This document shows, piece by piece, positions 1-42,025 of a stretch of 42,025 bases of DNA. The notes below the pieces were generated by a model. It was not told where the DNA came from. It searched no databases and saw only the letters and a list, made by a program, of their open reading frames with translations. The DNA is from Terriglobia bacterium. Its GTDB lineage: Bacteria; Acidobacteriota; Terriglobia; JAIQFV01. The DNA lies in NCBI GenBank assembly GCA_028716525.1, contig JAQUPQ010000036.1, positions 1-42,025 of the forward strand, given 5' to 3'. Numbering within the stretch: the first letter of the stretch is position 1; each line of letters begins with the position of its first letter. The position numbers were made by a program, and so were the translations under genes.

Positions 1-1
1 T

Positions 2-937
2 TTGATTTTCGGAGCCACTCAGAGCACCCACCTGCCGCAGATTGCGAGTGCCGTACTGACGGACCGCGTCGACGTGCGATTGGTTTTGGTGGGAGCTTCG
101 TTGATGCTGGTGGGATTTGGATTCAAGGTGGCGGTGGCGCCGTTCCATGTGTGGACTCCCGATGTTTACGAAGGGGCTCCGATACCCGTGACCGCCTGGA
201 TGTCCGTGGGTCCGAAGGCCGCCGGGTTCGCCGCCTTCCTGCGGGTATTTCTAGTGGCCCTTCCGGCACTGGATACGAAGTGGTTTTGGGTTTTGTGGGT
301 TTCAGCGGTATTGACCATGACCATCGGCAACACCGCGGCCATGTTCCAGTCGAACATCAAGCGCATGCTGGCCTACAGCTCTATCGCACATGCCGGCTAT
401 ATCCTGGTGGCCTTTGCGTCGCGTTCGGAGTACGGAGTGGCGTCGATTCTGTTTTACCTGCTGGCTTACTCGTTACTGAACATCGGGGCCTTCACGGTTG
501 TCAGCTCTTGGTCGATGCCGGGTGAACACCGGGTGAACATCGATCAATTTGCCGGCTTGGGATATCGCTGTCCATGGCGGGCCGCAGCTTTGACGTTGTT
601 TCTGTTGGGTCTAGCGGGAATCCCATTGACCGCCGGTTTTGTAGGAAAGTTTTTCATGTTCCGGGCGGCCATCAATTCCAAGTTGTATTGGCTGACCCTC
701 ATTGCTCTGCTGAATAGCGCTGCATCACTTTATTACTATCTCCGCCCGACCATCCTGATGTACATGCGCGAACCTGGAGAAGCCACGGCTGCCGCTGAGG
801 TCAACGTTTCACCGGGCGGAATTTCAATGGCGACGCGAGTGGTGATTGTCCTCTCAGTTTTAGGAGTTCTTTATCTCGGGATTTTTCCATCAACCATTCT
901 TAACCTGGCACAATTTTCTCAATTTCATTGGAGGTAA
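2..937 (+). CDS. nuoN: NADH-quinone oxidoreductase subunit N (3' part)
   Basis: C-terminal 311 residues of the NuoN antiporter-like membrane subunit of complex I; the reading frame is open at the left edge, so the start lies outside the window. NuoN helps couple NADH:quinone electron transfer to proton pumping in the cytoplasmic membrane. Visible family blocks are FKVAVAPFHVWTPDVYEGAP, GNTAAMFQSNIKRMLAYSS and SIAHAGY, with repeated hydrophobic helices on both sides. NuoN is normally the last gene of the nuo operon, so the other nuo genes are expected to the left. The stop codon TAA overlaps the ribosome binding site (GGAGG, 930-934) of the following PepSY gene, suggesting one transcript and coupled translation. 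Confidence 0.95.
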   Translation: MIFGATQSTHLPQIASAVLTDRVDVRLVLVGASLMLVGFGFKVAVAPFHVWTPDVYEGAPIPVTAWMSVGPKAAGFAAFLRVFLVALPALDTKWFWVLWVSAVLTMTIGNTAAMFQSNIKRMLAYSSIAHAGYILVAFASRSEYGVASILFYLLAYSLLNIGAFTVVSSWSMPGEHRVNIDQFAGLGYRCPWRAAALTLFLLGLAGIPLTAGFVGKFFMFRAAINSKLYWLTLIALLNSAASLYYYLRPTILMYMREPGEATAAAEVNVSPGGISMATRVVIVLSVLGVLYLGIFPSTILNLAQFSQFHWR

Positions 938-940
938 AAG

Positions 941-1327
941 ATGACACACCGATTTGTTCGGGGTGTAATGACCGCACTCTTTATTCTTGCAGTGTTCGTG
1001 GCCGGCTTAAACATAGCCCGTGCTCAATCGGCAAAAACCAAAAAGGATGCTGCGCTGGCTTCCCAAGCCAAGATCACGATGGATCAGGCCCGCGAAATCG
1101 CCTTAAAAAAAGCACCGGGCACGGTTGCGAGCGGCGAACTGGAGAAGGAAAAAGGGAAGTTGATTTATTCCTTCGACATCAAAACCAGCGAGAAAGAAAT
1201 AACAGAAGTGAACGTGGATGCCATCACCGGCAAGGTCTTGAGCGTTGAAAAAGAGGATGCCGCAAAGGAAGCGGCCGAGGCCAAGAAGGAAGCCAGGACC
1301 AAATCCAAAACAGCACCCAATAAGTGA
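941..1327 (+). CDS. Secreted PepSY-domain protein
   Basis: 128-residue exported protein. Residues 1-29 form a signal peptide (basic start, hydrophobic ALFILAVFVAGL core, ARA-Q cleavage site). Residues about 45-108 form one PepSY domain: ITMDQAREIALKKAPG, then the strand LIYSFDIKT and the closing VNVDAITGKVLSVEKED. The tail from about 109 is rich in Lys, Ala and Glu. PepSY domains are thought to bind or inhibit peptidases in the envelope; no substrate can be named here. The start ATG lies 3 bases after the nuoN stop, with its GGAGG inside the end of nuoN. Followed by a good terminator, so it looks like the last gene of the nuo transcript. Confidence 0.85.
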   Translation: MTHRFVRGVMTALFILAVFVAGLNIARAQSAKTKKDAALASQAKITMDQAREIALKKAPGTVASGELEKEKGKLIYSFDIKTSEKEITEVNVDAITGKVLSVEKEDAAKEAAEAKKEARTKSKTAPNK

Positions 1328-1347
1328 ATTCGGCCGTGAAAGATTCT

Positions 1348-1386
1348 GGGGCCGTTCGGCTAAGTGCCGGCGGCCCCCGGTTTTTA
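1348..1386 (+). terminator. Rho-independent terminator after the PepSY gene
   Basis: GGGGCCG (1348-1354) pairs with CGGCCCC (1371-1377) and is followed by TTTTT at 1381-1385. It closes the nuo/PepSY transcript. The 200 bases from here to the TolC gene also contain the 10-mer ACGACCTCG(T/A)G twice and a weak -10-like TACAAT at 1517-1522. Confidence 0.75.
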
Positions 1387-1587
1387 TGCCCAGAGGATTC
1401 CGCGGGAGGGCGAAACGACCTCGTGTAACTTCCGGAATCCTGATCCGTCTTTAGGGGTGCGCAACGACCTCGAGGTTTGAGAGTTTTGCGGAGGCTGATT
1501 CTCGAGTGGGTTGATGTACAATGGAGCATCCATTTTCAGTTGGGTAGTGTTTGCCGGGGGTACCGACCGCCCCGCGAGCGAGGTCGT

Positions 1588-2925
1588 ATGCGATTTCTCA
1601 AGTTCTTTGTAGCTTTCTGTATCGGCGGAAGCGGCCTGGGAATGATGTGGTCCCAAACCCCACCGCCCCAAACGGCGATTCAAAAAGCATCTGAAACCTC
1701 AACGGCGACGTTAACCGTCACCCTTCAAGACGCCATCGATCGGGCCCGCAAGAACAGTCCGGAATTTCAAGCCAGCCTCACGGCTTACGGGTTGGCGCAC
1801 GAAAATCGCGTGCAGGGACGCGCCGGATTCTTCCCGGCGGCCACTTACAATAATCAGTATCTCTACACCCAAGGCAACGGCACACCTTCAGGCCGCTTTA
1901 TCGCCAACAACGGCGTTCATGAATACCTCAGTCAAGCGAATCTCCACGAGACACTAAGCCTTTCGCAAATCGCCGATTATCGGAAGCTCATCGCCGGGGA
2001 GACGTTGGCCAAGGCGAAGTCAGAGATCGCGGCCCGAGGGCTGGTTGTCACCGTGGTGGAGAGTTTTTACTCTCTGGCGGCTTCGCAACGCAAATTGCAA
2101 ACGGCACAGCGGGCCGCGGACGAAGCGCAGCATTTTTTGAAAATCACTCAAGACCTGGAACACGGCGGCGAAGTGGCGCATTCCGATGTCATCAAGGCGC
2201 AGCTGCAATTTCAGGATCGCGAGCGGGACTTGCGCGAAGCGCAATTGGCGCGGGAACGCGACCATGTGGAACTGGCCCTGCTGTTGTTTCCCACCTTCAA
2301 CCGGGATTTCGATGTGCAGGACGATCTCGATCAAGCCAGGCCGCTGCCGCCCCAGGTAGACGTGGAAGCGGCGGCCCAACAAAATAATCCCGAATTGCGC
2401 GCGGCGCTGGCGGCGGTCCGCCAAGCCAAAGATGAGGTTGCGGCGGCTCGGGGCGAGTACTTTCCCGCCTTCAGCCTGGATTATTTTTACGGGATCGACG
2501 CTCCAACATTTTCCACGAAGACCGACGGCATCCCGAATCTGGGCAGCTCCGCGGTGGCCACCCTGAATATTCCTATCTTCAATTGGGGGATCACCCGCAG
2601 CCGGGTTAAGCAGGCCGATTTGCAACGGCAGCAGGCCGAGCGGGAATTGTCGTTTACGCAACGCAAATTATTGGGAGACTTGCAGACCCTGTATTCGGAG
2701 GCCCAGGCCGCAGAATCGGAACTCGAATCGCTGCACCAATCGGCGGTCCTGGCGGAAGAAAGTCTGCGGCTGAATTTGTTGCGTTACCAGGGCGGAGAGA
2801 CCTCCGTTCTGGAAGCGGTGGATGCTCAAAACACGCTCAGGCAGGCGCAGAACGCCTACAACGACGGACAGGTCCGCTATCAAGTGGCCCTGGCACGCCT
2901 GCAAACTTTGACCGGAAACTTTTAA
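1588..2925 (+). CDS. TolC-family outer membrane efflux channel
   Basis: About 445 residues. Outer-membrane channel of a tripartite efflux pump or type I exporter, forming a trimeric beta-barrel with a periplasmic alpha-helical tunnel. Signal peptide at residues 1-25 (MRFLKFFVAFCIGGSGLGMM, then WSQT). Two outer membrane efflux protein repeats follow, beginning near LTVTLQDAIDRARKNSPEF and again near VDVEAAAQQNNPELRAALAA; the long amphipathic helices are rich in Ala, Gln and Glu, and the C-terminal half holds the typical YQGGETSVLEAVDAQNTL. An upstream TTG at 1477 keeps the frame open, but ATG 1588 with AGCGAGG before it gives a proper signal peptide and is preferred. Adaptor and pump genes follow on the same strand, 5 bases and about 1.5 kb downstream. 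Confidence 0.92.
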   Translation: MRFLKFFVAFCIGGSGLGMMWSQTPPPQTAIQKASETSTATLTVTLQDAIDRARKNSPEFQASLTAYGLAHENRVQGRAGFFPAATYNNQYLYTQGNGTPSGRFIANNGVHEYLSQANLHETLSLSQIADYRKLIAGETLAKAKSEIAARGLVVTVVESFYSLAASQRKLQTAQRAADEAQHFLKITQDLEHGGEVAHSDVIKAQLQFQDRERDLREAQLARERDHVELALLLFPTFNRDFDVQDDLDQARPLPPQVDVEAAAQQNNPELRAALAAVRQAKDEVAAARGEYFPAFSLDYFYGIDAPTFSTKTDGIPNLGSSAVATLNIPIFNWGITRSRVKQADLQRQQAERELSFTQRKLLGDLQTLYSEAQAAESELESLHQSAVLAEESLRLNLLRYQGGETSVLEAVDAQNTLRQAQNAYNDGQVRYQVALARLQTLTGNF

Positions 2926-2930
2926 TCGCC

Positions 2931-4214
2931 ATGAAAAAATCCATACTTCGTCTCTCCGCGCGCGGACTGTTCAACCTTCTCCTGTTGTTTTTGTCGTCGC
3001 TGTTCCTGGCGACCTCCCTGGGGTGCTCCAGGGAGGCGGGGGAAAAAGAACCGGTGGTTTCTGTGCAGACCGCGGCTGTGAAATCGCAACCGATTTCCGA
3101 GGTTATCACCACGCAGGCGGCGCTCTTTCCGCTGGCGCAGGCCGCACTCTCACCCAAAATCACTGCGCCCGTCAAAAAATTTCTCGTGAATCGCGGGGAT
3201 CACGTCAGGAAAGGCCAGTTGCTGGCGGTCCTGGAGAATCGCGATTTGAGTGCGGCGTCGGTTGAAAATAAGGGAGTGTTGGATCAAGCCGAGGCCAATC
3301 TCACCACCGTGCAAAAAGCGGCCGTCCCCGAGGAAGTCCACAAAGCCGAGCTGGATGTCAAGGCCACCAAAGAAGCTATGGAAGCACAACAGAAGGTCTA
3401 CGACAGCCGCAAATTCCTGTTTGAACAAGGGGCCCTGCCGCGGCGCGAACTCGATTCGGCTTTAGTCACACTGGTGCAATTGCGCGCCCAATATGAAGTG
3501 GCACAGAAACATTTGGACGGACTGCTGAAAGTGGTCCGGGATCAGGAATTGAAAACCGCCCAAGCTCAAGTCACCTCGGCCCGGGGAAAGTTCCTGGGCG
3601 CGGAGGCGTTGCTGAGTTATTCCGAAATTCACAGTCCCATCGATGGAGTGGTAACCGATCGCCCGGCTTATCCCGGAGAAACAGCAACCACCGGGACACC
3701 GTTCATGACCGTCATGGATATTTCCCGAGTGATCGCCAAAGCCCATATTTCAGCCTCGCTCGCCGCGGATTTGAAGAAGGGTACCGACGCGGAAATCCGG
3801 GCACCGGGGTTGGACGACGCGCTCCCTGCCAAGGTCACCGTCGTTAGCCCGGCCACCGATCCCAACAGCACCACCGTCGAGGTGTGGATCGAAGCCGCCA
3901 ATCCCAAGGGTCAGCTGAAGCCCGGGACAACCGCCGAGGTTTCGATGACGGTGAAAGCCCTTTCCGACGCCTTGGTCGTTCCTGCTTCGGCGCTGTTGGT
4001 GAAACCCGCCGATGCCGGGGGCGGAGAATTTGTGATGGTGGTGGGGAGCGATGGACGCGCCCATGAACGCACGGTCCGATCAGGGATCCGCAACGGCGAT
4101 CAGGTCCAAATCGTGAGCGGGTTAAAAGCAGGAGAGCAAATTATCAGCACGGGGAATTACGGCCTGCCGGACAACACGAAGATTCAGATGGAGAAGGCTG
4201 CGGCGAAGGAGTAG
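2931..4214 (+). CDS. RND efflux periplasmic adaptor (membrane fusion lipoprotein)
   Basis: 427 residues. Periplasmic adaptor that bridges the inner-membrane RND pump and the TolC channel. The hydrophobic signal ends in a lipobox-like SLGC with Cys at residue 32, so it is probably a lipoprotein. Order of domains: barrel-sandwich/lipoyl half (ITAPVKKFLVNRGDHVRKGQ), a long alpha hairpin (about 100-215), second lipoyl half (IHSPIDGVVTDRPAYPGE), beta-barrel (about 245-325) and a membrane-proximal domain ending in VSGLKAGEQIISTGNYGLPD. ATG lies 5 bases after the TolC stop, so the genes are co-transcribed. The stop is 5 bases before a large inverted-repeat element that separates this gene from the pump gene. 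Confidence 0.93.
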   Translation: MKKSILRLSARGLFNLLLLFLSSLFLATSLGCSREAGEKEPVVSVQTAAVKSQPISEVITTQAALFPLAQAALSPKITAPVKKFLVNRGDHVRKGQLLAVLENRDLSAASVENKGVLDQAEANLTTVQKAAVPEEVHKAELDVKATKEAMEAQQKVYDSRKFLFEQGALPRRELDSALVTLVQLRAQYEVAQKHLDGLLKVVRDQELKTAQAQVTSARGKFLGAEALLSYSEIHSPIDGVVTDRPAYPGETATTGTPFMTVMDISRVIAKAHISASLAADLKKGTDAEIRAPGLDDALPAKVTVVSPATDPNSTTVEVWIEAANPKGQLKPGTTAEVSMTVKALSDALVVPASALLVKPADAGGGEFVMVVGSDGRAHERTVRSGIRNGDQVQIVSGLKAGEQIISTGNYGLPDNTKIQMEKAAAKE

Positions 4215-4219
4215 AAAAG

Positions 4220-4411
4220 AAGCGATCAGCAATCAGCTATCAGCCTTCAGCAAAAGGCCATAAGCCGGAAGCTCTAAGCCATAAGCAAACGAAAAGAACT
4301 TGAACTTGCGTGTCAGCGATTGAAAAACACTCTGTTTGCTTATTGCTTAAGGCTTATAGCTCGTAGCTGATGGCTGAAAGCTGACGGCTGATAGCTGATT
4401 GCTGATCGCTT
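4220..4411. repeat. Inverted heptamer-array element, NNNNAGC type (element 1)
   Basis: A 192-base imperfect palindrome. The outer 26 bases of the left arm (4220-4245) and right arm (4386-4411) are perfectly complementary. Both arms continue inward, with mismatches, to GCAAAC (4285-4290) and GTTTGC (4334-4339), leaving a loop of about 43 bases. Each arm reads as consecutive 7-base words of form NNNNAGC, such as GATCAGC, AATCAGC, TATCAGC, CATAAGC. It fills the gap between adaptor and pump genes of one operon almost exactly: 5 bases after the stop and 9 before the ATG. In RNA it would form a very long hairpin. Confidence 0.9.
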
Positions 4412-4420
4412 CAAACCAAA

Positions 4421-7400
4421 ATGACTAACACAAATTCAGAGGCTTCCTCCTACTGGTACACCCGCCTTTCGAAGCCGACCGTCTTTTTGATTGTGGCGCT
4501 GGCACTGCTGGGCGGATATCTGGCCTTCACCATCTCGGTGGCGGTGTTTCCGGAAACCAATTTCCCGCGCGTTGTGATCGGGGTCGACAATGGCGTCATG
4601 CCGATCGATCAGATGATGGTCACGGTGACGCGCCCCATCGAAGAGGCTGTCAACAGCGTTCCCGGATTGGAAGACGTCCGCTCCATCACCAGCCGCGGTT
4701 CCGCCGAAATCGATCTGTTTTTCAACTGGAAGGTCGACATGGTGCAGACGTTGCAACTCGTGTCGGCTGCGATGTCGCGTGTCCAAAGCTCCTTGCCCGC
4801 CACGGCCAAAGTCGATGCCCACCGCCTTACTTTTGCCTCCTTTCCCATCATGGGTTACAGCCTGACGTCGGAGACGGTTCCACAGACGCGTTTGTGGGAG
4901 ATGGCGAATTATGAACTGAAGCCCAGATTGAACCGGCTGAACGGCGTTTCGACCGTGGTGGTGCAGGGAGGACAGGTTCCGGAATTTCAAGTCACTCCCG
5001 ATCCGGCGAAGTTGCTGGCCGCGCAAGTGACCGTCGAAGATATTCTCGCGGCCGTCGAGCGGACGAACCTTGTCGATTCACCCGGCTTGCTGGAGCGCAA
5101 TCATCAATTGGTGCTGGGGTTGGTGAGCGGCCAGGTGCGCGACCCGCAACAACTCGCCCAGATCGTCATCAAGAACACTCCGGCGGGAGTTCCGATTCGC
5201 GTCGGCGACATCGGCGCCGTCTCGCCGTCGGTCATGCCCGTGTATACCATCGTGACGGCCAACGGCAAACCGGCAGTACTTCTTAATGTCAACCGCCAGC
5301 CCGACAGCAACACCGTGCGGGTGGCCGACGAAGTGCATGCAGAGATTGAAAGAATCAAGCAGACCCTCCCCCAGGGTATTCATTTGCAGCCCTTCTATGA
5401 TCAATCCACGATCGTGCGGCAATCCATCGAAAGCGTCCGCGATGCTGTGCTGATCGGGCTGGTCCTCTCTTCCATTATTCTGGTGATTTTTCTACGCGAT
5501 TGGGGAACCTCGCTGGTGGCCGGGTTGGTCATCCCGGTAACTTTGTTGATCACGTTCATTGCGCTCAAGGCCATGGGGCAGAGTTTTAATTTGATGACCT
5601 TGGGCGGCTTGGCGGCGGCCGTGGGCTTGGTGATTGATGATGCCATTGTCGTTCTTGAGAATATTGTCCTGCACCGGGACGCGGGGCAGGGACGTTTTGA
5701 AGCCATTCGCAGCGCCCTTCAGGAAATCACGCCGCCGCTGATCGGCTCCACGTTGACGCCGATCGTGGTTTTTTTGCCGTTGATTTCCATCGCCGGCGTG
5801 ACCGGGATTTTCTTCCGGGCTTTGGCCGTCACCATGGCCGTGTCGCTGTTTACCTCGTTGCTGTTGGCGCTCACCTGGACGCCGACCCTCAGCCAGTATC
5901 TCATCCGCCACCACGCCGCTGCGCCTCCGGCGTCCGCTGGCGAGGACGTGGCGCATCGTTTACTGGCGGCCGAAGAAGCCTCCTTCAAAGGATTCTTCGG
6001 ACGGGTGGTGGCCTTTTACGGCCGCGCCCTGAAGTGGTCGCTGGAGCACCCGCGGACGCTGGCGGGCTCGGCGGTTTTGTTGGTCGTGGTGGCCTTGGTG
6101 GGTTATCGCTTGTTGGGAACGGATCTGCTGCCCTCGATGGACGAAGGCGGCTACGTGCTCGATTACATCACGCCGGCGGGCACCTCGCTGGCGGAAACCA
6201 ACCGCATGGTGTCGCACTTGGAAGAGATTGCGCGGTCCATGCCGGAAGTGGAGGGCACTTCGCGCCGCACCGGACTGCAGTTGGGATTGGCGGCCGTCAC
6301 CGAAGCCAACACCGGCGATATATCGGTCAAACTGAAGGACCGGCGGAGTCGAAGCATCGATGACGTCATTGCCGACACCCGCGCGAAAATCGCCCAAGCG
6401 GAACCCGCGGTGGACGTGGAGTTCATTCAAACGCTGCAAGACATGATCGGGGATTTGAGTAATGCCCCGGAGCCGGTGGTGATCAAACTCTTTTCGCGAG
6501 ATGAGGCGCAGCTGAAGGAAATCGGGCCGCAAGTCGCGGAGAAGATCAAGAAGATTCCCGGCGTCGTGGATGTGTTGGATGGAATTGAGAACACCATCAG
6601 CGGTCCGGCGGAAACTTTCCAGGTGAATCCGATGGTGGCGGCCCGCGCCGGGTTTACGCCCTTGGAAGTTTCTCAGGACGCCGGCGCCATCCTGCAGGGA
6701 GTCACGGCCGACTTGCCGGTGGTGGTTGGCGATCGGGTGTATCCCATTCGAGTGCGATTTCCGAAGGCAAACCGGTCTTCGTTGGAAGCCATGAGCGACA
6801 CATTGCTCGTCAGCTCCACCGGCAAAACGGCTACGCTCGGAGCGCTTGCCGATTTGGCCGAAGATCCGGGACAAACCGAAATCCGCCGTGACAATTTGCA
6901 GCGGTTGGTGGCCGTCACGGCACGATTGGAGGGCGTGGATTTAGGTACTGGAATTGCGCGCGTTCAGAAGGCGGTCGCCGACCTGCATCTGCCTCCCTCG
7001 GTCCGGGTCGATTACGGCGGCACTTACCAGGAACAACAACAATCGTTCCGGGACTTGGTGATGGTGCTGATCTTGGCGATGGTGTTGGTCTTTGTGGTGT
7101 TGTTGTTTGAATTCCGCAGTTTTTCGGCGCCTGTGGCCATTCTTTCTTCGGCCTTGCTTTCCACATCGGGAGTCATTTTTGGGTTGCTCATCACCGCCAC
7201 AACGTTCAACGTGGCTTCCTTTATGGGACTGATCATGGTGGTCGGGATCGTGGCCAAGAATGGAATCCTGCTCATCGATGCCGACCGCAAGTTTCGGCAG
7301 CTCGGCATGGCGCCGGAAGAAGCCATGATTCAAGCCGGCCGGCGGCGGTTGCGACCCATCGTCATGACGGCGTTGGCCACCGTCGCGGGCATGTTGCCAC

Positions 7401-7531
7401 TGGCGTTGGCGTGGGGCGCGGGTTCACAAATGCTGCAACCCCTGGCCATCGCCGTCATCGGCGGAATTCTGATTTCCATGGTCCTTTCCCTCATCGTCAC
7501 CCCGGCAGTCCACTACTATTTGAACCGGTAA
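4421..7531 (+). CDS. RND-family efflux pump, inner-membrane permease
   Basis: 1036 residues, the usual length of AcrB/MexB-type pumps. Proton-driven export of drugs or other hydrophobic compounds through the preceding adaptor and channel. The first helix is near residues 15-35; two large periplasmic loops and two blocks of five to six helices follow. TM4 contains VGLVIDDAIVVLENI with Asp406-Asp407, matching the proton-relay pair of AcrB, and TM10 contains VGIVAKNGILLIDADRK with Lys946, matching AcrB Lys940. The DD pair argues for a drug-type (HAE) pump rather than CzcA-type metal export; the substrate is unknown. No Shine-Dalgarno sequence precedes ATG 4421. The frame is closed by TGA at 4403-4405, inside the upstream repeat, so the start is fixed. 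Confidence 0.95.
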   Translation: MTNTNSEASSYWYTRLSKPTVFLIVALALLGGYLAFTISVAVFPETNFPRVVIGVDNGVMPIDQMMVTVTRPIEEAVNSVPGLEDVRSITSRGSAEIDLFFNWKVDMVQTLQLVSAAMSRVQSSLPATAKVDAHRLTFASFPIMGYSLTSETVPQTRLWEMANYELKPRLNRLNGVSTVVVQGGQVPEFQVTPDPAKLLAAQVTVEDILAAVERTNLVDSPGLLERNHQLVLGLVSGQVRDPQQLAQIVIKNTPAGVPIRVGDIGAVSPSVMPVYTIVTANGKPAVLLNVNRQPDSNTVRVADEVHAEIERIKQTLPQGIHLQPFYDQSTIVRQSIESVRDAVLIGLVLSSIILVIFLRDWGTSLVAGLVIPVTLLITFIALKAMGQSFNLMTLGGLAAAVGLVIDDAIVVLENIVLHRDAGQGRFEAIRSALQEITPPLIGSTLTPIVVFLPLISIAGVTGIFFRALAVTMAVSLFTSLLLALTWTPTLSQYLIRHHAAAPPASAGEDVAHRLLAAEEASFKGFFGRVVAFYGRALKWSLEHPRTLAGSAVLLVVVALVGYRLLGTDLLPSMDEGGYVLDYITPAGTSLAETNRMVSHLEEIARSMPEVEGTSRRTGLQLGLAAVTEANTGDISVKLKDRRSRSIDDVIADTRAKIAQAEPAVDVEFIQTLQDMIGDLSNAPEPVVIKLFSRDEAQLKEIGPQVAEKIKKIPGVVDVLDGIENTISGPAETFQVNPMVAARAGFTPLEVSQDAGAILQGVTADLPVVVGDRVYPIRVRFPKANRSSLEAMSDTLLVSSTGKTATLGALADLAEDPGQTEIRRDNLQRLVAVTARLEGVDLGTGIARVQKAVADLHLPPSVRVDYGGTYQEQQQSFRDLVMVLILAMVLVFVVLLFEFRSFSAPVAILSSALLSTSGVIFGLLITATTFNVASFMGLIMVVGIVAKNGILLIDADRKFRQLGMAPEEAMIQAGRRRLRPIVMTALATVAGMLPLALAWGAGSQMLQPLAIAVIGGILISMVLSLIVTPAVHYYLNR

Positions 7532-7551
7532 GTCCTTTCGTCAGCGATGAA

Positions 7552-7596
7552 ATCCCACCGCTTGGAAGACGATGGATGTGTTCTGATTCAACCTGC
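7552..7596 (+). repeat. Hairpin-plus-tail repeat, degenerate copy
   Basis: Reads ATCCCACC...GGAA...GATGGAT followed by TTCTGATTCAACCTGC (7581-7596). The tail matches the conserved tail of the 18.9 kb copies, but the stem is only partly paired, so this is a decayed or divergent member. It starts 20 bases after the pump stop codon. Confidence 0.55.
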
Positions 7597-7626
7597 TTTG
7601 CGTTTTCTTGAATTGTTGACCGGATT

Positions 7627-7660
7627 TCAAATCCCGCCGACGGCAGTCGGCGGGATTTGA
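7627..7660. terminator. 15-bp perfect hairpin, probable bidirectional terminator
   Basis: TCAAATCCCGCCGAC (7627-7641), loop GGCA, GTCGGCGGGATTTGA (7646-7660). It lies between two convergent genes, the RND pump and the TonB receptor, so it probably stops transcription in both directions. It has the stem and GGNA loop of the hairpin-plus-tail repeats but not their tail. Confidence 0.7.
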
Positions 7661-7680
7661 TAGTAGTTGGAAGAGCTCGA

Positions 7681-7734
7681 GCGTGTAGGCTGCAATTGAA
7701 TAGATCCGTCCGCCGGGGCGGATCCGCGGGATTT
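7681..7734 (-). repeat. Hairpin-plus-tail repeat, reverse copy
   Basis: On the minus strand a GC-rich hairpin (TCCGCC/GGCGGA core, 7702-7734) is followed by the tail TTCAATTGCAGCCTACACGC (plus-strand 7681-7700). The tail is nearly identical to TTCAATTGCGACCTACC at 18877-18893. The stem is less regular than in the other copies. Confidence 0.65.
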
Positions 7735-7745
7735 GGAGCGACTGA

Positions 7746-10115
7746 TCAGAATCGCAATTGCAGGCCCGCAAAAATTTCGCGCCGGGGCCCGGGCTGATAA
7801 GAGTTGCCGTCGGGATCGGGTTCGGTGAAGGCGATATACGAAGTGTTGGTGAGGTTTTTTCCGTAAACAAATAATGTTCCCAAGACGTGCTTTCGTTGCC
7901 AGCTCTTGCTCAATCGGGCATTCAGAAGGCCGTAGCCGTTGATCCAGATGGAGTTGGTGGCGTCGATGAAAGCGCGTGAGAACACTGAAGCACTAACGTC
8001 GGCAACCACATTCCAGGGGAGTTCGAACGACGCACGGGTAAATGCCATATGAGAGGGTGAATTGGGGAGACGGTGGCCAGTCAAGTTTCCCGGGTAGGTC
8101 AGGCTGAGGTATTGGGTGTACACAAAATGCGAGTACGTATACGAGCCGGTCACGGTGGCGCGTCGCAGCGGCAGCCAACGAAAGGAAGTTTCCAATCCAT
8201 ATCGTCGGCTTTGCCCGGCGTTGCGATAAAAAGTTTCAAGCGGCCTGCCTGCCATGCGGTAGCGCTCGAAGTCGTTGGCGGTATCCAGACGAAACACCGT
8301 GGCGTCGTAATAAAACCTGTTCCCGAGGGAGCCGCGCATTCCCGCTTCTCCGCCTTGAGAGGTGGCCGGGATGAGAGACCGATTGAACCCTCCGAGCGCC
8401 GCCGGGTTGGCATACAGCTCTTCGGTGGCCGGCGGCAGGAATCCCTGCCCCCAAGAGACGTACCATCCTAACTTTTCATTTGGGTTCCAATTCAATCCCA
8501 CGCGTCCCGTGACACGGGTGAAAATCCGACTTCCGGACAGATTCAAACCCCGAAATTGCAAATGATCGTCCAAGCGGTTCCCGATACGGTCGCCGCGGAG
8601 ACTGAAGAGCAGCGACCATTTCGAGCCCAAGGCGATTCGATCGGTCAGATAGGCCGCCACGCGATTCTGAGTGATGGACTGATTGGATAGAAACCCGGAT
8701 CCTTCAACGGCATTGCCGAGGTTGGGGTGGCGGAACTCGTCGATGAATTGGCCATCGAGGTCGAAGCCGGTGCTGAAATGATGTTTCATCATGCCGCTTC
8801 CGGCTTCCAAATCATATTGACCCGAGCCGCCCGGGGAAACCAGAGTGCGATGAACCACCGATGACGGCACCGGCTCGTCGTAGCGCGTGCGCCGGGCATA
8901 AAAAGAAAACGAGAAACGCTGAAGGTCGGAAACATTCCATTGGCCGGTAAGCCCCGTGGCCACGCGGACGGTTTTTTGATACTCGTTGAAAGTCAGGGCG
9001 TCGGGATTGGGGAGACGCGGATCGAATTGCACCTGCCCCAGATTCAAACCCTCGGCATTTTGATTAAAGAAACCGGTTCCCGCCAAGATAACATTCAAAT
9101 TCAACTTGGAGGTGGGATTGAAATGGAACTTTCCATACACATTGTCGGCCCAGAAGGCGGAATGTTGTCGATATCCGGCACCGGCGGCACGGGAAGCCTG
9201 AATATAAAACGATCCCACGGAAAAGGGGCCGGAGACATCGGCATGACCCTTGTAGAATCCATTGGCGCCGCCCGAAGCCCAGAGATTGCCGTGCAGCGTC
9301 TCGGAAGCATCGGTGGTTCGAATGTCGATGACACCGCCTGCAGATCCGCCTCCGTATAGAAAGCCCAGGGGACCTCGAACCACTTCCATTTCCTGAACGC
9401 CGCTCCAGTCGATGTCGAATAAATCAGGCACAAAACCGCTGGGATCGTTCAACGGAAGGCCGTCGAGCAGGACCTGAATTCCTCGAATGCCGCGCTCGGT
9501 CAGGATGCCTTGGCCGCGGATGGAAAGATGGACGCGCTCTCCGTTGGCCTGATTGTCGATCTTCACGCCGGGCACCCCTTCGAGCGCTTCGTCGAGGGCC
9601 ACGCCTCGCGGCATCTGATCCAAGACATCCTTGCCCACCACTGAAGTGGCGGCCGGGGTGGCGTTCAGCGGGACATCGAAGCGCGGAGCAATCACCACCA
9701 CTTCCTGCCGCACCACTTTGATGGGTGTCAGCGTGACTTCCAGATGTGCCGGCGAGTCGGCGACCGAAAAATTCAAGGTCTCGGGATAGTATCCGGGAAG
9801 CTCGAATTGAAATCGCACCTGAGACATGGCGGCAGGAAATACCATTGAAAAATTTCCGGTCTCGTCGGAGTAAGCTTTGATTCCCTGAGACGAGGAGATG
9901 ACAACGCCCTTCAGGAATTCGCCGTCAAGATTCTTGACCTGACCTGTTACGGTGATTTCTTTAAGTGCGGGTTTGGAATGTGCTGGGGTCGGAACGCCCG
10001 GATCCCCTGCAGCCGGGCATGAAACGGAACGGAACGGGGAAGCGAAAATAAAAAAGGTTAGAAATACGATGAACGCATGGAATCGCGCCCATGTTGGACG
10101 AGCTGAAGAATTCAT
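7746..10115 (-). CDS. TonB-dependent outer membrane receptor with N-terminal carboxypeptidase-like domain
   Basis: 789 residues. Outer-membrane active transporter for an unidentified ligand, powered by TonB/ExbBD. Signal peptide at residues 1-35 (hydrophobic FIVFLTFFIFASPF). A carboxypeptidase regulatory-like domain at about 52-130 (ITVTGQVKNLDGEFLKGVVI) is typical of acidobacterial and Bacteroidetes receptors. The plug follows at about 140-265 (VLDQMPRGVALDEALEGVPG, VEVVRGPLGFLYGGGSAGG-like block, GVIDIRT). The rest is a beta-barrel that ends with aromatic LQLRF, the usual outer-membrane insertion signature. There is only a weak ribosome binding site (GAGG, 10 bases upstream). The gene is convergent with the RND pump. 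No siderophore or cobalamin genes are adjacent, so the ligand stays open. Confidence 0.93.
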   Translation of the reverse strand: MNSSARPTWARFHAFIVFLTFFIFASPFRSVSCPAAGDPGVPTPAHSKPALKEITVTGQVKNLDGEFLKGVVISSSQGIKAYSDETGNFSMVFPAAMSQVRFQFELPGYYPETLNFSVADSPAHLEVTLTPIKVVRQEVVVIAPRFDVPLNATPAATSVVGKDVLDQMPRGVALDEALEGVPGVKIDNQANGERVHLSIRGQGILTERGIRGIQVLLDGLPLNDPSGFVPDLFDIDWSGVQEMEVVRGPLGFLYGGGSAGGVIDIRTTDASETLHGNLWASGGANGFYKGHADVSGPFSVGSFYIQASRAAGAGYRQHSAFWADNVYGKFHFNPTSKLNLNVILAGTGFFNQNAEGLNLGQVQFDPRLPNPDALTFNEYQKTVRVATGLTGQWNVSDLQRFSFSFYARRTRYDEPVPSSVVHRTLVSPGGSGQYDLEAGSGMMKHHFSTGFDLDGQFIDEFRHPNLGNAVEGSGFLSNQSITQNRVAAYLTDRIALGSKWSLLFSLRGDRIGNRLDDHLQFRGLNLSGSRIFTRVTGRVGLNWNPNEKLGWYVSWGQGFLPPATEELYANPAALGGFNRSLIPATSQGGEAGMRGSLGNRFYYDATVFRLDTANDFERYRMAGRPLETFYRNAGQSRRYGLETSFRWLPLRRATVTGSYTYSHFVYTQYLSLTYPGNLTGHRLPNSPSHMAFTRASFELPWNVVADVSASVFSRAFIDATNSIWINGYGLLNARLSKSWQRKHVLGTLFVYGKNLTNTSYIAFTEPDPDGNSYQPGPRREIFAGLQLRF

Positions 10116-10257
10116 GTCGAGGCCTCACTGGAAGAACCCTGAAGAACTATGAAACGACTGGTCTTTTCGTTTTCACCGGCGCGGACTCATTTCGGCGGGC
10201 CGCTGTGACGGTGTAAAAGAGACGGCGCTCCTCACTTCTACCGACAATAGACGCGGA

Positions 10258-10274
10258 AAACCCCAAGGGGGTTT
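10258..10274. other. Small hairpin in the TonB receptor upstream region
   Basis: AAACCCC, loop AAG, GGGGTTT. It lies about 145 bases upstream of the receptor start and could be part of its leader or a weak terminator. No cobalamin-riboswitch boxes were found around it. Confidence 0.4.
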
Positions 10275-10329
10275 CATTTCCTGATTTTACCGTCCCTGTC
10301 GAGAAAGCTCCGTGTCGATTTTCGGCACA

Positions 10330-10371
10330 GTTCCTCATGGTCGCCGCGGCGCCCATTCAGGAGCATGAAAA
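10330..10371 (+). repeat. Interspersed repeat GTTCCTCATG...CAGGAGCATGAAAA, copy 1
   Basis: GTTCCTCATG (10330-10339) and CAGGAGCATGAAAA (10358-10371) enclose an 18-base GC-rich centre. The same two blocks with a 20-base centre of different sequence occur at 19135-19178. Some similarity extends upstream in both copies (CCTGTCG followed by GAGAA or GGAGAA). Confidence 0.7.
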
Positions 10372-10392
10372 TCAGCGGGTCGCTCCATTTGA

Positions 10393-10589
10393 GGCCCGAA
10401 GGGCCGGTCAGAGGGTAGCCCCACCCGCCGCTTGTCCCGCTTTGCGGGAGAGCAAGGGTGGGGTGCGGTGTAGGACCTTATCGCCAAGCCTCGGCAGGGG
10501 CGACAGATAATCGCCGGCCAAAAGAACTGCCGGCGCTACCCATGCGACGTAGAGCCCCCGGCCTAAATCCGTCACGGCGGAGGCCGGGG
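10393..10589. repeat. GC-rich palindrome array
   Basis: Five hairpins in about 200 bases with no gene: GGCCC/GGGCC (10393-10405); CCCCACCC...GGGTGGGG enclosing TCCCGC/GCGGGA (10419-10463); TCGCC/GGCGA (10481-10503); CGCCGGC/GCCGGCG (10512-10535); CCCCGGCCT/AGGCCGGGG (10556-10589). The last two are each followed by a GCTACC or GTTACC tail, so they look like related REP-type units. The remaining intergenic DNA up to 10697 shows only the small palindrome GTCAATTATTGCTTGAC (10658-10674). Confidence 0.7.
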
Positions 10590-10697
10590 TTACCAGAGCT
10601 ATTTTCGGAGCAGGGAATGGAACGAAAAGAGGGATGAGAGAACGTCAGGGGATGAAGTGTCAATTATTGCTTGACGGTTTTCTTTGAAGGCGGGAAT

Positions 10698-10916
10698 TCA
10701 AGCGCGCAAGAAGTGCAATTCCAGAATGCGGTCGGCCACCAGCTCTGGGGGAATGTCGTAGCGATCTTCAGCGATGAGCCGCCGCAAGCACTCAATTTTT
10801 TCGCGTCGCTCAGGTGCAAGGCCCGATTCCTCGATGGGCGCTGAAAGGTGGAAGCTTGTGGAAGTCGGCATGAACTTGGGTACAACCAGTTTTCCTTTTT
10901 TAGGATGTTTTTTCAT
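10698..10916 (-). CDS. Small FlgM-like protein (possible anti-sigma factor)
   Basis: 72 residues. The C-terminal half (about 37-69, RREKIECLRRLIAEDRYDIP then PELVADRILELHF) has the spacing and pattern of the FlgM C-terminal helices, compare RQEKIAQLKAQIESGSYKVD in the Bacillus protein. FlgM binds and inhibits sigma-28 (FliA). The N-terminus is short and basic (MKKHPKKGK). The gene lies 127 bases downstream of the NtrC-type regulator on the same strand and may be co-transcribed. No clear ribosome binding site is visible. An in-frame TGA lies 11 codons upstream with no ATG or GTG between, so the start is forced. No flagellar gene is in the window. The assignment rests on pattern only; a different small helical regulator is possible. 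Confidence 0.55.
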   Translation of the reverse strand: MKKHPKKGKLVVPKFMPTSTSFHLSAPIEESGLAPERREKIECLRRLIAEDRYDIPPELVADRILELHFLRA

Positions 10917-11043
10917 GTGTTTATGGCCAGACTCGGCGGCGCCGCTTCAAATAAACCTCCAGCTTCGGAATACCAGAATACATGGCGTCAACCTCGCCTC
11001 ATTGTTCAATTCAATAACTGTTTCGGCAGACGGGAGAAAAACT

Positions 11044-12471
11044 TTAGAGTTTTTTTGCGGGGGCGGGCGGGAGCGCTGCCGGGGACTCAATTCCGAGTCG
11101 TTTCATTTTTTGAAGCAGGGTGGTGCGGTTCAAGCGCAAAAAGTCGGCGGCTTTTTGTTTGTTTCCATGATGAAGATGCAAGCTTTCGGAAATCATGCGC
11201 CGTTCGGTATCGGCCACGAGATCGTCCAACGAGAGTCCGGCTTCCGGAAGACCCGGCAGGGGTGATGCCGCTTGCAATGGGGCTTGCTGGACCTCCAGGG
11301 GTAAGTCTTCGATGTGGAGTTGTGTCCGGCTTCCGGCCATGGCCACAGCACGTTCAATGGAGTTCTCCAGTTGCCGCACATTGCCGGGCCAGGAATAATT
11401 TTGCAGCATCCGCATCGCGTCCTGGGTAATGACCTTCAGTTCCTTGGTCGGATCGCAGAACTTCTTCAGGAAATACTGCGACAGCAGAGGGATATCGTCA
11501 CGCCGTTCCCGCAACGCCGGCACCGCGATGGGGATGACGTTCAAGCGGTAGAACAAGTCTTCCCGAAAAGCGCCCTCATGGACCAACGAGGCGAGATCGG
11601 CGCTGGTCGCGGCAATCACGCGCACATCCACTTTGAGGGTGTGATTGTCGCCCACGCGCTCAAATTCACGCTCCTGCAACACCCGCAGAAGCTTCACCTG
11701 CAGCATGGGGCTCATCGTCCCGATTTCATCGAGGAAAATGCTGCCGCGATGGGCCTGCTCGAATTTGCCGATGCGATTCTGATGCGCGCCCGTAAAGGCT
11801 CCGCGGACATGACCGAACAGCTCGGTCTCCAGCAGATTTTCCGGAATGGCTCCGCAGTTGATCGACACGAGTTTTTGGTCGCGTCGGGCGCTGTTGTAAT
11901 GAATGGCACGGGCAATCAGTTCCTTGCCGGTGCCGGTTTCACCGGTGATCAGTACGGTGGAAGGGGTCGGGCCGATCATGGAGATGACATCAAAGATTTT
12001 CCGCATGGGGTCGCTGAGGCCGATGATGTTGGAAAAGCTGTAACGCTCCCGTAATTGAGACCGGAGGGCCAGGTTTTCCTCCCTCAGCTCCTTCTGCTCA
12101 ATCGCGCGCTTCAAGATGAGTTGGAGGGCGGTCACCTCAAAAGGCTTTTGGAGGTAATCGAATGCTCCTAGCTTGATGGCGCGCACCGCCGTTTCAATCG
12201 TTCCATAGCCGGTGATGGCAATCGCGATGATGTCGGGATAAAGTGTCAGGGCCTCTTCCAGAACCTGCAAACCATCCACTTCGGGCATTTTCAAGTCAGT
12301 GACAAGAATGTCGTAGGCGTTTTGACGGAGTTTTTCGATGGCTTCCCGGCCGTTGACCGCCGTAGAAGTTTGAATCTCAGGAAACTCGCTGGCAAAGATC
12401 TCGGTCAGCAGCTGCCGGATGGGGTCTTCATCATCCACCAAAAGAGCTTGTTTTTGCTTTGCAATTGACAT
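11044..12471 (-). CDS. NtrC-type sigma-54-dependent response regulator
   Basis: 475 residues from ATG 12471. DNA-binding activator that, when phosphorylated, remodels sigma-54 RNA polymerase. Receiver domain 1-120: acidic pair Asp13-Asp14, phospho-acceptor Asp59 (LVTDLKMP), Lys109 (YLQKPF). AAA+ domain about 148-380: Walker A GETGTGKE (177-184), sigma-54 loop GAFTGA (224-229), Walker B SIFLDE (Asp248-Glu249), arginine-rich RERRDD and WPGNVRQLE (sensor II). Fis-type helix-turn-helix 420-462 (GNKQKAADFLRLNRTTLLQK). An upstream ATG at 12504 is inside the -10 box of a strong promoter and cannot be used from it. No partner histidine kinase lies beside it. A FlgM-like gene follows. Confidence 0.95.
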   Translation of the reverse strand: MSIAKQKQALLVDDEDPIRQLLTEIFASEFPEIQTSTAVNGREAIEKLRQNAYDILVTDLKMPEVDGLQVLEEALTLYPDIIAIAITGYGTIETAVRAIKLGAFDYLQKPFEVTALQLILKRAIEQKELREENLALRSQLRERYSFSNIIGLSDPMRKIFDVISMIGPTPSTVLITGETGTGKELIARAIHYNSARRDQKLVSINCGAIPENLLETELFGHVRGAFTGAHQNRIGKFEQAHRGSIFLDEIGTMSPMLQVKLLRVLQEREFERVGDNHTLKVDVRVIAATSADLASLVHEGAFREDLFYRLNVIPIAVPALRERRDDIPLLSQYFLKKFCDPTKELKVITQDAMRMLQNYSWPGNVRQLENSIERAVAMAGSRTQLHIEDLPLEVQQAPLQAASPLPGLPEAGLSLDDLVADTERRMISESLHLHHGNKQKAADFLRLNRTTLLQKMKRLGIESPAALPPAPAKKL

Positions 12472-12502
12472 GGAAAGGCGCCGCCTCACCGACTTGCCCT
12501 GC

Positions 12503-12531
12503 ATTATATCCGACTAAGAAACTCCGGTCAA
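12503..12531 (-). promoter_or_regulatory. Sigma-70 promoter of the NtrC-type regulator
   Basis: Minus strand: TTGACC (-35, 12526-12531), 17-base spacer, TATAAT (-10, 12503-12508). Transcription should begin near 12496, giving a leader of about 25 bases with GGTGAGG ahead of ATG 12471. Confidence 0.8.
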
Positions 12532-12550
12532 AAGGGGAATCGGAAGCCAG

Positions 12551-12587
12551 GCTTAAGCCATCGCCCTTTTGAACATCGGCTTTAAGC
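12551..12587. other. Hairpin upstream of the regulator promoter
   Basis: GCTTAAGCC (12551-12559) pairs with GGCTTTAAGC (12578-12587), one base bulged. It lies 20 bases upstream of the -35 box; it could be an operator-like site or part of a repeat. Confidence 0.35.
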
Positions 12588-12603
12588 TAAGGAATTACAG
12601 ATG

Positions 12604-12699
12604 GTGACAGAGTATGGTGACGCCTCGAGGCCCGGGGTGCAGAAACCGCACCGCGGCTACCCCAGCCCTGGCCGGTCGCAAGGAGTGACTCTCTGTCAC
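12604..12699. repeat. Inverted-repeat element between divergent genes
   Basis: GTGACAGAG (12604-12612) and CTCTGTCAC (12691-12699) are perfectly complementary and enclose about 78 bases with GGTGC...GCACC and a CGGCTACCCCAGCCC segment. GGTGAC and GTGACT are repeated just inside the ends. Past it, 12700-12879 shows only a small ACTCT/AGAGT palindrome (12744-12757) and a possible weak promoter (TTGTGG 12816-12821, TAATAC 12841-12846, 19-base spacer) for the antiporter. Confidence 0.6.
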
Positions 12700-12879
12700 T
12701 ATATTTTTTCTCTGTCGATAGTAGGATAGACTCCAGAATCCGAACTCTAAGTAGAGTGCGGGCACTGGATGGTCTGCGAAACTCTCTACAAAGACTGTTT
12801 CAGCGCTGATTTTTCTTGTGGGACCGGGACTGCGAAGGAATAATACAGGACCGGTTATTGTTAGACACCCGGAGTCACG

Positions 12880-14082
12880 ATGGTTGAAACAACACATCTG
12901 CTTCTGGAACTCTTCTTGATCTTTGCGGCCGCGAAGGTGATGGGAGAATTGTTTGAGCGTCTCCGCCAGCCGGCGGTCATTGGCGAGATACTGGCGGGAG
13001 TGGTGCTGGGTCCCTACGTCCTGGCGTGGGTGGCCCCGTCACAATTTACCTCCGGGCTGGCCGAGATTGGCGTCATTCTGCTTCTGTTCACGGTTGGTCT
13101 GGAAACCAAACCCCGTGACCTTCTGCAGGTGGGAGTTTTGGCGTCGTCGGTGGCCACGTTGGGCGTGGTGGTGCCATTCATCACGGGATGGCTGGTGATG
13201 AGGGCTCTGGGGAATTCCACATTGGAATCGGTCTTTACGGGAACAGCGCTGGTGGCGACGAGCGTGGGCATAACCGCCCGCGTGATGGCGGACATGAAGA
13301 TTCTTGGAACCCGCGTCGCCCGTGTGATCTTGGCGGCGGCTGTCATTGATGACGTGCTGGGCATGCTCCTGCTGGCCGTGGTCAGCTCCCTGTCGAATGG
13401 GCGCACCCAAATTTTCTCGCTGACTGTGGTGGTGTTGGAAGCCGTGGCCTTCATCGGGCTCATCGTATTTTGGGGCAGCCGGGTGGTGGGGCGGATGAAG
13501 CCACGTCTTGATACCATGGCCCCGCACAATTCCGCCTTTGTTCTGGCTATGGTTGCTTGCCTGGGTCTTTCGGTGGCCGCCAGTTTTATTGGCATCGCAG
13601 CCATTATCGGAGCATTTCTGGCCGGCTTGGCCATTGCGGATCATCGCGAAGCGTGGGCCATCGAAGGCAAAGTTCAAGCGCTCGGCGAGTTCCTGGTGCC
13701 GTTCTTCTTTGTGGTCATGGGTCTTCAATTGAATTTGAAAACTCTGGGGGACCGTCGAATTCTCGGGATGGCCCTTCTCATCGTGGTGGTCGCCGTGCTG
13801 ACCAAGCTGATTGGATGTGGACTGGCGGCTCTGCCGATGGGACCGCGCGATGCCTTGCGTGTCGGCTTCGGGATGGTGCCGCGCGGAGAGGTCGGCATCA
13901 TCGTCGCACTGGTGGGTCTGCAACAAGGAACCATCTCCGACGCAATCTACTCCGTCGTCTTGGTGATGACCGTGGTCACGACGTTGCTTTCGCCGCTCCT
14001 TCTGTCATTCGTCTTCAAGGGTCTGAGTAAAGACCAAGCTTCCTCGCCCGGCGCCCCTTCGATCGGCGCCAAATCCCTTTGA
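12880..14082 (+). CDS. Cation:proton antiporter (CPA2/Kef type)
   Basis: 400 residues, almost entirely hydrophobic, about 11-12 membrane helices. Monovalent cation/proton antiport across the cytoplasmic membrane, or K+ efflux as in KefB/C. Family marks: FERLRQPAVIGEILAGVVLG near residue 27, GTALVATSVGITARVMADM, the Asp pair in AAVIDDVLGMLLLAVV (about 150-165) and the late VPRGEVGIIVALVGL. It is only the membrane domain: there is no C-terminal TrkA-N/RCK nucleotide-binding domain, so ligand gating of the KefC type is not expected. Start ATG has GGAG 6 bases upstream. It is divergent from the NtrC-type regulator. Confidence 0.92.
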   Translation: MVETTHLLLELFLIFAAAKVMGELFERLRQPAVIGEILAGVVLGPYVLAWVAPSQFTSGLAEIGVILLLFTVGLETKPRDLLQVGVLASSVATLGVVVPFITGWLVMRALGNSTLESVFTGTALVATSVGITARVMADMKILGTRVARVILAAAVIDDVLGMLLLAVVSSLSNGRTQIFSLTVVVLEAVAFIGLIVFWGSRVVGRMKPRLDTMAPHNSAFVLAMVACLGLSVAASFIGIAAIIGAFLAGLAIADHREAWAIEGKVQALGEFLVPFFFVVMGLQLNLKTLGDRRILGMALLIVVVAVLTKLIGCGLAALPMGPRDALRVGFGMVPRGEVGIIVALVGLQQGTISDAIYSVVLVMTVVTTLLSPLLLSFVFKGLSKDQASSPGAPSIGAKSL

Positions 14083-14125
14083 GGCAAAGTCGTTTCGTGG
14101 TATGAAAGGCAAAGCAAATCTACGA

Positions 14126-14139
14126 GGCGCTGAGGCGCC
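14126..14139. other. Short hairpin after the antiporter gene
   Basis: GGCGC, loop TGAG, GCGCC in the 125-base gap between antiporter and reductase genes. There is no T-run, so it is at most a weak terminator. Confidence 0.3.
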
Positions 14140-14207
14140 GTCCTGTCTTCCTGAACTTTGTGAGCGTCATCTCCAACCTTTGATGATTGCCTTTTAGAGG
14201 AGGTTCT

Positions 14208-15173
14208 ATGAAAAATCCCATTGATCGGCGAGGGTTCATAAAAACGGCCCTGGGTGCTGTGGCCGGCGTAGCGGTGTTGCCCCATTCCGGTCGGGCGGCT
14301 AGCTGGACGGAGAACCCCGTGGCGACCCTGGCCATGCCCCGGCGTCCCTTGGGGAAAACCGGACATCCAGTGTGCCTCTTCAGTCTGGGAGGGCAATCCA
14401 CATTGGAAACGCCGGGGACAGAAGAACAATCTTTGGCAATTATCAATCGCGCCTTGGATCTGGGTGTGAATTATGTGGATACGGCCGCCGCCTACGGCAA
14501 CGGCATCAGCGAAACGTATATCGGCAGAGTCATGAAGATCCGCCGCAAGGAAGTCTACCTGGCGTCCAAAACACACGACCGCAGTTATGACGGATCCCTG
14601 CGTCTGCTCGAACGGACCCTAAAGAATCTTCAAACCGATCACCTTGATGCCTGGCAACTGCATCATGTGGGTTCACAGGACGACCTCGATCGCATCTTTG
14701 CGCCGAATGGTGCCCTCAAGGCGATGGAGAAAATGCGCTCCCAAAAAGTAATTCGATTCCTGGGCATTACGGGGCACAAGGATCCGGCCATTTTGGCAAC
14801 GGCCATCCGGCAATATGAATTTGATACGATTCTGATGGCGCTTAACGCTGCCGACCGGCATCGCAAGCCCTTCACCGAAGAATTGCTGCCGCTGGCCGTC
14901 GAAAAGAAAATGGGGATCATCGGGATGAAAATCCCGGCGCGCGGACGCATTTTCCGCGACGGTGGCATCACCACGATGCAGCAGGCCATGCGCTATACGC
15001 TGACGCTGCCGGTGTCGACCGTCATCATCGGCATCGATACCTTGGAACACCTCGAAGAAAACATTCGCATTGCGCAATCCTTTACCCCGCTCCAGTCCAC
15101 GGAGATGGCGGCGTTGGAGGAGAAAACCAAGTCGTATTATGAGTCGGCGTCGTGGTTCAAGTTTCGAGGATGA
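14208..15173 (+). CDS. Tat-exported aldo/keto reductase
   Basis: 321 residues. NADPH-dependent oxidoreductase of the aldo/keto reductase superfamily acting on an unknown carbonyl substrate, probably outside the cytoplasm. The N-terminus carries a twin-arginine signal (IDRRGFIK, Arg7-Arg8, then hydrophobic TALGAVAGVAVLP). The catalytic tetrad is readable: Asp91 and Tyr96 (NYVDTAAAYGNG), Lys121 (LASKTHD), His152 (WQLHHVG). The beta/alpha barrel continues through IRFLGITGHKDP and IGMKIPARG. The start is ATG 14208 because AGAGGAGG lies 7 bases before it; an upstream in-frame start at 14187 lacks such a site. Acidobacteria carry many Tat-signal AKR proteins of this kind. Confidence 0.9.
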   Translation: MKNPIDRRGFIKTALGAVAGVAVLPHSGRAASWTENPVATLAMPRRPLGKTGHPVCLFSLGGQSTLETPGTEEQSLAIINRALDLGVNYVDTAAAYGNGISETYIGRVMKIRRKEVYLASKTHDRSYDGSLRLLERTLKNLQTDHLDAWQLHHVGSQDDLDRIFAPNGALKAMEKMRSQKVIRFLGITGHKDPAILATAIRQYEFDTILMALNAADRHRKPFTEELLPLAVEKKMGIIGMKIPARGRIFRDGGITTMQQAMRYTLTLPVSTVIIGIDTLEHLEENIRIAQSFTPLQSTEMAALEEKTKSYYESASWFKFRG

Positions 15174-15186
15174 GTTAAATACAGGT

Positions 15187-15388
15187 GCCAGGTTTCAGGT
15201 GTCGGGTGTCAGGGGTCAGAAAAGAAGTGATGAGTGGCAAGTGATGAGTGACAAGCACAATGGCACAGGCGATGAATGGATTGTTTCATCGTGTTATTGT
15301 TTCATTCCGCGGGCTTCAGAACATTCGCTTTTCACTGGCCACTAATCACTGGTCACTCGTCACTCTCCCCTGACACCTGAAACCTGGC
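15187..15388. repeat. Inverted heptamer-array element, CAGGT and AGTGANN types (element 2)
   Basis: The left arm has five words of form NNCAGGT-like (GCCAGGT, TTCAGGT, GTCGGGT, 15187-15221), then four of form AGTGANN (15226-15253). The right arm (15330-15388) is the reverse complement in the same order: TTTCACT, GGCCACT, AATCACT, GGTCACT, CGTCACT, then CCCTGAC, ACCTGAA, ACCTGGC. The centre of about 75 bases (15254-15329) is unrelated. It fills the gap between reductase and protease genes. The period is 7 bases in both arms. Confidence 0.88.
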
Positions 15389-15427
15389 GTTCGACGCAAT
15401 CCATCATTTTGATCATTCGGAGGTCTT

Positions 15428-18724
<3,297 letters not shown>

Positions 18725-18739
18725 ATCGAGGCATTGTTC

Positions 18740-18798
18740 AGGGACAGACACCGACATCACAACGGCCTTGCGGGCGTTGAATGTGGGTGTCTGTCCCT
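18740..18798. repeat. REP-like hairpin with GGGACAGACACC arms, probable terminator
   Basis: AGGGACAGACACC (18740-18752) pairs perfectly with GGTGTCTGTCCCT (18786-18798). The stem continues inward (GACAT/ATGTG with one mismatch, then CAACG/CGTTG), giving almost 30 paired bases. It is followed by TTCTTTTC. It starts 16 bases after the protease stop and so also serves as its likely terminator. Confidence 0.75.
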
Positions 18799-18851
18799 TC
18801 TTTTCATCATAACCTTGTTCCGCTTGCTTTCTCTTGCTTCACGATTTCAAT

Positions 18852-18893
18852 TCCACCAACGGGAGTCGGTGGATTGTTCAATTGCGACCTACC
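18852..18893 (+). repeat. Hairpin-plus-tail repeat, copy B1
   Basis: TCCACCAAC, loop GGGA, GTCGGTGGA (18852-18873), then tail TTCAATTGCGACCTACC (18877-18893). The perfect palindrome GCTGGCGCCAGC (18894-18905) follows directly. Confidence 0.7.
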
Positions 18894-18920
18894 GCTGGCG
18901 CCAGCATCATAAAGAATCGA

Positions 18921-18961
18921 ATCCCGCCACCGGAAGGCGGTGGATGGTTCAGTTTCAGCCT
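18921..18961 (+). repeat. Hairpin-plus-tail repeat, copy B3
   Basis: ATCCCGCCACC, loop GGAA, GGCGGTGGAT (18921-18945), then tail TTCAGTTTCAGCCT (18948-18961). The stem has one mismatch and one bulge. Confidence 0.7.
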
Positions 18962-18980
18962 GGATCGCGTGGCGGGCGGT

Positions 18981-19023
18981 CATAGGTTGTAACTGAATTA
19001 TCCCCCAGCTTCCGCTGGGGGGA
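18981..19023 (-). repeat. Hairpin-plus-tail repeat, copy B4 (reverse)
   Basis: Minus strand: stem CCCCCAGC/GCTGGGGG with loop GGAA (plus-strand 19000-19023), then tail TTCAGTTACAACCTATG (plus-strand 18981-18997). Its tail faces that of copy B3, so the two tails form an inverted repeat of their own. Confidence 0.7.
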
Positions 19024-19046
19024 TTATCAACGACGCGAAAGGCTCA

Positions 19047-19091
19047 TGATGTAGGTTGGACTTGAACAAAACCACCATCTTCCGATGGTGG
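19047..19091 (-). repeat. Hairpin-plus-tail repeat, copy B5 (reverse)
   Basis: Minus strand: perfect 8-base stem CCACCATC/GATGGTGG with loop GGAA (plus-strand 19072-19091), then tail TTCAAGTCCAACCTACATCA (plus-strand 19047-19066). Confidence 0.7.
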
Positions 19092-19102
19092 GATTTGAAG
19101 GA

Positions 19103-19125
19103 TTCCCCGACTCCTGTCGGGAGAA
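19103..19125. repeat. Hairpin next to the hairpin-plus-tail cluster
   Basis: TTCCCCGAC, loop TCCT, GTCGGGAGAA: nine pairs with one mismatch. It has the four-base loop of its neighbours but no recognisable tail. Confidence 0.5.
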
Positions 19126-19134
19126 TTCGGGGCC

Positions 19135-19178
19135 GTTCCTCATGCCCCGATCTGTCAGGGCACCCAGGAGCATGAAAA
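19135..19178 (+). repeat. Interspersed repeat GTTCCTCATG...CAGGAGCATGAAAA, copy 2
   Basis: GTTCCTCATG (19135-19144) and CAGGAGCATGAAAA (19165-19178), the same blocks as at 10330-10371. Its centre contains a hairpin, TGCCCCGA/TCAGGGCA with loop TCTG (19143-19162). Confidence 0.7.
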
Positions 19179-19209
19179 CAAATGATTCGGTCTTTGGACG
19201 ACCGTTCAC

Positions 19210-19244
19210 CGCGGAGACGCTGAGGTCGCCGAGACTGCGCAGAG
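19210..19244 (+). repeat. Short-period CGCNGAG array
   Basis: Four copies of CGCNGAG (CGCGGAG 19210, CGCTGAG 19218, CGCCGAG 19227, CGCAGAG 19238) within 35 bases. It resembles a single arm of the word-array elements, without an inverted partner nearby. Confidence 0.5.
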
Positions 19245-19345
19245 AACCTTCCGGATGTTTTCTGAGCAAAATACTCTCCCCAGCACCCGACACCCCAACA
19301 CCTTCTCTCGAGCAGTTACCAAGCCAACAAAATGCGAGCCCCCCC

Positions 19346-19373
19346 TTGACATTTAATGTAGAAGCAGGATAAT
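19346..19373 (+). promoter_or_regulatory. Near-consensus sigma-70 promoter
   Basis: TTGACA (19346-19351), 16-base spacer, GATAAT (19368-19373). It is the best plus-strand promoter in the window. Transcription should start near 19380, about 395 bases before the next convincing gene start at 19776. Confidence 0.7.
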
Positions 19374-19379
19374 TCCCAT

Positions 19380-19775
19380 CCAGAAGGAGGCGTTCTGAAC
19401 GTATTTCCGCGATTTTGAGGCTTATGTTGCCCTCCTCATCAAGAGCTAATCGGGTTTGGGTATGAAAGTGACGATTTTTCCCGTTTCCCCTAGCAAATCG
19501 ATTCTCACTCGTAGTGCGATGTCCTGCACTCCTGCGTCAGGGCTTCTCAGTCATCTCAGGGAAACGATCCATTCGTAACAAGGGTTCTGTTCTGAATTGA
19601 GCCCATCTGCGATGATTTGCAAAAAGGCAATGAGGCTGCCTTTCTTCCGTTCGGATAAGCATAAGCCAGAGGATGCACCTTGAAGACCGGAATACTCCGG
19701 TTCAGTCGGGCATGTGGAATTCTTGCGCTGAGGCACATCTCGTCAAATCGCTAAACAATGAAGGGAGAGACAACA
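19380..19775 (+). ncRNA. Long leader or possible small RNA upstream of a secreted-protein gene
   Basis: About 395 transcribed bases with no convincing gene. Possible structures: GGAGG (about 19386) with CCTCC (about 19431); AAAGGCA/TGCCTTT around 19622-19644; ACCGGA/TCCGGT with loop ATAC near 19688-19703. A 38-codon frame (19462-19578) lacks a ribosome binding site and known similarity. No riboswitch class was recognised; cyclic-di-GMP (GEMM) consensus blocks are absent. It could be a 5' leader, an independent small RNA, or just spacer. Confidence 0.3.
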
Positions 19776-20849
19776 ATGCTCCATCGACGTTTGCTTACAT
19801 TGCTCATTTTAATCTGGCCGGTTATGGGATTTGCGCAGACTCTTTCTCCGCATCGATCGATTGCGTTTTCTCAGATCGCAGCGGGTGGAGGTTATGAAAC
19901 ACTCATCAACCTGACGAACCGTGGCCCTAACACCTTCAATGGAACCCTCAATTTCTTCCAAGGGTCAAACCAGCCATGGAATCCCCTGGTGAACGGTACC
20001 GCCCAGAGCAACGTGCCTCTCACCCTCGCCCCGGGAGCGACCATGACTCTCGACGTTACCGGCTCGGGGGGCGTGGGGGCGGGATTTGGAGTGGTCACCC
20101 CGACGGGAAACTCCGTCAGCGGCTTGCTCGAAGGGACACTGACCTACTACGTCAAGTCCGGCACCGGAACAGTGTTGGACAGTGTGGGTGTGGCTCCTTC
20201 TAATGAGATGTATGTGACCACGATTCCCTTCGACAATTTCAATACCATCGCTTTGGCCCTTGCAAACCTAAACCCCGTAGGCATCCTCGTTCACCTGAAG
20301 CTCTATTCGGCTACAAACCAACTGGTGCAGTCGTTCGACCAACCGCTTCAGAATATGCAACAAATCCCCAAGTTCTTGACCGAGATTTTTCCCGGGATCA
20401 ATTTGACTCGCGGACGGCTGGACATACAGAGTGATAATCTCTTCATCGGCACCGCGTTGACTGTGGTGGGGGGCCAGCTCTCCGCGTTGCCGTTCATCCC
20501 AGCCGCGAAAACCTATACCTTTAGTCTCAGCGGCGGCCCCGGCCCCGCCGGCACCGGCGAAGCCTGCATGTGGTTCGATGGCACTAATGTGCAAGGGTAT
20601 GCGAGAAATCTAACGCAGGGTGGACAACCCGTGGATGGAACGCCTAACTATTTTAACGGGCAGTTCTCAGGAAACACGCTCCTCTTTTACATGACAGGGC
20701 AAAGCGGAGGCCAGAGCTACGTTCAGTACTTCACGATAAATCAATTTTCGATTTCATCCCAAAGTCTCAATGGTTCTTGGATAGCCTTTCTCGTTAGTGG
20801 CGGGCCCTCGCCGGCCTCTGGAAACATTACTTTCACCGCGACCAATTGA
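19776..20849 (+). CDS. Secreted protein with one QIADGGG-type module
   Basis: 357 residues from ATG 19776, chosen because GGGAGAG precedes it and a clean signal peptide follows (MLHRRLLTLLILIWPVMGFA, cleavage before Q). Residues about 30-235 resemble the module found in the next two proteins: IAFSQIAAGGGYETLINLTN, then a FNGTLNFF strand, GATMTLDVTG, LEGTLTYYV and IGTALTVVGGQLSALPF. The C-terminal 110 residues (from TYTFSLSGGPGPAGTGEACM) form a different, beta-rich, Gly/Ser/Asn-rich domain that I do not recognise. There is no membrane anchor or sorting motif. Probably extracellular; the function is unknown. A strong promoter lies about 400 bases upstream. Confidence 0.8.
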   Translation: MLHRRLLTLLILIWPVMGFAQTLSPHRSIAFSQIAAGGGYETLINLTNRGPNTFNGTLNFFQGSNQPWNPLVNGTAQSNVPLTLAPGATMTLDVTGSGGVGAGFGVVTPTGNSVSGLLEGTLTYYVKSGTGTVLDSVGVAPSNEMYVTTIPFDNFNTIALALANLNPVGILVHLKLYSATNQLVQSFDQPLQNMQQIPKFLTEIFPGINLTRGRLDIQSDNLFIGTALTVVGGQLSALPFIPAAKTYTFSLSGGPGPAGTGEACMWFDGTNVQGYARNLTQGGQPVDGTPNYFNGQFSGNTLLFYMTGQSGGQSYVQYFTINQFSISSQSLNGSWIAFLVSGGPSPASGNITFTATN

Positions 20850-20981
20850 TGACCATTTTTGAAACCTTTGAATCGTTGTTGAGAAGTTTCACGGGAGAGC
20901 GTTTTTGCGTTTAAAGACTTCGTTAAGACTTGCCGATAAGAGGAAGCATTTGGCGTCGGCAGGCTTGCCATTGAGGTTCTT

Positions 20982-23900
20982 ATGAAACAATCAGCCATTC
21001 GAAAACAGGGTGTCGGGTTCCTGCTTTTTGCGCTTTTGCTCTCATGTTCGTCTCACGTCTTCGGACAGACTCCGGTTTCGGGTGGATACGGCAAGTTGCC
21101 CATGGCCTTCGAATCCAACCAGGGCCAAAGCGATATACCAGTCAGGTTTCTGGCCCGCGGACAGGGCTACGGATTCTTTCTGACACGCAATGAAGCCGTC
21201 CTGAGTTTGCATGCTCCCAGTCAGCAGAGGCAATCCGTGGTGGGACACGTTTCAAACAATATGCCCGGCTTGACGGCGGAGCCGATCCGGCCTCCGGCAG
21301 TCGTTCGCATGCGTTTGATGCATTCGAATCAAAATCCGCAACTTGCAGGCCTTGATCCTCAGACCGCCCGGACGAACTACTTCATTGGCAATGACCCCGC
21401 ACAATGGCGGCATGATGTACCCAGCTACAGAAAAGTGATGTACTCCCGGGTTTATCCAGGTATCGACCTGATCTATTACGGTAATCAGCAACAATTGGAA
21501 TACGACTTCGTCGTCTCGCCCGGGGCCGATCCCAAACACATTGAATTGACCTTCAAAGGCGCAAAAAAACTGGCTCTCGACCAAGAGGGCAACCTGCTGC
21601 TGGCAACCGCTTATGGCAACATCATGTTGCATAAGCCTCTCATCTATCAGGAGCACAGCGGAGAGCGTCAGGTCATCGATGGCGGGTTCATATTGGATGA
21701 CAGGAATCATGTGAAATTCCAAGTGGCAAGCTACGACACATCGCGTCGGCTCATCATTGATCCGGTGCTCGTTTACTCCACATATCTGGGCGGGAGCAGT
21801 ACCGATGCAGGCTACGACATCGGAACGGGAAACAGCGGCAATGGCATTGCCGTGGACGCTGATGGCAACGCCTATGTGGTGGGCCAAACTATGTCCACAA
21901 ATTTTCCTACAACTGCCGGCGTGCCCCAAGCTGCCAATGGCGGTTCCGTCGACGTCTTTGTCGCGAAGCTCAACCCCACAGGCACCGCGTTGGTTTACTC
22001 CACATACCTTGGAGGCAGCGGGGATGATTACGGCCGCGCTATTGCGGTCGACAGCAATAGAAACGCTTACGTGACCGGCTGGACTTCATCCAGCAACTTT
22101 CCGACAACAGGGGGAGCACTACAGCCGACTTTCGGAGGCGGCTCCATTCCTTACGATGCTTTCGTGACCAAGCTTAATGCTGCGGGCAGCGCGCTGGTGT
22201 ACTCCACGTACCTTGGAGGCAGCGGTGACGATTATGGTACCGGCATCGCCGTGGACAGCGACAACAACGCTTTTGTGACCGGCTTCACGACTTCGAGTAA
22301 CTTCTCCACGACCGTGGGAGCCTATCAGGCTTCCAAAGCCGGCGGGTATTACGATTCTTTTGTTGCCAAGCTTAATCCCGGTGGCAATGGTTTGCTCTAC
22401 TCTACGTATCTCGGCGGCAGCGATGATGATTTCAGCGACGCCATCGCCGAGGCCTTCGGCTACGCCTTTGTGACGGGCCGCACCTACTCTAACAATTATC
22501 CCACCTCGGTGGGTGCTTACCAATCGTCCAATGGAGGCGGCTCCAATTGCTTTGTGACCGCACTGAGCGGCGACGGCAGCGCCTTGGAATATTCCACCTA
22601 TCTAGGCGGCAACAATTATGGTGGCTGTGACGCCATCGCATTATCCTCCCTGGAATTAATCGGTATTTCCAAAGATAAAAGGAGTAATCCTCCCAAAACG
22701 TTCTGTGGTGGTCAATGTTTCATTAATGCTTTCGTGACAGGCGAAACCAGTGCCACGAACTTTCCCACGACGGCCCATGCGTTCCAGCCGACGCTCCGGG
22801 GCGGGGCTGACGCTTTTGTGAGCGCATTCGATTCCGACGGCGCTCTGACATACTCGTCCTACTTGGGCGGCTTCAACAATGATTACGGCACAGGCATTGC
22901 ACTGGGCCGAATCAATGGGGACCTCACTGTCTTTGTCACGGGATACACTTACGGGTCTACTTTCCCGACCACGGGATCCATCACGGGCGCTATTATTTAT
23001 GGAGGCTTCCCCAATGGCTTCGTCACGGCACTGAATTCGAACGATTTCACCAACTTGACACCCGTCTATTCCTCCTATTTCGGCGGAGGCGCTTGGGATT
23101 TTGCCTATGGAATTGCCGCCGACAGCAGCGGCAATGCGTACATCACGGGTATCACTTGGTCCTCGGACTTTCCCACTTCCGAAGGTGCATTCCAAACCTC
23201 CAAGGCCGGCTATTCCAACGCCTTTGTGACAAAGATCTCGCCGACTTCCGCAGTCGCGACCACCACTGGAGTGGTCTCTGCAGTCAATCCTTCCTGGTTT
23301 GGCCAATCCGTCACTTTCACGGCCACGGTCTCTACGGGAAGCGCAAGCAAGACGCGTGTGGGAGACCGCGCTGCTAAAAGCTCTTCATCCCCTTCGGGGG
23401 CTGCTGCCAGTCCGACCGGCACAATTCAATTCAAGGACGGAAGCGACGATCTGGGATCACCAGTGACAATGACTGACGGTTCTGCAAGCTACACTACATC
23501 GGCACTGGCTTTGGGCAGCCATGCCATCACCGCGGTCTACAGCGGAGACGCGGGTAACGACCCGAGCACATCCCCGATCCTCACACAAGTTGTCGTGGAA
23601 CGAGCCGATTTACAAATTACGGAAACGGCTTCCTCAGCCTCGGAGTTGGTCGGCACCAATGAGGTTTACTCCGTAGCGGTGACAAACTTGGGGCCCAACA
23701 CGGCCACGGGCGTGAGTTGGAGTGATGCGATTCCGTCAGGAGCGACAATGGGATCGTTCACCAATCCCCTGGGCTGGGCCTGTGGTCTGAGCGGCGGCCT
23801 TTTCACGTGCACCAAGGCTGCCTCCATGGCCATGGGCGAAACGGATTCATTTACCATCGCATTGACCGTGAATTGCGGGCAAGCCGATGGCACGGTGGTG

Positions 23901-25733
23901 GGAAACACCGACACGGTGACTTTTCCCGGATTCGATCCCGTCTCAACCAACAACTCATCCTCCACCGCGGTGACGGTTTCCAATCCGAGTTCGTCCATTT
24001 CCCCCCGCGCTGCTGTTTTCCGTTCTCGCGGCGGATTGGGAACAATTCAAGTGTCCCCTTCGAGCGCCTGTCCGTGGCTGGCGAATAGTAACGCGGCATT
24101 CCTGACCATTGTCTCTTACCCCGGCACAGGGAATGGAGCCGTCAGTTATAGCGTGGCGCAGAATCCGGGCAGCTCCACACGCAGCGGGACACTGACCATT
24201 GGGGGGCAGACTTTTACCGTCACCCAAACGACGGTCACTACGGACAACTCCCAAGCGGGCTGTGACGTTCCTGCCAATGGGGATTGCAGTTACCCGACAC
24301 CCGGGGCGGCTCAAGTTTTGGAAGCCGGCTACGCCACGGTGCAAGGCGCCACCAGTAAGAAACCCGGTTTGGACGTGAACCTCAATCAAGTGTATGGCAC
24401 AGCAGTGTTCAGCTTCACTCAACACAACGCCATTGTCAGCGAAGCCGGCGTACCCGCTCCTCTGCCCACAACCTCGGCGCGGATCTTTGTGGACTATCGT
24501 CCCAACGCGGCCGCCAAGACGAATCACCCGGCTGCAGGTGTGATCTCGGTCGACACGGGAATGGCCGTGGTTAATCCCGGGACCGCGAACGCCAATCTTC
24601 GCTTCACGCTTCGGGATGGAACCGGAGCGACTTTGTCCTCCGGCAGAGCCGCATTGGCGGCGGGAAATCACCGGGCGCTGTATATCGATCAATTGAATCA
24701 GTGGGCGCCGGACTTCATTCTGCCCGCAAATTTTGGTACGGCTATCCAATTTGGGACATTGACGATCACGAGCGATCAAGCCGTGTCGGTGGTGGCCTTG
24801 CGGATGACCGTGAATCAACGCGGAGAAACGCTGTTGACCACCACTCCGGTCGCCGATACGACGTCCGCATCTTCGAACGCATCGCTCTACTTGCCCCAAG
24901 TCGCCGATGGAGGCGGGTTCACAACGACCATCATTCTGTTGAACACCACTTCTTCCGTTGAAACCGGAACCCTGCGATTGTTCAATAACGATGGATCGCC
25001 TTTGTTGGTGCATCGGGTGGGAGATCCGCCGGGTACTGCATCACAATTCACCTACTCGATCCCGGCGGATGGCGTGTACTTCTTCCAAAGCGATGGAAGT
25101 CCAGGAACAATCTATACCGGCTCGGCACAAGTGGCGCCGAATGCCGGGATGATGACCCCGGCGGGTGCGGGACTGTTCCACTTCGCACCCCTCGGAACGT
25201 TGGTGGGCTCACAAACGGTGGTGACGGAATCCGGTGTGCCTTCCGCCATTCCGACGACACACGCTTTGATCTACGTGGATCAATCCCACAATCACATGAC
25301 CGGCTTGGCTCTGGCGGCGCCGACTTCGACGCCCGTCCATGTGACCTTTAGAGCGTTGATGCCGGATGGTGTGACGCCGGTCGGAACCGGGAGTTTGGAC
25401 TTGCCGGGGAATGGACACAATGCCCATTTTGCCCAGGAGTTCATCAGCAACTTGCCAGCGGGCTTCACGGGAGTTCTCGAGATAACTGCGCCCACACCGG
25501 TGGCCATGCTTTCGCTGCGGGCTCTGGTCAATGTGCGCGGCGAGATGCTGCTCGCGACTTTCCCCGTGGCCGATTTCAATCGGACCACGCCTGTTTCTCT
25601 CCTGATTCCACAGATTGCGGATGGTGGAGGCTATCAAACACAGATGGTTCTTCTTAACACCAGCCCGGTTTTTCAATACTGCGATCTCTTTTTCTTGGGC
25701 GATGATGGGCTTCCGCTCGATGTCGCTAAATAG
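20982..25733 (+). CDS. Giant secreted SBBP-repeat protein with Ig-like, DUF11, BACON-like and QIADGGG modules
   Basis: 1583 residues. Signal peptide 1-28 (VGFLLFALLLSCSSHVFG-Q). About 30-255: the domain often found before SBBP repeats (KLPMAFESNQGQSDIPVRFL). About 263-750: SBBP beta-propeller repeats (LVYSTYLGGSGDDYG, IAVDS, NAYVTGWT, NFPTTGGA). About 757-865: Ig-like group 3 (GTIQFKDGSDDLGSPV). About 870-1000: DUF11 (ADLQITETAS, VAVTNLGPNTATGVSW). About 1005-1085: BACON-like. About 1110-1583: two full modules and the start of a third (LIPQIADGGGYQTQM), where the protein ends. Residues 556-580 interrupt one SBBP repeat. GAGG precedes the ATG. Likely a cell-surface or released adhesion or binding protein; ligand unknown. 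Confidence 0.88.
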   Translation: MKQSAIRKQGVGFLLFALLLSCSSHVFGQTPVSGGYGKLPMAFESNQGQSDIPVRFLARGQGYGFFLTRNEAVLSLHAPSQQRQSVVGHVSNNMPGLTAEPIRPPAVVRMRLMHSNQNPQLAGLDPQTARTNYFIGNDPAQWRHDVPSYRKVMYSRVYPGIDLIYYGNQQQLEYDFVVSPGADPKHIELTFKGAKKLALDQEGNLLLATAYGNIMLHKPLIYQEHSGERQVIDGGFILDDRNHVKFQVASYDTSRRLIIDPVLVYSTYLGGSSTDAGYDIGTGNSGNGIAVDADGNAYVVGQTMSTNFPTTAGVPQAANGGSVDVFVAKLNPTGTALVYSTYLGGSGDDYGRAIAVDSNRNAYVTGWTSSSNFPTTGGALQPTFGGGSIPYDAFVTKLNAAGSALVYSTYLGGSGDDYGTGIAVDSDNNAFVTGFTTSSNFSTTVGAYQASKAGGYYDSFVAKLNPGGNGLLYSTYLGGSDDDFSDAIAEAFGYAFVTGRTYSNNYPTSVGAYQSSNGGGSNCFVTALSGDGSALEYSTYLGGNNYGGCDAIALSSLELIGISKDKRSNPPKTFCGGQCFINAFVTGETSATNFPTTAHAFQPTLRGGADAFVSAFDSDGALTYSSYLGGFNNDYGTGIALGRINGDLTVFVTGYTYGSTFPTTGSITGAIIYGGFPNGFVTALNSNDFTNLTPVYSSYFGGGAWDFAYGIAADSSGNAYITGITWSSDFPTSEGAFQTSKAGYSNAFVTKISPTSAVATTTGVVSAVNPSWFGQSVTFTATVSTGSASKTRVGDRAAKSSSSPSGAAASPTGTIQFKDGSDDLGSPVTMTDGSASYTTSALALGSHAITAVYSGDAGNDPSTSPILTQVVVERADLQITETASSASELVGTNEVYSVAVTNLGPNTATGVSWSDAIPSGATMGSFTNPLGWACGLSGGLFTCTKAASMAMGETDSFTIALTVNCGQADGTVVGNTDTVTFPGFDPVSTNNSSSTAVTVSNPSSSISPRAAVFRSRGGLGTIQVSPSSACPWLANSNAAFLTIVSYPGTGNGAVSYSVAQNPGSSTRSGTLTIGGQTFTVTQTTVTTDNSQAGCDVPANGDCSYPTPGAAQVLEAGYATVQGATSKKPGLDVNLNQVYGTAVFSFTQHNAIVSEAGVPAPLPTTSARIFVDYRPNAAAKTNHPAAGVISVDTGMAVVNPGTANANLRFTLRDGTGATLSSGRAALAAGNHRALYIDQLNQWAPDFILPANFGTAIQFGTLTITSDQAVSVVALRMTVNQRGETLLTTTPVADTTSASSNASLYLPQVADGGGFTTTIILLNTTSSVETGTLRLFNNDGSPLLVHRVGDPPGTASQFTYSIPADGVYFFQSDGSPGTIYTGSAQVAPNAGMMTPAGAGLFHFAPLGTLVGSQTVVTESGVPSAIPTTHALIYVDQSHNHMTGLALAAPTSTPVHVTFRALMPDGVTPVGTGSLDLPGNGHNAHFAQEFISNLPAGFTGVLEITAPTPVAMLSLRALVNVRGEMLLATFPVADFNRTTPVSLLIPQIADGGGYQTQMVLLNTSPVFQYCDLFFLGDDGLPLDVAK

Positions 25734-25834
25734 AAAATGGAATTTTCTTCGGCTTTCTCGCCGTAGATCAGTGGGGCGGTCAAAAAAGTCTTAGATTGAA
25801 TAATCCATCACTTTGCATTTAGGGGGGCTCTCTC

Positions 25835-28800
25835 ATGTTTCACAAGATCCAGTTAAGTCGTGTCCTGCGCTTTGTTGTCTTTGTGCTGGCGCTGTTGTGT
25901 TTGGTGAAAGGCGCCGTTCTGTTCTCGCGTTCGAAGAGCCAGGACGAGCCACAACAGACAACAATCACCGCCTCCCAATCAGCCAAGCACGCTGAGGCAA
26001 AGGGAGCTCACAGCCCCGCGGCCCGTGGCAGACTGTCGCTGCAGATTGCGGCCAACGTGCACAAGGCAGGGCCTTCAGAACGCCAGAAGATCAAAGAGCA
26101 GGACCCAGTCGGGCCCAACCTGCCCAAGGGGATGAGAGAGGAAAACGAAGAGGTCTCCGCGCAGCAGCTGCGAGACGCCGATGCGGCTTTGCGTCGCGGT
26201 GTGGAACCGGGTTTCCCTTACGATCCTGACGCTCGCAGTAAGGCAATTCGACAAATGCAAGAACAAGAATCACACCTTGCCACTGCCGGTCCGACGTGGA
26301 CTGTCCTGGGTCCTTTCACGATTCCGAACGGCGGCTTGGCGCCGGGCCAAACGCCCGCTCCGGTGAGCGGACGCGTGACCTCGATTGCAATTGATCCGAC
26401 GGACTCCAACAAAGTGTACATCGGCACCGCGCAGGGAGGCGTATGGCGGTCCACCGATGGCGGCACTACCTGGGCCCCGATTTTCGACAATGCGCAGTCA
26501 CTGGCGATTGGCGCTCTGGCGATCGCCCCCTCCAGTCCCGGCACGTTGTACGTGGGCACTGGGGAAGGAAATATGATCAACCAGGGAACTCAGCCCGGCG
26601 GCGCTCAGTCGTTTTTTGGTGTGGGTTTGTATCGAGTTGACAACGCAGACACGACGGCCACTTTGGTGGGGCCGATCAATCCACAGATCACAGTGTCGGG
26701 CCTGACCTACAATGTGTTTGCCGGGCGGTCGATCTCCAAGATTCTGGTTCATCCGACCAGCCCCGGAACCATCTTTGTTTCCACCACCAGCGGATTTGCG
26801 GGCAGTAGCGGCACTCAGTTGGCGGGCGTTCCGCCCATGGCCACGCTCGGCTTGTATCGTTCCATCAATGCCACGGCCGATGCCGGGTCCGTGGCATTTC
26901 AAAAGCTGGTGGTCTCCACCAGTGACAGTGTTGACAGCCCACCGACAGGCAATGATTCCATCAGCGACATGGTGATGGAGCCGGGCAATCCCAATAACAT
27001 CATTGTCGGCGTCATGCAGGGGCCCGGCGGAAACGCTTATCGAAGTACGAATGCCTTGGCGGCCACTCCGACATTCACTCAAGTGCTGGGAGTACCGGGG
27101 GCTCCGGGATGGAACTTAGGTGTTCGAATGATATTCGCCATCAACAAGGTGGGATCAAAAGTCACGGTTTATGTCGCCTCGGGCGAGAATCCCACGAGTG
27201 GGTGTGGGGCGCCAGGCAGCGGTGCCGCCCGTATGTCCGATGATGGTGGGGCCACTTGGTCGAACCAAGTCGGCGGCCAAGGATTCTGCGGAGCGCAGTG
27301 CTACTACAGCATGGCGATGGCGGTTAACCCCAACGATCAGCAGGAAGTCTTTCTGGCCGGTGGAAAACATGACTCCTGTGGCGGAGAAATTTTGCAAAAG
27401 GCCAGCGGCGGTGGAGGTTTGGTCCGCGACGACAGCGGTTTGCACGTGGACACTCATGCTATCGCATACGACAGCGCCGGAAACGTCTTCATTGGAAATG
27501 ACGGGGGAATTTGGAAACGTCCGGCGGGCGCCACGGCCGGTTCCCCTTGGACCAATCTGAATACCGCGCCGCTCAATACGCTTCAATTTGAAGGCCTCGC
27601 CGTTCATCCGACGGACCGAAACTTTACCGTGGCGGGAACTCAGGACAACGGAACGGAGTACCAAGTGACTTCGCCCGGCAACTGGCGGAATGCCGAGACC
27701 GGCGATGGTGGATATGTGCTGATCGATCAGAATTCCACCGATACCAATAACGTGATCATCTATCACAACTTCTCTCATCTCCGGCCGGGGGACGGAATCG
27801 GCTTTGATCGGATAGTCAACACCAGCTGCTTTCCTGTTCAGGATTCGTGGCCGGTCCGTGGAGACTTTGGCGGGTCAACTAGCAGCACGCCGGCCTGTGA
27901 CGGAACGGCGTTCTACACTCACAATGGCCTGAACCGGAGCAACAACTCCTTGGTCTACGCTCCCATGGCGCTGGGTCCGGGAAATCCAAATACGCTTTAT
28001 TACGGGACCGACCGCTTGTATCGCTCCAGCGATCGTGGCGATACCATGACGGTGGTGAGCCAGGGGCCGATCAGCAGCGATTCGCTCGGCGGAGTTCCCC
28101 TGAGTACGATTGCCGTCTCACCGCAGGACGACAACTATCGCCTGGTAGGACTAAAGAATGGGCAAGTCTGGGGAACCTCCACGGGATCGTCAACACTGGT
28201 GAGTATCGGCAATGGACCGTTTCCCGCGAATCCCAGCGGAAGTTCAAGTAAATTTGTGGGCCGCGCCGCCTTTGACCCTGGAAACAAGGACGTGGCTTAT
28301 ATTGTCTTCTCGTTTTATGCCCCGGCGGGGCAAGGTGTTTTTAAGATTTCGAATTTCGGGGCGGCGGCGGGTTCTTCACCGACGGCGCCGGTGTGGACGG
28401 CCGCCGGAACGGGTATTCCGAGCATTCCGATCAACAGCTTCGTCGTGGATCCTTCCAACTCCAACGATTTGTTCGCGGGCACCGACATCGGTGTGTACAA
28501 CTCCACCGACGGCGGGGTGACATGGAATCCCTATGGCACCGGACTGCCGCGCGTGCCGGTGTTCGACATGGCGATTCAGAATTCCAATCGCCTGCTGCGC
28601 ATCGCCACATTTGGCCGCGGAATCTGGGAGGCGCCTATTCAGGCCCAACCGGCGCCCCATCCGACTCAGGTGAATGTTCCGGGAAGTGGGGCGGGCATAT
28701 TCTCGACGTCGGGTTCGGCTGTGAACGTGAAAGCCGGAAGCGCCGTGGTGACCTCCGGTCCGGGAAATCCGGCTTACGGCACCGCCGTCTTCTCTCTGAC

Positions 28801-30112
28801 ACAAAACGGCGTGGTGGTTTCCGAAGTGGGTGTTCCGGCTTCTCCACCCACCACACATGGGCGCATCTTTATTGATTTCCGCTCAGGCGTTGCGGCTAAG
28901 GGAAATGAGCTCGACGCGGGCACCATTAATATTGATACCGGCATGGCGCTGGTCAATCGGGGCAACGCAACGGCTCATATTGCCTTCAACGTGCAAGATA
29001 GCACCGGCATTGGAATCCCGGGAGCGAACGGGGGCGGCACGCTGGCGGTGGGGGCGCATACCGCGCTGTTCATCGATCAACTCAACACCTTGGCCCCAGG
29101 ATTCAATTTGCCGTCCAACTTTCCAACGGCAACAAAATTTGGCTCCTTGGACATTACAAGTGACCAGCCGCTTTCGATCCTGGCGTTGCGTTCCACCACC
29201 AATCAACGCAGTGACGTGCTGTTGACGAGCACGCCGGTTGTGGACATGACGCAATCGCCCGGTTCCGGTCCGATGCTCTTTGCACAGTTTGCCGACGGCG
29301 GGGGATTCACCACCCTCCTGATCTTGCTGAATCCGACGAATGCAGTGGAATCGGGGACGTTGCACTTTTTCCTCGACAATGGAACTCCCTTGACCGTGCA
29401 GGCGGTCGGTGGAACCTCCAATTCCACTTTCCCCTACAACATTCCCGCCAACGGAGTGTTTGTATTGCAGACCGATGGATCGCCTGCGGCCATCCATGCC
29501 GGCTCGGTTCAGGTGATTCCGGATCCGGGCTCGACTACTCCTGCGGGCGCGGGCGTGTTCAGCCTGACTCAGGGCGGAATTTTGGTGACGCAGTCGGGCG
29601 TTCCGTCCGCGACGTCGACCACGCATGCTCACATTTACGTGGATGAATCGAATACCCATGACACGGGTTTGGCGATTGCCAATCCTTCGGGGACTGCGAG
29701 GTCGGTGACGTTGGCGGCATTCCAAACCGACGGTGTGACACCGTCCGGGAGCAGCAACGGACCGGTCAATCTGGCCGGCAACGGTCATACCGCGGCCTTT
29801 GTGGGTCAGTTTATATCCAATCTCCCCCCAGGATTTACCGGGGTGTTGGATATTTCATCAACTCAGCCGTTCGTGGCGCTGACCTTGCGGTCGCTGGTCA
29901 ATACCCGCGGCGACACCTTGCTGACGACGTTTCCGATCGCCGACTTTTTCCAGACGCCCGTCATGCCGCTGGTGTTTCCTCAGATTGCTGATGGAGGCGG
30001 ATTCAAAACCCAGTTTATTTTCTTGAACACCAACGGCAGCGCTTCTAGTTTGGCACTGAGCTTCTTTGGCGACGACGGATCGGCGATGTCGCTAAGTAAA
30101 TCCGGCCGTTAG
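25835..30112 (+). CDS. Giant secreted BNR/Asp-box propeller protein with QIADGGG modules
   Basis: 1425 residues. An N-terminal hydrophobic segment at 10-29 (VLRFVVFVLALLCLVKGAVL) may be a signal peptide or an anchor; then a charged stretch (about 35-145). About 150-930: sialidase/VPS10-like propeller with Asp-box motifs such as VWRSTDGGTTWAPIF, ARMSDDGGATWSNQ and VYNSTDGGVTWNPYG. About 965-1425: the same modules as the preceding protein (AVFSLTQNGVVVSEVGVP, ADGGGFTTLLILLNP, HIYVDESNTHDTGLAIANP, FTGVLDIS), two complete and a third cut after FFGDDGSAMSL. Sialidase catalytic residues were not identified, so enzyme activity is not claimed. AGGGGGG precedes the ATG. The gene starts 101 bases after the SBBP gene. 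Confidence 0.87.
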   Translation: MFHKIQLSRVLRFVVFVLALLCLVKGAVLFSRSKSQDEPQQTTITASQSAKHAEAKGAHSPAARGRLSLQIAANVHKAGPSERQKIKEQDPVGPNLPKGMREENEEVSAQQLRDADAALRRGVEPGFPYDPDARSKAIRQMQEQESHLATAGPTWTVLGPFTIPNGGLAPGQTPAPVSGRVTSIAIDPTDSNKVYIGTAQGGVWRSTDGGTTWAPIFDNAQSLAIGALAIAPSSPGTLYVGTGEGNMINQGTQPGGAQSFFGVGLYRVDNADTTATLVGPINPQITVSGLTYNVFAGRSISKILVHPTSPGTIFVSTTSGFAGSSGTQLAGVPPMATLGLYRSINATADAGSVAFQKLVVSTSDSVDSPPTGNDSISDMVMEPGNPNNIIVGVMQGPGGNAYRSTNALAATPTFTQVLGVPGAPGWNLGVRMIFAINKVGSKVTVYVASGENPTSGCGAPGSGAARMSDDGGATWSNQVGGQGFCGAQCYYSMAMAVNPNDQQEVFLAGGKHDSCGGEILQKASGGGGLVRDDSGLHVDTHAIAYDSAGNVFIGNDGGIWKRPAGATAGSPWTNLNTAPLNTLQFEGLAVHPTDRNFTVAGTQDNGTEYQVTSPGNWRNAETGDGGYVLIDQNSTDTNNVIIYHNFSHLRPGDGIGFDRIVNTSCFPVQDSWPVRGDFGGSTSSTPACDGTAFYTHNGLNRSNNSLVYAPMALGPGNPNTLYYGTDRLYRSSDRGDTMTVVSQGPISSDSLGGVPLSTIAVSPQDDNYRLVGLKNGQVWGTSTGSSTLVSIGNGPFPANPSGSSSKFVGRAAFDPGNKDVAYIVFSFYAPAGQGVFKISNFGAAAGSSPTAPVWTAAGTGIPSIPINSFVVDPSNSNDLFAGTDIGVYNSTDGGVTWNPYGTGLPRVPVFDMAIQNSNRLLRIATFGRGIWEAPIQAQPAPHPTQVNVPGSGAGIFSTSGSAVNVKAGSAVVTSGPGNPAYGTAVFSLTQNGVVVSEVGVPASPPTTHGRIFIDFRSGVAAKGNELDAGTINIDTGMALVNRGNATAHIAFNVQDSTGIGIPGANGGGTLAVGAHTALFIDQLNTLAPGFNLPSNFPTATKFGSLDITSDQPLSILALRSTTNQRSDVLLTSTPVVDMTQSPGSGPMLFAQFADGGGFTTLLILLNPTNAVESGTLHFFLDNGTPLTVQAVGGTSNSTFPYNIPANGVFVLQTDGSPAAIHAGSVQVIPDPGSTTPAGAGVFSLTQGGILVTQSGVPSATSTTHAHIYVDESNTHDTGLAIANPSGTARSVTLAAFQTDGVTPSGSSNGPVNLAGNGHTAAFVGQFISNLPPGFTGVLDISSTQPFVALTLRSLVNTRGDTLLTTFPIADFFQTPVMPLVFPQIADGGGFKTQFIFLNTNGSASSLALSFFGDDGSAMSLSKSGR

Positions 30113-30199
30113 AGGATGATGTTTCGGTAGCCCTGTCTGCTTTTTGGGGTGGGGGCTTTTTCCGGGGTCTTAGACTTCCGGGAAACGAGAGATCGGTTT

Positions 30200-30520
30200 G
30201 CCTAAGTCCCGCTCGGCGCATGCGCGTCAACCTAAGCAACGGAAGGATGATATTCATAAATTCCAAGCTCCAAGAATCAAATGCCAAATAAGCTCCAAAA
30301 TCCAAATCCCAAACCAAGTGACCATTGTTCACTCCCTGTCCCACAGAGTAATTTTGTCGTGACTTTGAAACAAGACGATGGCTTTCACGGCGTGGTTTGG
30401 CAACTTGGAATTTGGAACCTGGTGATTATTTGGAGTTTGGGCATTGGACCTTGGAATTTATTCATGTGCTTGTTGCTCCCTTAGGTTGACGCGCATGCCC
30501 CTTGCGGGACGTTAGACAAA
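30200..30520. repeat. Composite inverted element with NNCCAAA heptamer arms (element 3)
   Basis: The outermost arms are CCTAAG-type with GCGCATGCGCGTCAACCTAA (30217-30236) facing TTAGGTTGACGCGCATGC (30481-30498); both sides also carry GTCCCGC or GCGGGAC further out. Inside, the left arm runs through seven 7-base words (TTCCAAG, CTCCAAG, AATCAAA, TGCCAAA, then CTCCAAA, ATCCAAA, TCCCAAA, 30261-30313). The right arm (30396-30456) carries the complementary TTTGGNN words. The loop (about 30321-30395) is unrelated. With about 120-base arms it could form one very large hairpin or cruciform. Confidence 0.88.
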
Positions 30521-30567
30521 TCATCGGTGCGTCGCGCTCGCGTATGGGCATCGCCAGAGCACGTCTG
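30504..30567 (+). repeat. Direct repeat with core GCGTCGCGCTC, copy 1
   Basis: Runs from GCGGGACG through AAATCATCGGT, GCGTCGCGCTC (30529-30539) and GTATGGGCATC to CAGAGCACGTCTG. Its left end overlaps the right arm of the composite inverted element. Confidence 0.75.
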
Positions 30568-30584
30568 CATGATTACCATCCATC

Positions 30585-30634
30585 AGCCGCATTCATGCGG
30601 CTTGTCCACCTCAGCCCGCCTCTTCAGGGGCGGG
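30585..30634. other. Two hairpins between the direct repeats
   Basis: AGCCGCAT, loop TC, ATGCGGCT (30585-30602), and CCCGCC/GGCGGG (30615-30634, loop of 8). No T-run follows either of them. They separate the two copies of the GCGTCGCGCTC repeat. Confidence 0.5.
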
Positions 30635-30686
30635 AAAACAGAAAATGATCCGTTGAACCAGGTGTTTATTTTTTCAGTTCCGCCCC

Positions 30687-30747
30687 GCGGGACGGCAGAT
30701 AAATTGTCACTGCGTCGCGCTCAAGTATCGGCGTCAGAGCACGTCTG
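30687..30747 (+). repeat. Direct repeat with core GCGTCGCGCTC, copy 2
   Basis: The same order of blocks as copy 1: GCGGGACGGCAGATAAATTG, then GCGTCGCGCTC (30712-30722), GTATCGGCGTC and CAGAGCACGTCTG. It ends 65 bases before the NHL-protein start. Confidence 0.75.
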
Positions 30748-30812
30748 GGCTGTTCAGCCGATCCTCCATAGTGGAATGTGGTATCTTTAGTGCAGGGCAC
30801 GAGCTTGCGCTC

Positions 30813-33800
30813 ATGGTTTCATTCGGGCCACGTTTTTCTGTCAGATATTCGGTGACAACACAAACGCAACGATCCATCCTTTGCTGTTCAGCCTTGTTTG
30901 TATTTTGCTTGCTGACGATCTGCGCGACGGCTACTGCACAACCAAGGATCACCTCCATCAATCCCTCCCAAGGTTCGATTGCAGGTGGAACCGCCGTGAC
31001 ATTGACCGGGACAGGGTTCACAGGCACCGAGCTTACTGTTGAGGGAATCCTCATCACTCCCACGTCGCTTACGGACACTCAACTCGTTTTTGTTGCCCCG
31101 GCGCACGACAATGGCATTGCCAGCGTCAAGTTGAGCGGCAACGGTCCCAACGCTTACGCTGAATTCCTCTATCTGCCTCCGCCGTTGAAGATCCTGCCTG
31201 CGGGTTACATCACTACCGTGATGGGCGTAGGGCAGTTTCGTGGGAACGGCCGCCCTGCCACGAACGCCATGATTGACGCCGGGTCCGCGAGTTTGGCGAT
31301 TGGATCCGACGGCGCCCTTTACATCAGCGAGCCGAGCCAGAACACCGTCCGACGCATCCGCCCTGACGGCGTGATTGAAGCCTATGCGGGGCGAGGCCTT
31401 GGAACGTGTTGCAATCTCGGCGACGGCGGGCCCGCGCTTGCGGCCTATTTGAGTCACCCGCGGGGAATCGATCTGGACCCAAATGGGAATCTCTTTTTGG
31501 CCGACAGCCTGGCCACCAGCAGCATTCGAAGGGTTGACGCACACACCGGGATCATCACGACTGTTGCGGGCGGGCTTTCGCCCGGTTTTTCCGGTGATGG
31601 AGGCCCGGCATCACAGGCCCAGCTGAATGATCCGCTGCTGTTGGCTTTCGACGGCGCAGGGAATTTGTTCGTCCTGGACTGGGGCAATGTGCGTATTCGC
31701 AGGATCGATACGCACGGAATCATTACAACCATCGCAGGAACCGGAGTCGTGGGTGATGCGGGCGATGGCGGCCCGGCGGCCAGCGCCACTTTCAACATCG
31801 GCGTTGACGACGGCGGCGGGTTGGCGGCGGACCGATCCGGCAATGTTTATTTGGCGGACAGCCACAACGGACGGGTGCGACGCATAGATGCGCTGACAGG
31901 CATCATCACCCCTTTCGCCAATGGCGTTGGGGACGTTGACGCGGTCGCCACCGATGTCACCGGTAATGTCTACGTCGGCAGCAATTACTATTCCGACACG
32001 CGCGGCCGCGTTCTGAAGTTCTCTCCGTCGGGGACTCTGCTGCAAGGATGGGGAAGCGGTCTCGGTTTCTCTCCGGACGGCAGCCCCGCTGCTTCAAGCC
32101 CCTTCGGCAATGTCCAGCGGATTCGAATCGACGCTTCCGGCAATATCGTCTTCGCGGAATACGATTCCAGCCGCATCCGGCGCATCAATATCACCACGGG
32201 TTTGCTGGAAACGGTTGCCGGAATGGGCCCGAACATCATTGGGAAAAACGGATCACCGCTGGCCACGGTGCTCAACGATCCGGGAACAGACTTCAGGTTT
32301 CTCGCGGATGGAGAAATTGTGACGGCGGAAGGTGGCAGCAATATTGTCCGCCGGGTGGATCTGAACGGCATCGCAACTCCGATCGCCGGCGACGGTTTGA
32401 TTAACTTTACTTCCACGCCTCCGTCTTCGCCCGCCCTGCAGGTGGCGATATACCCTGGAAGCGTTGCCGTTGCTCCGGACGGAGATATCTACATTGTGAA
32501 TGGCAGTGGCGCCGATATTCTTCGACTTGACCGTCGCGGAACGCTCCGTGCTGTTACTTCGAACAGCGGCGGATTCTCCGGCGATGGCGGCCCGGCAAGC
32601 GCCGCAGCACTCGCAAACACCGGACAGATTGCCTTCGACGAGGCAGGGAACCTTTTCATCGCCGACACGGGCAATAATCGAATCCGCCGCATCGACGGGC
32701 GCACCGGCATCATCACTACGGTCGCGGGCAACGGCTCGACTCCCGATTGTGGCGACGGCGGCCCGGCCGTGAATGCTTGCCTGAACACGCCCTACGGCGT
32801 CGCCGTCGATACCGACGGCAGCTTTTACATTGGCGAAGGCGATCAGACCGTGCGCCGCGTTGATCCGAGCGGCATGATTTCAACGCTGCACAAAGGGAAT
32901 GGAAGCGGACCCGGAAACTTCCTCGCAATCAACCCGGCGCACAACATTTTCGTTTCACCCTTTGCCTGCCGGCTCGAGCCCAGTGGACATTGGTATTGTC
33001 CACCCTTCCGGGGATTTGGTCCTCCGGGGATAGGCGACGGCGGACCGGTATCACAAGCGAATCAAGGCGCCGGGGATCTAATCGGAGGGATTGCGACAGA
33101 CTCCGAAGGAAATCTCATTTTCACGGACGGCATCATGCGCCGCATTCGTGCCATCCGTTTTGGCGCCGTCATTTCGGAATCGGGATCGACGGTGAACGCG
33201 ACAGGGGGTTCGTTTCAAAATGCGCCCGAGGCGGGAGCTTTTTCCAATGCGCTTCAAGCCACGGTGAATTCTCCGGATGGCAACTTGGAAAACGGCATTC
33301 GCGTGGATTTCACGGCGCCGACAACGGGTCCGTCCTGCGCGTTCCCGAATGGAAAGACTAACTATTCAGTCCTTACGGATTTGAACGGAGTCGCATCGGC
33401 AAGATGTGCCGCCAACAAGGCCGTAGGCAGCTACTCTGTTTTCGCCACACCACTGGCTCTGGGCAGTGCAGCCACCTTCTCACTCACCAACCTGGCAGCG
33501 CCGGTGGTCAATCTTTCACCGGCATTTCTCCTGTTCGGGAATCAGGCTGTCGGCACAACGAGCGCGTCGAAATCCATCGTGCTCACAAATTCCGGCGCGG
33601 TGGCGCTCGCCATTACGAGCATTAGTGTCAGCGGCAGTTTCAATGAAAACAACAACTGTGGAACGAGCCTGAGCGCCGGTTCAAGTTGCAGCATCAATGT
33701 GACCTTCGCGCCGACTACGTCGGGATGGCAAAGAGGAACACTTTCCATCACTGACAACTCCGGCGACAGTCCGCACAAAGTATCTTTGTTGGGTACAACA

Positions 33801-33860
33801 ATTCTCTCCCGAGACGAAGCGGGTACCCTCCAAGACAGAGAGAGGCTGGGTCAAAAGTGA
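30813..33860 (+). CDS. Secreted NHL-repeat protein with IPT, Ig-like and ASH-type domains
   Basis: 1015 residues from ATG 30813. An in-frame GTG at 30771 would only lengthen the region ahead of the signal peptide, whose core is SALFVFCLLTICATATA-Q. About 32-115: IPT/TIG domain (ITSINPSQGSIAGGTAVTLT). About 125-790: NHL propeller blades with repeating GDGGPA, GNLFLADS, IRRVD and GIITTVAG segments. About 795-890: Ig-like domain (SGSTVNATGGSFQNAPEAG, GVASARCAANKAVGSYSV). About 895-995: ASH/choice-of-anchor-D type (LFGNQAVGTTSASKSIVLTN, SSCSINVTFAPTTSG). Such architecture is typical of acidobacterial exported proteins that bind other proteins or glycans. The stop overlaps the start of the next gene by 4 bases (GTGA). 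Confidence 0.87.
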   Translation: MVSFGPRFSVRYSVTTQTQRSILCCSALFVFCLLTICATATAQPRITSINPSQGSIAGGTAVTLTGTGFTGTELTVEGILITPTSLTDTQLVFVAPAHDNGIASVKLSGNGPNAYAEFLYLPPPLKILPAGYITTVMGVGQFRGNGRPATNAMIDAGSASLAIGSDGALYISEPSQNTVRRIRPDGVIEAYAGRGLGTCCNLGDGGPALAAYLSHPRGIDLDPNGNLFLADSLATSSIRRVDAHTGIITTVAGGLSPGFSGDGGPASQAQLNDPLLLAFDGAGNLFVLDWGNVRIRRIDTHGIITTIAGTGVVGDAGDGGPAASATFNIGVDDGGGLAADRSGNVYLADSHNGRVRRIDALTGIITPFANGVGDVDAVATDVTGNVYVGSNYYSDTRGRVLKFSPSGTLLQGWGSGLGFSPDGSPAASSPFGNVQRIRIDASGNIVFAEYDSSRIRRINITTGLLETVAGMGPNIIGKNGSPLATVLNDPGTDFRFLADGEIVTAEGGSNIVRRVDLNGIATPIAGDGLINFTSTPPSSPALQVAIYPGSVAVAPDGDIYIVNGSGADILRLDRRGTLRAVTSNSGGFSGDGGPASAAALANTGQIAFDEAGNLFIADTGNNRIRRIDGRTGIITTVAGNGSTPDCGDGGPAVNACLNTPYGVAVDTDGSFYIGEGDQTVRRVDPSGMISTLHKGNGSGPGNFLAINPAHNIFVSPFACRLEPSGHWYCPPFRGFGPPGIGDGGPVSQANQGAGDLIGGIATDSEGNLIFTDGIMRRIRAIRFGAVISESGSTVNATGGSFQNAPEAGAFSNALQATVNSPDGNLENGIRVDFTAPTTGPSCAFPNGKTNYSVLTDLNGVASARCAANKAVGSYSVFATPLALGSAATFSLTNLAAPVVNLSPAFLLFGNQAVGTTSASKSIVLTNSGAVALAITSISVSGSFNENNNCGTSLSAGSSCSINVTFAPTTSGWQRGTLSITDNSGDSPHKVSLLGTTILSRDEAGTLQDRERLGQK

Positions 33861-34237
33861 ACATTAAGACTGAGGATCCGAAATCGATCGCGTTGCAATT
33901 TAACAATTGCATCAACAATCGGGACCTCGATGGGCTGGCCAAGCTGATGAGTGACGACCACACCTTCATCGATCGCGAGGGAAAGGTGAGTCAGTCCAAA
34001 CAGACAATGGTCGACGGCTGGAGAAATTTCTTCCGGGCATTTCCTCATTACAAGAATACTTTCAATCACATTGTGTCCAAGGACAACGTGGTTTTCATTC
34101 GTGGTTTCGCTTTCTGGTCGGAAGAGAACCCGCACGATCCGGTGATTTGGACGGCCACCATTGTCGACGATCTCGTCCGCGAGTGGCGCGTCTATGTCGA
34201 TACACCAGAAAACAGGGAACGATTCAATCTTACGTGA
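33857..34237 (+). CDS. SnoaL-like (NTF2-fold) small protein
   Basis: 126 residues with the usual SnoaL/NTF2-like outline: N-terminal helix (SIALQFNNCINNRDLDGLAK), LMSDDHTFIDREGKV, then helix DGWRNFFRAFPHYKNTFNH and C-terminal strands VVFIRGFAFW, VIWTATIVDD and EWRVYVDT. This cone-shaped fold serves as polyketide cyclase, steroid isomerase or ligand-binding scaffold; no catalytic pair can be named with certainty. There is no signal peptide, so it is cytoplasmic, unlike the upstream NHL protein. It starts with GTG, overlapping the NHL stop in GTGA, which points to translational coupling despite the different compartments. Confidence 0.8.
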   Translation: MNIKTEDPKSIALQFNNCINNRDLDGLAKLMSDDHTFIDREGKVSQSKQTMVDGWRNFFRAFPHYKNTFNHIVSKDNVVFIRGFAFWSEENPHDPVIWTATIVDDLVREWRVYVDTPENRERFNLT

Positions 34238-34430
34238 AGTCTTGGCGACGATTGAGCGCAACGCACCACCCCAATTTCAGAATTCTACAGAGGTGAATTC
34301 GCAAAGAGCCTCATACCTGCGGCATCCTCAGACAGAGACATTTTCTGTTATCATGGCGCATCAATATGTCTTCAGCGTTAAGGTATCGGGGCCAAATTCA
34401 ATCAAAAATCCATCGGAGGTGGGTATAAGT

Positions 34431-34856
34431 ATGAAGAAGGTGAGCTGGATTCTGCTCGTGGTGGTCGGTGTGTTGACATTGATTGCGAGTTTGGGATCCG
34501 TGTATGTGGCATTAAACCAGGCGCCGGACGGATTGGTGGGACCGAATCAAACGTTGGTGGACGTCCCGGGGGCCCCGGCGCAGGTGGTGCGAAACATCAG
34601 CGCCCGCCGATTGACTGCCGCCTCCTATGCCGCCGCATTCTCGTTGTTATTCTTGGCAGTGGTGTGGTTCCCGTATCGCCGCGGTGAAGTGTGGAGTTGG
34701 TGGACCATTCTGGTGACGGCGTTGCTTTTAGTTCTCTTGACAAGCGCTCGAGTGCCGGCTTTAGGCACGTCGTCGGGAGTTGTTGCAGCGCTCATTCAGT
34801 TTGGTTTGATAGTGATTGCGTTGCTCTTTGATGTGAAACGACTGCGGAAGGCGTAG
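34431..34856 (+). CDS. Small integral membrane protein, unknown function
   Basis: 141 residues, four predicted membrane helices: about 5-25 (WILLVVVGVLTLIASLGSVY), 58-78 (AASYAAAFSLLFLAVVWF), 87-107 (WWTILVTALLLVLLTSA) and 115-135 (VVAALIQFGLIVIALLF), with a basic C-terminus (DVKRLRKA). No family was recognised. ATG 34431 is preferred because GGAGG lies 12 bases before it and the first helix follows at once; an in-frame ATG at 34353 would add a poorly conserved-looking stretch. An extended -10-like TGTTATCAT (34346-34354) lies in the 190-base gap to the upstream gene. Confidence 0.7.
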   Translation: MKKVSWILLVVVGVLTLIASLGSVYVALNQAPDGLVGPNQTLVDVPGAPAQVVRNISARRLTAASYAAAFSLLFLAVVWFPYRRGEVWSWWTILVTALLLVLLTSARVPALGTSSGVVAALIQFGLIVIALLFDVKRLRKA

Positions 34857-34884
34857 CGGACTTGAGTGCTTCAGTGCCTGTGGT

Positions 34885-35213
34885 GGTCAGCGATCAGCTG
34901 ACAGCCGTCAGCCAAAAGCTGTAAGCCTCAAGCCCTAGGCGCTCCTGAAAAAAATGTAAAACAAGGTTTCGCAATTTGGTTTGAAGATACCTGAGAGTGG
35001 TCACATTTCCACGGTGAACCCCGCCTTCGCCCTTCGCCGCTGGCGAAGGGCTCGGACGGGGCTATTTTTTCCAGGCCCTTCGGGCCTTGACTTTGTTGAT
35101 CCACAAAAGGTGATCATTCTTTCCGTACCCCCGAAATCTCTTTGTTGATTGCTTTGGGCTTTTGGCTTGAGGCTTATAGCAGTTCGCTGAGAACTGATTG
35201 CTGACAACTGATT
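34885..35213. repeat. Inverted heptamer-array element, NNNNAGC type (element 4)
   Basis: The left arm is eight uninterrupted 7-base words, 34885-34940 (GGTCAGC, GATCAGC, TGACAGC, CGTCAGC, CAAAAGC, TGTAAGC, CTCAAGC, CCTAGGC). The right arm is nine words of the complementary form, 35151-35213 (GCTTTGG, GCTTTTG, GCTTGAG, GCTTATA ... ACTGATT). The words belong to the same NNNNAGC class as the element at 4220-4411, but here the central part is 210 bases and contains a terminator-like hairpin pair. Confidence 0.88.
35019..35070 (+). terminator. Strong hairpin with T-run inside heptamer element 4
   Basis: GCCCTTCGCC/GGCGAAGGGC (35029-35051) with flanking CCCCG/CGGGG (35019-35023, 35057-35061), followed by TTTTTT at 35065-35070. 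A second hairpin, AGGCCC/GGGCCT with loop TTC, lies at 35073-35087. It could end the transcript from the NHL, SnoaL and membrane-protein genes. Confidence 0.65.
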
Positions 35214-35594
35214 ATTTTGAAAGAAAATGGCTCGAAGGAGGTCAAATGGGCGTATGATACCGGCTGTGGGGGTATTCAGACGAAAATCCTGGCACAGATG
35301 TAAGCGAAGCATCTCGCCTGCCGAGTGCGGAGCACGGGAAGAGCTTCTCGAACTCCGCGGGTGACCTCCTTCATAATCCAGCCTCGATTGGTGCAATCCT
35401 CACGTCGACAATTCATCTTGCGAATCATCACCTTTTCCAATAGAGACCAGTTTGTATAGCGCGCGCTGCATAGCGGTCGAATGTACATTTCGGCCATAAC
35501 GTTTAGGCGACCTTGACGGACCATTCGAGTAATGCGCGACCGAGCCGCGCCTCGAAGTGACGTCTCCGTCCCGCTTTTTTCAGTGAGGTAATTG
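35214..35594. other. Intergenic stretch with no convincing gene
   Basis: 381 bases between element 4 and the radical SAM gene. It has an excellent ribosome-binding-site-like AAGGAGGT (35235-35242) followed by an ATG at 35246, but that frame stops after three codons. A minus-strand frame runs through 35276-35540 (containing RYTNWSLLEKVMIRKMNC) and continues antisense into the radical SAM gene. It is not recognised and probably not real, although decay of a former gene is possible. Confidence 0.4.
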
Positions 35595-37325
35595 ATGAAC
35601 CCCGAGTATTCTCTCAACCAACCTGAAGTCTCTCCTGTTTTTCCCGCTCTCGGCCCGCGCATTAAAGCGCTCATGGTCTGGCCCAAAATTCCCGATTCGT
35701 TCTGGACCTTCACAGGCATGATGGAGTTGCTGCCGGAAACAGTGGTCATGCCGCCCTTGGGGTTGATCACGGTGGCCGCGTTGTGCCCGAAGGAATGGGA
35801 TATTCGCCTTATTGATCAGGCTCTGGAAGACCTTCGAGATGCCGACATTCTGTGGGCGGACCTCGTCATGGTCAGCGCCATGAGAGTCCAGCGGAAGGGG
35901 CTGGAGGAAGTGCTCGCCCGGGCCCGACGCTTGGGCCGGCGAACCATTGTGGGCGGGCCATTTGCCAGCGGCTCTCCCGACGAAATGCTGAAGCTGGCGG
36001 ATCACGTTGTGGTGGGCGAGCCCGATGAGGTGTTCAACCAAATCGCGCAGGACCTCGAAGAAGGATCGGCGAAAAGAGTCTACACCATAGAAGACAAACC
36101 CGATCTGACGGCGACGCCCGTGCCGAGATTCGATCTTCTGAAAACTCACGCTTATGCCTCCATGCCGATTCAGTTTTCCCGAGGTTGTCCGTTTCAATGT
36201 GAGTTTTGCGACATCATTGTTCTGTACGGAAGAAAGCCGCGGACCAAGCTTCCTCAACAAGTCATGGCGGAGCTGGACATGCTTCTCGACCTGGGATGGA
36301 AGAAGCAGGTGTTCATTGTCGACGATAATTTCATCGGCAACCACTGGCTGGCTCTCAAGTTGTCCGAGGAACTGCAAAAGTGGCAGCAGGCGCGCGGGTA
36401 TCCGATCGCTTTCTATACCGAGGCTTCCATGGACTTGGCCCGGCACCCGGCGCTGATCGAGGCCATGGTGAAGGCAAACTTCTTCTATGTCTTTATGGGG
36501 ATTGAGAGTCCTTCCAAAGAGTCACTGATTGAAACCAAGAAACTTCAGAATCTCTCCATCGATCCGCTGGAGGCTATCAAGCTGGTGCAAAGTAAAGGCC
36601 TGTGGGTTACGGGCGGATTCATTCTTGGCTTTGACTCCGATACAGAAGATATCTTTGATCGCCAGATTGATTTTGTGGAGCGTGCTGCTATTCCCTGGGC
36701 CCTCCTGAATTTCCTGCATGCCCTGCCCCACACAGCGCTGTACGCGAGGATGAAGCGGGAAGGGCGCATGATCGAAGACTGCGTCAGTAGCGGGGACGGC
36801 ACGAGACCGAATTTCGAGACCGCGCTGCCACCGCGGGTTCTGCTTCGGGGTTTTCAAAAGACCCTCACTTCAATGTACGACCCATCCCAATTCTACGAGC
36901 GGGCGTGGCGCTCACTTGAAGCCTGGCAAACCAAGGGTTGCCAACAGCCGGCGCGGCAGCCGGGCTTGAAAGACATCGTCACAATCGTGCTTCGTTCCAT
37001 TTGGCATCAAGGTGTTTGCTCTTCCTACCGAAAAGCCTATTGGAAATACTTCCTTCGAGTCGCAACTCGCTGTGTGACAAACCGTGCCAAGCTCTGGATG
37101 GGATTTACCATGCTGATTTCTGGCCACCACTTCATTCCTTATGCCAAGGCCTTGGTCGAGCGGGTGGAGGGCGAAATTCTTGAACTTGAGAACAAAGTGG
37201 CGGGCCGGACGGAAGACAAGATTATTGAAATCCGAAATCTGCCGGAAATTGATGGGCGTGAGGCCCCTTTATTCGACACTTATTTCTCAGCGGAAGGCGG
37301 GACCGGCACCTTTCCCCGGTCCTAG
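35595..37325 (+). CDS. B12-binding radical SAM protein (DUF4070 type)
   Basis: 576 residues. Cobalamin-dependent radical SAM enzyme; members methylate unactivated carbons or rearrange substrates. The N-terminal B12-binding-like fold spans about 18-150 (VMPPLGLITVAALCPKEWDI, GGPFASGSPDE). The radical SAM barrel follows with Cys198, Cys202 and Cys205 (RGCPFQCEFCD) for the 4Fe-4S cluster, VFIVDDNFIGN, MGIESPSKES and GGFILGFDSD. The C-terminal DUF4070-like region (about 440-560) ends in FIPYAKALVERVEGEILELE. Hopanoid C-2 methylase HpnP belongs to this broad group, but no hopanoid gene is near, so the substrate is not assigned. ATG 35595 has GAGG 8 bases upstream. Confidence 0.88.
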   Translation: MNPEYSLNQPEVSPVFPALGPRIKALMVWPKIPDSFWTFTGMMELLPETVVMPPLGLITVAALCPKEWDIRLIDQALEDLRDADILWADLVMVSAMRVQRKGLEEVLARARRLGRRTIVGGPFASGSPDEMLKLADHVVVGEPDEVFNQIAQDLEEGSAKRVYTIEDKPDLTATPVPRFDLLKTHAYASMPIQFSRGCPFQCEFCDIIVLYGRKPRTKLPQQVMAELDMLLDLGWKKQVFIVDDNFIGNHWLALKLSEELQKWQQARGYPIAFYTEASMDLARHPALIEAMVKANFFYVFMGIESPSKESLIETKKLQNLSIDPLEAIKLVQSKGLWVTGGFILGFDSDTEDIFDRQIDFVERAAIPWALLNFLHALPHTALYARMKREGRMIEDCVSSGDGTRPNFETALPPRVLLRGFQKTLTSMYDPSQFYERAWRSLEAWQTKGCQQPARQPGLKDIVTIVLRSIWHQGVCSSYRKAYWKYFLRVATRCVTNRAKLWMGFTMLISGHHFIPYAKALVERVEGEILELENKVAGRTEDKIIEIRNLPEIDGREAPLFDTYFSAEGGTGTFPRS

Positions 37326-37544
37326 CAACAGCGCTGTTCGTAATGGAGAATGGCCGGGTCCATTGACGTGCAATCGGATTTGCCGACCTCTCCTTTCGTC
37401 ATCTTCAGCGCTTCCCTTGATCCAAACGTTGGTCAATTGTAGAGGCTTGTTGCTGGCCATCCTCGTTGGGCACGCCCCGCGTCATCATCCAAAATAAAAA
37501 AGGTCAGGGAACCCGGTCCATTGTAATGAGCACTCGGCCTCACC
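37326..37544. other. Intergenic stretch with nothing recognised
   Basis: About 220 bases after the radical SAM gene. There is no open frame of interest and no clear terminator with a T-run; an AATAAAAAAGG tract lies near 37494-37503. The next recognisable element is the promoter at 37545. Confidence 0.4.
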
Positions 37545-37573
37545 TTGACAGATCATTGGCGGCGTTGTCTAAT
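37545..37573 (+). promoter_or_regulatory. Sigma-70 promoter for the acyl-CoA gene group
   Basis: TTGACA (37545-37550), 17-base spacer, TCTAAT (37568-37573). Predicted start of transcription is near 37580, about 67 bases ahead of the GTG at 37647. It also excludes the longer reading of the next gene from 37545. Confidence 0.75.
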
Positions 37574-37646
37574 TCCAACTTCCTCTGTGCATCATGGCGC
37601 GTGCTTGTCGCATGAAAGATGGCTGTCGTCTCCGAGGGAAGTTGGA

Positions 37647-38450
37647 GTGAGCAAAACGGTCGACGAAAAAACAGTAGTGGGATATCACGTGCAAGAGGGC
37701 CTCGCCGTCCTGGAATTGAACGACCCTCCTGCCAACACCTATTCCTATGAAATGATGCAGCAGCTTGATGCCGCCATCCTGCAGGCGCGCATGGATGAAG
37801 CCGTTCACGTAATCATTCTGCGCGGGGGCGGCGAAAAGTTTTTTTGCGCCGGCGCCAACATCGACCAACTTTCCCGCATGACCCCGGTCTTCAAATATTA
37901 CTTTTGCCTGCATGCCAATGAGACATTGAACCGCTTGGAACAAACTCCCAAGTTGGTGATTGCCGCATTGAACGGGCACTGTGTGGGGGGTGGGTTTGAA
38001 ATTGCCTTGGCGGCTGATCTTCGCGTGGCTGCGAAAGGCGCCGGCAAGTGCGGCCTTCCGGAAGTGTCGTTGGGCGTGTTGCCGGGGACGGGCGGGACTC
38101 AGCGGCTGGCCCGGGCGGTGGGGAAGTCGAAGGCCATCGAACTGATGGCCCACGGGAAACTGATGACGTTTAAGGAAGCCCAGGCGCTCGGTCTCATTAA
38201 TGAAATCTTCGACAGAGAAAATTTTTGGGACGCCGTGGTGAAATACGCCCGACAATTTTGTCCGCCTCAAAAAGCGGCTAAGGCGGTGGGGCGCATCAAA
38301 CGCAGTGTGGTTTCGGGCCTTGAAACTTCCTTTCAGGAGGGATTGGCGTTGGAGCGCGAGCTGCAACAGCAACTGTTTGAAAGCGACGATGCCCAGGAGG
38401 GTTTGGCGGCATTCAACAGCAAACGCCCCGCGGTCTTCACCGGGAAATAA
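37647..38450 (+). CDS. Enoyl-CoA hydratase/isomerase (both catalytic Glu present)
   Basis: 267 residues from GTG 37647, chosen for the GAGGGA ribosome binding site and because the promoter -35 box covers the longer alternative. Crotonase-fold enzyme that adds water to trans-2-enoyl-CoA in fatty-acid or aromatic degradation. Visible motifs: oxyanion-hole FFCAGANIDQL (about 65-75) and GHCVGGGFEIALAADLR with Glu118, then GLPEVSLGVLPGTGGTQRL with Glu139. The two glutamates have the spacing of classical hydratases (rat Glu144 and Glu164). It is the first gene after a good promoter; a DUF59 gene and a second crotonase follow on the same strand. Confidence 0.92.
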   Translation: MSKTVDEKTVVGYHVQEGLAVLELNDPPANTYSYEMMQQLDAAILQARMDEAVHVIILRGGGEKFFCAGANIDQLSRMTPVFKYYFCLHANETLNRLEQTPKLVIAALNGHCVGGGFEIALAADLRVAAKGAGKCGLPEVSLGVLPGTGGTQRLARAVGKSKAIELMAHGKLMTFKEAQALGLINEIFDRENFWDAVVKYARQFCPPQKAAKAVGRIKRSVVSGLETSFQEGLALERELQQQLFESDDAQEGLAAFNSKRPAVFTGK

Positions 38451-38485
38451 AGTCCGGCGCGGGAATTTGTGGAGGAGGAGCGATC

Positions 38486-38869
38486 GTGTTGGGTCTGTTT
38501 GGAAAGGAGAAATCCATGATTACGAAAGAACAGGTCATGGAAGTGCTGAAGAATTGTTATGATCCGGAGATCCCCATCAACATTGTCGATATGGGGTTGG
38601 TGTATGACGTCCAAGTGAACAATGACGAAGGCCGTGTCGACGTCAAGATGACGCTCACAGGCCAGGGTTGTCCGGCGCATGCCACCATGAGCGAGGATGC
38701 GCGCATGCGTATCTTGACGAGTGTCGAAGGCGTGAAGGACGTCAATGTGGAGGTGGTCTGGGAACCGCCCTGGCATCCCCGGATGATGTCGGCAGAAGCT
38801 AAAAAGCGTCTGGGAATTCCAGAAGAAGAACCGACGGATCCGAACACCGGAACTTCCAGTCACTCTTAA
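38486..38869 (+). CDS. DUF59/MIP18-type iron-sulfur assembly protein
   Basis: 127 residues. The DUF59 fold is used in Fe-S cluster maturation (SufT, MIP18) and in PaaD of phenylacetate degradation. Motifs: ITKEQVMEVLKNCYDPEIPI, NIVDMGLVYDV, TLTGQGCPAHATMSEDA with the conserved Cys, and VNVEVVWEPPWHPRMMS. It lacks the Cys-rich C-terminal zinc region of PaaD, so the SufT/MIP18 type is the better match. Two starts are possible: GTG 38486 after GGAGGAGG, or ATG 38516 after AAAGGAG; both have good ribosome binding sites, and the longer form is given. It lies 35 bases after the first hydratase gene. Confidence 0.85.
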   Translation: MLGLFGKEKSMITKEQVMEVLKNCYDPEIPINIVDMGLVYDVQVNNDEGRVDVKMTLTGQGCPAHATMSEDARMRILTSVEGVKDVNVEVVWEPPWHPRMMSAEAKKRLGIPEEEPTDPNTGTSSHS

Positions 38870-38890
38870 AACTGATTCCAATTTTGTCCT

Positions 38891-38933
38891 GGCCGGGAAA
38901 GCGAACGTATGAACGCGGGTCATCTTCCCGGCC
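38891..38933. terminator. 9-bp hairpin before the second crotonase gene
   Basis: GGCCGGGAA (38891-38899) pairs with TTCCCGGCC (38925-38933) across a 25-base loop and is followed by TTT. It ends 12 bases before GTG 38946, so it could act as a weak terminator or as a translation-controlling hairpin. Confidence 0.5.
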
Positions 38934-38945
38934 TTTGCATCCCAC

Positions 38946-39746
38946 GTGAAATCTCACGAATCCCCAGTCCTGGTTCTTCGGCGTGATGCGGTGGCCACGA
39001 TTACGCTGAATCGTCCGGCCAAACTCAACGCCTTTGACGGCGAGATGATTCGTTTGCTGGCGGAGGCCCTGGAGGAACTTTCGGCCGACACTTCGAGGCT
39101 TCGCGCCGTTATTCTCACCGGGGCCGGATCAGGATTTTGTGCCGGCGCCGACCTGGACTTTTTGTTGGACCTGCGCCGGGAGACGCGGCGCGATAAATTC
39201 CAACGATTGCTTGAGGATGGACGGCGTGTGGTGACAAGCCTTTTTCAAATTCCCGTCCCGGTGATCGCCCGCGTCCAAGGTCACGCTGCGGGCGGCGGAT
39301 GCTCCCTGGCTCTGGCCTGCGATATCCGCGTGGCCGGGCGAAGTGCGCGGTTCACACAAGCCTTCGCCAAAATCGGGGTTCATGCCGATTTCGGCGCGAC
39401 CTATACCCTTCCGCAATTGATCGGCGAACCCAAAGCGCGCGAACTGTTTTTCACGGGTGAAACGGTTGACGCCGAGACGGCCCTGCGGCTGGGACTCGTG
39501 AATCAAGTGGCCGAGGATTCAAAGCTCGATGCGGCTGTCGAATCGTTGCTTCAAACGTTTCAGTCGCGCGCTCCCATTTCACTGCAGTTGATTAAGAAAA
39601 CCTTGTGGGAGCAATCCCGAGAGGCGCTGCGAGAGGCCTTGGACCGGGAGATGAAGGCCCAAATGCGCTGCTTTGAGACCGAGGATTTCCTCAAAGGCCT
39701 CGAAGCCTTCGTGGGTAAATCGAAAGTTGCGTTTGAAGGGCGATGA
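38946..39746 (+). CDS. Enoyl-CoA isomerase-like crotonase (PaaG-like, no hydratase Glu pair)
   Basis: 266 residues. Crotonase fold with the oxyanion-hole FCAGADLDFLL (about 64-74) and GHAAGGGCSLALACDIRVAG. The two hydratase glutamates are replaced: Ser120 at the first site and Ala139 at the second (FTQAFAKIG). Asp148 in GVHADFGATYTLPQLIG matches the acidic residue of isomerase-type members such as PaaG or enoyl-CoA isomerases. It therefore more likely shifts a double bond or opens a ring than hydrates. The frame is closed by TGA at 38910-38912, leaving GTG 38946 as the start; no ribosome binding site is visible and a hairpin lies just upstream. Confidence 0.87.
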   Translation: MKSHESPVLVLRRDAVATITLNRPAKLNAFDGEMIRLLAEALEELSADTSRLRAVILTGAGSGFCAGADLDFLLDLRRETRRDKFQRLLEDGRRVVTSLFQIPVPVIARVQGHAAGGGCSLALACDIRVAGRSARFTQAFAKIGVHADFGATYTLPQLIGEPKARELFFTGETVDAETALRLGLVNQVAEDSKLDAAVESLLQTFQSRAPISLQLIKKTLWEQSREALREALDREMKAQMRCFETEDFLKGLEAFVGKSKVAFEGR

Positions 39747-39864
39747 CCGGGCGGTGTAAACTGCGGCCTCTTCTTGGGAGCGACCGCCGTGGTCGGAAGA
39801 TTGTTGTTCGGTAATTTTGAGCCCAATCCCTGATGTCAACAACACCACCCGGAGGAGTGAACGC

Positions 39865-41715
39865 GTGAATGCCTTTCCGATTTTAGCTGCAGCCTTGGGA
39901 GTCATCGCGATTGGCTATCGTTATTACTCCTACTTCTTGATTACAAAAGTTGCCGTGCTGGATGACTCCCGCGTGACTCCGGCTTATCGCCTTGCGGACG
40001 GCCAGAATTATTTTCCGACGCCGAAATGGGTGTTGTTCGGGCACCACTTCGCCGCCATTGCCGGCGCCGGGCCTTTGATCGGCCCCGTGCTGGCGGCACA
40101 GTTCGGTTATCTTCCCGGACTCCTGTGGTTGGTGTTTGGTGTGGTGCTGGGCGGCGCGGTTCATGACATCATCATTTTGTTTGCCTCCGTGCGGCGAGAT
40201 GGAAAATCGCTGGCTGAAATTGCCCATGGCGAAATCTCCTCAGTTTCAGGATACACGGCGGCGGTGGCAATTCTCTTCATCGTCGTCATTGCCTTGGCCG
40301 GTTTGGGTTTGGCTGTCGTGAACGCGCTTCGCGAGAGCGCTTGGGGAACTTTCACTATCGGGATGACCATTCCCATTGCGCTGGTCATGGGCTTGTGGAT
40401 GTTTCGGTGGAAGAAGAATCAGATTCCTCACGCCACGGTGTTCGGCGTGACGTTGACGCTCCTGGCATTGGTTGTGGGCCGATGGATTCCCGGAACTGCG
40501 TGGGAACGGTTTTTCTCTTTCAATCACCTCCAAATCACGGTGTTGCTGGCGGCCTATGGATTTATCGCCTCGGTCTTGCCGGTGTGGCTGCTTCTTTCGC
40601 CGCGAGACTATTTGAGTTCCTACATGAAGATCGGAACTGTGGCGGCGCTCATCCTGGGTGTGTTCATTGCCCATCCGACGCTGCAAATGCCGGCCCTCAC
40701 CCAGTTTGTTCATGGAGGCGGCCCCATCATTCCGGGAAAAGTCTTCCCGTTTGTCTTTATCACGATTGCGTGTGGCGCCATCTCGGGGTTTCACGCCTTG
40801 GTGGGTTCGGGAACCACTCCTAAAATGATTTCGAAGGAATCCCACATCCGGTCGATCGGGTACGGCGCCATGTTAATGGAAGGCGTGGTCGGGATTGTTT
40901 GCCTGATCGCGGCGTGCTCCCTGTATCCGGGCGACTACTTTACGATCAACGTCCCGACCGCCCAGATGGCGGCCGTGCGGGCAGCTCATCCGGATCTCGC
41001 CGACCAGCTCTATCCCAAGAATCTTTCCATGTTGTCGGCTGAAGTGGGCGAAAAAGTGGAAGGACGGACCGGGGGCGCCGTATCGTTGGCCGTCGGAATG
41101 ACACAAGTATTTACGGCCTTGCCCGGGATGGCGAAGCTGATGAGTTATTGGTATCACTTCGCGATCATGTTTGAAGCGTTGTTCATTTTGACCACCATCG
41201 ATGCCGGAACGCGGGTGGCGCGCTTTATTTTGCAGGAGCTGCTCGGCAAAGCATGGAAACCCATGGCGCGCCACGATTGGGTCCCGGGAAGCGTGCTGGC
41301 CACCGGTGTGATTGTTTTTGCCTGGGCGTATTTCATTTTGACCGGATCCATCTCAACCATCTGGCCGATGTTCGGAATTTCCAACCAGCTGCTGGCCTCG
41401 ATTGCGTTGTGCGTCGGCACCACGGTTATTATCAATTCGGGACGGGCGCGCTATGCCTGGGTCACTTTGATGCCGCTGGCCTTTGTCTCAACCACCACAC
41501 TGACCGCCGGCTGGCAATCCATCACCGATAATTTCCTCCCTCTGACACGAAACCCCCATACCGCATTTCAAGGCTGGCTGGACGCAATCCTCACGGTCAT
41601 CATGATGGTATGCGTCGGGATTGTGCTTATCGACTCGCTGCGGAAATGGAAGAGCGTGTTGTTTCCGCGTCCTCCGGCCGTGCCCGTCCGGGATCAAGCG
41701 CTGGCAACGGAATAA
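39865..41715 (+). CDS. cstA: CstA-type carbon starvation transporter
   Basis: 616 residues from GTG 39865, which has GGAGGAG 7 bases before it; the frame also opens from 39817 without such a site. Polytopic inner-membrane transporter of the CstA family, used for peptide or pyruvate uptake in carbon starvation. Marks: [100 protein letters not shown] and [16 protein letters not shown]. About 14-16 helices can be read. It follows the acyl-CoA genes by 118 bases on the same strand and may be transcribed with them. Confidence 0.93.
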
Positions 41716-41738
41716 GAAAGCTTGGTAGCCGGGATCCC

Positions 41739-41795
41739 TCGTCCCTGAAGGGGACGAATTCAATAGCCCAGGGTTGCGTTCTTGGCAACCCTGGG
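41739..41795. repeat. Double-hairpin repeat after cstA, probable terminator
   Basis: TCGTCCC/GGGACGA (41739-41757, loop TGAAG), then CCCAGGGTTGC/GCAACCCTGGG (41767-41795, loop of 7, 11 perfect pairs). It probably terminates cstA. From memory, the GAATTCAATAGCCCAGGGTTGC layout recurs in Acidobacteria and Planctomycetes genomes, but this was not checked. Confidence 0.65.
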
Positions 41796-41884
41796 TCGTG
41801 GAGTAGGTTAAAATCCGAACCCTGAAGGAGTCTGTGTGAAAACTTCTCTTGCCAGTTGCGTATAATGGCGGTGAGGAGACCGTC

Positions 41885-42025
41885 ATGAGATTTCTTCTGT
41901 ACAGTCCGGATCAAGTGTATTTGTTGCCGCCGAGCGTGAAAGATGTGCTGGGCGAAGATCATCTGTGCTTTTTTGTGCACCGCCTGGTGGAGCGGTTGGA
42001 TCTGCGCGGGTTTGAAGAAGCGTAT
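41885..42025 (+). CDS. IS1182-type transposase, N-terminal fragment at window edge
   Basis: The frame is open to the right edge (47 codons). It reads MRFLLYSPDQVYLLPPSVKD then VLGEDHLCFFVHRLVERLD and LRGFEEAY, the typical opening of IS1182-family DDE transposases (YSPDQ.YLLPPS..DVL..DHL..FV). GTGAGGAG lies 9-16 bases upstream and TATAAT at 41861-41866 could be its -10 box, without a good -35. The left end of the insertion should lie between 41796 and 41860; GTCTGTGTGAAAA (41830-41842) is a candidate for part of the terminal inverted repeat. Whether the gene is intact cannot be seen here. Confidence 0.8.
   Translation, partial: MRFLLYSPDQVYLLPPSVKDVLGEDHLCFFVHRLVERLDLRGFEEAY

Follow-up and report, generated by a model that had tools for sequence, protein, structure and literature searches.

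The ASRAH superfamily was defined with the structure of TM1070 (1nc7), a tetrameric protein; secreted ASRAH domains are arranged as dyads or tetrads, and sugar binding has been predicted for the superfamily (PMC2739507). The window analyzed here is a whole stretch of 42,025 nucleotides from a Terriglobia bacterium (GenBank assembly GCA_028716525.1, contig JAQUPQ010000036.1, positions 1 to 42,025). Three of its ORFs, all on the + strand (19758-20849, 20982-25733 and 25835-30112), encode proteins 1, 2 and 3, which alike begin with a hydrophobic, export-type N-terminus and contain homologous sequence, as found from the ORF list and from sequence and profile comparison. An earlier note on this DNA described the common part as one module of about 200 residues. 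The homology is real, but the module boundaries were placed out of register with the unit that folds. Alignment of 20 paralogous tails and profile comparison of their segments reveal the true repeat unit as a pair of ~110-residue beta-sandwich domains, A (consensus FPQIADGGGFxT..LxN..DDGxPL..IPANG..GSVQV..GAGVFS..GGxLVTESGVP) and B (consensus IYVD..TGLAIAN..NGHxAxF..GFTGVLDIS..LRxxxNxRG..LLTTxPxAD), which reach 79% when their profiles are compared with each other.

The three proteins differ in how they use this unit. Protein 1 (19758-20849, + strand) is a small secreted protein, with a signal peptide that probably starts from the ATG at 19776. It carries an ordinary single A-B pair at 19866-20507 (A at 19866-20204, B at about 20205-20507), which matches profile positions 1-114 (A) and 13-87 (B). 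The tail profile picks up protein 1 at 50 bits, and a single-sequence search of the genome also finds it, at E=9e-5, well above what chance would give. Of the motifs listed for all three proteins in the earlier note, those of proteins 2 and 3 are present, but the LRxxVNxRG ending is absent from protein 1. The description of the module as a common tail likewise fits proteins 2 and 3, where it is C-terminal, but not protein 1, whose pair is N-terminal (about residues 38-250) and is followed by a further domain of ~115 residues (20508-20846, + strand). A paralogue (L021 3841-4956) shares the layout of an A-B pair followed by this unnamed C-terminal domain.

Protein 2 (20982-25733, + strand), according to its domain matches, consists of DUF7948, SBBP propeller repeats, Big_3_5, DUF11 and BACON, followed by the closing tail at 24258-25730. 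Protein 3 (25835-30112, + strand) is a secreted protein with matches to a BNR/sortilin-like propeller and a C-terminal closing tail of 481 residues (28667-30109). The two tails, each ~480 residues long and 52% identical to one another, run up to the stop codon in the same order: the late half of an A domain, B, an intact A, B, and the early half of an A domain. All elements lie on the + strand, at 24258-24479, 24480-24890, 24891-25265, 25266-25604 and 25605-25730 in protein 2, and at 28667-28858 (strands s4-s9), 28859-29278, 29279-29629, 29630-29974 and 29975-30109 (strands s1-s3) in protein 3. The copy number given earlier was right for protein 1 (one), but "two plus a partial third" for proteins 2 and 3 was incomplete: the first copy is partial as well, and the part missing from it is the very part that the last copy supplies. 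Located 3' of the protein 3 gene is a palindromic repeat of ~300 bp (30200-30520), which has three further near-full copies in the genome with 93-96% identity; its shorter arms of ~60 bp occur at about 20 genome places, often paired, in the manner of REPIN or MITE elements. One palindrome copy lies ~560 bp behind another tail gene (L010).

The two terminal fragments fit together. In hhalign comparisons, the late half-A of the protein 3 tail corresponds to positions 55-118 of the intact A (99% probability) and the early half-A to its start, with zero overlap, so that together they amount to one A domain. The partial first and partial last copies are therefore best described as a split domain, and very probably act as complementary halves of a single A through which the chain closes on itself. 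AlphaFold2 was run in monomer mode on the protein 3 tail and 25 related tails (26 sequences). The protein 3 tail is predicted with confidence (pLDDT 92.6, pTM 0.90) to fold into four small beta-domains, one of them made of the first and last pieces, with strands throughout, including the C-terminal half. When the last 47 residues are removed, the strands at residues 2-4, 9-14 and 22-30 are lost and the strand at 37-46 becomes shorter. Over residues 1-40 the pLDDT falls from 91/83/92/84 to 81/73/78/73 (about 88 to 76), and the remaining chain keeps its strands and confidence almost unchanged. The loss of strands from residues 1-30 upon a C-terminal deletion means that the two terminal half-domains pair with each other in the model. 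We regard closure of the tail within one molecule as highly likely from these predictions, in which a monomer was modeled and the intact A of the same chain may have guided the outcome. A co-variation test between the halves, using 118 sequences, gave no clean signal even for the intact domain.

The split point was surveyed in about 118 tails, among 172 module proteins taken from the fetched loci. Nearly all of the tails are cut after strand s3. Complete tetrads of half-A, B, A, B and half-A number 72 in genomes of the window's family and 39 in a sister family, and all of these stand at the C-terminus. Five relatives display a shifted cut, moved at both ends: L011 and L020 (own genome), and L123, L127 and L163 (sister family). 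In these proteins s4-s5 belong to the C-terminal half and the N-terminal half begins beyond them, directly behind a TIG domain in L011 and behind the signal peptide in the other four. For the s4-s5 motif score only the C-terminal result was used; the diverged N-terminal strand defeated the score, and that side was assessed by visual inspection. L020 is a protein of 297 residues that contains half-A, B, half-A and nothing else. The three sister-family proteins are probably one orthologous group, and the shifted cuts probably represent three independent cases in which the halves have stayed complementary. In more distant Acidobacteriota the copies are of the ordinary A-B or A-B-A-B type. In L156, L157 and L168, from a sister family, there are longer arrays in which an early half-A is followed at once by a late half-A, with s4-s5 missing at the junction; this would fit closed units joined in series, or A domains that lost the hairpin.

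The module is not a local trio: a single query detects 55 matching stretches in about 25 proteins of the window's genome. At least 20 of the proteins end in the complete closing tail, while their N-terminal parts are otherwise unrelated, and the earlier remark that the module is attached to very different partners is amply borne out. Partners include FG-GAP propellers, sortilin/BNR and SBBP repeats, pro-kumamolisin, LRR with DUF11, NHL, Lcl and reprolysin-like domains, as well as a lamin-tail combined with an endonuclease/phosphatase-like domain. One further tail copy, located at a contig end, stands behind a GH44 domain. No recurring gene family was found up to 3 kb away from the tails. Several of the genome's contigs end inside tail copies. 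Two pairs of loci share nearly or fully identical stretches (L008 1-151 and L019 1-151, 96% over 151 bp; L016 3891-4017 and L018 4045-4171, 100% over 127 bp), from which it follows that near-identical tail copies exist, through recent duplication or gene conversion. The search covered the window's own genome and 60 relatives; module matches occur in 29 of these 61 genomes, with 18-42 matches in each genome of the window's family and of one other family (f3); the distribution across the phylum is patchy. A tail with 58% identity (L023 3622-5028) comes from a MAG titled Bacteroidetes, on a contig of 5.7 kb that was probably misbinned. The homology of the module, its architecture and its genome-wide reuse are established at the level of sequence.

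No named family in Pfam, NCBIfam or the PDB sequences matches the window copies, in agreement with the earlier note, but relatives exist and become visible through fold and profile comparison. Candidates such as DUF4232 gave only weak matches under the cut-off, and a search of a literature library found no publication on the module. The only confident PDB fold match in Foldseek, obtained with one of the four domains of the tail, is 1nc7, chains A and D, with probability 1.00 and TM by target of 0.66-0.67. Whole-tail searches of PDB and viral libraries returned low-TM sandwich matches only, birnavirus VP2 among them, and these were discarded. We compared the domains with an ASRT+FAEG profile built from Acidobacteriota genome sequences (ASRT and FAEG-repeat). 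Domain B reaches 94.6% over 76 columns, against 0.5% or less for nine other domain families from the same or neighboring proteins and below 0.2% for shuffled or reversed profiles. Domain A reaches 84% over 30 columns only, with controls at 28% or less (BACON at 28%). A profile search of the PDB retrieved 2ii7 weakly (E=0.62), and PF07100 is matched by one relative at 0.013. The Asn with which strand 2 of ASRAH domains almost invariably ends has a counterpart in the tail: N97 (B1) and N222 (A) are invariant or nearly so, and some B2 copies have Ala. The Trp with which strand 1 of ASRAH begins has none, as A has Phe (FPQIADGGG) at this place and B has no equivalent. DUF5719 (PF18986), which we take to be an actinobacterial ASRAH dyad, is found above its curated cut-off in 14 of the 61 genomes, several times at tail coordinates, and own-genome L020 exceeds the cut-off with 28.3 bits; the window tail itself has no match. 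On this evidence of fold and profile, the A and B domains are quite likely to be related to ASRT/ASRAH, and a divergent ASRAH branch is the best reading; membership is not claimed because the strand-1 tryptophan is absent. Two Acidobacteriota proteins with WYFAEG-type repeats and a weak ASRT match (L087 and L088, E about 9e-4) are likely a bridge between ASRT and the module.

We propose that A and B are ASRAH-like beta-sandwich domains, paired in the module, and that in proteins 2 and 3 two such pairs form a C-terminal tetrad whose register is half a domain out. With its terminal half-domains completing each other, the chain would enter and leave midway in one A sandwich, and the resulting unit would be rigid and closed; it may be the equivalent, in a single chain, of the ASRT tetramer. 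Once the protein has been exported, the tetrad would most likely serve as an autonomous docking unit, predicted to bind a glycan—a cell-surface polysaccharide, peptidoglycan or extracellular matrix—and so to keep propellers, proteases and glycosidases on the surface or on their substrate. Glycan docking at a surface or matrix, suggested by the ASRAH relationship and the protein context, has about an even chance of being correct, and we would put the explanation as a whole, a self-closing ASRAH-like tetrad that docks on glycan, on the same evenly balanced footing.

The earlier note had also offered surface attachment, secretion or assembly as roles for the tail. A C-terminal sorting signal for a dedicated secretion or attachment machine, comparable to the T9SS C-terminal domain of Bacteroidota, would account for one C-terminal domain common to many unrelated secreted proteins, and for the fact that every one of the 72 complete tetrads from genomes of the window's family stands at the very C-terminus. 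An obligatory C-terminal position does not hold in the sister family, however. There the unit stands directly behind the signal peptide, at the mature N-terminus, with 130-180 or more residues downstream of it (L123, L127, L140 and L163), is internal (L144), or makes up a whole secreted protein by itself (L134, L139 and L151). The N-terminal, internal and whole-protein occurrences make a C-terminal secretion signal unlikely and favor an autonomous binding or anchoring unit; surface attachment remains our best guess among the roles first suggested. The tail also matches no NCBIfam sorting-domain model. The short motif, C-terminal membrane helix and basic end of PEP-CTERM and LPXTG proteins are absent; the last residues of the tails lie in a beta-strand or immediately behind one. 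A SprA model, searched without a positive control, had no match in the genome or in any control.

With an open half at each end, the one complementary to the other, the unit would also permit domain swapping, by which tailed proteins could be joined head to tail into fibers or a coat, and the AlphaFold2 prediction was made for a monomer. We consider this improbable: the monomer closes with high confidence, the single-repeat L020 and the tail-only proteins resemble complete closed units, and the N-terminal half often stands behind other large domains. It is also rather improbable, if a little less so, that the tail does no more than protect against proteolysis, as a stable cap or spacer. The closed predicted fold, which hides the C-terminus inside a sandwich, and the diversity of partners suit such a role; the cost of 480 residues, the tail-only secreted proteins and the kinship with predicted ligand-binding domains speak against it. 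The glycan-docking tetrad is the reading that we retain.

Acidobacteriota are a dominant soil phylum whose secreted proteins are mostly unannotated. In some families a genome contains about 20-40 copies of this undescribed domain, on proteases, glycosidases and propellers; the domain would allow many secreted proteins to be annotated together, and the tail suggests how they may stay in place. The split A domain would provide a clear natural case of complementary termini closing a fold at the level of a whole sandwich domain, and relatives with the cut moved on both sides make closure directly testable. More speculatively, a subset of Acidobacteriota may display much of its secretome through one universal self-closing ASRAH-type tetrad, a circularly shifted single-chain ASRT tetramer docked on surface or matrix glycan, as an attachment route alongside those of sortase, PEP-CTERM and T9SS; we hold this wider proposal to be possible, if doubtful.

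Like the T9SS C-terminal domain, the tail is a common C-terminal beta-domain of unrelated secreted proteins, but it matches no model of that domain, is much larger, is not obligatorily C-terminal and belongs to another phylum. In the "velcro" closure of beta-propellers, a structural unit is completed by pieces from the N- and C-terminus; closure by terminal pieces is common to both, although what is split in the tail is an entire sandwich domain out of a tetrad and not a propeller blade. Distant relatives of the module exceed the curated cut-off of DUF5719, and the window copies do not match it. The likeness to ASRT/ASRAH (PF07100; 1nc7) extends to the small beta-sandwich fold, the profile similarity across most of B, the Asn at the strand 2 end and the secreted dyads or tetrads. 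By contrast, the module has neither the strand-1 Trp nor the SHExxCxxN signature, alternates two domain types, A and B, appears to close its chain by a half-domain shift, and is an accessory of many unrelated proteins. In the best reading, the A-B unit is undescribed in itself, yet a variant near the known ASRT/ASRAH-type domains.
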